This document shows, piece after piece, positions 1-64,000 of a stretch of 64,000 nt of DNA. The translations under genes were made by a program, and so were the position numbers. The stretch spans positions 186,001-250,000 of the forward strand of contig JAPWKG010000027.1 of the NCBI GenBank assembly GCA_028283625.1, read 5' to 3'. The notes beneath the pieces were generated by a model that saw only the letters and a program-made list of their open reading frames with translations, made no database searches and had not been told where the DNA came from. This DNA is from Acidobacteriaceae bacterium (GTDB lineage: Bacteria > Acidobacteriota > Terriglobia > Terriglobales > Acidobacteriaceae). Each line of letters starts with the position of its first letter. Position 1 is the stretch's first letter.

Positions 1-1
1 C

Positions 2-181
2 GGCATCAAGTTCTTTCTGGATAACCCGGTGTGTGCGGGCAAGCCAAACGCCGCAGAGACCTGGTTGTTGCTGCGTGCCAGCGGAACGGAACCGCTGCTG
101 CGGGTGTATTGCGAAAGCTGCTCGCAGGAGAGCGTGAAGCTGGTGCTCGAAGCCGCACAGAAGTTTGTGCTGGAAGGGTGA
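2..181 (+). CDS. Phosphohexomutase (phosphoglucomutase/phosphomannomutase family), C-terminal end only
   Basis: The first 59 codons in frame 2 run to TGA at 179-181 and are the C-terminal domain of an alpha-D-phosphohexomutase. The motif RASGTEPLLRVYCE is the phosphate-binding loop signature of domain 4 in PGM/PMM/GlmM enzymes, which move phosphate between C6 and C1 (or isomerise) on hexoses. The active-site serine and metal loop lie outside the window, so substrate cannot be decided. The stop overlaps the Shine-Dalgarno region of the HAD gene that follows 7 bases later, which suggests a shared transcript. Confidence 0.85.
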   Translation, partial: GIKFFLDNPVCAGKPNAAETWLLLRASGTEPLLRVYCESCSQESVKLVLEAAQKFVLEG

Positions 182-188
182 TTACGTA

Positions 189-848
189 ATGGCTGAGATT
201 CAGGCCCAGGGCCTGTTGTTCGATATGGATGGTGTACTGGTGTCTTCTATCGCCAGTGCGGAGCGGTGCTGGCAGATTTGGGCCAAGCACTACGGCATGC
301 CGAACTGGAGCACCTTCAAGATTCCGCATGGGGTGCGTGCGATGGACCTGGTCAAGCAGTTTGCTCCGAATGAAGATCCGGTCGAAGCGTTGAAGTTTAT
401 CGAAGACCTGGAAGTGAATGACGTCGAGGGAATCGATGTGCTGCCGGGAGCGCGGGCGTTGCTGGAGAGCCTGCCGCTGGATCGCTGGACGATTGTGACC
501 TCGGCGAGCACGCGCTTGATGGAGGCGCGGGTGAAGGCGGCCAACCTGCCTTTGCCGAAGTCCTGCATTACGGCGGACATGGTGCAGAAGGGCAAGCCTG
601 ATCCGGAGCCGTATCGCAAGGGCGCGGAGTTGCTGGGGTTTGCTCCGGAGCACTGCATCGTAGTGGAGGATGCGCCGAGCGGAATCCAGGCAGGACATGC
701 GGCCGGGGCACGGGTGCTGGGCGTGGTCAGTTCGCATACGGCCGAGCAGGTGGCGCAGTCCGGTGCGGACTGGGTGGTGGCTTCATTGGAGTCGGCGAAG
801 CTGCTCTCGTCGGAGGGCGGTTTGAGGCTCTCTGTCACGACGGTGTAG
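189..848 (+). CDS. HAD-superfamily sugar-phosphate phosphatase
   Basis: A 219-residue haloacid-dehalogenase-like hydrolase. Motif I is LLFDMDGVL near the N-terminus (nucleophile Asp and acid/base Asp two residues on), motif II is the T/S in TIVTSAS, and motifs III/IV are KGKPDPEPY and VVEDAPSGIQAG. This arrangement, with a helical cap after motif I, is that of the beta-phosphoglucomutase/glycerol-3-phosphatase subgroup. The ATG at 189 is chosen over an upstream GTG at 165 because GGAAGG at 172-177 sits about 11 bases ahead and the longer start would overlap the mutase. The adjacent mutase suggests a sugar-phosphate substrate; the exact one is not readable. Confidence 0.85.
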   Translation: MAEIQAQGLLFDMDGVLVSSIASAERCWQIWAKHYGMPNWSTFKIPHGVRAMDLVKQFAPNEDPVEALKFIEDLEVNDVEGIDVLPGARALLESLPLDRWTIVTSASTRLMEARVKAANLPLPKSCITADMVQKGKPDPEPYRKGAELLGFAPEHCIVVEDAPSGIQAGHAAGARVLGVVSSHTAEQVAQSGADWVVASLESAKLLSSEGGLRLSVTTV

Positions 849-868
849 ACAAATCGTTTCAACACGGT

Positions 869-905
869 AAAGGCCCGGAACTCTGACTGAGCTCCGGGCC
901 TTTTC
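869..905. terminator. Bidirectional intrinsic terminator between convergent genes
   Basis: A GC-rich inverted repeat (AAGGCCCGGA pairing with TCCGGGCCTT) is followed by a T run on the + side and preceded by A residues that give a T run on the - side. It lies between the convergent HAD gene and kdsB and can end both. Confidence 0.85.
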
Positions 906-935
906 TCATGCCTTAGGATGGGGCGTGCGGAGCGG

Positions 936-1661
936 TCAGGCGCGTTGGGCGAGAAGCGCTTCGACGCGTTCGAGATCGGCCTCGGTGTCGACGCCGACGG
1001 TGTCGTGCTCGGTCTCGGAGACGTAAAGGGCGAGACCGTTTTCGAGCAGACGGAGCTGTTCGAGCCGCTCGGTCTGCTCCAGACCGGAGGGGGGAAGCTG
1101 GGCAAAGCGCTCAAGCGCGGCCGCACGGTAGGCGTAGAGGCCAAGGTGCTTGAAGTACGGTACGTCTGGCGCCTGATCGCGGTTGTAGGGGATGGTGGCC
1201 CGGGAGAAGTAAAGAGCGCGGCCGTCGAGCGCTGTGACGACTTTGACGGCGTTGGGGTTCTCGATGTTCTCCGGCGTGCAGCGCACTTTGAGCGTGGTGA
1301 CGTCGACGTGTGCGTGGACGAAGGGCTGGAGGAGCGCGGTGACGTGGCCTGGCTGCAGGAGTGGTTCGTCACCCTGCACATTGACGTAGATATCGGCGGG
1401 GATCTTGCGGGAGACAGCGTAGAGGCGATCGGTGCCGGACGGAAGCTCGGGGTCCGTGAGCACGGCTGGCCAGCCGTTGGTCCGACAGAGCGTCATGACC
1501 TCTTCTGAATCCGCCGCGATGACGACGGAGGAGAACTCAGGGCAGCGGAGGGCTGCCTGGTAGACCCAGGCGAGCAGGGGGCGGCCGAGGACCGGGCGAA
1601 GGACTTTGCGGGGAAGGCGCGTCGAGGCCAGCCTTGCGGGGATCACTCCGAGAACGTTCAC
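936..1661 (-). CDS. kdsB: 3-deoxy-manno-octulosonate cytidylyltransferase (CMP-KDO synthetase)
   Basis: A 241-residue protein, the normal KdsB length. It activates KDO with CTP to CMP-KDO for lipid A-core assembly in the cytosol. The N-terminal nucleotide-binding loop is VIPARLASTRLPRKVL. The conserved TDPELPSGTDR, NVQGDEPLL, and late PYFKHLGLYAYR and LEQTERLEQLR segments are all present. Translation starts at GTG 1661 and overlaps by four bases (GTGA) the stop of a small membrane gene upstream. Presence of kdsB implies a Gram-negative envelope with KDO-containing LPS. Confidence 0.95.
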   Translation of the reverse strand: MNVLGVIPARLASTRLPRKVLRPVLGRPLLAWVYQAALRCPEFSSVVIAADSEEVMTLCRTNGWPAVLTDPELPSGTDRLYAVSRKIPADIYVNVQGDEPLLQPGHVTALLQPFVHAHVDVTTLKVRCTPENIENPNAVKVVTALDGRALYFSRATIPYNRDQAPDVPYFKHLGLYAYRAAALERFAQLPPSGLEQTERLEQLRLLENGLALYVSETEHDTVGVDTEADLERVEALLAQRA

Positions 1662-1765
1662 TCTGGTTTCAGCTCCACGCGCTTATTGCGACGGTACTGG
1701 TGGATAGCCGCGGCGATGACCACGAGCAGCAGCAGTGCCAGCGCTCCGGCGAGAAGGTACAGCAT
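1658..1765 (-). CDS. Small single-span membrane protein, coupled to kdsB
   Basis: A 35-codon frame beginning MLYLLAGALALLLLVVIAAA: almost entirely one hydrophobic helix, then a short basic tail (HQYRRNKRVE). The ATG at 1765 is preferred over a possible TTG at 1870. Its stop shares four bases (GTGA) with the kdsB start, which is typical of translational coupling and is the main reason to regard it as real. I recognise no family; a role in membrane anchoring or LPS assembly is only a guess from context. Confidence 0.5.
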   Translation of the reverse strand: MLYLLAGALALLLLVVIAAAIHQYRRNKRVELKPE

Positions 1766-1890
1766 GGTCAGATACGGAGCCACGCGGCAGCTAAGGTCGT
1801 TGGAAGCGCAGTTTGGAAGAAAGAGGAAAACCGTGGCGAACAGTGAGCGGGTTGAGGGGGCTCGTCGCAAGGCTCTTTTAAGAAGGGGTG

Positions 1891-1940
1891 TTTCTGGTGG
1901 CGGTGACTGGAATCGAACCAGTGACCTACGGGTTATGAGT
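1891..1940. repeat. Left attachment site (attL): 50-bp tRNA-Met 3' fragment
   Basis: Fifty bases identical to 17015-17064. The identity stops abruptly on both sides (G vs C at both the base before and the base after). It covers the tRNA 3' CCA end up to the anticodon loop read on the minus strand, so it is a truncated tRNA and not a functional gene. Confidence 0.9.
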
Positions 1941-2121
1941 GCAATCTGATGCTATCAGCACCTTGCGACTCGTTGCAATGTTATGCGACATATCATCCTA
2001 AGAATCAATGTGATACGAAGGTTCACTTAGCGCGGATTCGCTGCAAGGAATCGCAAGATATGCGGTACACGAGTATCCCAAAGTATCTGACTCTTCACGT
2101 ATGCAGGTAGAGAGGGACGAG

Positions 2122-3275
2122 ATGGGACGCAAACCAGCGGCGGTAAAAGGTGTTTTCCAACGACCGGGATCGGGAAACTGGTATGCGAGAGTAAGGGTAG
2201 ATGGCAAGTTGATTCGGAAGGTCTTTCGGGACGGACAGAGCCGCTGCCGTCGCATACGTGGACAAGACCAACCTCCTCCGTCGGACAGGTGAGGGGAACC
2301 TCCCTCGGTCATCTAAAGATGTTCCGCGCACGTTCGCGGAAGAGGAACACCTTGCAACCTACTCGGGTGTGACCGTGGGGGATCTCTGCGACGACCTCAC
2401 GCGCTACATTCAGAGCCACCCCAAGCAGTACAAGGATCAGTACAACGCAATCTACCGAGTGCGGCGGGTTAAAGAGGCGTTTGGTGATCGTCTTGCCAAA
2501 TCCATCCGCCCCTTTGAGATCGCGGACTGGTTGGATTCGTTGAATCGTGCTCCAGCCACGCTGAACCACTTCAAGGTTGCGTGGTCGTCGATCTACCGCT
2601 ACGGCAAAGAGCTGGACAAGGTGGACGTAAATCCCGCGCGAGAGGTTAGGCTCAAGCGAGTCAACAACGGTGTGATTCGCTTCCTCACTCCCGCCGAGGA
2701 GAAGAGGATCAGAGCGGTGCTCCAGCATCCAATCGACGCTTGCGGTCCGAATAACGAGCAGCGTAAGAGACGGCTGCTCCATAGGGTCTATGAGCTCGAT
2801 ATTGCCCTTGGGACAGGGATGCGGCGGGGCGAACAATATGGGCTGCGATGGAGAGACATTGACTTCGAACGTAGGGTCATCATACTCGTCGACACCAAGA
2901 ACGGGGATAATCGCACAGTCCCCATGATCGATGACGTTATTTTTGCCTTCCGTGAACTCAAGAAGTTTGCCACTGCATCGTCGTGACCGTTCGGAGCAAC
3001 GACCCAATCAGTCTCCCGACTATATCGTGTTCGGGATTACGGACAATAAACGGTGGTGGACGGAGGCTCTAAAAGAAGCCAAAATTAAAAACTTCCGCTG
3101 GCATGACCTCCGCCACACGTTCTGCTCCCGCCTGGCCCAAGCTGGTTGCAGTTTGAAAGTGATCCAGGAGGCAGCAGGGCATAAAACGATCCAGATGAGC
3201 GCACGGTATGCTCACATGGACCATTCCTCACTGCATAGCGCGATGTCGGTGTTGAACAGGGGAAAAGCCACCTAG
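2122..3275 (+). pseudogene. Tyrosine recombinase (phage integrase), broken by two frameshifts
   Basis: Three overlapping frames together make one integrase of normal length. The first (from ATG 2122, preceded by AGAGGG) holds the N-terminal arm-binding region (KGVFQRPGSGNWYARVRVDG). The frame changes near 2230 and the second frame carries the core-binding domain and catalytic Arg (GTGMRRGEQYGLRWRDID). The frame changes again near 2980 and the third carries HDLRHTF (His-x-x-Arg) and GHKTIQMSARYAHM (His and nucleophile Tyr). All catalytic residues survive, so the breaks are either recent inactivation or sequencing errors. It lies 180 bp inside attL, the usual position for a tRNA-targeting integrase. 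Confidence 0.85.
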
Positions 3276-3379
3276 CCATTCCACTGCATATTCGCCCATG
3301 GCGGATTCGACACCAAACTCGATAGGCGCTCTCTGGGGCGATATGTCCGAACGGTCACCACTTCACGGCTGCTGGCCGA

Positions 3380-3664
3380 GTGAGAATAGCTGAGTCCATT
3401 CGCCGGGGATTGCCGCCCGTCCGCTACAACGTCGCCATGAAATACGAGGAAGCTGGCACACGCTGTCTAGTCTCGTTCTGGATCAGCGGGACCCGCCTCT
3501 ATGAATGTCACGTCCGCACCGACGAGGTTCTGGCCGACATAGCACGCCGTGGTCGTGCTCAAACCCGCCTCGCGGACAAGCAAGCTTTTGAGTGTGGAAT
3601 GCGGTCTGGGCGGGGAATCGTGATGTTGTGGCCTGCAGGGCGTTCTTTGTACCAGTTTTTATGA
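3380..3664 (+). CDS. Hypothetical protein, weak support
   Basis: A 94-codon frame (or 75 codons from ATG 3437, beginning MKYEEAGTRCLVSFW) between the integrase and the Rhs gene. It has no clear Shine-Dalgarno sequence and no recognisable motif. The rest of 3276-3792 holds no other gene that I can see. It is listed because it is the only sizeable frame in the gap; it may be non-coding. Confidence 0.25.
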   Translation: MRIAESIRRGLPPVRYNVAMKYEEAGTRCLVSFWISGTRLYECHVRTDEVLADIARRGRAQTRLADKQAFECGMRSGRGIVMLWPAGRSLYQFL

Positions 3665-3792
3665 TTCCAACTGGCACAAAGTATGCCGGGTAAACCAGTC
3701 TTATGTGGTTGGTCATAGGTCAGCGATTTGACAAAGTGGCACTAGACATTGCATTTTATGCATAACAATCCCTTTATCTTCAGACGTATGCC

Positions 3793-6700
3793 TTGGTGAG
3801 CTTCATGCGTTCTAATGCTTCCTATCGTGCGCTTATGGGCGTTTCCATATTAGTGGTTGCGGTTTTTTTTCTTAAAACTAAATTAGCGGCCTTTCCGTTT
3901 TTGTGGCGTATCAACCCAACTTGGCATTCCCGTCGATCACAAAGCTTTCTATCGGCAAGGAAGGTTCTGGGTGTGCCCTGGCGCTCTGCCCGATCATCAT
4001 GCTTGGGCAGGCCGACGTGTCCGTCATTGAGCGTCAGGGCTAGATCTCCATGGCTGCTGTCCGGATTGCTCTTGGTATTCGCATGTCAGAAAACGCTCCT
4101 TGCGCAATTTGAGGGGGCAAATACGGCAGAACCAGGGTACGTTCCCTACGGAGCGGCATCAACAAGCGGCCTCGATAATGTCAGTATGGGCACTCGCGGA
4201 TTGACCGTACGTCTTCCGCTGTTGTCTTTCGCGCAAAGAGGAACTCTTCATTTCGGCGTCATTTTTTCCTACGACACCCCAATTTTTAAGTACAAAGAGA
4301 CCTGCAAGCCTAACGGCCCCGGTGCCGATCCAACTTGCATGTCAACGTGGATCGTACCGGGAAATACTGAGCAGATTCGCGCATTAAGCACGGATGCAGC
4401 CTTCATCCGGGGGGCGTGGAATCCAGGCTGGATGGTCACAATCACCGACGGGCAGCAGGGCAGTCATATAGCAGTTCCCGTCACTAATTCTTTAGGGAAC
4501 GTATATGCCACTGTCGATGGTTCTGGCATGGTCGGTTCGTTCACGGTGCAGAACGGAGGAGCGAACGGCCAGCAATTTGCCGTTGCGCCTAGCTGGGTAA
4601 TCGATGCTAACGGAGTGAAAACAACCGTTGCTGCAGACGGAACCGAGAGAATAGAAGATTCTAACGGGAACTTCTTAAGCTACGGCGTTGTGAACTCTTC
4701 TACCGTTATCACGGATACCATGGGGAGAACCTACGACGAGAACCAAGAACTCCTGAATGGCGCAAGCGACCCATCTTGCGGCACAAATGGCGCATCTTCC
4801 ATTATCACTTACCCGGGCCCAAATGGGCAACCGGCGCAGATTAAGGCATGTAAGACGCCTGTGAGCGTACTGGTTAACTTTGATGGAACGGATAAGGACG
4901 GTGATCAGATACGAGAAGCTTCAGGGACTATATATCCTGTTACAAGCGTTTCTCTATATGACGGGAAATCGTGGTCAACAAGCCCAACTTGGAAATTCGA
5001 TTACAACAATAGTCTTGGAAATTTGACAAAAATCACATTACCGGGCGGCGGTAGCATTGCTTATGAGTGGGAGTCAGTACCTGTGTTCAGCTATGCCCCT
5101 CCGCTCGGCAGCGCCTTCATGACTCAAGCTATTACGAAGCGTACAGTCGATCCAGGTGACGGATCACCAATTCAGTCGGATACGTACGACAGCAGGACGA
5201 TTACCAATGCTCTCGGCGATGTATCTCAACATACGATCACAGGGTTCGGAGGTCCCCCAGCCTACGTAACCGATGCGACCTACACCGATCACAGCTTCGG
5301 TTTGTTAAAGACGGAACACACGGATTACATGTCCTCGTACTATCTGGACTTAGATGAATATAAGAAACCCATAAACGTTTTTCCCACGAGGGTGACGACT
5401 TCACTGCCGGATGCAAGCGGAACTGTGTCAAAAGTCGAGTACGAATATGACAACAAGCTGAACCAGAGCGGAGCCAGCTCCTATGGAAAGCTCATAACCA
5501 CACGAAAGTACGACGTTGGCAACAGCTCTCCGGGCGCTCTTATCCAATGCAGCCAAAATGAGTACGAAGCGTTTCAGGTCGGCACATACATGACGGCCAA
5601 TCTACTGAATCTAACAAGCTCATCGTCGACTTATGCCGGCGATTGTGGCGGAGATTCCCTATCCGCGTATCAATCTACGCAGTACGATGAGAGCACACTG
5701 ATTAGTTCTGGAGTGAGTACGCAACGGGACAGCTCTGGAGGGACTGTTCGCGGTAATGCGACAACGAAGACGAATTGGCTCAATACCACAAGCGGTAATC
5801 TTGTAACTCACACAAGCTATTTTGACACTGGACTGACGCAGAGCAGTACCGATGCGATGTCAAATTCCACGATATATGAAGTGAACCCTTCCGAAGGCGG
5901 GGCCTTCATTACGAAAGTGACGAGACCAACGACAAACAGTGTCCAACACATTTCGACTATTGGCCATGATCTCGTCACCGGTGCAACTACATCGTCTATT
6001 GACGAAAATACGAATCCAACCACTACAACCTTCGATGCTCTAGGCCGTCCTCAAGAGATCGTTAGCCCTGACGGAGGTGATGTACAAATAACCTATGATC
6101 CGGATTTTTTGACCGTTCACCGTAGGGTTAAGATGAACTCCGGTACTTGGATGCAAACTGATACGCTGTACGACGGTTTGGGGCGAAAGAGCCGCGTTGC
6201 TACGTTGCTTCCAGGCGGAAGTTACTTACAGGTTGACTATTGCTACGACGCTGCCAATCATTTGCAGTTCCAGTCAAATCCGTTTACGGGTTCTGGTTTT
6301 GGTTCGGCGAAGGTATGTTCCGGCGCGGGCGATAGTTTTACGACAGATTTTCTGGGTAATGTTCGTTTAGTCCAACACGCCGACGGCAGCACTGTAATTA
6401 CCAACGTGAGTGGCGCGACTACAACGACGACTGACGAGTCTGGTGTTTCCTGGAGCCGCACGACCGACGGCCTAGGACGGCTCGTTAAAGTAATTGAACA
6501 TGGTAGTCAGCTCGACCCCCACAATCTTGAAACAGAATATGTATATGATGCGCTCAATAACCTGACGCAGGTGACTCAAAAGGGCACCTCGACCGAGACT
6601 CCTGTGCAACGGTCATTTACATATGATTCGTTATCGCGGTTAATTACGTCTATAAACCCTGAGGTAGGCACGATTTGCTACGGACAGTGGGTCGCCACGT

Positions 6701-9700
6701 CCTGCACGGGCGGTTATGACGCCAACAGCAATCTCCTATACAAGACTGACGCACGCGGAATAGTTTCGCACTTTTTGTACGACAATTTGAATCGTCTAAC
6801 CGCGAAAATCTATTCTGATGGAACTCCTAGTGTGGCTTTCGCTTACGACACCTCTTCCGTCCCAGGTGCAGCAAACACAATTGGGCGGGTTACACAAGAA
6901 ACCGTGAGCAATGGAGCTATTACACTCTCCCAACTGACACCGTATGCCTATGACGCCATGGGGCGCATCAAGCAGTTGATCGAATGTACCCCCGCCAACT
7001 GCCCGGCGCCAAACGCCCCATATCATCTTGCTTTAAGCTATGATTTGGCCGGCAACATAATCGAATCGACAAACGGTATCCCAGCCGCGGTTTTCACGGG
7101 AGATCCGGCTGATCCTAGCTCCAATTACGGAAATCCCTCGGCAACTTTCAATGGCATTCCAGTTCCAAGCGTTCTCCTGACCTCCGGTTATGACAGTGCG
7201 GGCAGACTGAGCCATTTAACGAGTTCCTGGGCGGACACAGGCAATCATCCTGGGACTCTATTCCAGGCCACCTCGATCGATGCTGCTGCACCAGCTTATG
7301 GTCCCGCGGGGCTGGAGAATGCGCAATTTGGCATCAACTCCGCGACTTCCACTGCGACGGTGAGCATGGCGCGAGCTTACGATAGCCGTCTTCGACTGGC
7401 TTCGGAGACCGATACTGGAACGGTGCCAGCAGCAATTTCAGCGACAGGTAGCTCAGGCTCCATCACCATTCTCGGCTCTGAGCAACCAATCACCGCGCCG
7501 GCAACACCAGGCACCGCAACGGTCACGATTAGCGGGACGGAAGGTTCCACGGGTTGCGGTGGGGGAGTCGTTGTGCAATCCGCGGAGAACGTGACACAGT
7601 CTTCTTCAGAAGCCCAGTCCCAACAAGCGGAATGCACCGTTACATACGACACCGGGAGTGTTTCGGTGACGGTCAATGGGTTTACGGCTGTGGCGCTATA
7701 TCGTCGTTACAGCACAAGCGTAACTGTGGCATCGGCGCTGGCGGCTGCACTCAATAGTTCTGGTTCTCCAGTGAGCGCCACTTCCTCGGGCAGTGTGGTT
7801 ACGATGACCAGTATCGCGACCGGCGAGGCCTCGAATTATGCATTCTCTATCTCTAACGGCGCCGATTTCTGGGGTTTAGCCTCCGGAGCCTCATTAGAGG
7901 GAGGAGGGGTAGGCGCAATTTCTGGTTATGATGCCGGCACGATCTCAGTTACGGTAAATGGAATTAATGTGTCGATCCCATGGGGTTCCAGTAGCACGCC
8001 GCAGTCTCTTGCAAGCGCGTTGGCCGCCAGCCTCCAGAGTGCCGGCAGCAGCATCTTTACCGCAACGGCTTCCGGGCAGGAAATAACGCTCCATAGCAAT
8101 GCAGTCGGGCTGACTACTAACTGGCCAATTTCTGTTGTTGTCAGCGACAGTTCTCCTACTGAGCCGGCCTCGTTTTCGGCGTCGGTGAGCGGCATGGCAG
8201 GAGGAGCGGACGGTATCGCGCAGTCTACTGTCCTTTATTCGTATACGATCCCGGCTACGGGTGGCTTTGCGCCGAACGGCAATTTGCTGAACGTGCAGGA
8301 TTCCGTGATGGGAAACTGGACGTATGGTTATGACGGCTTGAACCGGTTGATATCCGCATTTGCATACAGTGGAACCTACGTGGGAAGCAATATTGCCGGC
8401 GCGACGTTAGGCTGGAGTTATGATTCCTTCGGCAACCGGCTTTTGCAGAGCTCCAATTTCGCCGGATTTCCAACCGGCTCCGTGCAATTTGCAGGAGCGA
8501 ATAATCGGGCTGTCGGCATCGGGCTGGCGTCTGTGCCTGCCTCTTCCGTAGACACGATGCAGTATGACGCGGCTGGAAATCTTACGGGCAAGAACGGGAT
8601 AACGAGCTCACTCTATGACGCGGAAGGTAGGCTATGCGCCATTGCGAACGAGACTGGAGGGTTTACACAATACATTTACGACGGGAACGGAAATCGCGTG
8701 GCGAAGGGACCGATCAGCGTATTTAGCTGCAATGTTTCCAACAACGGGTTTAGCCCGATGGTAAGCTACGTGCTAGATACGGACGGCAAGCAACTGACCG
8801 AATTCAATCTGAGCTCGGGACAGTGGGGCTGGGCGCATAGCAATGTCTTTGCGAGTACGGGATTGGTGGCGACGTACTCCAATCCTGCATCGGGCTCTGA
8901 GACTACGTTCGCGCTGAATGACTGGTTGGGAACCAAGCGGGTCGAGGTGACGCCTGATGGGAAGGTCAGCAGCTTTGCCAGTCTTCCCTTCGGAGATGGA
9001 TTGACTTCATCAGGATCTGCATCCGATGCGACCGAGCACCACTTCACCGGCAAAGAAAGAGACGCGGAATCAGGACTCGACTACTTCGGGGCCAGGTACT
9101 ATGGCAGTTCGATGGGCCGCTTCATGAGCCCCGACTGGAGCAAGACTCCGGAGGGTGTTCCGTACGCCGATCTCAGCAATCCGCAGAGTCTGAATTTGTA
9201 CGGTTATGTGCTGAATAATCCGTTGAGCAAAACGGACGCAGATGGGCACTGGCCAGACTGTAGTGTCTGCCAAACCGTTATAAATTGGTTGTCTTCTAGC
9301 CACTCATCTAGTGCGTCTGCAAATGGATCGCTCGGACAAGGAAGCGCAAGCAATGGAAGCCTATCTGCATCAGCCAGAGCGGCGACCGGATCGGCTAGCG
9401 CTTCAGCGTCCTATGGTGCGAATACCAGCGTGGGCGCAAAGGTCAGCGGTTCTGTTGCCTCTGCGACCGTGAATGAAGGCACACACTCAACCACGCAGAT
9501 GGATGGTCTGACGGCAAACGCTGGCGCGAATGTTGGAGCTAGTGTGGGCGGTGGCAAAGGTGTCCAAGTCGGTGCCGGAGCTAGTGCAAACGCAGACGTT
9601 CTCTCAGCTTCACAAACGGAAAAGATCACCATCGGGCCCGTCACTATCACCGGCAGCGCTACGGGTGCCGTAGGCGTCGGAGCAAATGCTTCTGCATCGG

Positions 9701-9873
9701 TGGGAACGAACGGCGTGAGTGCTTCGGCAGGTGTGACGCCCGGAGTGGGCGGCTCGCTCTCGTTGAGCGTAACTTGGAACGGCGTGTCCGGTTCCGGTGG
9801 CGCTACATCGAATAGCAATTTCCAAGGCACTACCAACAAGATCAATCAACCGGTGATAAAGCCACAGCCATGA
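3793..9873 (+). CDS. Giant Rhs/YD-repeat protein with RHS core domain and Ala/Gly/Ser-rich tip
   Basis: Up to 2,026 residues. A signal-peptide-like stretch (WLLSGLLLVFACQKTLLAQ) sits near residue 95, so translation may start at TTG 4027 instead of TTG 3793 or ATG 3805. Many YD-type repeats follow (YDNLNRLTAKIYSDG, YDGLGRKSR and similar), forming the cocoon-like shell of Rhs/TcC proteins. Residues about 1284-1460 are an insert with two copies of one domain. The RHS core (HFTGKERDAESGLDYFGARYY, ending NPLSKTDADGHW) is at about 1750-1822. The last 200 residues are repetitive Ala/Gly/Ser/Asn and show no nuclease motif, unlike usual toxic tips. The stop overlaps the next gene by four bases. Confidence 0.9.
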   Translation: MVSFMRSNASYRALMGVSILVVAVFFLKTKLAAFPFLWRINPTWHSRRSQSFLSARKVLGVPWRSARSSCLGRPTCPSLSVRARSPWLLSGLLLVFACQKTLLAQFEGANTAEPGYVPYGAASTSGLDNVSMGTRGLTVRLPLLSFAQRGTLHFGVIFSYDTPIFKYKETCKPNGPGADPTCMSTWIVPGNTEQIRALSTDAAFIRGAWNPGWMVTITDGQQGSHIAVPVTNSLGNVYATVDGSGMVGSFTVQNGGANGQQFAVAPSWVIDANGVKTTVAADGTERIEDSNGNFLSYGVVNSSTVITDTMGRTYDENQELLNGASDPSCGTNGASSIITYPGPNGQPAQIKACKTPVSVLVNFDGTDKDGDQIREASGTIYPVTSVSLYDGKSWSTSPTWKFDYNNSLGNLTKITLPGGGSIAYEWESVPVFSYAPPLGSAFMTQAITKRTVDPGDGSPIQSDTYDSRTITNALGDVSQHTITGFGGPPAYVTDATYTDHSFGLLKTEHTDYMSSYYLDLDEYKKPINVFPTRVTTSLPDASGTVSKVEYEYDNKLNQSGASSYGKLITTRKYDVGNSSPGALIQCSQNEYEAFQVGTYMTANLLNLTSSSSTYAGDCGGDSLSAYQSTQYDESTLISSGVSTQRDSSGGTVRGNATTKTNWLNTTSGNLVTHTSYFDTGLTQSSTDAMSNSTIYEVNPSEGGAFITKVTRPTTNSVQHISTIGHDLVTGATTSSIDENTNPTTTTFDALGRPQEIVSPDGGDVQITYDPDFLTVHRRVKMNSGTWMQTDTLYDGLGRKSRVATLLPGGSYLQVDYCYDAANHLQFQSNPFTGSGFGSAKVCSGAGDSFTTDFLGNVRLVQHADGSTVITNVSGATTTTTDESGVSWSRTTDGLGRLVKVIEHGSQLDPHNLETEYVYDALNNLTQVTQKGTSTETPVQRSFTYDSLSRLITSINPEVGTICYGQWVATSCTGGYDANSNLLYKTDARGIVSHFLYDNLNRLTAKIYSDGTPSVAFAYDTSSVPGAANTIGRVTQETVSNGAITLSQLTPYAYDAMGRIKQLIECTPANCPAPNAPYHLALSYDLAGNIIESTNGIPAAVFTGDPADPSSNYGNPSATFNGIPVPSVLLTSGYDSAGRLSHLTSSWADTGNHPGTLFQATSIDAAAPAYGPAGLENAQFGINSATSTATVSMARAYDSRLRLASETDTGTVPAAISATGSSGSITILGSEQPITAPATPGTATVTISGTEGSTGCGGGVVVQSAENVTQSSSEAQSQQAECTVTYDTGSVSVTVNGFTAVALYRRYSTSVTVASALAAALNSSGSPVSATSSGSVVTMTSIATGEASNYAFSISNGADFWGLASGASLEGGGVGAISGYDAGTISVTVNGINVSIPWGSSSTPQSLASALAASLQSAGSSIFTATASGQEITLHSNAVGLTTNWPISVVVSDSSPTEPASFSASVSGMAGGADGIAQSTVLYSYTIPATGGFAPNGNLLNVQDSVMGNWTYGYDGLNRLISAFAYSGTYVGSNIAGATLGWSYDSFGNRLLQSSNFAGFPTGSVQFAGANNRAVGIGLASVPASSVDTMQYDAAGNLTGKNGITSSLYDAEGRLCAIANETGGFTQYIYDGNGNRVAKGPISVFSCNVSNNGFSPMVSYVLDTDGKQLTEFNLSSGQWGWAHSNVFASTGLVATYSNPASGSETTFALNDWLGTKRVEVTPDGKVSSFASLPFGDGLTSSGSASDATEHHFTGKERDAESGLDYFGARYYGSSMGRFMSPDWSKTPEGVPYADLSNPQSLNLYGYVLNNPLSKTDADGHWPDCSVCQTVINWLSSSHSSSASANGSLGQGSASNGSLSASARAATGSASASASYGANTSVGAKVSGSVASATVNEGTHSTTQMDGLTANAGANVGASVGGGKGVQVGAGASANADVLSASQTEKITIGPVTITGSATGAVGVGANASASVGTNGVSASAGVTPGVGGSLSLSVTWNGVSGSGGATSNSNFQGTTNKINQPVIKPQP

Positions 9874-10454
9874 TCAAACTCCAGAAGTGCAAACAAACTC
9901 TACTCATAGTGATGCTGGGCCTCTTAGGAGTGACGATGTCTCTCTCCGCGCGGGCTCAAGCATCGAAGAGCGATGCTGACCAGATAACCGGCCTGTTGGC
10001 GGCTCTGTCCAATCACGCCAAAGTCCCCTCAGATGTTCTAGACCCGACGCTCAGCGGCCCAGAGCGGGACAAGAATCTTGGGCATTTCAGCTCAGGCCCA
10101 TACGAACTGAGCGTCATCCCGAACGATGGCGCTCCAGTCATTACAGGCGACTCGGCTTCCGTACCCGTCCGAGTGCATTACAAAGCGGATGACGGCAACT
10201 CACTCGATGCCAGCGCGACGGCGCAGTTCATCCGGCGTAATGGCATCTGGTACTTCGCGAGCTTCGACTTCATGAAATGGCCTGGGTTCCTCATCATTGT
10301 TTTAGTGGTCTGTGTTCTCGTCGGCATCGGTTATGCAGCGACTGTCCTTGTACTGTGGAGCAGATTGACGAAGCACGGTGCTTTAGGGGGAGCGAACGCG
10401 GTAAAAATGTTCGTCCCGCTCTTCTGGGGCTCCCTGTTTCGGCAGAGCCGATAG
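9870..10454 (+). CDS. Secreted/membrane protein paired with the Rhs gene
   Basis: A 194-residue protein starting at ATG inside the Rhs stop (ATGA overlap). It has an N-terminal signal peptide (LLIVMLGLLGVTMSLSARAQA), an extracytoplasmic domain of about 105 residues, then a strong membrane helix near the C-terminus (FLIIVLVVCVLVGIGYAATV) and a short basic cytoplasmic tail. I do not recognise the family. Its coupling to the Rhs gene and its position before the displaced tip suggest an immunity or presentation partner, but this is inference from place only. Confidence 0.7.
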   Translation: MIKLQKCKQTLLIVMLGLLGVTMSLSARAQASKSDADQITGLLAALSNHAKVPSDVLDPTLSGPERDKNLGHFSSGPYELSVIPNDGAPVITGDSASVPVRVHYKADDGNSLDASATAQFIRRNGIWYFASFDFMKWPGFLIIVLVVCVLVGIGYAATVLVLWSRLTKHGALGGANAVKMFVPLFWGSLFRQSR

Positions 10455-10469
10455 AAAGACATCGCTACG

Positions 10470-11315
10470 ATGCAGACCGAATATACCTACGACTGCATTC
10501 CACACTTTGTGCATTTCGCATACAAGTTCACCGGCAAAGAAAGAGACGCGGAGTCGGGGCTGGATTACTTCGGGGCTAGGTACTATGCGAGTTCGATGGG
10601 CCGATGGATGTCGCCCGACTGGAGTTCTTCTCCAGAGGCCGTTCCGTACAGCCATCTTGATGATCCACAGTCACTCAATCTCTACGGCTATGTTCGGAAC
10701 AACCCGTTATCGAAGCCTGATCTTGACGGCCATGGTTGCCCGCCGGATTGCAGTACGGGGAACCAAGTCTTGGACTTCATAGGGGGCGTCGCGAATGCTT
10801 TTGGTTCGGACAATCTTATGGGAGCTGGACGTGTCAATATCCCAAGCGCTGGAGGACAGTATGGCCAGGCGCTTGGGGATGGGCTCGCGCTTGCTCAGGG
10901 AGCGGGACAAGTAGTCCTGGGGACCGTGGGCAACATCGGTGGCTTGGTTTTGGATGCGACTGGTGTTGGAGCTGCAATTGGAGTTCCTGCGAACGTCGTA
11001 TCGACTGCGGTCACCGTAGATGGCGCAGCAGTGGCGACCACGGCAGGGGTGGCGATGGCGAAGGCGGGAGGAAACTTCTCATCCGGGACGAAGCAGGGAG
11101 CAAAAGATGCAGCGGGAGGAAAGTGCCAGAACTGTGGAGTCGAAACCACTCCCGGACAGAAATCGCAAAAGGGCGTGACGCCTCCAGGAACCGAGGGCCA
11201 GACGGATCATATCCAGCCGAAGTCGAAGGGTGGAACAAACGATCCATCTAACGCTCAGCATCTGTGCCGCGACTGCAACATCAAGAAATCCGACAAGCTT
11301 CCCAACCAGCAATAG
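10470..11315 (+). CDS. Displaced Rhs C-terminal tip: RHS core plus HNH endonuclease toxin
   Basis: A 281-residue protein lacking the shell. It starts shortly before a second RHS core (YKFTGKERDAESGLDYFG ending NPLSKPDLDGHG) that is nearly the same as the core in the large Rhs gene at protein and DNA level. After it comes an Ala/Gly-rich linker and a C-terminal HNH nuclease: a CQNC zinc knuckle near residue 219, then DHIQPKSKGGTNDPSNAQHL and CRDCNIKKSDK. This is the layout of an orphan rhs-CT module, which by recombination at the core can replace the tip of the full protein. DNA in a target cell is the expected substrate. Confidence 0.9.
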   Translation: MQTEYTYDCIPHFVHFAYKFTGKERDAESGLDYFGARYYASSMGRWMSPDWSSSPEAVPYSHLDDPQSLNLYGYVRNNPLSKPDLDGHGCPPDCSTGNQVLDFIGGVANAFGSDNLMGAGRVNIPSAGGQYGQALGDGLALAQGAGQVVLGTVGNIGGLVLDATGVGAAIGVPANVVSTAVTVDGAAVATTAGVAMAKAGGNFSSGTKQGAKDAAGGKCQNCGVETTPGQKSQKGVTPPGTEGQTDHIQPKSKGGTNDPSNAQHLCRDCNIKKSDKLPNQQ

Positions 11316-11348
11316 CTCGCCGAGTGCGAACAGAAACGTGTGAAGAAT

Positions 11349-11801
11349 ATGGCGGAAGAGAACTACAAGAAGATCGTTTTTGAACTTGAGCAAGATGCGG
11401 ACGGCTATCCGCCAGACAAGTGGGAAAGCCTATGGGGATACGAAAAAGAGGATGGCTATTGCATCGACAACATACCTTTCTATGCAAAGGGGGTCAGCAG
11501 CGGCGACGTGGTCGCGGTCGTTCCTACTGAGGGGCGGTTGCAGTTCGAGAGCGTCATCCATCCTTCTGGGAACAGTGTTGTTCGCCTCTACGTCTCTAAC
11601 GTGTCGGACATGCAAGCGACGAGAGATGGCTTCCGGGAACTTGGGTGCGAATCGGAACTCCACAGCAATCCCAAATTCGTTGCCGTTGAAATCCCTAAAG
11701 CTGTTACAGCCTATCCAGTAGATGAGCTGCTGGAGGCCGGAGCCAAATCTGGCCGGTGGGAGTACGAGTGGGGAGTTCTGCGACACCCAATCGCAGCTTG
11801 A
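11349..11801 (+). CDS. DUF4265-type protein, candidate immunity to the HNH toxin
   Basis: A 150-residue acidic cytoplasmic protein (ATG 11349; a GTG at 11340 is also possible). Features match DUF4265: an early PPDKWESLWG, the IDNIPFYAKGVSSGDVV segment, and a later HPSGNSVVRLYV. It follows the Rhs-HNH gene by 33 bases in the same direction, the usual place for a cognate immunity gene, and members of this family occur beside polymorphic toxins. Immunity is inferred from the position; the family assignment is by pattern. Confidence 0.75.
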   Translation: MAEENYKKIVFELEQDADGYPPDKWESLWGYEKEDGYCIDNIPFYAKGVSSGDVVAVVPTEGRLQFESVIHPSGNSVVRLYVSNVSDMQATRDGFRELGCESELHSNPKFVAVEIPKAVTAYPVDELLEAGAKSGRWEYEWGVLRHPIAA

Positions 11802-11887
11802 CTGCCTGCGCAGGCCGTCTCTTCGGGGGCGGCCTTGCTGCGTCTGTGGCTTCCTCTGGCCTCTGTTCCGCTCCGAAGAAAAAGACG

Positions 11888-11965
11888 CGGTGCTCTGCAC
11901 CGGCTGTAGGGTGACACGTCACCCCAGAATGGGAGCCGCACAGCAACCTGAGGTTGCTCTGCGGC
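11888..11965. other. Cluster of three hairpins in a non-coding gap
   Basis: Three perfect or near-perfect inverted repeats lie in a row: CGGTGC/GCACCG (11888-11902), GGGTGAC/GTCACCC (11909-11924) and a 14-bp stem with one mismatch, GCCGCACAGCAACC with its complement (11935-11965). None is followed directly by a T run. They may form a small RNA or a processed 3' end for the immunity transcript; no gene is visible here. Confidence 0.45.
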
Positions 11966-11993
11966 AGACTGTTAACTACCTCGTTAAATAAGG

Positions 11994-12028
11994 AAGCCCC
12001 TCCACCTAACACAGGCAGAGGGGCTTTT
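11994..12028 (+). terminator. Intrinsic terminator after the Rhs/immunity genes
   Basis: Stem AAGCCCCTC / GAGGGGCTT with a 15-base loop followed by TTTCT. It separates the + strand Rhs transcript from the - strand lysis block. Confidence 0.75.
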
Positions 12029-12301
12029 CTATTTAAGGAGATACTCAACGCACCATGCTGCGACCGAGATGCATGCGGCTGCCCCTGAGCTATAACCCAT
12101 GAGCTTGTACTTCCAGCGGTCGAGCTCATGAACGCGGGATTCCAGCCGACTCACCCGGCCCGGTTGGCCGTTGCCGCGGAGATCATACATTCCGGCCTCC
12201 AGAGTTGAAAGCCTGCCCTCCGCGGCGCGAGTGAATTGATTGACCTCGTCTCTTAGGTCGCGGAGCTCGGAGAGGATAATTTGGTCGGTTGATTCTGGCA
12301 T
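12029..12301 (-). CDS. Small coiled-coil membrane protein, holin/XhlA-like
   Basis: A 90-residue protein. The first two thirds are charged heptad-like helix (LRDLRDEVNQFTRAAEGRLSTLE, VSRLESRVHELDRWKYK), followed by a C-terminal hydrophobic helix (AAACISVAAWCVEYLL). This one-span, coiled-coil layout with position 8 bases downstream of an endolysin gene suits a lysis accessory protein such as a holin or XhlA-like component. The family assignment is by architecture only. Confidence 0.6.
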   Translation of the reverse strand: MPESTDQIILSELRDLRDEVNQFTRAAEGRLSTLEAGMYDLRGNGQPGRVSRLESRVHELDRWKYKLMGYSSGAAACISVAAWCVEYLLK

Positions 12302-12309
12302 TTGGTTCC

Positions 12310-12744
12310 TTAAGTTGTTGGAGATGCGAATAGAGCGGCCTCGGCGGCTCGTCGTCTAACGAGTCCATCGAGCACCTTGCCACCGGCCTTCGTCCATTGA
12401 GAAAACAAAGCAGGGGCATCCACAAAGTTGCCCTCGTTGAGGACCTCTCGGAGTGAGGATTTGAGGAAGTTGCCGATGCCGACATTGAAAGCAAAATCAC
12501 AAAGCGCATCGAACTGAGACTGGTTGAGCGCAATGCGGACGCCGATGTTTACGGCATGTTCCGCCTGCGCCATATCAGCGCGGAGACGGTCATCAGCCTG
12601 TTGCTGCGTGATAACCATCCCCGGCTTAACATTGGCGGTCGAGCCGTAACCTATCGTCCATATACCTGCGCTATCCGTATACGCTGCGAGGCGCAAACCT
12701 TCGAAGGACTTGACCAAAGCCAAGCCCTTATCGCTGATTGTCAT
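12310..12744 (-). CDS. Phage endolysin, GH24 lysozyme
   Basis: A 144-residue muramidase of the T4/P21 lysozyme family, cutting the MurNAc-GlcNAc bond of peptidoglycan. The catalytic signature is intact: Glu in VKSFEGLRLAAYTDSAG, then WTIGYGSTANVKPGMVIT, with the conserved NQSQFDALCDFAFNVG helix in the C-terminal lobe. No signal peptide or anchor is present, so release would need a holin, a candidate for which lies immediately downstream. The length is typical of the single-domain phage enzymes. Confidence 0.92.
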   Translation of the reverse strand: MTISDKGLALVKSFEGLRLAAYTDSAGIWTIGYGSTANVKPGMVITQQQADDRLRADMAQAEHAVNIGVRIALNQSQFDALCDFAFNVGIGNFLKSSLREVLNEGNFVDAPALFSQWTKAGGKVLDGLVRRRAAEAALFASPTT

Positions 12745-12754
12745 TTTTCTCTCG

Positions 12755-13318
12755 TTACTGGATGAAGACCTCCGTCAGAGAGACCGCGAAGATCGATGAG
12801 GCGCGTTTGTTGGCGGATGTTGCGGCCACGGTGCCGCCGTAAGCGGCGACCTCAACGGTTATCGTGTTAAGCGGAGTATTGGCCGGGATGTTTGCCGTGT
12901 AGGTGGCTTGCGCCGTGGTGGCACTCCACCGCTGCACGACGGTCGATGTAGAGCCGATGTTGACGGTGACCGTGCCATAGCCCGCCGAGGCGTTGCCGGA
13001 GATATAGCTGCTGGCCGAAGCGACGATGGCCAACGTTGCAGCGGCGGTAAGCGATACAGCAGGCCAGCTGGAGAGGATGAGATCCCCGTAGGTGGACGTC
13101 TGGGTATCCGCACCGTCGGCCGACAAGGAATCAGTTTCCGCGCCCGAGATCGTTGCGGAGGTGGAGAGATCGCCGTCGTCGTCAGCCTCATGCGCGATGG
13201 TATCGTCCAGGAGCTTGATAACGTGGGGCAGATAGTCCACCACCTCGACGGTGACGTGCGCTACATCCTTCGCCGCGACCTCTACGCCGTGGCCGATTTT
13301 TTCAAAAAATGTGCTCAT
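12755..13318 (-). CDS. Phage-like protein of unknown function, Ser/Thr/Ala-rich beta-type C-terminus
   Basis: A 187-residue protein. The N-terminal 45 residues are an amphipathic helical segment (FEKIGHGVEVAAKDVAHVTVE) with an acidic patch (HEADDDGDLSTS). The rest is Ser/Thr/Ala/Gly-rich with alternating hydrophobic residues (YGTVTVNIGSTSTVVQRWSA), as in immunoglobulin-like or tail-decoration domains. It precedes the endolysin by 10 bases in the same operon. No family recognised. Confidence 0.6.
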   Translation of the reverse strand: MSTFFEKIGHGVEVAAKDVAHVTVEVVDYLPHVIKLLDDTIAHEADDDGDLSTSATISGAETDSLSADGADTQTSTYGDLILSSWPAVSLTAAATLAIVASASSYISGNASAGYGTVTVNIGSTSTVVQRWSATTAQATYTANIPANTPLNTITVEVAAYGGTVAATSANKRASSIFAVSLTEVFIQ

Positions 13319-13441
13319 ATCAGTGTGTCCTCAGTATGTCGAGAGGCGCGGCGAGGAGCCCAAAAGGGGGGAAGGGCTGCAACTCGCCGCGGGGCAGTAG
13401 CACTTACGCATGCGTGCGCATTGGCACTGATTTTCATCTCT

Positions 13442-13732
13442 CTACATACTTAGACGTAAATCATCCCTTTCCTGCATCGCCTCTAGCGACTCGACTACGT
13501 CCGCACCCCGCTTGCCTGACTTACTCCTGCGGCGGTGATCGATGACTAACCGCCTAGTTGCGGTGATAGACCACGCAGCGATTGACCTGATATCCGTGCC
13601 TGCGTCAAGCCGCTGCCAGAGTCTGACGCTGACATCCTGTGCGATCTCCTCGGCGTCCTCAGTGGATAGGCCTCGCCGCTTAGCCTCACGCATAGAGGCC
13701 CGGCGGCAAGCAGTAATCTGTGTCTCCATCAT
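13442..13732 (-). CDS. Short sigma-70 region-2-like protein
   Basis: A 96-residue protein resembling the first half of an ECF sigma factor: REAKRRGLSTEDAEEIAQDV matches the conserved DAEDxxQ helix, and AWSITATRRLVIDHRRRSK matches region 2.3-2.4, which ends in the Asp-His/Arg-Arg-Arg turn. Region 4 is missing, so if it works with RNA polymerase it does so without a normal -35 reader; phage late regulators can be built this way. Its start overlaps the upstream stop (ATGA). Confidence 0.55.
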   Translation of the reverse strand: MMETQITACRRASMREAKRRGLSTEDAEEIAQDVSVRLWQRLDAGTDIRSIAAWSITATRRLVIDHRRRSKSGKRGADVVESLEAMQERDDLRLSM

Positions 13733-14103
13733 TGTTTCCCCTCCATCGTCACGATCAGTGCCTGGAGATCACGGTCGATGGAGACGATCATGTCCATCGC
13801 ATCTATAGGGTCGGGGTAGATATCTACTGGCAGTTTGGCTACGGCGGCCAATGTACTAAGTAGATCGTCCACTAACTTGTCGTCTGGACTCTGCGCGACC
13901 AACACCTCTATCGCCGCTTGCGCTGCTCGGCGGATTGCCTTGTCCCCCGGCCCAAAAAAGTGCAACGCAAGCTTGCCGATGGTCTTGCGCGTGTGGCCGC
14001 GCTCATCGTCGGTGAGGTCTGTGCGCAGCCGCTCCGATAGCTGGTACAGCAGATGTACGCCTGTGGGGTGGATCATCGGTTGCCTCCCACCGTCGCCGTT
14101 CAT
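13729..14103 (-). CDS. Hypothetical phage-like protein
   Basis: A 124-residue, mostly helical acidic protein (LLYQLSERLRTDLTDDERGH, then KAIRRAAQAAIEVLVAQS and LLSTLAAVAKLPVDIYPD). No motif is recognised. It overlaps both neighbours by four bases (ATGA), so it is translated as the third gene of a tightly coupled four-gene run. The translational coupling and open length make it a credible gene although function is unknown. Confidence 0.65.
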   Translation of the reverse strand: MNGDGGRQPMIHPTGVHLLYQLSERLRTDLTDDERGHTRKTIGKLALHFFGPGDKAIRRAAQAAIEVLVAQSPDDKLVDDLLSTLAAVAKLPVDIYPDPIDAMDMIVSIDRDLQALIVTMEGKQ

Positions 14104-14279
14104 CGATACGCTGTCGCTATCGCCCGTGCGTGTCTGTCGCCGTCCGCCGCCGCCTCAATCGTCGCGGCGGATGGATGTAGCGACTCAGGCTGAGGCCAGC
14201 TCAGGTAGGAGCGATGACGCGTGTCGGGGACATCACGCCATGTGCGTTTGGGTTTTTTGGGCGAGGGGCGGCGGCTCAT
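14100..14279 (-). CDS. 59-residue basic protein in the coupled mini-operon
   Basis: A short frame starting ATG at 14279 inside the stop of the upstream gene (ATGA) and ending TGA at 14102-14100 inside the start of the next (ATGA again). The product begins MSRRPSPKKPKRTWRD and is strongly basic at its N-terminus, then ends in an Ala-rich helix. The double four-base overlap is the evidence that it is real. A nucleic-acid-binding role is possible from charge alone. Confidence 0.6.
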   Translation of the reverse strand: MSRRPSPKKPKRTWRDVPDTRHRSYLSWPQPESLHPSAATIEAAADGDRHARAIATAYR

Positions 14280-14524
14280 CGCGCACCTGCCCGCTTGCGA
14301 CGATTGCGCTCGTGGAGCCGGGACTCGATCTCTCCGCTTACCAGCCTGAGGAAAGCCTCGGGCTCATCCGGCAGCGATGACTCCCGTCCTTCCCGGGCCA
14401 GCGCTGCCACATACATACGCCGATACGTATCGATTACTTGCGATGACGAGTCATCGGTTAGGCCGTGTTGACGACGCGCGGCTAGCTCGAGTAGGAGCAT
14501 ATCCATTACTGTCTCTGGGGTCAT
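14276..14524 (-). CDS. Hypothetical protein, first gene of the coupled run
   Basis: An 82-residue protein, helical and charged (MTPETVMDMLLLELAARRQH, VIDTYRRMYVAALAREGRE). It has a very strong Shine-Dalgarno sequence (AGGAGGGG about 7 bases before ATG 14524), so it is the entry point for ribosomes on the four-gene run 14524-13442. No family recognised. Confidence 0.65.
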   Translation of the reverse strand: MTPETVMDMLLLELAARRQHGLTDDSSSQVIDTYRRMYVAALAREGRESSLPDEPEAFLRLVSGEIESRLHERNRRKRAGAR

Positions 14525-14684
14525 GATTTTCCCCTCCTACCTAGAGGTGCGGTAGTCGGAGTGCGCCAAATAACGTAACCACGATCCCCCGTGCATGGAG
14601 GGCTAATACTTTCCCGTCCCTCTGCGCAGGGATTATCGCGGGTAACTAATGGCGGGTCAGGAGTAAGTCAGGAGTTATCCATAT

Positions 14685-14849
14685 ATGCGCGTGGCGGGCT
14701 CGCTGCTGGCCGGGGCATGGATTCCCCTGTCCGATGGTGCAGCGATGGCGTGGCGGGCGGATTCCGGCGCGGGGCTGGGGCTGGGGGTGTCTCTCTATAT
14801 GGGTTGGTCGGACATTATCCCCGGCTATGAGGGCAGGAGGGAGCGATAA
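14685..14849 (+). CDS. Possible 54-residue protein
   Basis: ATG 14685 follows AGGAG at 14670-14674 and opens a 54-codon frame (MRVAGSLLAGAWIPLSDG, then GLGLGVSLYMGWSDIIPGYE) with one moderately hydrophobic segment. It runs against the coupled operon, in a 930-bp stretch (14525-15452) that otherwise contains repeats only. The last codons overlap a 17-bp direct repeat. Support is limited to the ribosome site and open frame. Confidence 0.3.
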   Translation: MRVAGSLLAGAWIPLSDGAAMAWRADSGAGLGLGVSLYMGWSDIIPGYEGRRER

Positions 14850-14904
14850 GCGACCGTATGACCGTCTCTGCCTCTGCTGGCGTACGTAGGGAGCGATAAG
14901 CGAC
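14838..14904. repeat. 17-bp direct repeat, copies exactly 50 bp apart
   Basis: AGGGAGCGATAAGCGAC occurs at 14838-14854 and 14888-14904. The exact 50-bp period is near five helical turns, which would put two bound proteins on the same DNA face. It lies in the non-coding control region of the island, between the coupled operon and the iteron-like cluster. Confidence 0.6.
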
Positions 14905-15185
14905 TGGAGTATGTCAGCGTTGTTGTTGTTGCTTGTTTTGCATCAATCAGGGCCCATAGGCCCTCATCATCGCGCAGCGATTGTGATGACGGTCCCTTAA
15001 CCACTGACAAAGGCAAAAACTGATAAAAACTGACAAAAGCTGATACGGCGGGGTGTTTTTTCTAAAAAAACGGCAATCTCGAAAAAATAAATCGGGCAGA
15101 CAAGATTAAAGATTCGGTCTGAGCCTCCCATGCGGACTAAAAGTTCGCTCGGATTGACCATTCCAAGCAGAAACACCCCGGAACT

Positions 15186-15314
15186 GTACAAACTATTTGG
15201 GTAAAAGGTACAAATGGTTGGTATAGTTCACCCCAAATAGCTTGTACTCCTGACCCAAAACATTGGTACAAAGGGTGCAAATCATTTGTACCCCTGACCC
15301 CAAATGATTTGTAC
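15186..15314. repeat. Iteron/operator-like cluster of about six GTACAA-ATTTGGGG motifs
   Basis: Related 14-17-bp motifs with consensus near GTACAAATNATTTGGGG recur on both strands: 15186-15201 and 15208-15221 (direct), 15231-15247, 15253-15269, 15278-15292 and 15298-15314 (inverted). Inverted copies are joined by a common CCTGACCC link. The cluster lies 140 bp ahead of a winged-helix gene at 15453. Such arrays serve as replication-initiator iterons or as operators; the spacing is too short and irregular for CRISPR. Confidence 0.6.
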
Positions 15315-15452
15315 CTTTCACTCAATCCCATATGTGAGTAAGCATTCGTAATTTCCAGGAGTCCGACTTTTTGCCGCTATGTGTGGGGCAAAAAATCGCG
15401 AAGTATACCGAATCTGCTGAGCGATCCGAGTATCAGCCCCCAGGAGAAAACG

Positions 15453-15812
15453 ATGCAAAAGAAACTCACAACGTTGGATATATTGAGGGACGCACGTAAT
15501 AGCGGCTTGTTCAGAAAAGCGGCGCAATCACTCTATTATCACTTGGCCCTCCGAGCGGATCAGAGCAAACAATACTCCACATACGTTGGGTACCCGACTC
15601 TCTGCGCTGACACTGGTCTCGACGCGAAAACTCTACAGAAGGCAGCTGCCGAGTTGGAGGATCAGGGGCTGATTCGGCGCGTCGTGCGGCCAAACCACTC
15701 CAACATTTGGTTCTTGAATGTTACGGCGGTACGGGATGCCGTTGAAAGGATAAGGGAAAATGATGTCGAAAGCCCGTTCCGGCAGCCGGATATTGAGGGG
15801 GCTGAGGTTTAG
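15453..15812 (+). CDS. Winged-helix DNA-binding protein (HTH_36-like), island regulator or replication protein
   Basis: A 119-residue protein from ATG 15453, with CAGGAG 7 bases upstream. The centre reads like an HTH_36 domain: AAQSLYYHLALRADQS, then YVGYPTLCADTGLDAKTLQKAAAELEDQGLIRR, with helix 3 at KTLQKAAAELE and a wing before IWFLN (quoted in parts). This domain is common in phage and plasmid replication proteins. The iteron-like cluster just upstream makes an initiator or autoregulator role plausible. A strong terminator follows 6 bases after the stop. Confidence 0.7.
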   Translation: MQKKLTTLDILRDARNSGLFRKAAQSLYYHLALRADQSKQYSTYVGYPTLCADTGLDAKTLQKAAAELEDQGLIRRVVRPNHSNIWFLNVTAVRDAVERIRENDVESPFRQPDIEGAEV

Positions 15813-15817
15813 CCCCA

Positions 15818-15859
15818 AAAACGCAACCGCCTGGGTGGACTCCCAGGCGGTTGCGTTTT
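15818..15859. terminator. Perfect 18-bp stem bidirectional terminator
   Basis: AAAACGCAACCGCCTGGG at 15818-15835 pairs perfectly with 15842-15859 around a 6-base loop, with A and T runs on the two sides. It can end both the + strand winged-helix gene and the - strand gene ending at 15872. Confidence 0.9.
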
Positions 15860-15871
15860 CAACCTTTGGTG

Positions 15872-16189
15872 CTATCTCCCGGGGATCGTTACCCATGTCT
15901 GTGACATACCCGCAGCGTATCCTATCGCATACGCCCGCATCGTCGTGCCCGCGATGCGGGCATCGATCTTGACGCCAATCTCCTCCGCGTATCGCTCTGC
16001 GTCGCGCCACGCCCATAGAGCTCGGCTTCGCGCCTCATCCATGATCGTGCGATCCCTCTGGTGATAGGCTCGACGCGCTGCACAGTGGTAGGCAACAGAG
16101 GCGTCTATCCGCCGGAGCAGCTCAGCGCGGAGAGCCGGTGTAGGGTCGTAGTAGCGAGTCCGGACAAGAGAGGCGATATAGCTAGCCAT
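15872..16189 (-). CDS. Hypothetical Ala/Arg-rich phage-like protein
   Basis: A 105-residue, helical, Arg/Ala-rich protein from ATG 16189 (MASYIASLVRTRYYDPTPAL). A GTG at 16195 would add two codons. It overlaps the end of the preceding frame by eight bases and is probably coupled to it. No motif recognised. The terminator at 15818-15859 closes the unit. Confidence 0.5.
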   Translation of the reverse strand: MASYIASLVRTRYYDPTPALRAELLRRIDASVAYHCAARRAYHQRDRTIMDEARSRALWAWRDAERYAEEIGVKIDARIAGTTMRAYAIGYAAGMSQTWVTIPGR

Positions 16190-16471
16190 TGCCACGCACC
16201 TTTCCCCGCGGGCGCGGGACGACGACCAACCAGCCCTTGCGGGGGATGGTGATCATCCAGGGCAGGTCACGACCAGGACCGGAGTGTCTGTCGATCAACT
16301 CCCGGAAGATCTCGGGAGAGAGACGGCGACGGGGCGGTTGCCTACTGCGATTACGACGGTTGCGTCGGGGTGGTTTCCAAGCTGCTCCCGGAAGTATTTG
16401 CGGCTGGATTTGCGGGTGGGGCGGCGGTGCTCACTGCGTGACCGTAGGGGGTAGTGCTCAGCTGTGATCAT
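16182..16471 (-). pseudogene. Small gene apparently split by a -1 frameshift
   Basis: ATG 16471 opens a frame (MITAEHYPLRSRSEHRRPTR, then HPDATVVIAVGNRPVAVSL) that meets a stop soon after 16310. The next frame continues smoothly as EIFRELIDRHSGPGRDLPWM and MITIPRKGWLVVVPRPRGK to TAG at 16182. Joined, they make a product of about 96 residues with sensible composition. The shift lies at a CTCCCGAG stretch. It could be a mutation, a sequencing error or a programmed shift. The second part overlaps the start of the gene at 16189. Confidence 0.4.
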
Positions 16472-16608
16472 GCCGTTTTAATTACAATTAATGGCGATCG
16501 TTAATCCACTTATTTTTTTTCTCGGCGCTGTATAGCGCGATGTATAGCGCCAAGCAAAATGAGCGGGCAATAATCCCCTTACGCACGGGGCGATGGGTAT
16601 TAGCCCCC

Positions 16609-16833
16609 ATGAACGTTGCACAGGAACGCAAACAGACGCAAGCAGTGGAACCTCTCCTCTATGACCGCAAGACGGCAGCGCGTCTGCTGTCGGTGTCGGT
16701 GCGGTCGGTGGACTATATGGTGGCCAGTGGTAAGCTGGGGCATCGCAGGATAGGGAGCAGGGTGCTCATCCCCGCGGGGCAGGTGCGCCGGATGGCAGAG
16801 ACCGGTTGTCCCTATGGGGTGATGGGGGAGTGA
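16609..16833 (+). CDS. Excisionase-like helix-turn-helix protein
   Basis: A 74-residue protein from ATG 16609 (a longer version from 16540 is possible; neither start has a strong ribosome site). It contains a MerR/excisionase-type HTH: YDRKTAARLLSVSVRSVDYM, then GKLGHRRIGSRVLIPAGQVR, the wing and helix pattern of HTH_17 proteins that bend DNA for integrase-mediated excision. It is the last gene before attR, opposite the integrase at the other end. Confidence 0.7.
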   Translation: MNVAQERKQTQAVEPLLYDRKTAARLLSVSVRSVDYMVASGKLGHRRIGSRVLIPAGQVRRMAETGCPYGVMGE

Positions 16834-16864
16834 GGACGAGAGCACACATATATATAGTTGGGCG

Positions 16865-16905
16865 AAAAAGAGACCCACGGGTTACCGCACCGTGGGTCTC
16901 TTTTT
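16865..16905. terminator. Intrinsic terminator after the excisionase-like gene
   Basis: AAAAAGAGACCCACGG (16865-16880) pairs perfectly with 16890-16905 around a 9-base loop, ending in TTTTT on the + strand and on the - strand. Confidence 0.9.
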
Positions 16906-16967
16906 GCGTTTTGCACAACTTTGTGTCGCTTGTAGCGCAAAAGTATCCCATGCCCAAAAACAACCAA

Positions 16968-16991
16968 AGGCGACCCGCTTCGAGGTCGCCT
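16968..16991 (-). terminator. Hairpin downstream of tRNA-Met
   Basis: AGGCGACC (16968-16975) pairs with GGTCGCCT (16984-16991). Read on the minus strand it is followed by TTTGGTTGTTTTT, as expected for a terminator of the tRNA transcript. It lies inside the island, so after integration the tRNA uses an island-borne end. Confidence 0.6.
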
Positions 16992-17014
16992 CTAAACTAT
17001 TGATTTCGTTGGGC

Positions 17015-17064
17015 TTTCTGGTGGCGGTGACTGGAATCGAACCAGTGACCTACGGGTTATGAGT
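17015..17064. repeat. Right attachment site (attR) inside the tRNA-Met gene
   Basis: Identical over 50 bases to 1891-1940. It spans the 3' CCA, T arm and anticodon arm of the tRNA. Integration preserved the full tRNA on this side. Confidence 0.9.
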
Positions 17065-17095
17065 CCGTCGCTCTAACCATCTGAGCTACACCGCC
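17019..17095 (-). tRNA. tRNA-Met (CAT), elongator type
   Basis: Read on the minus strand the gene begins GGCGGTGTAGCTCAGATGGT and ends CACCGCC-A-CCA with CCA encoded. The acceptor stem GGCGGTG/CACCGCC is perfect, the D arm and T arm (GGTTCGATTCC) are canonical, and the anticodon loop CTCATAA gives CAT. The 1:72 pair is G-C, unlike an initiator. A lysidine-modified Ile tRNA also has CAT and cannot be fully excluded. It is the integration target of the island. Confidence 0.95.
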
Positions 17096-17313
17096 GGGGT
17101 GTCGTGCTTCCAGCGGGCGATCCGCGAAACAGCAACTTCTCTATTCTACGGCAGCGAGACGATTTAGGGAATAGGGGGTGTGGAACACGCGCCGGTTCGC
17201 CGATCTGCTCGTTTCTGCGCGGCGGGGAGTATCATTTCCCAATCGGGCAAGTCTAAAAGGCATGACCTGAAACGGATGCGGTGCGTCCGAGTGGTTTTCT
17301 TATCTGGAGCGGT

Positions 17314-18561
17314 ATGCCGAAGAGTGCGAAGTTAGGTTTGCTGGGTGTGTCGGTTGTGGTGTTGCTCGGTTTGTTTCTGGGCGTGAACTGGAGTGGGGTA
17401 CACGCCGCAGGGGATGAGCATCAGGAAGGTGCTTACCGGCAGATCAATGTGTATGGCGAGGTGCTGCAACACATTCAGAGCGACTATGTTGAGGAACCGA
17501 ACATCACGAAGGTGACGCATGGTGCGATGCGTGGGCTGCTTGAGTCGCTTGATGCGGACTCAAGCTACCTGTCGCCGGAGGATTTTAAGACCTGGAAGGA
17601 CGCGAAGATGGGCAAGGCCCAGATTGGCGTTACGGTCTCAAAGCGCTTTGGCTATGCGACGGTGGTGAGCGTAACGGCTGGCTCGCCGGCGGATAAGGCT
17701 GATTTGAGTGATGGCGATATTCTCGAAGCGATTGAAGGCAAGGATACGCGTAATCTTTCTCTGGCCACGATTCAGCTGATGATGGCGGGTGCTCCGGGTT
17801 CCGAGCTGAAGCTCGCAGTGTTGCGTCCGCGTTCGGCCAAGCCTGAGCCGGTTACGGTGAGCCGCGTCGTGATGCCGGAGGCTCCGGTGCAGGAGACGGC
17901 GTATGAGAACGGAAGCATTGAGTATCTGAAGCCAGCGTCGGTGGATAAGGACCATGTTTCGGCGATCGAAGGCAAGATTCGCTCGGCCGGCAAGGCACAG
18001 CCTGCGAAGAAGATTCTGCTCGACCTGCGCGATGTTTCCACCGGCGATATGGCCGAAGCGATACGGTTGTCGAACCTCTTCCTGGATAAGGGAACGATTG
18101 CGACGCTGGAAGGCCAGACTGTAGCCAAGCAGACGTATACCGCCGAGGCTTCAAAGGCGGTGAATACGAACTCGCCGGTCGTTGTGCTGGTGAATCGCGG
18201 AACGTATGGCGCTGCGGAGCTTGTGGCAGCTGCTCTTGCCGACAACAAACGTGCTGAGCTGGTGGGTGAGCGCACCTTTGGCGAGGGTTCGCAACAGAAG
18301 ACCTTCGAGATGCCGGATGGTGGCGCGCTGCTGCTGACGGTGGCAAAGTACGCCTCACCGAACGGAAAGAAGTTTGAGGATGAGGGCGTGACACCGGGAA
18401 CGCTGGTTGCAACGACCGATCCGGATGTCGATGACTCGGAGACGAACGATACGAAGGTGGCTGGCGCGGAGAAAAATGCACCGAAGAAGCAGGCATCGCC
18501 CGCAGCTGCGGATGATCAGCTGAACAAGGGGCTGGATCTGCTGAAGGCCAAGGCCGCCTAA
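17314..18561 (+). CDS. S41 (C-terminal processing peptidase) family protein with PDZ domain, catalytic residues lost
   Basis: A 415-residue protein from ATG 17314 (GGAG 5 bases upstream). An N-terminal membrane/signal helix (LGLLGVSVVVLLGLFLGV) is followed by the CtpA-type N-terminal helices (YVEEPNITKVTHGAMRGLLE, DSSYLSPEDF), a PDZ domain (SPADKADLSDGDILEAIEG) and the S41 tail domain (LVNRGTYGAAELVAAAL, VGERTFGEGSQQ, GVTPG). In active members the loop reads GSASASE with a catalytic Ser, and the Lys lies 25 residues on in TFGKG. Here these positions are Gly299 and Glu324. The fold is kept but the Ser-Lys dyad is absent, so it is probably a scaffold or adaptor in the periplasm. Confidence 0.88.
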   Translation: MPKSAKLGLLGVSVVVLLGLFLGVNWSGVHAAGDEHQEGAYRQINVYGEVLQHIQSDYVEEPNITKVTHGAMRGLLESLDADSSYLSPEDFKTWKDAKMGKAQIGVTVSKRFGYATVVSVTAGSPADKADLSDGDILEAIEGKDTRNLSLATIQLMMAGAPGSELKLAVLRPRSAKPEPVTVSRVVMPEAPVQETAYENGSIEYLKPASVDKDHVSAIEGKIRSAGKAQPAKKILLDLRDVSTGDMAEAIRLSNLFLDKGTIATLEGQTVAKQTYTAEASKAVNTNSPVVVLVNRGTYGAAELVAAALADNKRAELVGERTFGEGSQQKTFEMPDGGALLLTVAKYASPNGKKFEDEGVTPGTLVATTDPDVDDSETNDTKVAGAEKNAPKKQASPAAADDQLNKGLDLLKAKAA

Positions 18562-18587
18562 GCCTGGCGGAACGAGCGTTGAGGGAG

Positions 18588-18618
18588 GAGGGGCAGGCCG
18601 CTGGCTTGTCCCTCTTTT
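18588..18618 (+). terminator. Intrinsic terminator after the S41-family gene
   Basis: GAGGGGCA (18588-18595) pairs with TGTCCCTC (18607-18614) with one G-T wobble, followed by TTTT. Confidence 0.6.
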
Positions 18619-18698
18619 CGGTTTTCGGGAGAAGAGTTTTTTGCTGCGGGGTCGAGGCGAAGCATTTGCGCGCGTTGGCATCGTAAGATGGTGAGGCC

Positions 18699-21281
18699 GT
18701 GCAAAGCAAAGGAACCAAGGAGTCGTTGCGCAAGCGTGCGCCGAAGGTGCGTGAGTCGCTGTGGCGCGCCATGCGTGAGTTTCCGTTCAGGGAGCCGGAG
18801 TTTCGTTCGCGCAAGATTGCGGCGAGAGCCTCGTTCTGGTTGCTGATCTGCGCCTCCGCGGTCTTTGGCGTGATGGTCGGGCTGATGCTGATGTACTCGA
18901 TCAACCTGCCGCAGATGACGGACCTGGAGCGCTACCGTCCGAGCACGACGACCGAGCTGCTGGATGTGCATGGCAAGGTCTTTGGATCCTTTGCGCTGGA
19001 GCGCCGCGTGGTGGTGCCGTATACGGATTTCCCTCCGGTGCTGCGTGACGCGATTTTGTCCATCGAAGACAAGAACTTCATGACGAATGGCGGCGTGAAC
19101 CTGATTCGCGTGGTGGGTGCGGCGTGGAAGGATCTGCACTCCAAGCAGAGGTCGCAGGGGGCGTCGACGCTGACGATGCAGCTGGCGCGCAATCTCTTCT
19201 TGTCCAGCGAGAAGACCTATGGGCGCAAGCTGCAGGAGATTTTTCTGACGCTGCAGATTGAGCGCCACTTTACCAAGCCGCAGATCTTTGCGCTGTATGC
19301 AAACCAGATTTATCTGGGGCGCGGAACGTATGGCTTTGAGGCGGGAGCCAACTACTACTTCTCAAAGCATGCGCGTGATCTGACGTTGCCGGAGGCCGCG
19401 TTGCTGGCGGGGTTGCCGAAGGGGCCGGAGGAGTACTCGCCGGTGCGCCATCCGGAGCGTGCGCTGAAGCGGCGGAACCTGGTGTTGAGTGAGATGTACG
19501 AGGATCACAAGATCTCGCTTGAGGACTATACCGAGGCGAAGCTGGCTCCGCTAGGGTTGAAGATCGAAGCGCCGTCGAGCACAGAGGCTCCGTACTTTGT
19601 GGAAGAGGTGCGGCGTCAGCTGGAGCGCGAGTACGGCGTGGAGGAAGCACATGGGGCAGGGCTGCGTGTGTATACCTCGCTCGACCTGAACCTGCAGCGC
19701 GTGGCGAACAAGGCGGTTCTGGACGGGCTGGCGACGTATGAGCGCCGGCGCGGATGGAAGGGCCGGTTGCAGAATGTGTTGGCAAGCGGACAGGAGCTGG
19801 ATGAGTACAAGCATCCTGACTGGCAGATGCCGATTACGGAAGGGGCTTACTTCCATGCGCTGGTGACCGAGGTTACCCCGGGGCGTATGACGGTGCGGAT
19901 TGGCAAGATGGATGCCACGATGACGCCGGTGGATTGGGCGTGGACGCAGCAGATCAAGGCAACGGAGCTGGCCAAGCCGGGCGACATTGTTTACGTCCGC
20001 GTAGGAACGGGGCATGTGACGCTTTCGACGATTCCGGATGCCTCGAAGCTGGATGCGTCGACGGCGGTGGAGCCGAAACCGGTGAACCCGGATGCTCCGC
20101 TGCATGTCGTGCTGGAGCAGGATTCGGGCGCGCAGGCCGCGCTGATGGCGGTGAATAACTCGAACGGTGAAGTGCTGGCGATGGTGGGCGGACGCGACTT
20201 TGCCTTGAGCCAGTACAACCGGGCGACGCAGGCGGAGCGCCAGGTGGGCTCTTCGTTCAAGCCGTACGACTATGTAGCGGCGTTTGAGGCGGGGATGAAG
20301 CCGTATGACACGGTACTGGATGCTCCGGCGAGCTTCTATACGCCGAACGGCCCGTATACGCCGCACAACTATGAGTCGAACTGGCGGGGGCAGATGTCGC
20401 TGGTCGATGCGTTTGCGGAGTCCCGCAATATTCCTGCGCTGCGGTTGGCCGATAAGGTAGGGATCAAGAAGGTGATCGAGGTGGCGCGGCGCTTTGGGGT
20501 GACCTCGCGCCTGCCGACGTTCCTGCCGGTTGCGATCGGCTCCGCGGGCATTACGCTGACGGAGCAGGTGGCCAGCTATTCGGTTTTTCCGAATGACGGC
20601 ATCCGGATTGCGCCGCACTATATCCGGCGCGTGACGCAGGCGGATGGTTTGCCGCTCGACCAGCCGAAGCCCGAGGTGCGCGAGGTGATCTCGGTCAACA
20701 TTGCGCGCGAGATGATGGTGCTGCTGGAGGCGGTGGTGCAGCAGGGTACGGCTGCCGCCGCGTCGCAGATGCACCACGCCTTTGGTGGAAAGACGGGAAC
20801 GACCAACAGCTTTACCGATGCGTGGTTCCTTGGCTTCTCGCCCTCCGTTACCTGTGGAACCTGGATGGGCTTTGACGATCCGGCGCAGACGCTGGGCGAC
20901 AAGGAGACGGGAGCCAAGGCTGCGTTGCCGATGTGGATGGAGTTTATGAAGAGCGCGGTGGCGGATGTTCCGAATGAACAGTTCTCCACCTACAACGCAC
21001 CGAAGCGCCAGTTGGAGGTTCCGGTGACGCCTGCGTCCTCCGCCGCAAAGACGGGCGCCGCGAAGCCGGGAGAGGATGAAGACGAGGACGACGACGCACC
21101 GCATGCACCGGCGGTGAATAATCGGATGGCCCCGGCGGACGCGTCTCCGGCGGAGTCTCCTGCGAGAGGCGCGGCTAAGCCTGCGAGCGTTACCCGCCCC
21201 AGGGTGGTACCGGAGCCAAAGCCGGTGCTGCACTATCAGGAGTCCTTTGCGGTGCAGCCGCATGCGGGGACGGGCCGCTAG
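18699..21281 (+). CDS. Class A penicillin-binding protein 1A (glycosyltransferase/transpeptidase)
   Basis: An 860-residue bifunctional peptidoglycan synthase, start GTG 18699. A cytoplasmic basic tail and one membrane helix (FWLLICASAVFGVMVGLML) precede the GT51 domain, with IEDKNFMTNGGVN (catalytic Glu) near 120, GASTLTMQLARNLFL and the KPQIFALYANQIYLGRGTYG motif. The transpeptidase has SSFK near 517 (acylated Ser), SRN near 573 and KTGTTN near 697. After the catalytic part is a disordered tail with acidic (EDEDEDDD) and Pro/Ala-rich segments. The usual ExxFxxHxG motif has Asn in place of His. It is preceded by a terminator, so it is likely its own unit. Confidence 0.93.
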   Translation: MQSKGTKESLRKRAPKVRESLWRAMREFPFREPEFRSRKIAARASFWLLICASAVFGVMVGLMLMYSINLPQMTDLERYRPSTTTELLDVHGKVFGSFALERRVVVPYTDFPPVLRDAILSIEDKNFMTNGGVNLIRVVGAAWKDLHSKQRSQGASTLTMQLARNLFLSSEKTYGRKLQEIFLTLQIERHFTKPQIFALYANQIYLGRGTYGFEAGANYYFSKHARDLTLPEAALLAGLPKGPEEYSPVRHPERALKRRNLVLSEMYEDHKISLEDYTEAKLAPLGLKIEAPSSTEAPYFVEEVRRQLEREYGVEEAHGAGLRVYTSLDLNLQRVANKAVLDGLATYERRRGWKGRLQNVLASGQELDEYKHPDWQMPITEGAYFHALVTEVTPGRMTVRIGKMDATMTPVDWAWTQQIKATELAKPGDIVYVRVGTGHVTLSTIPDASKLDASTAVEPKPVNPDAPLHVVLEQDSGAQAALMAVNNSNGEVLAMVGGRDFALSQYNRATQAERQVGSSFKPYDYVAAFEAGMKPYDTVLDAPASFYTPNGPYTPHNYESNWRGQMSLVDAFAESRNIPALRLADKVGIKKVIEVARRFGVTSRLPTFLPVAIGSAGITLTEQVASYSVFPNDGIRIAPHYIRRVTQADGLPLDQPKPEVREVISVNIAREMMVLLEAVVQQGTAAAASQMHHAFGGKTGTTNSFTDAWFLGFSPSVTCGTWMGFDDPAQTLGDKETGAKAALPMWMEFMKSAVADVPNEQFSTYNAPKRQLEVPVTPASSAAKTGAAKPGEDEDEDDDAPHAPAVNNRMAPADASPAESPARGAAKPASVTRPRVVPEPKPVLHYQESFAVQPHAGTGR

Positions 21282-21287
21282 GCTGTC

Positions 21288-22268
21288 TTAGCGGAGCGGG
21301 TGGGCGATGCCTGCGTCGCAGAGAGCGAAGAAACGCTGGGCTTTCTGCACGTCGCGCAGGATCTGGGCTTTGAGCGCTTCGGGCGATTCAAAGCGTTGCT
21401 CGGCGCGGAGACGTGCGAGGAAGGTAAGCTCCAGCGGCGTGCTCTCGGTGAGCTCAAGGGGCTCAAAGTCAAAGAGGAAACTTTCGACGGCAAAACTATC
21501 GGCGCCGAAGGTGGGCCGGTTGCCGGCGTTGGTGACGCCGCGGAAGGTGCGCTCGAAGGCCCCCTCGCCGATGCGTAACGTGGTGATGTAGACGCCGTTC
21601 TCCGGCAGAAGGCCGCTGTAGGGAGCAAGGTTCACGGTGGGCACGGTGTACTTGCTGCCGTAGCCGCGTCCGTGTGCGGGCGTGGAGCGCACGCTGAAGG
21701 AGCGGCCGAGAAGGGCGCGGGCCTGAGAGAGCGCACCGGCGGCAATGAGCTTGCGAATACGGCTGGAAGAGACAGGGGAGCCGCGCAGGACGAGCGGGTT
21801 CCAGGCGCGGACCTCGAAGGCGCACTCGTGGCCGAGCTGGGCGAGCGAAGCGATGTCGGCTTCAGCGCCGTGTCCGAAGCGGAAGTTTTCGCCTTCGTGC
21901 ACTTCGATGGCATGCATGGCGTCACGCAGAACGCTTTCGGCGAAAGCGCGCGCGGTGGTCTGGCGGAGAGCGTCGTCAAACCGAAGTACAAGCGTGGCGT
22001 CGAGGCCGGTGGCTTCGAGCAGTCGCAGCTTTTCGTCGAGCGGAGTGAGCTGGCGCAGCTCGCGTTCAGGGCGCAGCACGGTGACCGGATGAGGATCGAA
22101 GGTGACGGCAACGGCCAGCGCTCCGAGCTTTTCGGCACGTGCGCGCACGCTCTCGATCACCATGGTGTGTCCACGATGGACGCCATCGAAGTTGCCGATG
22201 GTGACCACGGTGCGGAGATCGGGGTTGTGGGCCTGTGCGAATTCGGAGAGAGAACGGAAGATCTTCAT
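21288..22268 (-). CDS. ribF: Bifunctional riboflavin kinase / FAD synthetase
   Basis: A 326-residue protein from ATG 22268 (a TTG at 22274 would add two codons). The N-terminal adenylyltransferase has TIGNFDGVHRGH, the HxGH nucleotide-binding motif; SSSRIRKLI is the late ISSTxIR-type motif. The C-terminal riboflavin kinase has GYGSKYTVPTVNL (normally G-x-PTxN), NGVYIT, and GVTNAGNRPTF. It makes FMN and FAD from riboflavin in the cytosol. Last gene of a four-gene minus-strand run (ygfZ-like, DUF1844, MBL hydrolase, ribF) with gaps of 40-90 bases. Confidence 0.95.
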   Translation of the reverse strand: MKIFRSLSEFAQAHNPDLRTVVTIGNFDGVHRGHTMVIESVRARAEKLGALAVAVTFDPHPVTVLRPERELRQLTPLDEKLRLLEATGLDATLVLRFDDALRQTTARAFAESVLRDAMHAIEVHEGENFRFGHGAEADIASLAQLGHECAFEVRAWNPLVLRGSPVSSSRIRKLIAAGALSQARALLGRSFSVRSTPAHGRGYGSKYTVPTVNLAPYSGLLPENGVYITTLRIGEGAFERTFRGVTNAGNRPTFGADSFAVESFLFDFEPLELTESTPLELTFLARLRAEQRFESPEALKAQILRDVQKAQRFFALCDAGIAHPLR

Positions 22269-22310
22269 GGGCAACGGTGAGGCGGGGTTGGCACGCGGGA
22301 GCGCACGGGA

Positions 22311-23126
22311 TCAGGAGGCCTCTGCTGGAAAGGAGGCGAGGGAGAACTCCAGCGTAAGGCCATCATGCGCCAATTGGATGTGCGGTGGAAGCTCGGCGTT
22401 GACGGTGTTGTGGTCGAGGTCGTGGGAGATGTGCGTAAAGAAGGCGCGGCGGGGTTTGAGCAGCTCCACGAGCTCGACGGCCTTGTCGAGATGAGCGTGG
22501 GAGGGATGCGGCTCGCGGCGCAGGGCGTCGAGGATGAGGATGTCGAGATTCTGCAGACGGTCGCGGCTGGGCTCGGGGATATCGCTCATATCGGTGAGGT
22601 AGGCGCAGGAGCCGATGCGATAGCCGGCGATGGTGTTGCGGCCGTGGGTAACGGGGATGCGCTCGATGGTGGCACCGAAGAGTTCGAGCGTGGTGCCGAG
22701 CTCGGTGGAGAGGCGATTCATTTCCACGCGCGCGGAGGTGGGATAACGATCGACCTTGCGGAAGGTGTAGTCGAAGATGCGTTCGATGACCTGCGCGGTA
22801 GCGTCGTCGGCGTAGAGGGGCAGCCCCTGTGGTTTGCCGAAGGAGAGGGGACGGAGATCGTCCATACCGAGGACGTGGTCGGCGTGGCCGTGTGTGTAGA
22901 GCACGGCGTCGAGACGCATGAGGCGCTCGCGAACGGCCTGAACGTGAAAGTCCTGACCGGTGTCGATGAGCACGTTGTGCCCGTTGTAGCGGAGCAGAGC
23001 GGAGGCTCGCGTTCGGCGGTTGGGCGATCCGGGCGTGTACGCATCGGTGCAGACCGCGCAGGTGCAGCCGAGCGTAGGCACGCCCATGGAGGTGCCGGTT
23101 CCGAAAAAGGTCAACGTAGCGTTCAA
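22311..23126 (-). CDS. MBL-fold metallohydrolase, PhnP-like phosphodiesterase
   Basis: A 271-residue metallo-beta-lactamase-fold enzyme. Metal ligands: THGHADH (HxHxDH), a later TH at PVTHGRN, Asp in YLTDMSD, and a final His in FTHISHD. An early cluster, LGCTCAVCTDA, fits the extra zinc knuckle of PhnP-type cyclic phosphodiesterases. The TTG at 23126 is chosen as start because CAGGAT lies about 8 bases upstream and the next gene ends at 23185; no suitable ATG is seen. Substrate unknown; a small phosphodiester is the likely class. Confidence 0.85.
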   Translation of the reverse strand: MNATLTFFGTGTSMGVPTLGCTCAVCTDAYTPGSPNRRTRASALLRYNGHNVLIDTGQDFHVQAVRERLMRLDAVLYTHGHADHVLGMDDLRPLSFGKPQGLPLYADDATAQVIERIFDYTFRKVDRYPTSARVEMNRLSTELGTTLELFGATIERIPVTHGRNTIAGYRIGSCAYLTDMSDIPEPSRDRLQNLDILILDALRREPHPSHAHLDKAVELVELLKPRRAFFTHISHDLDHNTVNAELPPHIQLAHDGLTLEFSLASFPAEAS

Positions 23127-23184
23127 AAGACGATCCTGAAGAGGCGTGCGTTCCGGGTGAGGGACGGGGTGGCAGGGCCGCGTT

Positions 23185-23826
23185 TTAGCGGACGATGCTG
23201 GGGCCGCCCGGGACCGGAGGCATGGAGCCGGGAGCGCCGGGGTTACGCTGCGCAGCCTGTTGCGAAAGTGCCTGCGTGACTTCGAGGAAGCCCATGTGCC
23301 CTTCAAAGAGCGCGGTCTGGAGGAGCTTTTCTTCGTCGGGCGAGAGATTGCCCTTGGTCTTCTCGGCGAGGACGTTGAGCATGTCGACGGTGGAGCGTGC
23401 GCCCATGAGATCAACCTGTGCCGGCTGTCCGGGCTCAGGCGCGCCGCCGAGCTGGATCAGGGCCTGCATGTAGAGCGATTGAACGAGGCGGTCAAAGGTC
23501 ATGGGCGGGAGGTGCTTTCCGCCGGGGTCCATGGCGCGAACGGCGGTGTCGAGACGGTCGACGGTCGCGTCGTAGGCGCGGCGCGCCTGTTCGAGCTGCT
23601 CGGCAGGGATCTCGGGCAGCGGCGGAGCTTCGGGCGCTTCGACGGGGGCGGCGGCTTCCGGCTCGGAGACGAGCTGAGGGCCACGCACGGCTTCGGTGGC
23701 CGGGGCTGCGGGAGCTTCGCTGGCGGTAGGCTCGGGGGCGCGCTCTTCGTGGGGAACGTCCGGGCGAAACTCGCCCTCGGCGGTGAACTTGCGGCGGTCA
23801 TTGATGACGAATGGCTTATCGGACAT
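23185..23826 (-). CDS. DUF1844-domain protein
   Basis: A 213-residue protein. The first 100 residues are a low-complexity Pro/Ala/Glu linker. The C-terminal part (MTFDRLVQSLYMQALIQLGG, VDLMGARSTVDMLNVLAEKT, NLSPDEEKLLQTALFE) matches DUF1844, a helical domain of unknown function common in acidobacteria and deltaproteobacteria. It is cytoplasmic and acidic. It sits between ygfZ and the MBL hydrolase in the same operon. Confidence 0.85.
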   Translation of the reverse strand: MSDKPFVINDRRKFTAEGEFRPDVPHEERAPEPTASEAPAAPATEAVRGPQLVSEPEAAAPVEAPEAPPLPEIPAEQLEQARRAYDATVDRLDTAVRAMDPGGKHLPPMTFDRLVQSLYMQALIQLGGAPEPGQPAQVDLMGARSTVDMLNVLAEKTKGNLSPDEEKLLQTALFEGHMGFLEVTQALSQQAAQRNPGAPGSMPPVPGGPSIVR

Positions 23827-23914
23827 GGACTCTTCTCGTTGGCTGAATTTTAGCCGGTCGTGATGATGGTGGTGATTGTGATGCGAACGGGGGGCGGGTG
23901 GCTGGCCGGAGGCG

Positions 23915-24859
23915 CTATTTCCGCGGGATGGCCTGGCCTCCGGCGTAGGTGATTGTGGTCTTGATCTCGAGGAACTCTCGGCGGGCGTAGCCGAGGGCGT
24001 AGAGCTTGTCGCCGATCTGCGTGACGGAGGTGAGCTCGCCAGCGGATTTGCCGTTGGCCTCCAGCGGAGCGGGGAGCTCGGTGGGCAGAGCCCCGGAGAG
24101 CTCGAAGGCGGTGAAGAGGCGATGGACCTGTCCGCGTGAACGGATGCGCTCGACGATCTCCTGGCCGAGGTAGCAGCCTTTATTGAAGTGCAGCGCGTGG
24201 GGCTGGTTGGTCTCCTGCGGAAGGTCTTTGGCCGTGTCGGTGTTGCGGATGTCGGTGCCGTAGAGCGGAGTGCCGGAGAGGACGCGTTCGGCTTCGAGCA
24301 CATCAGCGCCTGCCTCAGGCAGAGAGAGCGCGGACTGAAGGGCGGCGAGCGTGGACGGCGCCGCGAAGAGCTCGAACCGGTTGGCCTGCTGGGGGGTGAG
24401 GATCAGGAGCGAACCGTGCGCGGTCTCTGCCTGCGTGAGGCTGAGGGGAGCGGGAGCGGTCAGGCCGAGCTGCTGCAGAGACGCTGGAGCGGAGGGCCCG
24501 AGCAGAAGAAGTCCCGGCTCGCCGGTGAGGGCGGGGGAAAGCTCGACGTCATCCATAATGATGAACTTATCGAGAAGCTGCTGGAGGGCTTCGATCTGCT
24601 CGGTGCTGGTTTCCAGCAGAAACGTGACCGGTTCGCCGTGCTCGCGGTAGATGTAGCTATCGCCCTGGATACGGCCCTGAGCGTTGAGCAGGAAGTTGTA
24701 GCTGCCCTGGCCGGGCTGAAGCGCCTGGATTGAGTTGGTCACCATGCCGTTGAGCCAGCGGGTGGCGTCGGAGCCAGTGATGCGCAGGAAGGCTCGGCCG
24801 TCGAGGCGGGCGAGAGCGGCGGATTCGAGGAGCGGCTGGATCTGGTCTGGAGAAATCAT
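23915..24859 (-). CDS. ygfZ: Folate-binding YgfZ/GcvT-like protein (Fe-S cluster maintenance)
   Basis: A 314-residue protein from ATG 24859. It has the GcvT fold without glycine-cleavage residues. The diagnostic motif HFNKGCYLGQEIVERIRSRG (K-G-C-Y-x-G-Q-E) with the redox-active Cys near the C-terminal third is the YgfZ/IBA57 signature. It uses tetrahydrofolate and supports repair or assembly of certain Fe-S enzymes, including radical-SAM tRNA modification enzymes. The early FLRITGSDATRWLNGMVTN loop is the folate-binding N-terminal motif. First gene of the minus-strand operon. Confidence 0.9.
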   Translation of the reverse strand: MISPDQIQPLLESAALARLDGRAFLRITGSDATRWLNGMVTNSIQALQPGQGSYNFLLNAQGRIQGDSYIYREHGEPVTFLLETSTEQIEALQQLLDKFIIMDDVELSPALTGEPGLLLLGPSAPASLQQLGLTAPAPLSLTQAETAHGSLLILTPQQANRFELFAAPSTLAALQSALSLPEAGADVLEAERVLSGTPLYGTDIRNTDTAKDLPQETNQPHALHFNKGCYLGQEIVERIRSRGQVHRLFTAFELSGALPTELPAPLEANGKSAGELTSVTQIGDKLYALGYARREFLEIKTTITYAGGQAIPRK

Positions 24860-25128
24860 GCGTCGTTCGATTGGATGATAGGGGCCGCGGGCGAGATGCG
24901 AGCGGCGTCTTGTCCATTGTAGTGATCGGGGAAGCATCGTACGAGTGCGGGGAGCCGGGGCGAGGTTGCCTGAGAGATGAGGCGCGCTCGGCTGATGCAG
25001 CGGAAGGCGAGGAACGGCGTGGAGCGAAGGCGTGGGAAGGGAGCGAGAAACTAACTCCTCGCCTGCGCAAGCGTCAAAAGTGTGGGTAGACTCGTGCTTA
25101 GCGTGAGTTGCTTTAGGAGGCCGTTGGT

Positions 25129-26649
25129 TTGGATCGTAGCGCTGGGGTAGGTTTGGTGGGGATTGGTCTTCTGGCGGTGACGCTGCCGTTGATGGCTCAG
25201 ACGGCGCCGGGGGCCGACAGCAAGCTGTCGGAGGCTCAGAAGGCAGACCTGCAGGCGAGCAAAGACGACATTCTGAAGTTTGCGAGCAAGGATACGGGGC
25301 TTACGATTCATAAGCCGGTCAAGCTGGTCTTTGTCGATCGCGATGCGGTGAATAAAGAGCTGCGCGTGAAGTTTGACGAGGACAAGTCGAACAAACGGAT
25401 GGAGCGCTCGGAGCTGGTGCTGAAGAAGTTCGGACTACTGGACCAGGACTTTCAGCTGCGTCCGTTTCTGCTGAACCTGCTGACGGAGCAGATCGCCGGT
25501 TTTTATGACAACAAGACCAAGCTGATGACGCTGCTGGACTGGGTTCCGATTGATCAGCAGAAGCCGGTGATGGCGCATGAGCTGACGCATGCGTTGCAGG
25601 ACCAGAAGCTTGGCCTGCGGAAGTGGGAAGACCCGGAGCCGGAGGGCATTGCCAAGACGGTGAAGGAAGATAACGAGCATGTGGCCACGGATGAGGCCGG
25701 GACGGCGCGAGAAGCGGTGCTCGAAGGGCAGGCAATGGTGAGCTTTGCCGACTATATGCTGCGGCCGATGGGCAAGACGCTGAAGGATGTGCCACAGTTG
25801 GGCGAGCAGCTGCAGAACGGTGCAGGCGATCAGTCCGACTCCCCGATTCTGTCGCGAGCGCCGCTGGTGCTGCAGCAGTCGCTGCTGTTCCCGTATACGA
25901 GCGGTATGGGGTTTGAGCAGGAGATTCTGATGAAGGCGGGAACCAACCGCGCCTTTACCGGGGTGCTGGATGCTCCGCCCAATACGAGTGCTGAGATTCT
26001 GCATCCGCAGGCCTATCTTGCGAAGACCGCGATGCCTCTGCTGCATCTGCCGGATCTGCATCCGGCGCTGGAGCAGGCCGGCTGGGAGCCGTATGACGTG
26101 GGCGTGATGGGCGAGCTGGATGTGCGCATGACGGCAGAGCTCTTCGGGGGACGCCCGCTGGCTACCGCTCTGGCTCCGAACTGGAGCGGAGGGGTGTATC
26201 TTGCCGCGCAGAAAAAAGATGCTACCGAGCAGGAGAAGCAGACGACAAAGTCCATTGCGATTCTGTACAGCTCCCAGTGGAAGAATCCGGATTCGGCGGA
26301 GAGCTTCTTTCATGTCTTCGAGATGCAGCTCCCGCGGCAGTATGACGGATTGAAGCGCGTGCCGGAGAAGGAGCAGAGCGGCGATGAGCGCGTGTACTCC
26401 ACCCGCGAAGGGGATGTGTTGCTGGTTCGCAACGGAGCAACGGTGTGGGTGAGCGAGGGCTTCGATCTGGAGATGGCCCGGAAGCTGCGAGCGCAGGTGG
26501 AGGCGGTGAATCCTGCAGGAAACGGACCGGTGATGCAGGCCGCGGGGCGTGGCGTAAAGCTGATGCCGGTGCAGGGCGAGGGACTGCTCGAAGACCTGGG
26601 ACGATGGACGGGAGAGTTCGGGATGATGCGTGCGGTATTGCCTCGGTAA
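25129..26649 (+). CDS. Secreted HELTH-motif putative metallopeptidase
   Basis: A 506-residue protein. TTG 25129 is used as start because AGGAGG sits 8 bases ahead, and it gives a clean signal peptide (VGLVGIGLLAVTLPLMAQ). The zincin motif is VMAHELTHALQDQKLGL near residue 150, with downstream acidic residues (EAVLEGQAMV) that could supply the third ligand. The upstream DNKTKLMTLLDW segment resembles conserved strands in acidobacterial secreted proteins of this type. Function in the periplasm is inferred; no substrate can be named. Confidence 0.8.
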   Translation: MDRSAGVGLVGIGLLAVTLPLMAQTAPGADSKLSEAQKADLQASKDDILKFASKDTGLTIHKPVKLVFVDRDAVNKELRVKFDEDKSNKRMERSELVLKKFGLLDQDFQLRPFLLNLLTEQIAGFYDNKTKLMTLLDWVPIDQQKPVMAHELTHALQDQKLGLRKWEDPEPEGIAKTVKEDNEHVATDEAGTAREAVLEGQAMVSFADYMLRPMGKTLKDVPQLGEQLQNGAGDQSDSPILSRAPLVLQQSLLFPYTSGMGFEQEILMKAGTNRAFTGVLDAPPNTSAEILHPQAYLAKTAMPLLHLPDLHPALEQAGWEPYDVGVMGELDVRMTAELFGGRPLATALAPNWSGGVYLAAQKKDATEQEKQTTKSIAILYSSQWKNPDSAESFFHVFEMQLPRQYDGLKRVPEKEQSGDERVYSTREGDVLLVRNGATVWVSEGFDLEMARKLRAQVEAVNPAGNGPVMQAAGRGVKLMPVQGEGLLEDLGRWTGEFGMMRAVLPR

Positions 26650-26726
26650 CGCTGTTCTGGTTCTCCCTGGCAGGACGAGTTGATCGGCTTGAGCCGGGCA
26701 CCACAAACCGTGGATGGACCAATAGA

Positions 26727-26754
26727 AAAGGCCCCGGAATGCTCCGGGGCCTTT
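26727..26754. terminator. Bidirectional terminator
   Basis: AAAGGCCCCGGA (26727-26738) pairs with TCCGGGGCCTTT (26743-26754) around a 4-base loop. It lies between the convergent metallopeptidase and molybdopterin-like genes. Confidence 0.9.
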
Positions 26755-26781
26755 CTGCGTGCGTTTGTGGTGAGGCCGGGT

Positions 26782-27327
26782 CTAGTGTCCGGGGTTCTGC
26801 GAGATGGTCATAAGGCTGAGGTTCTGGAGTCCGTGAACCCAACGGGCCGGTTTCTTGTCCGTATTGTTGATGAGCTGAATAAGTCCGCCGTCGGTGTCCG
26901 GCAAACCGGATTTCATGATGGCCACGATGATCTGCCCCTTGGAGAAGTCGGGGAAGGCTTCGGCGCCTGCGTAGAGGACGTAATAGTTATCGGTGCCGGT
27001 GGCGACGAGGGCGGAGTGCAGCAACATGTGCTGATTCTCCGAAGAAAGGGTCAGACCACCTTTGGCGAGAACGTCAGCGAGCAGTGGGCCGGAGTAGGTT
27101 TCGTCGCCGTTGCTGTGCGCGTTGTGTACGTGCAGGGTGACCTGCGGGAGAGCGGTGAGGTCTTCGATGGTGAGCGTGGTGACGCGGCCTTCGACGATGA
27201 CGTTGAGGCCGTGGGAGGCGGGCACGGGCTTGTGGGCCGGCATGGCCGCGGCTGGAGTCTGGTCCTGCGCGAAAGCCGCTGGCGAAAGGGCGAGAGCCGC
27301 AAAAAGGAGAGGCATCGAAAGCTTCAT
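26782..27327 (-). CDS. Exported molybdopterin-oxidoreductase-like domain protein
   Basis: A 181-residue protein with a signal peptide (MKLSMPLLFAALALSPAAFA) from ATG 27327. The mature part resembles the substrate end of the sulfite-oxidase/SoxC molybdopterin fold in small stand-alone form: LTIEDLTALPQVTLHVHN, SGPLLADVLAKGG, YYVLYAGAEAFPDF and a final WVHGLQNLSLMTI. Such small proteins lack the Cys ligand and the full cofactor site, so they may bind ligand rather than catalyse. Divergent from nuoI, 109 bases away. Confidence 0.75.
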   Translation of the reverse strand: MKLSMPLLFAALALSPAAFAQDQTPAAAMPAHKPVPASHGLNVIVEGRVTTLTIEDLTALPQVTLHVHNAHSNGDETYSGPLLADVLAKGGLTLSSENQHMLLHSALVATGTDNYYVLYAGAEAFPDFSKGQIIVAIMKSGLPDTDGGLIQLINNTDKKPARWVHGLQNLSLMTISQNPGH

Positions 27328-27436
27328 GGGGGAAGGGTACGCCCTTTCAGGGAAGCCGTCCGGGGAAAATTTGTGCGAATTTCGCACGGGTCAGAATCGG
27401 ACGTCCTATATCACAAGAAAGCCGTATACTGTCCGC

Positions 27437-27934
27437 ATGTCGATCGTTCGCAATATTGGCGCCATTGCTAAAGGGATGTCGATTACGCTGGGTGAAGCTT
27501 TTAAGCCGACCGAGGTGGAGAACTATCCCGACGGCAAAGGGCCAATGCGCGGCGCGATCTTCCAGGAACGTTTTCGCGGTAAACACCAGCTGCAGCGGGA
27601 TGAGAACGGCCTGGAGAAGTGCGTGGCCTGCTTTTTGTGCGCCGCTGCCTGCCCTTCGAACTGCATTTACATAGAGGCCGACGAGAATACAACCGAGCAC
27701 CGAATCTCTTCGGCAGAGCGCTATGCGAAGGTCTACAACATTGACTACAACCGCTGCATCTTTTGTGGCTACTGTGTCGAGGCTTGTCCGACGGATGCCA
27801 TTACGCACGGACACGGGTTTGAGCTGGCGAGCCTGAACGCGACTACGATGGTGATGCGTAAGGAAGATTTGCTGGTTCCTGTTGCAGCGGGTCTTCCTCA
27901 CTCCGGTACAGAAAAGGCCGAGGCGCTTTCGTAG
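27437..27934 (+). CDS. nuoI: NADH-quinone oxidoreductase subunit I (two 4Fe-4S ferredoxin)
   Basis: A 165-residue protein of typical NuoI length. Two cluster-binding motifs are intact: CVACFLCAAACP and CIFCGYCVEACP, which carry electrons from the peripheral arm to quinone in complex I. The N-terminal GMSITLGEAFKP and the ERFRGKHQL segments are the conserved membrane-arm contacts. It stands alone here, with no other nuo genes on either side and its own terminator 43 bases after the stop. It is either a relocated complex I gene or a paralogue. Confidence 0.92.
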   Translation: MSIVRNIGAIAKGMSITLGEAFKPTEVENYPDGKGPMRGAIFQERFRGKHQLQRDENGLEKCVACFLCAAACPSNCIYIEADENTTEHRISSAERYAKVYNIDYNRCIFCGYCVEACPTDAITHGHGFELASLNATTMVMRKEDLLVPVAAGLPHSGTEKAEALS

Positions 27935-27976
27935 AGAAAAGAAAGATTCGAAACAAACCAGATTCGAATCGATACC

Positions 27977-28000
27977 GGCGAGCCCCTCGGGCTCGCCTTT
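27977..28000 (+). terminator. Intrinsic terminator after nuoI
   Basis: GGCGAGCCC (27977-27985) pairs with GGGCTCGCC (27989-27997) around CTC, followed by TTT. Confidence 0.8.
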
Positions 28001-28025
28001 GTTCTGATGTTTTGAGGAGTTGCAG

Positions 28026-29119
28026 ATGCAGGGAATTCACCCGCTCAGGAAATTGATGGATGAGCGTATCGCGATTATCGATGGCGCGATGGGGACAACG
28101 ATTCGCACGTATGGCATGACCGAGAAGGATATTCGCGGCGATCGCTGGGCTGATGCCGATAAGGACATGCTGAACAACGGCGACCTGTTCTCGATCACGC
28201 AGCCGAAGATGATCTGCGATATTCATCGGCGGTTTCTGGAGGCTGGTGCGGACATTATCGAGACGAATACCTTTGGTGCGACGAGCATCTCGCAGAGCGA
28301 GTTCTTTGTGGAAGACCCGCGTGAGCGTGGTGAGCGGAAGGATCCTGCGTTCTACCAGAGCGTGCTGGAGAACCCGATGCTGCGCGATCTTGCGTGGGAG
28401 ATCAACGAAACGAGCGCGCGGCAGTGCCGTGAGTGGGCGGACCGTGTGGCGAATGACACGGGTGTGCAGCGCTTCGTCGCAGGTGCGATTGGGCCGCTGA
28501 CGGTGAGCCTTTCGAACTCGCCGGATGCGGATGATCCGGGCTTCCGTGTGGTGACGTTTGATCAGGTGCTGGTGGCGTACAAGGAGCAGACGCGCGCGCT
28601 GATTGCGGGTGGTGTGGACACGCTGCTCGTGGAGACGATCTTCGACTCGCTGAATGCGAAGGCTGCGTTGGTGGCGATTCGCGAGGTGTTTGACGAGGAC
28701 GGGTTGGAGTTGCCGGTACAGATTTCTGCGGCTGTGGGTCGTGGTGGCGAGACGTTGATTTCGGCGCAAACGACGGAGGCTTTCTGGAATGCGGTCGCGC
28801 ATGTGAAGCCGCTGAGCGTGGGGTTGAACTGCTCGCTGGGGCCGGATTTGATGTTCCCATTTTTGACGGAGCTTTCGGGCAAGGCGAAGACGTCGGCGGT
28901 GAGTGCGTATCCGAATGCGGGTCTGCCGAATCCTTTGTCGGAGACGGGGTTTGATCTGGGGCCGGAGGATATGGGGCGCTTCCTTGGCGGCTTTGCGCAG
29001 GATGGGCTGATCAATATTGCCGGTGGATGCTGTGGCAATACGCCGGAGCATATTGCGGCGATTGCGAAGGCTGTGCGGGGTGTGGCTCCACGGAGTTTTG
29101 ATCGAGAGTTGGTGAAGGC

Positions 29120-29123
<4 letters not shown>
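28026..29123 (+). CDS. metH: Methionine synthase, homocysteine-binding module (split MetH part 1)
   Basis: A 365-residue protein from ATG 28026 with GAGGAG 6 bases upstream. It is only the N-terminal module of cobalamin-dependent methionine synthase: [32 protein letters not shown], and the zinc ligands GLNCSLGP and [10 protein letters not shown] that bind homocysteine thiolate. The other three modules are encoded by the next gene, whose GTG start overlaps this stop by four bases (GTGA). The two products must act together: this one delivers homocysteine, the other the methyl-cobalamin. Confidence 0.95.
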
Positions 29124-31807
<2,684 letters not shown>

Positions 31808-31907
31808 GGCTGGGGAGGAAGCCAGGAGGGTACGGCTTACGGGCCAGGGTGTTTGCACTCTAGTCAACGCTGGTGCTATAAATAATCCATTCACCCACGC
31901 AAGTGGG

Positions 31908-32022
31908 CGGATTTCATGCAGAGTGGCTGAGGGACGAGCCCTGAGACGCCACGACAACCGGACAGAACAAAGGCGTACCGGTGTCAACTCTCTCCTGGAA
32001 GGCGCAGGGAACATGAGATTCG
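31908..32022 (+). promoter_or_regulatory. SAM riboswitch (SAM-I/S-box type) ahead of thrC-like gene
   Basis: P1 pairs CGGATTTCATG (31908-31918) with CATGAGATTCG (32012-32022). P2 pairs GTGGC with GCCAC and encloses the kink-turn core CTGAGGGACGAGCCCTGAGA. ACAACCGG with ACCGG further on makes P3, and GGAAGGCGCAGGGAACATGA is the conserved P4/J region leading back into P1. This order is that of the SAM-I aptamer. It lies 127 bases before the start of the ThrC-like gene and should repress it when S-adenosylmethionine is abundant. Confidence 0.88.
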
Positions 32023-32149
32023 GTGGCAGCCTCTTTAGGTGACTGCATCCGCGTACTCAAAATTCCTGTGGGCTGAAACGCGGCGCCCTCTTCAAGAGAA
32101 AGTAAGTCTCAGCGACGTTCCCGGGCAAGATCTGCTGGGAGGACGTTTC

Positions 32150-33445
32150 ATGTCGGATTCGCAGTGTACCGTGTATGAGCTGAAGTGCCCGGAGTGCAAG
32201 AAGGGCTTTGGCAATGTTCCGTTGTCGGCTTGCCCTGATTGCCTGGCGCCGCTGGAGGTGCAGTATGACCTGGAGAGCGTGCGCGGCCGCTTTACGAAGG
32301 AGTCGGTTGCAGCCGGTCCGGCTAATATCTGGCGCTACAAGGAACTGCTTCCGATTCCGGAAGGATGCCAGCCCGACCTTCCTGTTGGCTTTACGCCGCT
32401 GGTGAAGGCGGAGCGTCTGGGCAAGCGTATCGGCGCGAAGAATCTTTATGTGAAGAACGACGCTGTTTGCTTTCCGACGCTGAGCTTTAAGGATCGCGTC
32501 GTTGCTGTTGCACTGGCCAATGCGCAACACTTCGGCTTTGATGTGGTGGGATGCTCCTCGACCGGTAATCTGGCAAACTCTGTGGCGGCACAGTCGGCTC
32601 GTCTGGGAATTCGCGCCTGCATTCTGGTGCCTGCAGATCTGGAGCCGGCAAAGATTCTGAATACGCTGGTCTATGGCGCGAAGCTTGTGCGCATCGACGG
32701 CAACTATGACCATGTGAACCGTCTCTGCACGCTGATTGCGGACGAGTACCGTTGGGGCTTTGTGAATGTGAACCTTCGCCCGTACTACGCGGAAGGCTCG
32801 AAGACGGTGGGCTATGAGATTGCGGAGCAGCTGGGATGGAAGCTGCCCGATAACGTGGTGTGCCCGATGGCGGGTGGGTCGCTGATCCGCAAGATCCGCA
32901 AGGCCTTTAACGAGCTGATCGCGCTGGGACTGGTGGAAGATAAGCCGGTGAAGTTCTTCGGTGCGCAGGCTACGGGTTGCTCGCCGATCTCGCACTCGGT
33001 CAAGAATGGCTGGGATGAGATTGAGCCGCAGCGTCCGAATACGATTGCCCGTTCCCTGGCGATCGGAAACCCGGCAGATGGTCCGGCGGCTTCAAAGATG
33101 ATTCAATCCACGGGCGGATGGGCTGAGGATGTGAGCGACGAGGAAGTTGTCGACGGCATGCAGCTGCTGGCGGAGTGCGAAGGCATCTTCACCGAGACGG
33201 CGGGCGGTGTAACGACCTCGGTGACTGAGAAGCTGTACCAGCAGGGCCGCATCAAGCCGGAAGAGCTTACGGTCTCGGTGATTACGGGCAACGGTCTGAA
33301 GACGACCGATGCGCTGGTGGGCCGGTTTGTGCAGGAGGCGGCGGTAAAGCCTCGCCTGGCAGAGTTTGACGCGTACCTCCGGGCATCGGATGCGTCGTTG
33401 ATCGGAGCGCCGCAGGATGCGGAGCTGGTTGGAGGAGTGAAGTGA
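32150..33445 (+). CDS. thrC: Threonine synthase-family PLP enzyme under SAM riboswitch control
   Basis: A 431-residue fold-type II PLP enzyme. ATG 32150 follows GGGAGG by 7 bases. A zinc-ribbon-like start (CPECKKGF, CPDC) precedes the catalytic domain; Lys114 in PTLSFKDR would bind PLP, and CSSTGNLANSVAA is the phosphate/substrate loop. That loop differs from the usual SSGNTS of threonine synthases. Threonine synthases convert O-phosphohomoserine to threonine. But the SAM riboswitch upstream and a CysO-like sulfur carrier overlapping its 3' end by four bases point towards sulfur amino-acid synthesis, for instance homocysteine from O-phosphohomoserine. Name given by family; the true reaction is open. 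Confidence 0.85.
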   Translation: MSDSQCTVYELKCPECKKGFGNVPLSACPDCLAPLEVQYDLESVRGRFTKESVAAGPANIWRYKELLPIPEGCQPDLPVGFTPLVKAERLGKRIGAKNLYVKNDAVCFPTLSFKDRVVAVALANAQHFGFDVVGCSSTGNLANSVAAQSARLGIRACILVPADLEPAKILNTLVYGAKLVRIDGNYDHVNRLCTLIADEYRWGFVNVNLRPYYAEGSKTVGYEIAEQLGWKLPDNVVCPMAGGSLIRKIRKAFNELIALGLVEDKPVKFFGAQATGCSPISHSVKNGWDEIEPQRPNTIARSLAIGNPADGPAASKMIQSTGGWAEDVSDEEVVDGMQLLAECEGIFTETAGGVTTSVTEKLYQQGRIKPEELTVSVITGNGLKTTDALVGRFVQEAAVKPRLAEFDAYLRASDASLIGAPQDAELVGGVK

Positions 33446-33723
33446 GCATCAAGGTAGTGTTGCCGACGGCATTGGCCCGTCATACGGATGGACAGAAGAC
33501 CTTTACCTCAGAAGCAAAGAATCTTGCAGGTCTGATCGCGGAGTTCGACAGCAAGTTTCCGGCGCTGGCGGAGAATGTGAAGGACGACTCTGGCAAGCTG
33601 CGCAAGTTCATCAACGTGTATGTGAACGATGAGGACATTCGCTTTCTCGGCGGCGATACGCACGAGTTTGAAGACGGCGATGAGATTATGCTGATTCCTT
33701 CGATTGCTGGCGGCTGTTGCTAA
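33442..33723 (+). CDS. CysO/MoaD/ThiS-like sulfur-carrier protein with GGCC tail
   Basis: A 93-residue ubiquitin-fold protein. The segments HTDGQKTFTSEAKNLAGLI, FINVYVNDEDIRFLGG and DGDEIMLIPSIAGG closely follow mycobacterial CysO, whose C-terminal Gly-Gly is thiocarboxylated and donates sulfur to a PLP enzyme. Here the Gly-Gly is followed by Cys-Cys, so processing or direct cysteine chemistry would be needed. It starts with GTG inside the stop of the ThrC-like gene (GTGA overlap), so the two are made together and the riboswitch covers both. Confidence 0.88.
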   Translation: MSIKVVLPTALARHTDGQKTFTSEAKNLAGLIAEFDSKFPALAENVKDDSGKLRKFINVYVNDEDIRFLGGDTHEFEDGDEIMLIPSIAGGCC

Positions 33724-33743
33724 GGTTCGCAGTAGAAAACAAG

Positions 33744-33776
33744 AAGGCGGTGGGCCATGGGGCCTGCCGCCTTTTC
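33744..33776 (+). terminator. Intrinsic terminator after the ThrC/CysO-like pair
   Basis: AAGGCGG (33744-33750) pairs with CCGCCTT (33767-33773), with further pairing inside, followed by TTTCT. The rest of 33777-34010 shows no gene. Confidence 0.75.
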
Positions 33777-34010
33777 TCTTTGTGCAAGAAGTACCGTGTG
33801 TTTGAGCTGGCAGGAATGAGAAGGGAGAGATGAGGTCGGTGGCGTCGGTGAATGGGTTGGCATCGTGGCCATGGATGGATTTCGGGGCCGAAGTTAGTTT
33901 TTCGAGGGAAGGAGACACACTTTCCTGAGCTCAGGCATAAGGCGCGCAGGGGCTTGTGCGCGTGACGGAAACGGTATTTTTGCGGAGGAAGCACGATCGT
34001 CCGTTCCGGA

Positions 34011-35096
34011 TCAGCTGAGGAGCGCGCAGGCCTGCTCCCAGCAGGTTTTTACAACGACGGAAGCGGGCTGGGTGCTGGCCAGCCGGGCGGATTGGCCGGC
34101 CCAGAGTTGCATCCGTTCGGGGTCGTTCTGCGTGGCGGCTTCCTCGCGCATGTGCCGTGTGAGGGCACGCTGCACGGGGTAGGGTGCTGCGGGAGGTGCG
34201 CTGGGAGCTGCGGCGGCTTCAACGAAGCGGGTACGGATGGCGCGGCCGGTGCGGCCGGAGAACGAGCGCGTGAGGCGTGTGTGATGAGCTTCGATGCGGC
34301 CGAGAGCCTGGGCATAGGCGGGGTGGATCTCGGCTTCGGGCGTGCGGAGCAGGCCGGTGCCGATTTGCACGGCGCTGGCTCCGAGCAACAGCGCGGCGGC
34401 GATGGTGCGGCCGTCGGCGATGCCGCCGGTGGCGATGAGGGGAAGGGAGACGGCGTCACTGAGCTGCGGGAGAAGTGAGAAGAGGCCGCCGGCCTCGGTT
34501 TCGGCCGCGTCGGCGCGGAAGCTACCACGGTGGCCGCCGGCTTCAGCACCCTGCGCGAGCAGCGCGTCGGCTCCGGCGGCGGCGGCGGCACGGGCTTCCT
34601 CGGCCGTTGTGACGGTGGCGAACCACAGGATGCCGCGGGCTTTGAGCTGCTGCACGAACGCAGGCGGGAAGAGACCCATGATGGAAGAGACGGCTGTGGG
34701 CCGGGCTTCGAGCAGCGCGTTGCATTGCGCGTGAAAGTCCTGCAACGGGGTGTCGCCTGCGTCGTCCGGTACGGCGGGTCCCCATTGACTGAGGAAGGCT
34801 CGTTGGTGAGCTTCGAGGTCGAGGTCGCGGTGCGGTGGTGGGTCGGGAACCCATAGGTTCATTTGGAAGGGCCCGTTGCTCTGCTGGCGGAAGGCTGTTG
34901 CCCAGGAGACGATGGCTTGCGGTGACAGCAGCAGCGCTCCGCAGGCACCCATGCCGCCTGTGTTGGCAACCGCCGCAGCGAGTGAGACGGAGGAGGCGCC
35001 AGCCATGGGAGCCATCAGGATGGGAAGAGCTGCCTGGATCGAGGCGGCGAAGCGAGTGGCCCGTGCCAGGGTGGGCTGGAAGCGTTCTTGCGCCAT
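34011..35096 (-). CDS. Nitronate monooxygenase (2-nitropropane dioxygenase family)
   Basis: A 361-residue FMN-dependent TIM-barrel enzyme. N-terminal ALPILMAPMAGASSV binds the flavin edge. The middle has GADALLAQGAEAGGHRGSF with the active-site His, and LPLIATGGIADGRTIAAAL with LGASAVQIGTGLL forms the FMN phosphate site. The fold and motifs are those of class I nitronate monooxygenases, which detoxify propionate-3-nitronate-like compounds. Single gene by context; the haemoglobin gene 40 bases downstream on its 5' side runs in the same direction. Confidence 0.9.
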   Translation of the reverse strand: MAQERFQPTLARATRFAASIQAALPILMAPMAGASSVSLAAAVANTGGMGACGALLLSPQAIVSWATAFRQQSNGPFQMNLWVPDPPPHRDLDLEAHQRAFLSQWGPAVPDDAGDTPLQDFHAQCNALLEARPTAVSSIMGLFPPAFVQQLKARGILWFATVTTAEEARAAAAAGADALLAQGAEAGGHRGSFRADAAETEAGGLFSLLPQLSDAVSLPLIATGGIADGRTIAAALLLGASAVQIGTGLLRTPEAEIHPAYAQALGRIEAHHTRLTRSFSGRTGRAIRTRFVEAAAAPSAPPAAPYPVQRALTRHMREEAATQNDPERMQLWAGQSARLASTQPASVVVKTCWEQACALLS

Positions 35097-35135
35097 AGCA
35101 AAATTGTAGAAGCGGGGAGTGTGCCGGGTGGGCGA

Positions 35136-35510
35136 TCAGCGTGCAGGACGCTTGCTCTCGAAGGCAAGTACGTTCTGGAGGTTCTGCGCGATGCGCTGCG
35201 ATTTGGCGATGACGAGGCTTGCGGTTGCTTCGGGCAGAATCTCTCGGGCTGTCTGGGCGAAGAGGGTGAGCCAGCGGGTGAAGTGCTGGGGGTCGAGCCC
35301 GAGTGCGAGGTGGCGCATCATCGGATCACCTTTGTACCGGCCGGTGGCGAGCAATACGGAGGACCAGAAGTCTTTGAGGGTGGCGAGGTGGTGCGGCCAG
35401 TCCTGTACGACGGCCTGGAAGATGGGACCAATCTCCTCGTCCTGACGGACGCGGGCGTAAAAGGTTTCGACGAGAAGGTCGATCTGCGCTTCTGTGATGG
35501 GGGCGTGCAT
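35136..35510 (-). CDS. Group III truncated haemoglobin
   Basis: A 124-residue globin. The proximal His lies in MRHLALGLDPQHFTRWL, and the distal region FYARVRQDEEIGPIF with the WPHHLATLKDFWSSVLL helix matches group III (TrHbP). These proteins bind O2 or NO in the cytosol and are linked with microaerobic or nitrosative stress. The gene lies directly upstream of nitronate monooxygenase on the same strand with a 39-base gap, so co-transcription in nitrogen-oxide/nitro-compound stress is plausible. Confidence 0.9.
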   Translation of the reverse strand: MHAPITEAQIDLLVETFYARVRQDEEIGPIFQAVVQDWPHHLATLKDFWSSVLLATGRYKGDPMMRHLALGLDPQHFTRWLTLFAQTAREILPEATASLVIAKSQRIAQNLQNVLAFESKRPAR

Positions 35511-35601
35511 AGGACTCTACCGTCTACAGAATAGCGGAGCAGGCAGATAGAGGGGGGCGGCGCGAGGCAGAGCGGGTTGAGTCTGCATCGCGCCTGCGGG
35601 G

Positions 35602-36486
35602 TTAGTACTGCATGGCCTGCAGATCTTCGATCATGCTGGGGCCGGTGGGAGTCCAGTTCAGATACTGACGGGTCCAGGTGCTGGAGGAGACCATGTCGAG
35701 GTTGGCGAACATGCTCATCCAGTCAAAGTACTGCGGCATTTGCTCCGGCGTGACGCTGAGCAGGGGAAGCTTGAGGCCTTCGGCGAGGACTTCAGCGATC
35801 TCGCGCGCCGGGATGCCTTCTTCGGCGACGGCGTGATAGCGCTTGCCTGCCTCTTTCTTCTCGAGGGCCAGATGATACAGGCGGCCGACGTCGTGGACGG
35901 CGGCTGCGGGCCAGCGGTTGTTGCCTTCGCCGACGTAGGCGACGACGCCCTTTTGGCGGTAGATCTGAATCAGCGGGGTGATGAGCCCTTGCTTCCGGGT
36001 GTCGTGCACCTGGGGAAGACGAACGACGGAGACGTTGACGCCACGGTCCAGTTGCTGGTTGCCCGCGATTTCCGAGAGCTTGCGCGGGTTGGGGTGTTCG
36101 AGGTTGCAGACGTCTTCTTTTGCACTCTGTCCGGGACCGGCGATGCCGAGACCAACACCGCTGGTGATGACCAGAGGACGGTCGGAGCCGTGCAGCGTTT
36201 CTCCCAGAGTGGTGATGACGCGGTGATCCTTTTCACAGTTGGCGACGAAGTTTGAGAAGTCGTGATCGAAGGCGCAGTGGATGACGCCATCGCTTTTTTC
36301 TGCTCCGCTGCGCAGGCTGTCGAGGTCTTCAATGTTGCCGAAGTGCGGCTCGGCTCCTGCTGCGCGGAGCGCGTCTGCGCCGGATTCAGAACGGGTGAGG
36401 CCGAGGACCTGATGGCCTGCCTGAAGCAGTTCGGGGACGATGGCCGAGCCGATGAAACCGGTGGCACCGGTGAGGAAGATTCGCAT
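35602..36486 (-). CDS. NAD(P)-dependent epimerase/dehydratase-like SDR
   Basis: A 294-residue extended short-chain dehydrogenase from ATG 36486 with AGGAG 8 bases ahead. The Rossmann motif is MRIFLTGATGFIGSAIVPEL. A VITSGVGLG strand and a downstream AVHDVGRLYHLALE segment are typical of atypical SDRs. The YxxxK catalytic pair is not clear at the normal place, so activity may be reduced or atypical. It is divergent from an AraC-type regulator, which probably controls it. Confidence 0.85.
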   Translation of the reverse strand: MRIFLTGATGFIGSAIVPELLQAGHQVLGLTRSESGADALRAAGAEPHFGNIEDLDSLRSGAEKSDGVIHCAFDHDFSNFVANCEKDHRVITTLGETLHGSDRPLVITSGVGLGIAGPGQSAKEDVCNLEHPNPRKLSEIAGNQQLDRGVNVSVVRLPQVHDTRKQGLITPLIQIYRQKGVVAYVGEGNNRWPAAAVHDVGRLYHLALEKKEAGKRYHAVAEEGIPAREIAEVLAEGLKLPLLSVTPEQMPQYFDWMSMFANLDMVSSSTWTRQYLNWTPTGPSMIEDLQAMQY

Positions 36487-36683
36487 GGTGCATTCTCCTT
36501 GGAACGATACGAAGGCGTTGCGCGGAGGGGGAAGCGTGGTTCGCCGGTCCGCGTGTTGGAACAAACAATGAGCACGCAGGACGGGGCCCTCGTCCTGTCC
36601 TAAGCTAGATGTGGATGAAACGGCATACGATCTATCCCTAAAGTCCGCATGTTTCGTCTAATCGTCCGGAAGGTGTTTTGTTT

Positions 36684-37619
36684 ATGGATCCGCTTTCGAA
36701 TGTTCTGTCGTTATTGAAGCCGCAGAGTCTGGTCTCGCGCGGCTTTGGGTTGACCGGCGATCTGGCGATCCAGTGGCCGAAACATAAAGGCATCAAGTGC
36801 TATGCGCTGCTGCGTGGCCGCTGCTGGTTGCAGGTGGAGGGCGTGCCTGATCCGATCCCGGTGACGGAGGGCGATTGCTTCCTGCTGCCGCGCGGCAGAC
36901 CGTTTTGCCTGACGACGGATCTTTCGCTCAAGCCGATGGACTTTACGGTGCTGCGGGAGAGCGGCGCCCTGGAGAGCCTGTGCACCGAATCGCTGGACGG
37001 CAAGGTGTACATGGCTGGGGGACACTTTGTGCTGGCGGGAGAACATGCGGAGATTCTGCTGAACGCTCTGCCTCCGGTGGTGCATATCCGCACAGAGGAA
37101 GATAAGGCGGCGATGCGCTGGTCGTTGGAGCGGATGGAGGAGGAGCTGCGCGCGAATCGTCCGGGAGTGGAGCTGATTACGCAGCAGCTGGCGTACGTGA
37201 TGCTGGTGCAGGCGCTGCGTCTGCATCTGGCGGATGGCGCAAGCGCCGGCGTCGGGTGGTTGTTTGCCCTGGCGGATAAGCAGATGAGCGCTGCGCTGAG
37301 CTGTATGCACGAAGAGCCGGGAGCGCCCTGGACGCTGCAGTCGTTGGCAGAGCGTGTTGGGATGTCGCGTTCGGTCTTTGCGGAACGCTTCAAGCAGAGC
37401 GTGGGCGCCTCTCCGCTGGAGTATCTGACGAAGTGGCGAATGCTGGTGGGGGGAGACAGGCTGCGGAGTACGGATGCCTCGATTGCGGAGATTGCCTGTT
37501 CGCTGGGGTACCGCTCGGAGAGCGCCTTTGGTAAGGCGTTCAAAAAGGAGATGGGGTGCTCGCCGCGGCAGTACGGAAGAATGACGGTGAAGTCACCGTT
37601 GGCGATGGCTGCGGACTAA
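36684..37619 (+). CDS. AraC-family transcriptional regulator with cupin_6 sensor
   Basis: A 311-residue regulator from ATG 36684 (GGAAGG 10 bases upstream; TTG 36678 is an alternative). The N-terminal half is a cupin (CYALLRGRCWLQVEGVPD, TEGDCFLLPRGRPF). The C-terminal two-HTH AraC domain reads WTLQSLAERVGMSRSVFAER and SIAEIACSLGYRSESAFGKA, ending CSPRQYGR. Regulators of this kind usually activate the neighbouring divergent SDR gene; 197 bases lie between them. Confidence 0.92.
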   Translation: MDPLSNVLSLLKPQSLVSRGFGLTGDLAIQWPKHKGIKCYALLRGRCWLQVEGVPDPIPVTEGDCFLLPRGRPFCLTTDLSLKPMDFTVLRESGALESLCTESLDGKVYMAGGHFVLAGEHAEILLNALPPVVHIRTEEDKAAMRWSLERMEEELRANRPGVELITQQLAYVMLVQALRLHLADGASAGVGWLFALADKQMSAALSCMHEEPGAPWTLQSLAERVGMSRSVFAERFKQSVGASPLEYLTKWRMLVGGDRLRSTDASIAEIACSLGYRSESAFGKAFKKEMGCSPRQYGRMTVKSPLAMAAD

Positions 37620-37639
37620 TCGGGCCGGTTGCTCTGCAG

Positions 37640-37677
37640 GCAAAACGCCGTGCAGGTGAGCCTGCACGGCGTTTTGC
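37640..37677. terminator. Strong bidirectional terminator
   Basis: A 17-bp perfect stem (GCAAAACGCCGTGCAGG with its complement, 37640-37656 and 37661-37677) with a TGAG loop, between the convergent AraC gene and mmsA. Confidence 0.9.
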
Positions 37678-37712
37678 TGCAACTGTGGTTTGCCGCAGCC
37701 AGAGAGAGCCGC

Positions 37713-39263
37713 TTAGCCGAGCGTCGGCATGGTGGTGTCAACGCCGGTGCGGATGCCCGTGGGCCAGCGTGCGGTGATGGTCTTGATGCGGGTGTAGAAG
37801 CGCATGCCTTCGGGGCCGTAGATCGAGTGATCGCCGAAGAGCGAGCGCTTCCAGCCACCGAAGGAGTGGAAGGCCATGGGAACGGGGATCGGTACGTTGA
37901 TGCCGACCATACCTGCTTGTACGCGGCGAGCGAAGTCGCGGGCGGTGTCCCCGTCTCGGGTGAAGATGCTGGTGCCGTTGCCGAACTCGTGCTCGTTGAT
38001 GAGCTGCAGCGCGGTTTCGAAGGTGTTGGTGCGGACGATGCCGAGGACCGGTCCGAAGATCTCTTCTTTGTAGATCTTCATCTCGGGCTTGACGTGGTCG
38101 AAGAGGCACGCGCCGAGGAAGAAGCCTTCGCCTGCGGGGAGCGCGGCGGTGCGGCCGTCGACGAGCAGCTCTGCACCCTCGGTCTTGCCGAGGTCGATGT
38201 AGCCTTCGACGCGAGCGAGGTGCTGGCTGGTGACGAGCGGGCCGAGGTCGGGCTCCTTCTCGGAGGAAGGAGCGCCGTTGCCGATGCGGAGCGTATCGAT
38301 GCGGGACTTCAGCTTGTCGAGGAGGTTGTCGGCGGTTTCCTTGCCGACGGTGACGGCGACGGAGATGGCCATGCAGCGTTCGCCAGCGGAGCCGTAGGCT
38401 GCGCCGACGAGTGCGTCGGCGGCCTGGTCGAGGTCGGCGTCGGGCATGACGATCATGTGGTTCTTTGCGCCGCCAAGAGCCTGCACGCGCTTGCCGTGCT
38501 TTGTGCCGGTGGCGTAGACGTACTCGGCGATGGGCGTGGAGCCGACGAAGCTGATGGCTTTGACGTCAGGGTGTTCGAGCAGACGATCGACGGAGGTCTT
38601 GTCGCCGTGAACGACGTTGAAGACGCCGTCGGGGAGACCGGCTTCCTTGAGCATTTCAGCGATGAGGAGAGCTGCGGACGGGTCGCGCTCGGAGGGCTTA
38701 AGGATGAAGCAATTGCCGCAGGCGAGTGCCATGGGAGCCATCCACATGGGAACCATCGCGGGGAAGTTGAAGGGCGTGATGCCGGCGACGACGCCAAGGG
38801 GCTGGCGGACGCTGTAGGCGTCGATGTTGGTGCCGACCTGTTCGGTGTACTCACCCTTGAGAAGCTGCGGGATGGCGGTGGCGAACTCGATGTTTTCAAG
38901 GCCGCGGGTACACTCGCCCTTGGCGTCGGAGAAGACCTTGCCGTGCTCACGGGTGATGATGGCGGCTAGCTCGTCCATGCGCGACTCGAAGATCTCGCGG
39001 AAGCGGAACATGACGCGCGCGCGGCGTAGCGGTGGCCAGTTGGACCAGTCCGGAAAGGCGGCGGCTGCAGAGGCGATGGCGGCATCGACTTCGGCGTCGG
39101 TGGCCAGAGCGAGGCGCGCCTGCTTCTGGCCGGTGGCGGGGTTATACACGTCGGAAAAACGGCCAGAGGTGCCGGAGACGAACGCTCCACCAACCCAATG
39201 CTGGATTTCGGGAAGGGCGCTGCTGCCCGTCGAAGAAACTTCGGGGACTACGGATGCTGCCAT
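37713..39263 (-). CDS. mmsA: CoA-acylating methylmalonate-semialdehyde dehydrogenase
   Basis: A 516-residue aldehyde dehydrogenase superfamily member. Catalytic Cys lies in [14 protein letters not shown], the cofactor site in [15 protein letters not shown] and [13 protein letters not shown]. The pattern GERCMA and PFNFPAMVP is characteristic of MmsA/IolA enzymes, which turn methylmalonate or malonate semialdehyde into propionyl- or acetyl-CoA in valine, thymine or inositol breakdown. An XRE/cupin regulator gene lies 92 bases upstream on the same strand. Confidence 0.93.
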
Positions 39264-39355
39264 GACGACGCACTCCTTATCAGGAAAAGGGAAACGTCTA
39301 TCCTAGCACCGGTTTTGCGGCATCCCGGCGGCCGAAGTCGTATTTTTGGCTGAAA

Positions 39356-40105
39356 TCAGGCTTCGAGGTCGCGCTGTGCGGAGTGGCGCCGGTTGGGGCG
39401 GCGGAACTCGCCGGGCTCCTGGTCGAAGCTGATGATGAGGGCAACGGCGGGCTGGTCGCCGGCAGCACGGTAGCTGCGCGGTGTTTCCCCGGAGATGTAG
39501 AGCACGTCCTTTGTCTGGAGGTTGTGCTCCTCGCCTTTGCGCAGCAGGGCGATTTCGCCGGAGAGGACGTAGACCATCTCGATGCCGCAGTAACGTTCGG
39601 GCTGAAAGGCAGAACGCTCCTGACCGGGGAGGAACTCCGCCATGCAGGGGCGCAGGCCGCCTTCAGGGACCAGGATGCCGAAGCTTTCTGCAATGTAATC
39701 CGGGCTCTCGGGCGTGAGTCCCATGGGCAGACGGGCGCGGTTGCGTTTGCGCTGAATGCGGAAAACGGCTGCGTCGGAGGTTTCAAAAAAGTAGCTGAGA
39801 TCTTTGCCGAAGACGAGCGAGATGCGGGCAAGGTTGCGCAGTGTGGGCACGACACGCCCTGTTTCCAGTTGAGAGAGGAAGCTCGCGGAAAGCCCAGTTT
39901 GCTTGCCCAGTTCGACCAGCCCCATGGAGCGTTTGAGGCGGAGGCGTTTAATACGTTGTCCCAGCTGTGCGGAGGAGAGCAGCCCTTCGGCTGCTTCTGG
40001 ATCGACCGAACTGATGGCGGACGGGTGTTGCCGGTGGATCGTGTCCGCTTCCGGCATGGGCAGGGGGGCGGTCGTCGTTCTTCTGCTGGCGGCGGCCTTG
40101 CTCAT
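39356..40105 (-). CDS. XRE-family regulator with C-terminal cupin
   Basis: A 249-residue protein from ATG 40105, AAGGAG 7 bases upstream. A 45-residue unstructured start is followed by an HTH (LGQRIKRLRLKRSMGLVELG, GLSASFLSQLETGRVVPTLR) and a cupin_2 sensor domain (YCGIEMVYVLSGEIALLRKG, DVLYISGETPRSYRAAG). Such regulators control catabolic genes in response to small molecules; mmsA next to it is the likely target. Confidence 0.9.
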   Translation of the reverse strand: MSKAAASRRTTTAPLPMPEADTIHRQHPSAISSVDPEAAEGLLSSAQLGQRIKRLRLKRSMGLVELGKQTGLSASFLSQLETGRVVPTLRNLARISLVFGKDLSYFFETSDAAVFRIQRKRNRARLPMGLTPESPDYIAESFGILVPEGGLRPCMAEFLPGQERSAFQPERYCGIEMVYVLSGEIALLRKGEEHNLQTKDVLYISGETPRSYRAAGDQPAVALIISFDQEPGEFRRPNRRHSAQRDLEA

Positions 40106-40165
40106 GGGTGTTTCTCCTTGTTTGCTTCGATGCAAGGAGAGAGCAAAGCGTTGGGCTGTGGAGCG

Positions 40166-42880
40166 TTATCTGGCCGAGAGCTGTTCCGGATGCAGGGATT
40201 GGACTGTGGTGAAGAACTTCTTCCAGGGGTCGGGATGCAGCGCGGCTTTCCAGCGGGAAAAGTCTTTGACCGGAAAGCTGGGGGGCTCGTGGAGCCGGAG
40301 AGCGGACCAGGGGAGCGGCAGGGCGGCGTGCATGCCGGAGCGCGCGCGCGGACTGTAAGGGGCAACCGCTGTGGCGCCGCGTTCGTTGCGCAGATAGTCG
40401 AGGAAGATTTTGTCGCGCCGAGCGGCTTTGCTCATTTTGGTGAGGAAGAGCGCGGGGTTGGAGGATTCGAGGGAGAGGGCGAACTGGTGCGCTGCGCGTT
40501 TGAGCTCTGCCCAGCCGTGTTCAGGCTGGATGGGAGCGACGATGTGAAGACCTTTCCCTCCGGTTGTTTTGAGGAAGCTTTGCAGGCCGGCGTTGCGGAG
40601 ACGGAGGCGGATTTCTGCTGCAGCTGCGGCGAGCTGTTGCCAGGGCACGGAGGCGTCGGGGTCGAGGTCAAAGATGAGGCGGTCGGGGTGTTCGAGGTCC
40701 TGGTTGCCTGCCCCCCAGGGGTGAAGCTCGAGGACGCCGATCTGCGCGAGGGAGGTGAGAGCCTCTGCGCTGTCGAGCGTGATGTATGGCTCCGGGCCGT
40801 TAGAGCGTTTGTCCTGCACGGAGATAGAGCGGATTTCTGAAGGCAGGCTATGGGTGTAGTGCTTCTGGAAGAAGCAGGTTCCGGCCGTGCCTTCGGGGCA
40901 ACGCACCAGTGAGAGAGGGCGGTTGGCGATGTGGGGAAGCATCCAGCGCGAAATTGCCCAGAAGTACTCTGCCAGCTCCTGCTTGGTGAGGCCGGAGGCG
41001 GCATCGAGCACTTTGCCGGGATGTGTGAGGTGGAGGGCGGGAAAGGTGGAGGGTGGCATGGCGCGTTCCTGAGAAAGTGTGCGTGGGCGTTTGGGGGTAG
41101 GAACTGCGGAGGATTCACGACAGACTTCGCGGGCGGGCTTGTCTTCCCGCAGGCCGAGGAAGGCCGCCTGACGTACCAGATTGTCGCTAGTCCAGGTGGC
41201 GAAGCGGACCTGCGCAACGAGATCGGGGCGGACCCAGTGCACGGAGTGTTCCGCCTGGGCTGCGATGCGGTTGCTGAAATCAGGGCGGGCGGTTTTGAGG
41301 GGGCTGAGCTGACGGTAGAGGTTGCTTCGCTGGCTTTGGGAGAAGCCTGTTCCGGTGCGTCCGGCGTAGTGGAGCTGGCCGTGGGAGTCGTAGAGAGCAA
41401 GCACCAGGGCGCCGATCTGGTGGGGAGCGGTGCGGGAGTCGGTGTAGCCGGTGATGACGAACTCCTGCTCGAGCAGGCACTTGGATTTCAGCCACTCCGA
41501 GCTTCGTCCGCTATGGTAGGGGGCGTCGGCACGCTTGGAGACGATGCCTTCGGCGTGAAGTTCGCAGGCCTTATGGAAGATGGTGGGGCCTGAGCCGGAG
41601 AGATGTTCCGAGAGCTGGAGGGTGGTATCGGAAGCGTAAGAGAGAAGCTCGCTGAGCAGTGCCTTGCGTTGCAGGAGGGGTTGGCGGTGCACGGCGCGTC
41701 CGTTTAGGTGGAGCAGGTCGAAGGCGAAGTAAATGAGTGGGTTGTGCTCGGTTTGCTGAAACCAAGCTTGAAGTCTTGCGAAGGACGAGATGCCGTGCTC
41801 GTCGAGTATGCAGACCTCACCGTCGAGAGTGAGGTGTTCGAAGGGCAGCGCGGCGATGGAGGCGGCAAGGGCTGGCATGCGGTGGGTCCAGTCAAGGCCG
41901 GTGCGGGTGAGCAGCTTGACCGAGTTGCCGGATTTCCGGGCCTGGATGCGATATCCATCCAGCTTGATTTCATGCAGCCAGGAGTCGCCGTTGGGAGCCT
42001 GTGCGGTGGGGGAGGCGAGTTGCGGCGCAGTGAAGGCGGGCTGTTCTTCCGGTGCGAAGACTTTGATTTGTCGCTGGAGTGCGGCGGTGGCTTTGGGGGC
42101 GGATTTGGAGCTTGCACGAGCGGTGGCGCGCGTCGGGTTTTTGACGGGCGGGGCGGTGGAGGTTCGCGGACGTGTCCAGGCTTGTTTGCCGCTGTTGGTC
42201 TGCTGTGAGTTCCAGATGTGATCTTCCTGAGAGGCGATCTGGTCAAGGCTTCGCCCAGTGAGGACGGAGTTGGGGAATTGGTCGGTGATGAGGGGATCGC
42301 CGGGAGCGCGCTCGAAGCGGTCGTGCTCCTTGATCAGAAGCCAGTTTGGCTTGGCGGTGGGCTTTTCTGCGGGGCGTGGCTTCATGCGCACGAGCGTCCA
42401 TTTGCCGTGCAGCCTGGTTCCGTGGAGCTCGAATTTGAGGGAGCCGGAGAGGAGCGCGGCGTCGACGTCCTCGTTGCCAGGCTGTGGTGTCCAGCTTCCG
42501 TGATCCCAGAGCATGACGGTGCCGCCACCGTATTGGCCTGCGGGAATGATGCCTTCAAAGCCGCCGTACTCAAGCGGGTGGTCTTCAACCTGAACGGCGA
42601 GACGCCGATCTTTGGGGTTGTCGCTGGGGCCTTTGGCGACCGCCCAGGATTTGAGCACGCCAGCCCAGCCAAGGCGAAAGTCGTAATGGAGATGCGAGGC
42701 TGCGTGTTTCTGGAGGACAAAGGGGAGAGGGGATGTGGAGGAGGCTTTGCTGCGGCTGCGGTTGCCTGCGGGCTCCTGGGTTACGGCGAAGTCCCGCATG
42801 GAGCGGTAGCGCGCAAGCTGTTCGTCGACAGCGTCGGCAGAGGTGTTGGAGACGGATTGGGAGGCCTTCCTCTTGCTCAT
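40166..42880 (-). CDS. ligD: Multidomain ATP-dependent DNA ligase LigD (phosphoesterase-ligase-polymerase)
   Basis: A 904-residue non-homologous end-joining enzyme. Order of domains: phosphoesterase at 48-165 (HAASHLHYDFRLGWAGVLKS, HPLEYGGFEGIIPAGQYGGG), ATP-dependent ligase from about 290-590 with the adenylated Lys in EIKLDGYR near residue 310, and primase-like polymerase from about 615 (LTHPGKVLDAASGLTKQELA, FDLDPDASV with metal-binding Asp residues, TTGGKGLHIVAP). Order PE-Lig-Pol is that of Pseudomonas LigD, not the Pol-PE-Lig order of mycobacteria. Directly downstream of ku, 31 bases apart. Confidence 0.95.
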   Translation of the reverse strand: MSKRKASQSVSNTSADAVDEQLARYRSMRDFAVTQEPAGNRSRSKASSTSPLPFVLQKHAASHLHYDFRLGWAGVLKSWAVAKGPSDNPKDRRLAVQVEDHPLEYGGFEGIIPAGQYGGGTVMLWDHGSWTPQPGNEDVDAALLSGSLKFELHGTRLHGKWTLVRMKPRPAEKPTAKPNWLLIKEHDRFERAPGDPLITDQFPNSVLTGRSLDQIASQEDHIWNSQQTNSGKQAWTRPRTSTAPPVKNPTRATARASSKSAPKATAALQRQIKVFAPEEQPAFTAPQLASPTAQAPNGDSWLHEIKLDGYRIQARKSGNSVKLLTRTGLDWTHRMPALAASIAALPFEHLTLDGEVCILDEHGISSFARLQAWFQQTEHNPLIYFAFDLLHLNGRAVHRQPLLQRKALLSELLSYASDTTLQLSEHLSGSGPTIFHKACELHAEGIVSKRADAPYHSGRSSEWLKSKCLLEQEFVITGYTDSRTAPHQIGALVLALYDSHGQLHYAGRTGTGFSQSQRSNLYRQLSPLKTARPDFSNRIAAQAEHSVHWVRPDLVAQVRFATWTSDNLVRQAAFLGLREDKPAREVCRESSAVPTPKRPRTLSQERAMPPSTFPALHLTHPGKVLDAASGLTKQELAEYFWAISRWMLPHIANRPLSLVRCPEGTAGTCFFQKHYTHSLPSEIRSISVQDKRSNGPEPYITLDSAEALTSLAQIGVLELHPWGAGNQDLEHPDRLIFDLDPDASVPWQQLAAAAAEIRLRLRNAGLQSFLKTTGGKGLHIVAPIQPEHGWAELKRAAHQFALSLESSNPALFLTKMSKAARRDKIFLDYLRNERGATAVAPYSPRARSGMHAALPLPWSALRLHEPPSFPVKDFSRWKAALHPDPWKKFFTTVQSLHPEQLSAR

Positions 42881-42911
42881 TGGCCGGATATGCCCTTGTA
42901 CGTGGAAGTGT

Positions 42912-43889
42912 TTAGGCCGACTTACGCTTACCGCTCTTTGAGCTGCTGGATTTTGCGGTTTTCGTCGCAGCCGTTTTTGCGGAGGATTTTGTTTCAGAGC
43001 TCTTTGCGGCGTTTTTGACGAGCTTCAAGCCGGCGCTCCGTTTTCTGGCCGGGGTGGACGAGGAAGTGGCGTCGGCCTCGGTGGCCATGGAGTGGCGGAG
43101 TGCGTCCATGAGGCTGATGACCTTGCCTTGTGGGCGTTTGGGGGCGGTCTCTTTGGGGAGAGGCTGATGCTTGAGCTTGGCGTCCACTAGCTCTTTGAGA
43201 GCGGTTTCATACCCATCGATGAAGGTTTCGGGCCGGAAGGAGGCCGACTTACGCTGGATGAGCTCTTTGGCCAGAGCCAGAGAGTCCTGCTCAAGAGACT
43301 GCTTTTTGATTTCCGAGAAGTACGCCTGCGGGTTGCGGAGCTCGGAGGCGTAACGGAGCGTGTAGGCCATGATGCCGCCGGTGCTTTGCTCGCCTGCCGG
43401 TGCGAGTGCGACGAGGTGCTCGCGACCACCGAAGGCGATCCTGCTAAGACCGATCTTTGCGGTGTCGAGCATGGCTTTGCGCACGGTCAGGAACGCTTCT
43501 GTCTGGGTGTCTGCGGAGGGAACGACGAAGTAGGGCTTTTCGTAATATGCGGGGTTGATGGAGGCGGCGTCGACAAACTGTGTGATCTCCATAGTGTGCC
43601 TGGAGGGAACACGAAGCTGCGCGATCTCTTCCGGCTCGATCTGGAGATACTGGCCTTTCGCATACTCGTAGCCCTTGACGATTTGCGAGCGCTCGACCGG
43701 GTCGTCGGCTTCGTCGGCTGAGCCTTCCAGCGCGGAGGCGAGCACTTTTTGATGGCGAACGCGCTCACCGGTGTGTCGGTCAATCTGGTGGAAGTGGAGC
43801 TCGCTTCGGGACTCTGTGGCGACGAAGAGATGTACGCCGAAGCTGACGAGCGAAATCTGAATCTGTCCGCTCCAATAGGGACGAGCCAT
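42912..43889 (-). CDS. ku: Ku DNA end-binding protein
   Basis: A 325-residue bacterial Ku homodimer subunit. The N-terminus MARPYWSGQIQISLVSFGVH and SELHFHQIDRHTGERVRHQK are family signatures; YYEKPYFVVPSA and IMAYTLRYASELR continue the core ring domain. After about residue 255 there is a long Lys/Ser/Ala/Thr-rich tail (TAATKTAKSSSSKSGKRKSA), a basic extension known to affect DNA binding and recruitment of LigD. With ligD it forms a complete two-component NHEJ system. Confidence 0.96.
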   Translation of the reverse strand: MARPYWSGQIQISLVSFGVHLFVATESRSELHFHQIDRHTGERVRHQKVLASALEGSADEADDPVERSQIVKGYEYAKGQYLQIEPEEIAQLRVPSRHTMEITQFVDAASINPAYYEKPYFVVPSADTQTEAFLTVRKAMLDTAKIGLSRIAFGGREHLVALAPAGEQSTGGIMAYTLRYASELRNPQAYFSEIKKQSLEQDSLALAKELIQRKSASFRPETFIDGYETALKELVDAKLKHQPLPKETAPKRPQGKVISLMDALRHSMATEADATSSSTPARKRSAGLKLVKNAAKSSETKSSAKTAATKTAKSSSSKSGKRKSA

Positions 43890-43971
43890 GTGGGCACCTC
43901 GTTATGAACCACTCTGTTTTTGAGTGGTGGATCGGATTTTGGGTTTGCTGAGATAAACTGTCAGTACGAGT

Positions 43972-44048
43972 CGGGGCGTAGCGCAGTCTGGTAGCGCATC
44001 TGCTTTGGGAGCAGAGGGTCGGGGGTTCGAATCCCTCCGCCCCGACCA
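43972..44048 (+). tRNA. tRNA-Pro (TGG)
   Basis: Acceptor stem CGGGGCG/CGCCCCG, D arm GCGCAGTCTGGTAGCGC, anticodon stem TCTGC/GCAGA with loop TTTGGGA giving TGG, T arm GGGGGTTCGAATCCCTC, and encoded CCA at 44046-44048. Confidence 0.96.
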
Positions 44049-44535
44049 TCTTACTTATTTCCAATCCCAATCCTTTTGATCGAGTAACGGCGAGTGGTGC
44101 AGGCTTTGCTGCGGGAGAGATCCTGTGCAGGCAGAGATTGCCAGCTGTGTTGGCTCCCAAAGGCAAGCGTTGTTGCCGGGGTGTCGTCGCTTCTGACGGC
44201 CGAATCAAAAGTTGATTGCGGTCCTGCTTCGGCAGGTTCTTGTGCTCCTAGTGGGGTGTGGGCGCGACCCTTATAAGAGGGCAGGGGTACGTTTCGCGAA
44301 TCCGAAGCTGCAATTCAGCTAGGCCTGCTCTGGTCCCCAGGCTCCACCGTCCTCATGGAGGGATTCCGCTTCATGGTCTCCGCTTCATGGTCATGGATAC
44401 ATTCGAATCATCGACGGGCCCAGCGGCCATTGCCCCATCCGAAGGCGTATTAGCCGTTTTTACCGGAGGCGCGTAATCGCCTGCCCGACAACGTGCTTCC
44501 TGCACTTAGCCCACACGCGTGCTGGGTTGGTACCG
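44049..44535. other. Non-coding stretch, no gene seen
   Basis: About 490 bases after tRNA-Pro without a credible gene. It contains short internal duplications, for example TCCGCTTCATGGTC twice near 44367-44395, and several short hairpins. It borders the cassette-like array and may be a degraded remnant. Confidence 0.5.
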
Positions 44536-44596
44536 ATAAGCCGGCCTAGTGGAATTGTTGAACGCAGGATGCGGTACTTCCGCTAACGGCGTTTAT
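44536..44596 (+). repeat. Cassette-border palindrome 1
   Basis: Left arm ATAAGCCGGCCTAGTGGAA (44536-44554) and right arm TTCCGCTAACGGCGTTTAT (44578-44596) pair at their outer ATAA and inner TAG-GGAA parts with a bulged middle. The core ACGCAGGATGC is shared with copies at 48265 and 50531. It ends 5 bases before the stop of the reversed M61 gene. Confidence 0.75.
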
Positions 44597-44601
44597 GAGG
44601 A

Positions 44602-46296
44602 CTAATACGCTGTCGTAGAGGTTGGTTTGGCTGCGCAGGCGTCTGTCTCTGGTTGGTATTGCCACGCAGCTTTCGGTTCTCCAAGTGGTCGGAATGAGAT
44701 CCTCTGCTCCTGCCCTTCGATACGCACAGTGACCGCAGCTTGTCTTTCCGTGTTGCCGCGATCAACGTCCCAACCCACTATCTGCTGCCCATCGCGCAAT
44801 CCAGCTTTGTATGCCGGCCCACTCGGGTCCACACCCGAGACTGTTTTCGCTGCTCGTGAGCTGGTGAAGTCGAACCCTAGATCGAAGGTGGGAAACTCCC
44901 CATGCCTAGCTCGATAACAAGCTGAAAGTCCTGGAATCTTATCTGGAGCAGGCAGGTCGCCTCCAGAATCTGCTGCTTTCTTCAATGCCCCAAGCTGCTC
45001 CGTTGAGAGGAATGGCTGAATCGTCGCATAGATGCGTTCTTCGGTGAGTGCCTCTTGACGGTCTCTGACCAACTGCAACATCACATCGTCAAGGGAGTGC
45101 TGACCGTTCGAGCGCTCTCTTATTGCGGCATCAAGCCACAAAGCGATGATGCGTCCTCGCACATACTCATTCGTCGAGGCAGGGAATGCGAGCAGGTCTC
45201 TGTTGATCGAAGAGACGACTTGCTCTGTGCTCCGCTCACCACCAGCAAGGGTAAGCTTCTGCGCGTAATACTCCGTAAAGCCCTCTTTGAACCACTTGGT
45301 CTTCGCGTACTCCGTCGTGGAGAGGTATCCCATCTTGAGCGGATTCCAGGCATGAAAAGACTCATGAGCCAACTGGCCCAGAAGTCTGTTGATATTGTCC
45401 TTGCGAGAGACATACATCCAGAAGGCGTCCGTGTAGGCCGTTCCATCACTGCTGCCATGGTCTTGATCAAAGGGCTGTAACGTCACAAGAAAAAAAGGAA
45501 AGGCATCGTCATGCCAGAAATCACGAACTAACTGAACGGTTCGCCCAATCTCATTCGCAGCTTCTTCATCGGAAAAGGTCCATGTACCACGAACAGCCAG
45601 CACACCAGATTGTGAGCCAATCGGAAAACGGTGAAGTCGAAAATCTCCTGCTGCAAACAAAGCTTGGTTCACGCCGCTCCACGGACCGCGATACGTCTGG
45701 CATCGATCTCGAGAAGACGATGAGATTTGTTTTGAGTCATCCGTCGTCGCGGGGTAAGCAACGCCGAAACTCGTAGCCACAGCCCACTCTGGAGGCAGGG
45801 CCTGCCAATCGAAGTTCGCTGTCACCTGCGCTTGGTCGTCGTCCTTACGCCAGATGAGGGCCTTGTCACCAGTAATTTCAGCATATTGGTCAAGAATGAC
45901 GGGCTGAAACTCACGAGGATGAACAAGTGGGCCTGACAGTCCATTGCGAAGCGTGTACGAGACCGTCACCAAGCCGGACTTCGAAGCGGACACCACCATG
46001 TCCCCATCACTTGTGTTTTTCAGTTTTGCGCCAGGACTCGTAACGTGAAGATCGCTGATCAGTTCGGAAGGGATTTCTATCGTTGTAGGCGTGTTGGCCT
46101 TGACGCGGAAGGTCATCGTTATAAGGAAGCGACGCCCCGAAGGAGTCTCGTCCAATGCGAAGCGGTACGTCACAGCATTGTCGGAGGCCGCATTCCTGAA
46201 GTGGCACGCGGCAAAGGCACCACGAACACCCAGACATGACCAGCACGCCAATGTTGCCCAAAGTAGACTGTTGCGGCTCAAGAGTCTGCTAAACAT
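44602..46296 (-). CDS. Secreted M61-family (glycyl aminopeptidase-like) metallopeptidase with PDZ domain
   Basis: A 564-residue protein with a signal peptide (LLWATLACWSCLGVRGAFA); GAGGGG lies just ahead of ATG 46296. The zinc site is QLAHESFHAWN near residue 310 with the third ligand in WFKEGFTEYYA about 25 residues on, the M61 arrangement. N-terminal beta domain (residues about 40-230) and C-terminal PDZ (GVDPSGPAYKAGLRDGQQIV) also fit M61. The gene is reversed relative to the palindromes on both sides of it. Confidence 0.88.
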   Translation of the reverse strand: MFSRLLSRNSLLWATLACWSCLGVRGAFAACHFRNAASDNAVTYRFALDETPSGRRFLITMTFRVKANTPTTIEIPSELISDLHVTSPGAKLKNTSDGDMVVSASKSGLVTVSYTLRNGLSGPLVHPREFQPVILDQYAEITGDKALIWRKDDDQAQVTANFDWQALPPEWAVATSFGVAYPATTDDSKQISSSSRDRCQTYRGPWSGVNQALFAAGDFRLHRFPIGSQSGVLAVRGTWTFSDEEAANEIGRTVQLVRDFWHDDAFPFFLVTLQPFDQDHGSSDGTAYTDAFWMYVSRKDNINRLLGQLAHESFHAWNPLKMGYLSTTEYAKTKWFKEGFTEYYAQKLTLAGGERSTEQVVSSINRDLLAFPASTNEYVRGRIIALWLDAAIRERSNGQHSLDDVMLQLVRDRQEALTEERIYATIQPFLSTEQLGALKKAADSGGDLPAPDKIPGLSACYRARHGEFPTFDLGFDFTSSRAAKTVSGVDPSGPAYKAGLRDGQQIVGWDVDRGNTERQAAVTVRIEGQEQRISFRPLGEPKAAWQYQPETDACAAKPTSTTAY

Positions 46297-46373
46297 TCAA
46301 CCCCTCATCAGTACCGGATAAGACTAGATTAGCTGCCCCCTCGTAAGCAGCTAAAGATGGATCGGTAACGAGA

Positions 46374-46418
46374 AGTCGGCTTGTCATCAGCGATCCTAAA
46401 TGTCGACAACGGCGTTTA
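46374..46418 (+). repeat. Cassette-border palindrome 2
   Basis: AGTCGGCTTGTCATCAGCGA opens a 45-base element ending AACGGCGTTTA. TTGTC and GACAA arms pair. Closely matches copies at 47093 and 49514. Confidence 0.75.
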
Positions 46419-46460
46419 GCATTACTCAACTGAAGAACCCCGCATTCTGAACGAGGTGCT

Positions 46461-47075
46461 ATGACTCAGACGTTTCAAAAAGGCCTACTAATCTATGCCA
46501 GCGTGGTCAGCACGACGCTTCTTGCCGTAGTCCTCATGGGCGCAAAGTCCGAGCCGAAGCACTTCGATGAGATTAGCGTCCATCGTTTGAACGTGACCGA
46601 GTCAGACGGCACGCTCCGTATGGTGATTTCCAATAAAGAACGGCTTCCCCCAGTAATCATTAAGGGCAAAGAACGCCCTGAGATGGGAGAGGCGCGACCG
46701 CAGGCAGGTCTGATCTTCTACAACGATGAGGGCAGCGAGAACGGCGGCCTGATATTTAGCGGTCACAAAAACGACAAAGGACAAGTCATGGACTCCGGCG
46801 CAAGCCTTTCGTTTGACCGGTACGGCGCAGGTCAAACCATCCAGCTTGCTGGAGTCGATGACAGCGAGAACCACTTTGCTGGACTCCAGGTCAACGACGT
46901 TGGAGGGCAGAGAGTCTGGGCTGGCAGAGACAGCAAGGGGGTCGCCAGCATCTCCTTGGCGGCTGCAGACGGTAAAGAGCGCGTCCGCCTTCAGGTCTCG
47001 GCTGAAGGAAAAGCCAGCATCCTCTTCCTTGACGACAAGGGCAAAGTGCTGCAGACCTTGGCTCCCGAAAAGTGA
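46461..47075 (+). CDS. Membrane-anchored protein of unknown function
   Basis: A 204-residue protein with one N-terminal helix (LLIYASVVSTTLLAVVLMGA) and an exposed domain of beta repeats: EISVHRLNVTESDGTLRMVI, AGLIFYNDEGSENGGLIFSG, and a final KERVRLQVSAEGKASILFLD. The alternating short strands suggest a beta-solenoid or sandwich. No family assigned. ATG 46461 follows GAGGTG. It is flanked by palindromes at 46374-46418 and 47093-47137. Confidence 0.75.
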   Translation: MTQTFQKGLLIYASVVSTTLLAVVLMGAKSEPKHFDEISVHRLNVTESDGTLRMVISNKERLPPVIIKGKERPEMGEARPQAGLIFYNDEGSENGGLIFSGHKNDKGQVMDSGASLSFDRYGAGQTIQLAGVDDSENHFAGLQVNDVGGQRVWAGRDSKGVASISLAAADGKERVRLQVSAEGKASILFLDDKGKVLQTLAPEK

Positions 47076-47092
47076 ACGGTAAACTCCTGCGA

Positions 47093-47137
47093 AGTCGGCT
47101 TGTCATCAGCGATCCTCAATGACGACAAGGGCGTTTC
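47093..47137 (+). repeat. Cassette-border palindrome 3
   Basis: Starts AGTCGGCTTGTCATCAGCGA, 20 bases identical to the copy at 46374, and ends GACGACAAGGGCGTTT. It begins 17 bases after the stop of the preceding gene. Confidence 0.75.
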
Positions 47138-47254
47138 TCGGTACTGACAGAAGAATGAAGCAGCGTCATGCGCTGCTGAAATGAAAGCGCGGTGCTCGGG
47201 CATAGGAGCGCATGTCCTTTGTGACTGAGCACCGCGCATCAAGTACAAGCAGAG

Positions 47255-48115
47255 TTACTGCTTAGCTAATTTCGCAAAGAACTCTTCCGGTGTTTGGGTT
47301 GCAGGCATCGCTTCAGTGCCGGGCTGACCAAACGTAATCCATCCGTTGCTGATCGAGTCCATCATTTGCTCGTATGGGCCTGTGGAACCAGGGGGCAAAC
47401 CAAAGTGCTGTAAGGTCTCTGCCCAAGCCTGTCTGGGGATAGCTTGCGCATCAACGGTGCGGTTAAGCACCTTACTGATAGCCGCTGCCATCTGCTTCGC
47501 CGTCGTCAAAGAGCCCAGTTCAATGACCTTCTTTCCCGTCCATCCGTCCAGCAGAAGTTCCGCTACCAGATTCCCAATGTCGATTGAACCGATGGAGGGA
47601 AACGGGAGGTCGACAGGCTGAAAGCTGAAGTATTTGCCGGTCTGCTGTGCGGTTTGAAGAGCACGCGCGTAGTTCTCATAGAACGAACCAGCCCGTACGA
47701 AGGCGGTGGGAAACGGCAGGTTGCTGAAGGCTCGCTCCATCAGGGAAGTCGAGGTAATATTCCCGAGCTTTTCGGTCTTCTCTGAACCCATGGACGAAAG
47801 CGCCACGAGGCGGGGTACTGGCGTTTTTGCGAGAGCCGCAGTGTAGCTGCCGAGCGATGCCTTGGCGTCGCTAAAGTCAGGTGGTGGGGTCAATGTGGGT
47901 TGCATGAGGAGGAACGCTCCCTCAACGCCTTCCAGTGCATGGGCGAGCAGCTCGGCATCATTCAGGTCGCCTTGCCGAATCTCCACGCCCTGATCTGCAA
48001 AAGCCTTTGCCTTCTCCGGGGTGCGCAAGACTGTGCGCACCTGTTTGCCCCTGGCGAGGAGTTGCCGTGCCGCAGCTCCGCCCACGTGTCCTGTAAGACC
48101 AGCGATAAAAAACAT
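47255..48115 (-). CDS. NmrA-like NAD(P)-binding protein
   Basis: A 286-residue atypical SDR from ATG 48115 (GGAG 8 bases ahead). The dinucleotide motif is MFFIAGLTGHVGGAAARQLL. Continued by VRTVLRTPEKAKAFADQGVE and a GDLNDAELLAHALEGVEGAF strand. No YxxxK pair is present, as in NmrA-type redox sensors and quinone reductases such as QorB. Reversed relative to the flanking palindromes at 47093 and 48265. Confidence 0.88.
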   Translation of the reverse strand: MFFIAGLTGHVGGAAARQLLARGKQVRTVLRTPEKAKAFADQGVEIRQGDLNDAELLAHALEGVEGAFLLMQPTLTPPPDFSDAKASLGSYTAALAKTPVPRLVALSSMGSEKTEKLGNITSTSLMERAFSNLPFPTAFVRAGSFYENYARALQTAQQTGKYFSFQPVDLPFPSIGSIDIGNLVAELLLDGWTGKKVIELGSLTTAKQMAAAISKVLNRTVDAQAIPRQAWAETLQHFGLPPGSTGPYEQMMDSISNGWITFGQPGTEAMPATQTPEEFFAKLAKQ

Positions 48116-48264
48116 GTGTCCGCTCCATAAGAGTGATGAAATTCGCTCTCGGCGTAGAGCGGACGGCCAGCTGTCTCCAGTTAGCCGCTTTTTCGCGTCC
48201 ACGGTTTCGATGCACGACGAGGCGGGACGTCGCGAGGAAATTTTTAGTACAGGGTTCGTTCTCA

Positions 48265-48324
48265 CAAGTTGGCTTAGAGGAGGTGCAGAAAGCAGGATGT
48301 AGTCCTTCTGCTAACGGCGTTTAT
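48265..48324 (+). repeat. Cassette-border palindrome 4
   Basis: Begins ACAAGTTGGCTTAGAGGAGG, has an AGCAGGATG core, and ends CCTTCTGCTAACGGCGTTTAT. It belongs to the same subtype as the copies at 44536 and 50531. Confidence 0.75.
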
Positions 48325-48396
48325 CGTTACCTATCCGGGCCAAGGTCACAGAAACGTGACTTCGCACCGAGAATCGATGCGTTGCTATGATTTCTC

Positions 48397-49470
48397 ATGC
48401 GTTTTCCAATGACTTCTTTGGTCCTGACTGCGGTACTCTCCGGCGCCGGTGTGGCACAGACATCTATTCCATTTGAGGTTTATACGCTTCACGCCAAGGA
48501 GGAACGGAGGAATGGCTTCGGCCTGAGCGAACAGATCATGCTGCCAAGCAGTGTCGTTCTGCTTGACCATCAGCAAAGCCTGTTAATTCTTGTCCCTCAA
48601 GCAGATGGGGAAGGGGTACTTAAACGCTTGCGTGGATGGGACACGAAGACTCCAACGGAAGCTACGTTGGAAATCACCGGAGAGAAAAGTCAGGGAGCGC
48701 AGGTTGCAATTGACACTGATCTCAACGTGAGCAGGGATGGCCGGTACATCCTGGTGCGTATCAATTATCGGAGTGGAGCCATCGGAGCGACCAAGCGCAA
48801 TCGAAGCGCGGTTATTACGCTGATTGATTTAAAGAGCTTTACCCCAATATCTCGGCAGACTACGACCAATCCCTTGCTCGCAGATAGTGTCTGGGCCTTC
48901 GATGACAATGATGACCTCATCACGACAGGTCTGGACAGACGGCTCACCGAGGTTGGACCTTCTTCCCGCACCGTCACCGACCACTACTCAGCAGCTGCGC
49001 TCGAGCTGCCAACGCTGCTTGCACAAGATCTGTGTGAGTATGACTCTGTGACTAAGCTGCAAGCTGGCACAACGGGATGGACAAAACCCGCAATCGCGAA
49101 GGTAAGCGTTGGCTGTGCTGTTCTTTTAAGTCGAGCACATGTCACCTCCGTCGAGGTTTTACCTGGTCCGCACACCACTGAACCCTTGAACTTCGCTCTT
49201 GGCTGCCGAGAGCTTGACGTCGATGAGAAGCTACATCTGGCACTGGACGATTGCAGAGAAGGAAAGAGTCACGCGGACGGCATGATCGTCACAACTTCCG
49301 CGCATACAGCGAACGTGATCTCGACGACAACGAAGCAGAGCTTGCTCACTATTCCCCTCTCGCATGATTGGAGTAGCGTCACGGGGCTTTTGGCTACAGT
49401 GGCTTCAGGAAACTACGTGGTTCTTGTCAAAAAGGGTATTCACATCGAGGTCTACCGCTTGCCAAGTTAG
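48397..49470 (+). CDS. Secreted protein of unknown function, propeller-like repeats
   Basis: A 357-residue exported protein (signal MTSLVLTAVLSGAGVAQ). The body has repeating strand patterns such as LNVSRDGRYILVRINYRSG, SAVITLIDLKSFTPISRQTT and NYVVLVKKGIHIEVYRL, which resemble blades of a beta-propeller. Four cysteines in the second half may form disulfides. No family recognised. Followed 44 bases later by a palindrome at 49514. Confidence 0.7.
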   Translation: MRFPMTSLVLTAVLSGAGVAQTSIPFEVYTLHAKEERRNGFGLSEQIMLPSSVVLLDHQQSLLILVPQADGEGVLKRLRGWDTKTPTEATLEITGEKSQGAQVAIDTDLNVSRDGRYILVRINYRSGAIGATKRNRSAVITLIDLKSFTPISRQTTTNPLLADSVWAFDDNDDLITTGLDRRLTEVGPSSRTVTDHYSAAALELPTLLAQDLCEYDSVTKLQAGTTGWTKPAIAKVSVGCAVLLSRAHVTSVEVLPGPHTTEPLNFALGCRELDVDEKLHLALDDCREGKSHADGMIVTTSAHTANVISTTTKQSLLTIPLSHDWSSVTGLLATVASGNYVVLVKKGIHIEVYRLPS

Positions 49471-49513
49471 CGGATCCTACGGAATCCGGAGCGTTCGATT
49501 TTGTAAGTCCTCA

Positions 49514-49561
49514 TATGTCGGCTTGTCATCAGCGATCTTAAAGGACGACAACGGCGTTTAT
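49514..49561 (+). repeat. Cassette-border palindrome 5
   Basis: Reads ATGTCGGCTTGTCATCAGCG, then GGACGACAACGGCGTTTAT. Preceded by AAGTCCTCAT, a lead-in also seen before the copy at 50531 and (inverted) after the one at 44536. Confidence 0.75.
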
Positions 49562-49606
49562 CGGGAGCAATCATAACCAACGGCACTATCCATTTAGACT
49601 CGACAG

Positions 49607-50518
49607 ATGAAAAAGCTTTGCTTGCTGCTTCTCCTCGTTGGCGCGTCACTAACAGCCTCAGCGATAGCTCAGGGAGTATCAGCTGCAACGGTACCAACGA
49701 CAGATGGGTTGGCTTGTAGCCGCTTCGACTGGTTTGCTGATGCGAACACGGCCAAAGCAGGCATTCGAGTGCCCATCACCATCGCTGGCAAGCAGTATTC
49801 GTACCAACTCGACACAGGTGCAGACGTCGTCATCGCCTACGGTTCCGGCGAACGATCAGGCTGGGTGAAGAAGGCAGATTTCACGCTCGCCAAGCAAATT
49901 GAATTTGCCGGTGCAACGCTTCCCAGTATTCCTATCTTCCGTATGGAGAACGTCTCCGCTACCGATGTACAGGGAACAGTGGGCCTCGACCTGCTTGTCG
50001 GTCGCACCTTTGTCATCGACTTTCCTAAGAAGCGAGTGTGTTTACTGAATCGGGCGGATATGCCGGACGCCCTGAGCCGAGCCGCTGAGTGGGTGCCAGC
50101 CGAGATTCGCAATGGCAAGCTGTTCATCGACGATGTCCAGCTCAACGGCAGTAAGATCGATGTGATTTATGACACCGGTACGAGCCCGGACCAGATAGCT
50201 ACGGACTTTTCGCTGTGGGGGAAGGCTACGGGTATGCAGCTGAATTCCCCAGGCGTAACGCACAAAGTCGCCCAAACCTGGGGCGAAAATGTGGAATACC
50301 TCACGGCCCCGACGACTGGCTCTCTGGAAATCGGCAAGCAAGTCTATGCGCACGCTTTGTTGACCTCTGCACCCTCCCGTCCGACTTCGTTCCACGACAA
50401 CATCTTTGGTGCATCGGGAGCATTGGGCAACGCCCTCTTCTTCGACTCCATCGTCATTCTTGATTTGGGCTCTCATCCCTACTTTGGTGTTGTCACTCCT
50501 GTGAAGGCTAAGAATTAG
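49607..50518 (+). CDS. Secreted two-lobed aspartic protease-like protein
   Basis: A 303-residue exported protein (signal LCLLLLLVGASLTASAIA). Two catalytic-type motifs are present: YQLDTGADVVIAYG (Asp69) and VIYDTGTSPDQIATD (Asp189), each followed by a hydrophobic-hydrophobic-Gly flap partner (VQGTVGLDLLVG and ASGALGNALFFD). This bilobal layout is that of pepsin-like enzymes, which are rare in bacteria; the local sequence looks like two fused retropepsin-like domains. A periplasmic or extracellular peptidase is inferred. Confidence 0.8.
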   Translation: MKKLCLLLLLVGASLTASAIAQGVSAATVPTTDGLACSRFDWFADANTAKAGIRVPITIAGKQYSYQLDTGADVVIAYGSGERSGWVKKADFTLAKQIEFAGATLPSIPIFRMENVSATDVQGTVGLDLLVGRTFVIDFPKKRVCLLNRADMPDALSRAAEWVPAEIRNGKLFIDDVQLNGSKIDVIYDTGTSPDQIATDFSLWGKATGMQLNSPGVTHKVAQTWGENVEYLTAPTTGSLEIGKQVYAHALLTSAPSRPTSFHDNIFGASGALGNALFFDSIVILDLGSHPYFGVVTPVKAKN

Positions 50519-50530
50519 CCACAGTAGTCC

Positions 50531-50583
50531 TCATAAGCCGGCTTAGCGGAAGGGTTGAACGCAGGATGCAGGACTTCCGCGAA
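50531..50583 (+). repeat. Cassette-border palindrome 6
   Basis: TCATAAGCCGGCTTAGCGGA with arms GCGGAAG/CTTCCGC and core ACGCAGGATGC; the distal GGCGTTTAT end is degraded. Begins 12 bases after the stop of the aspartic protease gene. Confidence 0.75.
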
Positions 50584-50904
50584 GAGCGTAGCGTAGTCCG
50601 CCTGAAGTTTGGCGTGATTGGTATGGCGCGATCTCGCCGCGCTGATTATCTTGAGAAAAAGATAGGGCTGAGTACGTCTCTGGTTATGAAGCCCTGATGC
50701 AATGTTTGCCGCTCGTCCATGGACGAAGAGGAACGAGAGGGATCGGACAGGCCGGCGGGAGCTGCTTTGCTGGCAGGGCGAAGGGTGTGCTTGCCGGAAA
50801 GCGGATTCTGCGGCATCACTCAAGGCTTGATCGAACAGTGTGGATGCAAGTGGTTGCTGCTTCTATTCTCATCCATAGAAGCATGGCTTTCTGAGGGAGA
50901 TGGC
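50584..50904. other. Non-coding stretch before the molybdenum hydroxylase operon
   Basis: About 320 bases with no credible gene. It should contain the promoter of the operon starting at 50905, but I could not fix -35/-10 boxes with confidence. Confidence 0.4.
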
Positions 50905-51564
50905 ATGTCAAAACAAGGCGAAGAAGAGTTCAAGGCAATGACGTCGCTTGAGAAGCTGAGCCGACGTTCCTTTTTGTCGCGCGCGGGAGCGATGAGTATC
51001 GCAAGTGCCACGGCAGCGATTGCTTCGCCGGCGAATGCGGCTACGGAAAAAACAGCTAAGCCGGAGCCAACGGGTGTGGCTGGCGTGATGCCGGGGATGA
51101 TTCCCGTCACGTTAAAGGTGAATGGAGAGGAGCATCGCGTGCGGATCGACTCGCGCGCGACGGTGCTCGACACGCTGCGCGAGACGTTGCAGCTTACGGG
51201 AACAAAAAAAGGATGCGACCACGGACAGTGCGGGGCGTGCACGATTCATGTGGATGGTCAGCGAGCCAATAGCTGTCTGTTGTTTGCAGCCATGCAGCAA
51301 GGCAAAGAGATCACCACGATTGAGGGAATCGGAACGCCGGAGAAGATGCATCCGATGCAGGCGGCGTTTGTCGCGCACGACAGCTACCAGTGCGGCTATT
51401 GCACGAGCGGGCAGATTATGTCCGCGACAGCAATGCTTCATGAGCCGTGGGGTGCTGAGGATAACGATGTACAGGAAGCTCTGAGCGGAAACATCTGCCG
51501 CTGCGGCGCCTATCCGAATATTGTGGCTGCCGTGCAGGCATGCCGCCGTAACGGTGTTCTTTAG
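50905..51564 (+). CDS. Xanthine dehydrogenase-family 2Fe-2S subunit, Tat-exported (PaoA/YagT-like)
   Basis: A 219-residue subunit from ATG 50905, GAGGGAGA just upstream. The twin-arginine signal is LSRRSFLSRAGAMSIASATA. The plant-type 2Fe-2S site is GCDHGQCGACTIHVDG and the second cluster is in QCGYCTSGQIM with GNICRCGAYPNI. It passes electrons from the Mo subunit to the FAD subunit. Together with the next two genes it forms a periplasmic aldehyde-oxidoreductase-type complex as in E. coli PaoABC; only this subunit carries the Tat signal, so the others are exported with it. Confidence 0.93.
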   Translation: MSKQGEEEFKAMTSLEKLSRRSFLSRAGAMSIASATAAIASPANAATEKTAKPEPTGVAGVMPGMIPVTLKVNGEEHRVRIDSRATVLDTLRETLQLTGTKKGCDHGQCGACTIHVDGQRANSCLLFAAMQQGKEITTIEGIGTPEKMHPMQAAFVAHDSYQCGYCTSGQIMSATAMLHEPWGAEDNDVQEALSGNICRCGAYPNIVAAVQACRRNGVL

Positions 51565-51573
51565 GAGAACCTG

Positions 51574-52578
51574 ATGCAGCCTTTTGAGTGGAGCACTGCT
51601 ACTTCGATCTCCGATGCCGTGAAGTCGCAAGCCGGTGCGGCGACGGCACAGCAGGGAGCGTCGGTTCGCTACATTGCGGGCGGGACAAACCTGGTTGACT
51701 ACATGAAGCTGAATGCGGAAACGCCGCGCAAGCTGGTGGATATCAACGGTCTTGAGCTGAACGGCATAGAACGTCTTCCGGATGGCACGATGCGGATTGG
51801 GGCACTGGCGCGCAACAGCGCGGTGGCGCACGATGAGAGTGTGCGCGCGGCCTATCCGGTGTTGTCGCAGGCGATTCTTTCCGGAGCTTCGACGCAGTTG
51901 CGCAATATGGCAACCACGGCGGGGAATCTGCTGCAGAAGACTCGCTGCGTTTACTATCGCGATCCGTCGACGGCCTGCAATAAGCGTGAGCCTGGCAGCG
52001 GCTGCTCGGCGATCGAGGGACATAACCGGATGCTCGCCATTCTGGGAACCAGTGCCCACTGTATTGCCACGAATCCTTCCGATCAAAACGTTGCGTTGAT
52101 GGCGCTTGAGGCGACGGTTCACGTGACCGGAGTGAAGGGGCCGCGTTCGGTGCCGATCTCCGCGTTCTACCTGTTGCCGGGCAGCACACCGCAGCAGGAA
52201 ACGGTGCTGGTGCCGGGCGATCTGGTGACACACATTACGATTCCGGCTCTGCCGGAGGGCGCGCGGAGCGGGTATCTCAAGCTGCGTGATCGTGCGTCGT
52301 ATGAGTTTGCTCTGTCTTCCGCTGCGGTGGTGTTGAAGGTGGAGAACGGAAGGGTCGCGTTTGTTCGGATCGCTCTGGGCGGTGTGGGGACGATTCCATG
52401 GCGCACGCCGGAGGCCGAAGAGGCGCTACGGGGCAAAGCTCCGACGGCGGAGCACTTTCGGGCAGCCGCGGAGGTTGCGTTGCGCGCAGCGAAACCGCAG
52501 TCACAAAACGCGTTCAAGGTGGAGCTGGCGAAGCGTTGCCTGACACATGCCTTGATGCAGGCAAGCCAGCAGGCCTGA
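51574..52578 (+). CDS. FAD-binding subunit of molybdenum hydroxylase (PaoB/YagS-like)
   Basis: A 334-residue protein of the CO-dehydrogenase medium-chain type. The FAD loop is VRYIAGGTNLVDYMKLNAE and LRNMATTAGNLLQKTRCVYY. An extra Cys-rich segment (RCVYYRDPSTACNKREPGSG, then CSAIEGHNR) matches the insertion that holds a 4Fe-4S cluster in PaoB. It starts 9 bases after the 2Fe-2S gene. It returns electrons from the complex to an unknown periplasmic acceptor. Confidence 0.92.
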   Translation: MQPFEWSTATSISDAVKSQAGAATAQQGASVRYIAGGTNLVDYMKLNAETPRKLVDINGLELNGIERLPDGTMRIGALARNSAVAHDESVRAAYPVLSQAILSGASTQLRNMATTAGNLLQKTRCVYYRDPSTACNKREPGSGCSAIEGHNRMLAILGTSAHCIATNPSDQNVALMALEATVHVTGVKGPRSVPISAFYLLPGSTPQQETVLVPGDLVTHITIPALPEGARSGYLKLRDRASYEFALSSAAVVLKVENGRVAFVRIALGGVGTIPWRTPEAEEALRGKAPTAEHFRAAAEVALRAAKPQSQNAFKVELAKRCLTHALMQASQQA

Positions 52579-52583
52579 GGGTG

Positions 52584-54863
52584 ATGAAGATGGCACAGGA
52601 AACACAAACGAATCCGAAGCCCATGTTCGAGAGCAAGGTGATCGGGGTTTCGACGCCGCGTATCGACGGTCCGTTCAAAACAACCGGGACCGCGAAGTAC
52701 ACCTCCGACCATAACTTTCCGGATCTGGTGTATGCGTGGCCTGTTACGGCGACGATCAGCAGCGGCTCCGTAACGGGGGTGGATACTTCCCAGGCCAGAA
52801 AGATGCCCGGCGTGGTTGCGGTCTACACGCACGAAGATATCGGGCCGTTGTATCGCACGCCGCCAGCTGCCGGGTTCTCGATGATTCAGGACGAACGGCG
52901 CCCGCCGCTGGAAGATGCTGAGGTGCGTTACTACGGCCAGTACGTTGGTGTCGCGGTGGCGAAGACAGTGGAGCAGGCGCGCGCAGCTGCGGAAGCGGTT
53001 CGGGTTTCCTACAAACAGACGCCACTGAACATCAATGGAACGTTGCTGGGAACTCCTTTGAGTACGCCGTCGATGCGACGGGGCTCCCATCGCGGAGATG
53101 CCGCGGCTTCGTTTGAGGCATCAGCCGTGCAGCATGACGCGGTGTACAAGACGCCGTCAGCAACGCACAATCCGATTGAGCTGCATGCCACGGTTGCGGT
53201 GTATGACGACGGCCGATTCACGCTGTATGAGACGTCGCAGGCCATTGTGAACCACAGGGATACTTTGGCGGCGGTGCTTGGCGTTTCGCCAGAGAATGTT
53301 CAGGTCATTACACGGTTTCTGGGATCGGGCTTCGGAGGCAAGTTGTGGCCGTGGCCGCACTCGGCTTTGGCTGCGGCCTGTGCCAGGAACCTGAATCAAC
53401 CGGTGAAGCTGGTGGTGAGCCGGTCCATGATGTTTCAAAGCGTGGGTCACCGGCCGGCGATTGATCAACAGGTGAAGCTGGGAGCGGAAACCAACGGCAA
53501 GCTGACTACGATCGTTCACAACTATGTGAACCACACCTCGATGGCCGACGATTATTCGGAAGGGTGCGGTGAGGCTACGGCGCTGTTGTACTCCTGCCCG
53601 AACGTTGACATTACGAGCGGCATGGCGCGGCGCAATGTGGGGACGCCGACATCGATGCGCGGGCCGGGAGCGGTTCCGGGACTGTACGCGGTTGAGAGCG
53701 CGATGGATGAGCTGGCGGTCAAGCTGGAGATGGATCCGGTGGCGCTGCGGCTGCTCAATGAACCGGAGAAGGATGAGAGCAGCGGCAAACCGTTTTCTTC
53801 GCGACACCTTGCAGAATGCCTGAAGGTGGGCGCGGAGAAATTTGGATGGAGCCAAAGGAATCCTGCGGTCGGCTCGATGAAGAACGCAGAAGGGATGACC
53901 GTTGGCTGGGGAGTGGCTGCGTGCTCCTGGGGAGCGATGCGGATTGAAGCGAAGGCGATGGTGGAGCTGCTCGTGGATGGAACGGCGCGCGTTACCTGCG
54001 CCACGCAGGATATTGGCGGAGGAACCTACACCACCTTTGCGCAGCTTGTTTCGCATGAAACAGGGATTCCGCTGCAAAAGGTAGCGGTCGTTCTCGGGGA
54101 TACTCGCTTGCCGGATGGGCCGATCAGCGGCGGGTCGTGGACAACGGCGACGATCACTCCGGCGGTTCTGAGCGCGGCGCAGAATGCGGTGAAGGCGCTT
54201 GTGCAGGTTGCTCTGCGGGCACAGCATTCGCCGTTTGCGGGCAAGAGCGAAGACGATCTGGAGCTGGTGGAAGGAGTGGTCCGGCTGAAGGCCGACACCA
54301 GTGTGGCTCTTTCTCAGGAAGAGGTTCTTCGCTTGGCGAACATCAAGGCGGTCAGTGGCAATGCGGAGTCGCGCGGCACGCTGGGGGCGCATAACGACTA
54401 CTCGTTTCACAGCTTCGGGGCGCAGTTTGTGGAAGTGACCTGGCAGCCGGAGATTGCACGGCTGCGGGTGAGCCGCGTGGTTACGGTGATTGATGCGGGA
54501 AGGATGCTGAATCCTCGGACAGCGCAAAATCAGATTGAAGGCGCTGTGGTGATGGGCATCGGCATGGCGATGTTTGAGAGCACGGAGTATGACGAGCGGA
54601 CGGGAGCCCCGATCAATGCGAGTCTGGCCGATTATGTGATGCCGGTAAATGCGGATTGTCCGAAGATTGACGTTACGTTTCTCGATTACCCGGACTACCA
54701 CCTGAACGCCCTGGGTGCGAGGGGCGTGGGGGAGATTGGCATGGCGGGCGTGGCTGCTGCCGTAACGGGTGCGGTGTATCACGCCACGGGCGTGCGCGTG
54801 CGTTCTCTGCCGGTGCGGATCGAAGACCTGTTGGTGCCTGCGCACGGGCACGAGGTCGCCTGA
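52584..54863 (+). CDS. Molybdopterin-binding large subunit of aldehyde oxidoreductase type (PaoC/YagR-like)
   Basis: A 759-residue catalytic subunit (ATG 52584 or, two codons later, ATG 52590). The substrate domain opens with RIDGPFKTTGTAKYTSDHN. Cofactor loops GSGFGGKLWPWP and TPTSMRGPGAVPGLYA are present, and the C-terminal ARGVGEIGMAGVAAAV has the catalytic Glu that activates the Mo-bound water. Third gene of a compact operon. Aldehydes or N-heterocycles are the expected substrates; which one cannot be read. Confidence 0.93.
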   Translation: MKMAQETQTNPKPMFESKVIGVSTPRIDGPFKTTGTAKYTSDHNFPDLVYAWPVTATISSGSVTGVDTSQARKMPGVVAVYTHEDIGPLYRTPPAAGFSMIQDERRPPLEDAEVRYYGQYVGVAVAKTVEQARAAAEAVRVSYKQTPLNINGTLLGTPLSTPSMRRGSHRGDAAASFEASAVQHDAVYKTPSATHNPIELHATVAVYDDGRFTLYETSQAIVNHRDTLAAVLGVSPENVQVITRFLGSGFGGKLWPWPHSALAAACARNLNQPVKLVVSRSMMFQSVGHRPAIDQQVKLGAETNGKLTTIVHNYVNHTSMADDYSEGCGEATALLYSCPNVDITSGMARRNVGTPTSMRGPGAVPGLYAVESAMDELAVKLEMDPVALRLLNEPEKDESSGKPFSSRHLAECLKVGAEKFGWSQRNPAVGSMKNAEGMTVGWGVAACSWGAMRIEAKAMVELLVDGTARVTCATQDIGGGTYTTFAQLVSHETGIPLQKVAVVLGDTRLPDGPISGGSWTTATITPAVLSAAQNAVKALVQVALRAQHSPFAGKSEDDLELVEGVVRLKADTSVALSQEEVLRLANIKAVSGNAESRGTLGAHNDYSFHSFGAQFVEVTWQPEIARLRVSRVVTVIDAGRMLNPRTAQNQIEGAVVMGIGMAMFESTEYDERTGAPINASLADYVMPVNADCPKIDVTFLDYPDYHLNALGARGVGEIGMAGVAAAVTGAVYHATGVRVRSLPVRIEDLLVPAHGHEVA

Positions 54864-54865
54864 GG

Positions 54866-54906
54866 CGTTTCTCCCCACCGAGCGGAAGGCCGGGTGGGGA
54901 GAAACG
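54866..54906. terminator. Bidirectional terminator
   Basis: CGTTTCTCCCCACC (54866-54879) pairs perfectly with GGTGGGGAGAAACG (54893-54906). Lies between the convergent Mo-hydroxylase operon and the oleate hydratase gene. Confidence 0.8.
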
Positions 54907-54960
54907 TTGCTCGCGTAAGAGTAGAGAGCAGCGTGTGACACGGAACGAGCGCAGCCGGCG

Positions 54961-56709
54961 TTAGATCAGACCGTACTCTTCCAACATTCTTCCGAGAATG
55001 GTTTTCTCGACGTAGCGTTTGGCGAAGCCGGGAATGGGGAGTTTTTCGCGGTCTCGGAGGAAGGACGTGGACTTGAGCAGCTCGCGTACGTCGTAGATGG
55101 ACGCGAAGACTTCGGGCACACCGCGCTCGACCTGCAAAAGCTGATAGACGGCTTCCATGCCGGTGCGGACGGAGTACTCCGTAGTGAAGATGCAGTCGCG
55201 CGTGGACTCGGCGAACTGGCCGATGAAGGCGAAGTTGCGAGCACCCGCGGGAACCACGGCGGGGCGATCGGTGCCGTTGCGCGGCAGGAAGAAAGCCGTG
55301 ATGAAGGGCATCATGCACGGGCGCGTGATGGCTCCGCTGGCGGCGAGCGCGGGAATCTCTGCGATCGGTACGCCGAGGTGGTACAGCCATTCCTGCGTGA
55401 TTTCTTCACCGGTGCACTCACGCATGGGTTTCTTGATGAAGTCGCCGGGGCGGTCGGTGAACAGAGCATAGAACCAGACAACGGTCTGGTTGTCCGGCTG
55501 CTGCTTGAAATGCGGTTGACGATTGACTGTCCAGCTGAGAAGCCAGGAGGAGTCGCGCACGCTGACGATGCCGCCGGTGACGACCTTGCCGCTGCGTGTG
55601 GGACGTTTGGCGATCTTCTCAATGTAAGCAGGGATCCGTTCATCGAGCGTGGTGATGGAGGCCGATGCCCATTGCGACTCTTCGGTGTGGGTACAGAACT
55701 TGTCTGGGTTACCGAACTCGGCGGGCGCCTGGGCGGCGATGTTGCGCCAGAGATGCCAGCTTCCGCCGTCGTGCACGATGGGGTCGAAGCCTGCCGGGGT
55801 CTGATGGTCTCCCCAGGTGGAGTTCTCCACGAGTGAGCCGTTGGTGATGAAGACCAGATCGTTTTCGGTCAGATCCACGCCGCCAACGCGCCCTTCATGG
55901 ATCCATTCGATGCGCCGGGCGAGCTTCTGCTCCGCCTGCAGGTCGAAGAGGACGTTCATCACCTGCGTGTCGAACCGGATCTTTACGCCCTGCTTCTGGA
56001 GCCAGGTGATGAGCGGCAGGACGAGAGACTCGTACTGGTTGTATTTGGTGAACTTGAGCGCGCTGAAGTCGGGCAGGCCGTCGATGTGGTGAATGAAGCG
56101 CTGGACGTACAGCTTCATTTCGAGCGCACTGTGCCACTCCTCGAAGGCAAACATGGTGCGCCAGTAGAGCCAGAAGTTGGAGGCGAAGAAGTCCTCGCTA
56201 AAGACTTCATTGATGCGCTTGTCGTAGAGCTGTTCAGGGAGAGCGAGAACGAGTTCGATGATCTCTTTGCGGGCTTTGCGCGTAAGCGTGAAGTCCATGC
56301 CGGTTTTGGCATTCTGCCCCTGATGGATGGTGGCACGTTGCAGGGAGTAGTTCGGGTCGTCCTTGTTGAGCCAGTAGAACTCATCGAGAACCGAGGCACC
56401 TTCGACTTCAAGAGAAGGGATGGAGCGGTAGAGATCCCAGAGGCACTCGAAGTGATTTTCCATTTCACGGCCACCGCGGATGAGCCATCCAGTTTCCGCG
56501 TTGCCGGCGCCGTCGAGTGCTCCGCCTTCGATCCGGGAGGCTTCGAGGATCGTGATGCGGTCGCCAGGCATCTGAGCGTCGCGAATGAGAAAGGCTGCGG
56601 CTGCGAGAGAGGCCAGCCCACTGCCGACGAGGTACGCGGATTTGTGGTCCACTCCTGCGGGTTTACGAGGACGAGCGAAGGCTTCAAAGTTCCCGTTGCT
56701 GTAGTACAT
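54961..56709 (-). CDS. ohyA: Oleate hydratase
   Basis: A 582-residue FAD-dependent fatty-acid hydratase that adds water to the cis-9 double bond of oleic acid to make 10-hydroxystearate. The dinucleotide site is AYLVGSGLASLAAAAFLIRD; the conserved GGREMENHFECLWDLYRSIP, LNKDDPNYSLQRATI, and FITNGSLVENSTWGDH segments are those of OhyA/MCRA. Length is normal for the family. It is often used for detoxification of unsaturated fatty acids. Single gene with a terminator at its 3' side. Confidence 0.95.
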   Translation of the reverse strand: MYYSNGNFEAFARPRKPAGVDHKSAYLVGSGLASLAAAAFLIRDAQMPGDRITILEASRIEGGALDGAGNAETGWLIRGGREMENHFECLWDLYRSIPSLEVEGASVLDEFYWLNKDDPNYSLQRATIHQGQNAKTGMDFTLTRKARKEIIELVLALPEQLYDKRINEVFSEDFFASNFWLYWRTMFAFEEWHSALEMKLYVQRFIHHIDGLPDFSALKFTKYNQYESLVLPLITWLQKQGVKIRFDTQVMNVLFDLQAEQKLARRIEWIHEGRVGGVDLTENDLVFITNGSLVENSTWGDHQTPAGFDPIVHDGGSWHLWRNIAAQAPAEFGNPDKFCTHTEESQWASASITTLDERIPAYIEKIAKRPTRSGKVVTGGIVSVRDSSWLLSWTVNRQPHFKQQPDNQTVVWFYALFTDRPGDFIKKPMRECTGEEITQEWLYHLGVPIAEIPALAASGAITRPCMMPFITAFFLPRNGTDRPAVVPAGARNFAFIGQFAESTRDCIFTTEYSVRTGMEAVYQLLQVERGVPEVFASIYDVRELLKSTSFLRDREKLPIPGFAKRYVEKTILGRMLEEYGLI

Positions 56710-56819
56710 ACGATCTCCTGCGGATGAGGTTGGGATGCGCTGTGTCGAGGGAACGGTACTTTCTGACTATAGCTGAGCGATGCTTAGATGCGATGTGTCT
56801 CGGAAGCTGAGGTGCCGTA

Positions 56820-61095
<4,276 letters not shown>

Positions 61096-61151
61096 CGGCA
61101 GAGATCTCCCAGAGTGCTTGCGGGTTATGATAACGGGCTGGAGCCATTGCT

Positions 61152-62069
61152 TTGTTTGTCGCAATCGATGCAGGTGGAACGAGTACGCGTTGTTGGGTGG
61201 CCGATGAGCGTCAGGTACTGGGCCGCTCCCGGTGCGAGACGGTCAAGCTGATGCATGTGGGCGAGGCGCTTGCAACCGAGCGAATGCGCGCGCTGGTTCA
61301 CAGTGCGCTGCAGGAGGCGGGCAGCTCCCCGGGCGAAGTCGAAGCGGCTTGCGTGGGGTTGGCCGGCGTCTCGATCGCGGAGGTGCGACAGTGGTGCGAG
61401 GGCGTGATGCAGCAGCTGTGCGGAATAAAACCGCAGGTTGTGGGCGATGAAGAGATTGCGTTTGAGGCTGCGTGGGCCGGTGGGCCGGGCATCCTGGTGA
61501 TCGCGGGAACGGGATCGAATGTTCTGGGGCGTTGCGCTAACGGCTTTTCGGTGACAGGCGGAGGCTGGGGCCCGATGCTGGGCGATGAAGGCGCTGGTTT
61601 CTGGATCGGCCTGGAGGGGTTGCGGGCTGCGTTGCGTGCGCGAGATCGCGGACAGGTTTCGACGATTCTGGATGCGGCGCAGGAGTTCTGGCGTTTGGGC
61701 TCGCTGGCGGAGCTGGTCGGATACGCCAATCTCGGGCAGCGGCCGCACTTCGGCGAACTGGCCCAGGTGGTTTCGCGGTGCGCGGAAGAGGGCGATGCGG
61801 TTGCGACGGAGGTGCTGTCGCGAGGGGGCGCGCAGCTGGCCTCACTGGTGCGTCTGGTCTCGGAAAAGATGCTGGCCTCGGGAGCGGAGCTGGAGGAGGC
61901 CCGGCGTGTGGCGTTTGCCGGGAGCGTTCTCGATCGGATCGGAACGGTTCGGCGCGCGTTTCTGGCGGGCTTGCCGGAGTTCATGGTCGCAGACAGCAGC
62001 GTGGAGCCGCTCGAAGGTGCGTTGTGGCTGGCCCGGCGCGGCGCGTTGCGAACTAAGTGGATGCAGTAG
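61152..62069 (+). CDS. BadF/BadG-type amino-sugar kinase (N-acetylglucosamine/MurNAc kinase)
   Basis: A 305-residue ASKHA-fold kinase. TTG 61152 with GGAG 9 bases upstream. The phosphate loops are FVAIDAGGTSTRCWVADE and VIAGTGSNVLGRC, and GGWGPMLGDEGAGFWIGLEG is the sugar/adenosine segment typical of bacterial GlcNAc kinases of this family, including MurK, which phosphorylates both GlcNAc and MurNAc. Divergent from the symporter/NamZ fusion (57 bases apart) and convergent with nagA, so it probably acts on amino sugars brought in by the symporter. Confidence 0.88.
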   Translation: MFVAIDAGGTSTRCWVADERQVLGRSRCETVKLMHVGEALATERMRALVHSALQEAGSSPGEVEAACVGLAGVSIAEVRQWCEGVMQQLCGIKPQVVGDEEIAFEAAWAGGPGILVIAGTGSNVLGRCANGFSVTGGGWGPMLGDEGAGFWIGLEGLRAALRARDRGQVSTILDAAQEFWRLGSLAELVGYANLGQRPHFGELAQVVSRCAEEGDAVATEVLSRGGAQLASLVRLVSEKMLASGAELEEARRVAFAGSVLDRIGTVRRAFLAGLPEFMVADSSVEPLEGALWLARRGALRTKWMQ

Positions 62070-63209
62070 CTAGAGCAGCCTGCCGAACAAATAGCTTTGG
62101 GTACGGCGGCCCTGTGCGTCGTAACGATTGAGGTGTGCGGGAGCGCCTGCGCGCAGTGCGGTGAGCTCCGGGCGGCCGAGCATGGCGGCGGGCGTATGGC
62201 TGGCAGCCGCTGTGGCCTCAGCCAGAGACGCATCGGTGAAGCGCTGCAGGTTTTCAATGGCGGCGTCGAGCGTGAGCACGGAGCCCGCGAGGGTCTCTGG
62301 AGCATCCGTCAGAGCGGCGCGATTGCCCCGGACGGTGACGTTCAGCCCGCCCAGTGAGTAGGCTCCGTCCGGCATGCCGGTGGCCGACATGGAGTCTGTA
62401 ATCAGGATGGCGCGTGCGTTCCGCTTGGCGTTCCACCAGAGACGAACCGCCGCTGGTGCAACGTGGACGCCATCGGCGATGAGGTCAGCGTAAAGGTTGG
62501 GGTTTGTAAGCGCGGCGCCCAGGATGCCGGGCTCTCGATGATCGAGCGCACGCATTGCATTGAAGGTGTGTGTGACGGACGCGGCTCCGTGGGCGATGGC
62601 TGCTTCTGTTTCCGCGAAGGTGGCATTGGAGTGGCCGAGGGTGACGCGCAGGCCGAGGGCGCGTGTGGAGTCAAGCAGCTCAAGCGCTCCGGGAAGTTCT
62701 GGCGCGAGGGTCATGAGCTGGATGTGGCCGCGAGAAGCCTCCCAGAAGCGACGGAAAAGTTCAAGGGTTGGCTGCTGAAGTTCATGCGCTGGATGAACAC
62801 CGCGCCTGGCGTGAGAGAGGAACGGGCCTTCGAGATGGATGCCCACGGGGGTGGCTTGCTCTTGCGGCGTAGGAGATTCGATCAGCGTGGCCAGCTTGTC
62901 GAGCGCGCGAAGGGTGTTCTCGATGGAGTCCGTTACGGTCGTGGGCAGGTAGTGCGCAACGCCGTGACGGGCAAAGTACCGCTGTACCTCGCCCATTTCC
63001 GAGAGAGAGGCGGACATGACATCGTGGCCGAGGGCGCCGTGGGTGTGGATCTCGAGCGAGGCCGCGGTAAGGGTGTCGTTCTGGTGCGGTGCAGAGGGAT
63101 CAGAATGGATGCTCTCGATGAGGCCTGCGCTATCGAGTGTGAGGACAGGATGCTCGAGGACACGATCTTCGGTGAGCAGGAAGCGAGCGCTGAGGGTCGA
63201 GGAGGGCAT
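62070..63209 (-). CDS. nagA: N-acetylglucosamine-6-phosphate deacetylase
   Basis: A 379-residue amidohydrolase. The metal site starts with EIHTHGALGHDVM; HLEGPFLSHARRGVHPAHEL holds the catalytic metal-binding Glu; RVTLGHSNATFAETEAAI and SVTHTFNAMRALDHREPGIL give the remaining His ligands; ILITDSMSATGMPDG contains the catalytic Asp. It removes acetate from GlcNAc-6-P in the cytosol. Its stop directly abuts the kinase stop (62069/62070), and it lies 15 bases after the end of the next minus-strand gene, so it belongs with the amino-sugar locus. Confidence 0.94.
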   Translation of the reverse strand: MPSSTLSARFLLTEDRVLEHPVLTLDSAGLIESIHSDPSAPHQNDTLTAASLEIHTHGALGHDVMSASLSEMGEVQRYFARHGVAHYLPTTVTDSIENTLRALDKLATLIESPTPQEQATPVGIHLEGPFLSHARRGVHPAHELQQPTLELFRRFWEASRGHIQLMTLAPELPGALELLDSTRALGLRVTLGHSNATFAETEAAIAHGAASVTHTFNAMRALDHREPGILGAALTNPNLYADLIADGVHVAPAAVRLWWNAKRNARAILITDSMSATGMPDGAYSLGGLNVTVRGNRAALTDAPETLAGSVLTLDAAIENLQRFTDASLAEATAAASHTPAAMLGRPELTALRAGAPAHLNRYDAQGRRTQSYLFGRLL

Positions 63210-63224
63210 GGGCGTCCTGTGTGG

Positions 63225-64000
63225 TTAAGAAGCTGGCGGGAAGCCGAGATCGGAGGCTGGGGGCAGGGTGTGGAGATCGTCCCACTGGCGCTGCGCGGAC
63301 TTGAAACGGTCGATGCGGCCAAGCCAGATACCGTTGGTGTAGTCGTAGTGATCGAGAACGGGGCGGAGAGCGTAAGGGCGGTTGGTGCGGAGCCAGAGCT
63401 GCATGTAGAGGTCGCGGATCAGCGCGTAGGTGTCCTTGATGTCCTGAAAGCGTCCGTTGATGCCGTTGATGTCCGCCAACTCGATGGTGATGTCGAGCTG
63501 TCCTTTATGCGTGGAGGCGTTTGCAGGCGCTTCCGAGGAGATGCGGGCGTACATCTGGGGGATCTCGTCCCCGAGCTGGAATTTGAGGCCGATGAAGTCC
63601 ATGCGGCGTGCCCCGAGCTCCAGCGCGTCGATCGCGTCGGTCTCGCGCAGAGAGGTTGGGTTAGACGGTAACTGGTTTACAAGCGAGTAGACGACGGGCT
63701 GTTGCGGTGCGGGCGCTGCGGCGCGGGCTTCTGCGATGAGACGCAGCGCGTGCTCGGCGTGCTGGCGCAGCTCTGCATTGATGGGACGCATCATGGACGC
63801 ATAGCGCTGGCCGTCCTTCGACCAGGGATCGAGCCAAAAGAGGCCATCGGAGCCATCTCCGACTTTAGCGGACTTGAGCAGGGCGTGAGCGGCCATCAGT
63901 TCTCGCTGCGCTTCGTCGAGCTTGCCGGTAAGGTCACCGTGGAAGACTTCGCCATAGCTGTTCTGGAAGTCGGGAATGGAAGACTCGCCGGGCTGCCAGG
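63225..64000 (-). CDS. C-terminal part of a probable glycoside hydrolase, runs off the window
   Basis: The frame is open to the right edge (WQPGESSIPDFQNSYGEVFH near the edge) and ends at 63225; about 258 residues are visible. Conserved-looking features are LDEAQRELMAAHALLKS, LFWLDPWSKDGQRYASMM, DALELGARRMDFIGLKFQLG and YALRPVLDHYDYTNGIWLG. The pattern is that of the helical end of a large acidobacterial glycosidase. Position before nagA suggests a beta-N-acetylhexosaminidase, but the catalytic part is not in view. Confidence 0.6.
   Translation of the reverse strand, partial: WQPGESSIPDFQNSYGEVFHGDLTGKLDEAQRELMAAHALLKSAKVGDGSDGLFWLDPWSKDGQRYASMMRPINAELRQHAEHALRLIAEARAAAPAPQQPVVYSLVNQLPSNPTSLRETDAIDALELGARRMDFIGLKFQLGDEIPQMYARISSEAPANASTHKGQLDITIELADINGINGRFQDIKDTYALIRDLYMQLWLRTNRPYALRPVLDHYDYTNGIWLGRIDRFKSAQRQWDDLHTLPPASDLGFPPAS

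Follow-up and report, generated by a model that had tools for sequence, protein, structure and literature searches.

The window analysed here, a stretch of 64,000 nucleotides, is part of contig 5 of an acidobacterial genome that consists of 31 contigs and is 84.8% complete. Of the named genomes among the matches listed, those of Edaphobacter, Granulicella and other Acidobacteriaceae are close to it. A metH gene divided between two ORFs is followed by a SAM-I riboswitch, a gene for a PLP enzyme of the threonine synthase (ThrC) family, here called metM, and a gene for a small sulfur carrier, metO (Table 1). The two metH ORFs overlap by 4 bases. The first matches S-methyl_trans (257.7 bits on 28044-29123) and the NCBIfam metH models up to about positions 320-340, and the second matches TIGR02082 over model positions 325-1182 (1188.3 bits, cut-off 1010.85). 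The gene is split in the same way in a congener (L050; N-terminal parts 86% identical), and the split MetH that the initial annotation placed just upstream is thus confirmed.

Table 1. Features of the metH-metM-metO locus (positions in the window)
Feature	Position	Strand	Basis
metH N-terminal part (homocysteine-binding domain), separate ORF	28020..29123	+	Pfam S-methyl_trans, NCBIfam
metH C-terminal part (pterin-binding, B12-binding, activation domains)	29120..31807	+	TIGR02082, four Pfam domains
SAM-I (S-box) aptamer	31911..32019	+	RF00162 match; two-sided pair changes across related leaders
Putative SD-pairing hairpin, candidate expression platform	32112..32149	+	Fold of 48 bases up to and including the start codon
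metM, ThrC-family PLP enzyme, proposed carrier-dependent homocysteine synthase	32150..33445	+	TIGR00260, PALP, clade
metO, CysO-like sulfur carrier, C-terminus SIAGGCC	33442..33723	+	Pfam ThiS, CysO match
Intrinsic terminator 3' of metO	33742..33775	+	15-pair stem, then T-rich tail

The aptamer matches Rfam RF00162 over its full length (model positions 1-108 of 108; 67.7 bits, gathering cut-off 44.4; E 1.2e-13), so that the early assignment of a SAM-I element ahead of a ThrC-family gene stands, and it is the only SAM match found in a genome-wide search of the 3.0-Mb genome. Across 16 related leaders, 98.8% of the pair cells are standard and 11 of the 26 pairs show two-sided changes. A terminator-like hairpin lies 3' of the aptamer in 20 of 42 leaders (about 2, or 4.8%, in shuffles), which suggests control by attenuation in most lineages. 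However, such a hairpin occurs in just one of the 13 leaders nearest to that of the window, and a search of the window leader for an intrinsic terminator gave none; this lineage perhaps uses another, translational mode of control. The SD-pairing hairpin would be the platform for such control, and the 3' end of the aptamer could pair with its 5' arm (-15.1 kcal/mol, a value without a control). In the window leader the hairpin is not significant against shuffles, 47% of which also pair the SD. The probability of an unpaired SD is below the shuffle mean in nine of ten close leaders and deviates in the opposite direction in L078, but no shuffle fraction among the ten is below 0.05, the lowest being 0.07. 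Nor do the window-leader folds exceed shuffles in stability (z -0.63 and -0.49). Because the hairpin does not beat shuffles, translational control through it stays a guess. A consensus scan of 31700-33900 found no promoter. The terminator 3' of metO folds at -27.9 kcal/mol (z -3.94).

The likely start of metM is ATG 32150, with GGGAGG ahead of it; the longest ORF opens at GTG 32039. PALP is the sole Pfam family of its product, and TIGR00260 scores 277.8 bits, above the threonine synthase cut-off of 167.1. The predicted structure (mean pLDDT 85.3) is likewise nearest to threonine synthases (2zsj, TM 0.87 by target length), so MetM and ThrC cannot be separated by fold; they can be separated by sequence. 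A tree of 80 proteins places metM of the window inside a clade of 57 rows (support 100/100, branch 0.96), and both ThrC paralogues of the same genome, on contigs 11 and 22, fall outside it. The clade divides into a sister group B and the remaining 48 rows, group A, which includes genes with and without a carrier. With the long-branch row L032_125 excluded, 18 columns combine at least 95% conservation in group A with no more than 10% in 22 ThrC rows; they include Leu141, Asn190, Arg210, Tyr213, Ala241, Asp310, Gly311 and Thr385. Leu141 lies in the CSSTGNLANS loop and is shared by all 57 clade rows but by none of the 22 ThrC rows, which makes the loop, earlier singled out as unusual, diagnostic. 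At 18 columns the window enzyme departs from residues conserved in the ThrC rows of the same alignment. Threonine synthases (TIGR00260; 2zsj, 1uim, 2d1f) share with MetM the fold and the PLP lysine motif SFKDR, and a phosphate-bearing substrate is proposed for MetM too. In contrast, MetM reads SFKDRV, STGNL, NLRPYYAEGSK, AGGSL, NPADG and GLKT where ThrC differs, the solved threonine synthases carry other letters at the clade-specific columns in the alignments, and MetM has a clade of its own.

The metO product has 93 residues and a ThiS (beta-grasp) fold (Pfam ThiS, 46.2 bits), and its best solved match is M. tuberculosis CysO (3dwg, E 3e-20). Its start, GTG 33442, overlaps the metM stop, TGA 33443-33445. 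The CysO-like carrier and the stop/start overlap were both read correctly from the sequence at the outset. A gene-encoded Gly-Gly end is absent: MetO ends in GGCC and acts as a carrier only if its last two residues come off. Among the best 80 of at least 584 relatives, the carrier extends past its last Gly-Gly in 18 of 20 acidobacterial, none of 38 cyanobacterial and 11 of 15 other cases; in the phylum sample described below, it does so in 8 of 15. The tail has about 20 residues in the congener. The L142 carrier continues into a fused NIL domain (51.5 bits), and the tails at L148 and L150 are similar, so that tails with this methionine-linked domain are known from three other loci. A passage of Iyer et al. 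(2006; PMC1779556) predicts that JAB peptidases free such tailed carriers. Given this prediction and the tails themselves, trimming of MetO by a peptidase is likely.

A scan of a genome collection, from which the best 80 of at least 584 relatives were taken as named loci, puts a carrier next to metM in 73 of the 80: 38 of 40 cyanobacterial, 20 of 24 acidobacterial and 15 of 16 other loci. At the same loci the SAM riboswitch is found in 18 of the 24 acidobacterial, none of the 40 cyanobacterial and five of the 16 others. In the phylum sample, the carrier is adjacent in 15 of 30 loci. Two arrangements join the operon to candidate partners: in L054 a single SAM riboswitch precedes genes for E1, a class V aminotransferase (cysteine-desulfurase-like), MetM and MetO, and in L060 a JAMM gene and a carrier-E1-rhodanese fusion lie beside metM-metO. 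In Nonomuraea gerenzanensis, SAM-I, MetM and a carrier that ends in Gly-Gly stand in a row; the MetM homologue of this species, on a long branch, and that of M. novacekii both fall inside the 57-row clade.

The search for a second, canonical thrC succeeded. The contig 11 gene (TIGR00260, 291.4 bits) overlaps thrB (TIGR00191, 238.7 bits, cut-off 168.25), a further ThrC-like gene, the third in all, is on contig 22, and neither of these two loci gave a SAM match. Contig 19 carries in a row a CysM-like enzyme (TIGR01138, 336.8 bits, under the cut-off of 394.2), a JAMM protein (PF14464, 89.1 bits), a second tailed carrier and a MoeZ/MoeB-type ThiF-rhodanese, with a homoserine dehydrogenase gene about 2.6 kb beyond the cluster. 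Neither metX (TIGR01392) nor metA (PF04204) nor DUF39 gave a match in this 84.8% complete genome, and a 99% complete congener agrees on all three. The DUF39 pathway was accordingly dropped. The initial annotation, which saw no metA, metX, metY or metB in the window, thus holds across the genome for metX and metA; it is qualified by two full-length tandem PF01053 (Cys_Met_Meta_PP) genes elsewhere on contig 5 (454.3 and 451.0 bits), which are metB/metC-like, being closest to the cystathionine beta-lyase and gamma-synthase models and below their curated cut-offs. No acyl donor for this pair was detected in the genome. The combination that the initial annotation had set against its own proposal, a full classical pathway and no other thrC, is not what the genome holds: a second thrC is present, and metX, metA and DUF39 are undetected.

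The relation of metM to the classical acyltransferases was followed in a phylum sample of 119 genomes, comprising the window's own genome and genomes at least 90% complete. The metM gene is present in 32 of them, in 31 at 420 bits or more and, in G099, as a fragment of 304.6 bits; the best match after these has 36% identity. In a strict count (MetX scoring at least 270 bits, with two fragments added; MetA as PF04204), MetX or MetA occurs in 2 of the 32 genomes with metM against 36 of the 87 without it (p 1.4e-4 in a Fisher test, which, here and below, ignores the relatedness of genomes). Adding MetX hits of 139-175 bits gives 3/32 against 43/87 (p 4e-5), the third genome being G091. Leaving out sister group B, to which G069, absent from the tree, was assigned by identity, gives 0/22 against 36/87 (p 6.5e-5) in the strict count. 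DUF39 occurs in four of the 119 genomes, none of them with metM. Within the window's family, none of the ten genomes that have metM shows a MetX hit reaching 270 bits; in each of the three that lack metM, MetX has a Cys_Met_Meta_PP gene next to it, a MetY by position. A MetX-like hit in G091 (139.5 bits) was examined because it would have broken this family pattern, and was rejected as a true MetX: it scores 336.4 bits with NF005757 (cut-off 332) and just 142.6 with MetX. A phylum-wide search for JAMM did not discriminate, as the protein is present in all genomes of the family, with or without MetM. Among the 87 metM-less genomes, 51 likewise lack an acyltransferase by the strict count (47 when DUF39 is included), and the census of routes is therefore incomplete.

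The riboswitch follows the same exchange. The survey found 60 SAM sites in 46 of the 119 genomes; as it used strict filters and scored 29 candidates per genome, absences are soft. In genomes with metM, all 18 sites lie on the metM strand, 107-2379 nt upstream of the gene. They belong to 18 of the 32 genomes; the other 14 gave no SAM match under these filters. The genomes without metM contribute 42 sites, spread over 28 genomes. In 14 of these genomes, one site is followed within 3 kb by an acyltransferase hit; the remaining 28 sites lie elsewhere. Those 14 acyltransferases include six MetA and, in six genomes, MetX hits of 155-175 bits, which makes this count laxer than the strict MetX count; it also takes in a 63-bit contig-end MetX fragment (G016), and the SAM match of G114 is below the cut-off. 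The MetX hits of G001 and G014 exceed the cut-off of the succinyltransferase MetX model, and in G077 and G086 a MetY (about 640 bits, cut-off 495.1) stands in front with the MetX hit behind. SAM sites precede metM where both are found and, in 14 genomes without it, an acyltransferase hit, so that in many cases the riboswitch goes with the homocysteine step irrespective of the enzyme used. A literature search on acidobacterial SAM riboswitches with methionine found no paper.

In the system described by Hasebe and colleagues (2024; Appl Environ Microbiol 90:e01247-24), MetO is reportedly the thiocarboxylated carrier of MetM, encoded downstream of it, and O-phosphohomoserine the substrate. Passages of a different paper, PMC12172450, present MetM as a homocysteine synthase of Streptomyces found by Hasebe et al. 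(2024), with homologues in cyanobacteria, the S. albulus enzyme being ThrC-like with a SAM riboswitch upstream. The whole arrangement in the window (ThrC-like enzyme, SAM riboswitch, carrier) matches that of S. albulus, Nonomuraea serving as the sequence stand-in. The route was initially offered as possibly new; given that Streptomyces MetM of the same kind, behind a SAM riboswitch, was published in 2024 (as cited in PMC12172450), metM-metO is a further example and no new pathway. The window system differs in being acidobacterial and in lying beside a split metH, and perhaps also in a carrier encoded with residues beyond Gly-Gly. New here are the acidobacterial member, the statistics of the exchange, the carriers tailed past Gly-Gly and the carrier-less sister group. 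The mycobacterial CysM-CysO-JAMM relay, and the operon type for which Table 1, row 4c, of Iyer et al. (2006; PMC1779556) lists an acidobacterium, have the same carrier fold, E1-rhodanese and JAMM partners, and the contig 19 cluster is itself of this type as that table gives it. However, the PLP partner of the relay is a cysteine synthase, and that of the window a ThrC homologue under SAM control. The Wolinella-type pathway likewise draws the sulfur of homocysteine from a carrier thiocarboxylate. Its acceptor enzyme is an O-acetylhomoserine sulfhydrylase with a different PLP fold. By contrast, the window enzyme is of Pfam PALP and lies outside the Cys/Met metabolism PLP family, and a pathway of this HcyS type was dropped for its wrong enzyme fold.

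Taken with the gene order and the exchange described above, these comparisons make it highly probable that the metM-metO operon serves a SAM-controlled synthesis of homocysteine from O-phosphohomoserine and carrier-bound sulfur. The initial annotation had suggested this reaction by analogy, and a second thrC beside thrB, with no metX, metA or DUF39 detected, lends it indirect support. In the proposed sequence, a JAMM peptidase would trim the ubiquitin-like MetO after Gly-Gly, and a MoeZ-like E1-rhodanese would adenylate and sulfurate it to the thiocarboxylate; both proteins would be shared from the cysM-cysO locus elsewhere in the genome. On the PLP of MetM, phosphate would then leave O-phosphohomoserine and the carrier-bound sulfur attack to give homocysteine, which the split MetH upstream would methylate. 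Abundant S-adenosylmethionine would bind the riboswitch and turn the operon off. The aptamer, the gene order, the protein families, the place in the tree, the partner genes and the complementarity across genomes are observed; the MetM reaction, the trimming, the sharing of E1 and JAMM, and the direction and mode of control by the riboswitch are what we infer.

Among the observations that count against homocysteine as the product are the TIGR00260 score above the threonine synthase cut-off and the tandem cystathionine-type pair. The first could mean that MetM is a plain or bifunctional threonine synthase grouped by chance with methionine genes, its carrier serving another enzyme. The fold agrees with this, as does a carrier-less member of the sister group whose gene overlaps a GHMP kinase gene of the homoserine kinase type (L064). 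Moreover, passages of PMC12172450 ascribe both threonine synthase and deaminase activity to the ThrC of Microcystis aeruginosa, which matches S. albulus MetM at 51.6% and seems not to act fully as MetM in cells; this homologue weakens the assignment of one function to every clade member. The plain form of the idea was dropped on the separate clade and the second thrC. In either form it is improbable, given that the separate thrC overlaps thrB, that the riboswitch takes the place of the one at metX/metA loci, that a carrier adjoins most of the 80 best-matching loci and that the clade has its 18 specific columns. The second observation would fit homocysteine synthesis by the contig 5 pair, from O-phosphohomoserine or an unrecognised acyl-homoserine, leaving metM-metO another role in sulfur metabolism. 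Both genes of the pair are full-length, and each of the ten MetM-bearing family members has at least one PF01053 gene; but such genes also occur in MetM-less genomes and thus do not track MetM, the locus (L046) has no SAM riboswitch, and metX and metA are undetected, so that this is a quite unlikely source. That metM-metO makes another sulfur amino acid, for example cysteine in the manner of CysM-CysO, is very unlikely: CysO is the carrier's nearest solved relative, but a separate CysM-like enzyme with JAMM, second carrier and E1 lies on contig 19, and SAM control and the exchange with MetX/MetA indicate the homocysteine step.

The exchange with MetX/MetA and the riboswitch that follows it support the function in a phylum other than that of the published work on Streptomyces, and they supply a simple rule by which methionine prototrophy could be predicted. 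Pipelines annotate metM as threonine synthase, so that many acidobacterial genomes seem to lack a complete methionine synthesis even though they would have a route. Most worth following are the tails of the carriers and the SAM-controlled sister group. The chances seem evenly balanced that the MetM carrier of Acidobacteriota is an inactive pro-carrier, whose tail would block thiocarboxylation until cut by JAMM, with one hub feeding both cysteine and homocysteine synthesis; a post-translational gate would then be added on top of the SAM riboswitch. Group B comprises nine rows (L029-L037) on a starred sister branch, all without an adjacent carrier. Three of the nine (L031, L033, L034) have a SAM riboswitch, and one member of the group, G111, has MetX as well.

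The metH gene is divided between the homocysteine-binding part and the remainder of the protein, and the same split is kept in a related genome of the genus. Another sulfur carrier of this genome, encoded on contig 19, has the C-terminal end GGCCSLPAAGCCRS, and the cluster in which it lies is probably the cysteine branch of a sulfur relay common with MetM, the ThrC-family PLP enzyme proposed as a homocysteine synthase, and its CysO-like carrier MetO. No acyl donor for the cystathionine-type pair of contig 5 was detected in the genome, and no SAM riboswitch was found at the locus of this pair.

Gene arrangements in the genome under study (G000) and in loci of other genomes
Feature	Locus	Position
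metH as two overlapping ORFs	G000, window	28020-31807
Overlapping gene pair in tandem, one cystathionine beta-lyase-like, the other cystathionine gamma-synthase-like	G000 contig 5, L046	8068-10370
Second carrier, CysM-like enzyme, JAMM peptidase and E1-rhodanese, in a row	G000 contig 19, L159	2744-5970
SAM riboswitch, MetM-like gene, then genes for a semialdehyde dehydrogenase and an amino acid kinase of the aspartate type	L061	6446-10428
Sulfur carrier with C-terminal NIL domain fusion	L142	6257-6772
Carrier, ThiF and rhodanese domains in a single protein	L060	7859-9319

The sister group of MetM (group B, loci L029-L037) comprises nine members, none with an adjacent carrier; a SAM riboswitch lies upstream of three, and one is coupled to a GHMP kinase gene. 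No carrier gene was found near the MetM-like gene of L061 either.

The NIL-fused carrier of L142, whose tail possibly has a methionine-sensing or blocking role, adjoins MetM and a SAM riboswitch, and the carriers in L148 and L150 have tails resembling it. The three-domain fusion of L060 adjoins metM-metO and a JAMM gene.
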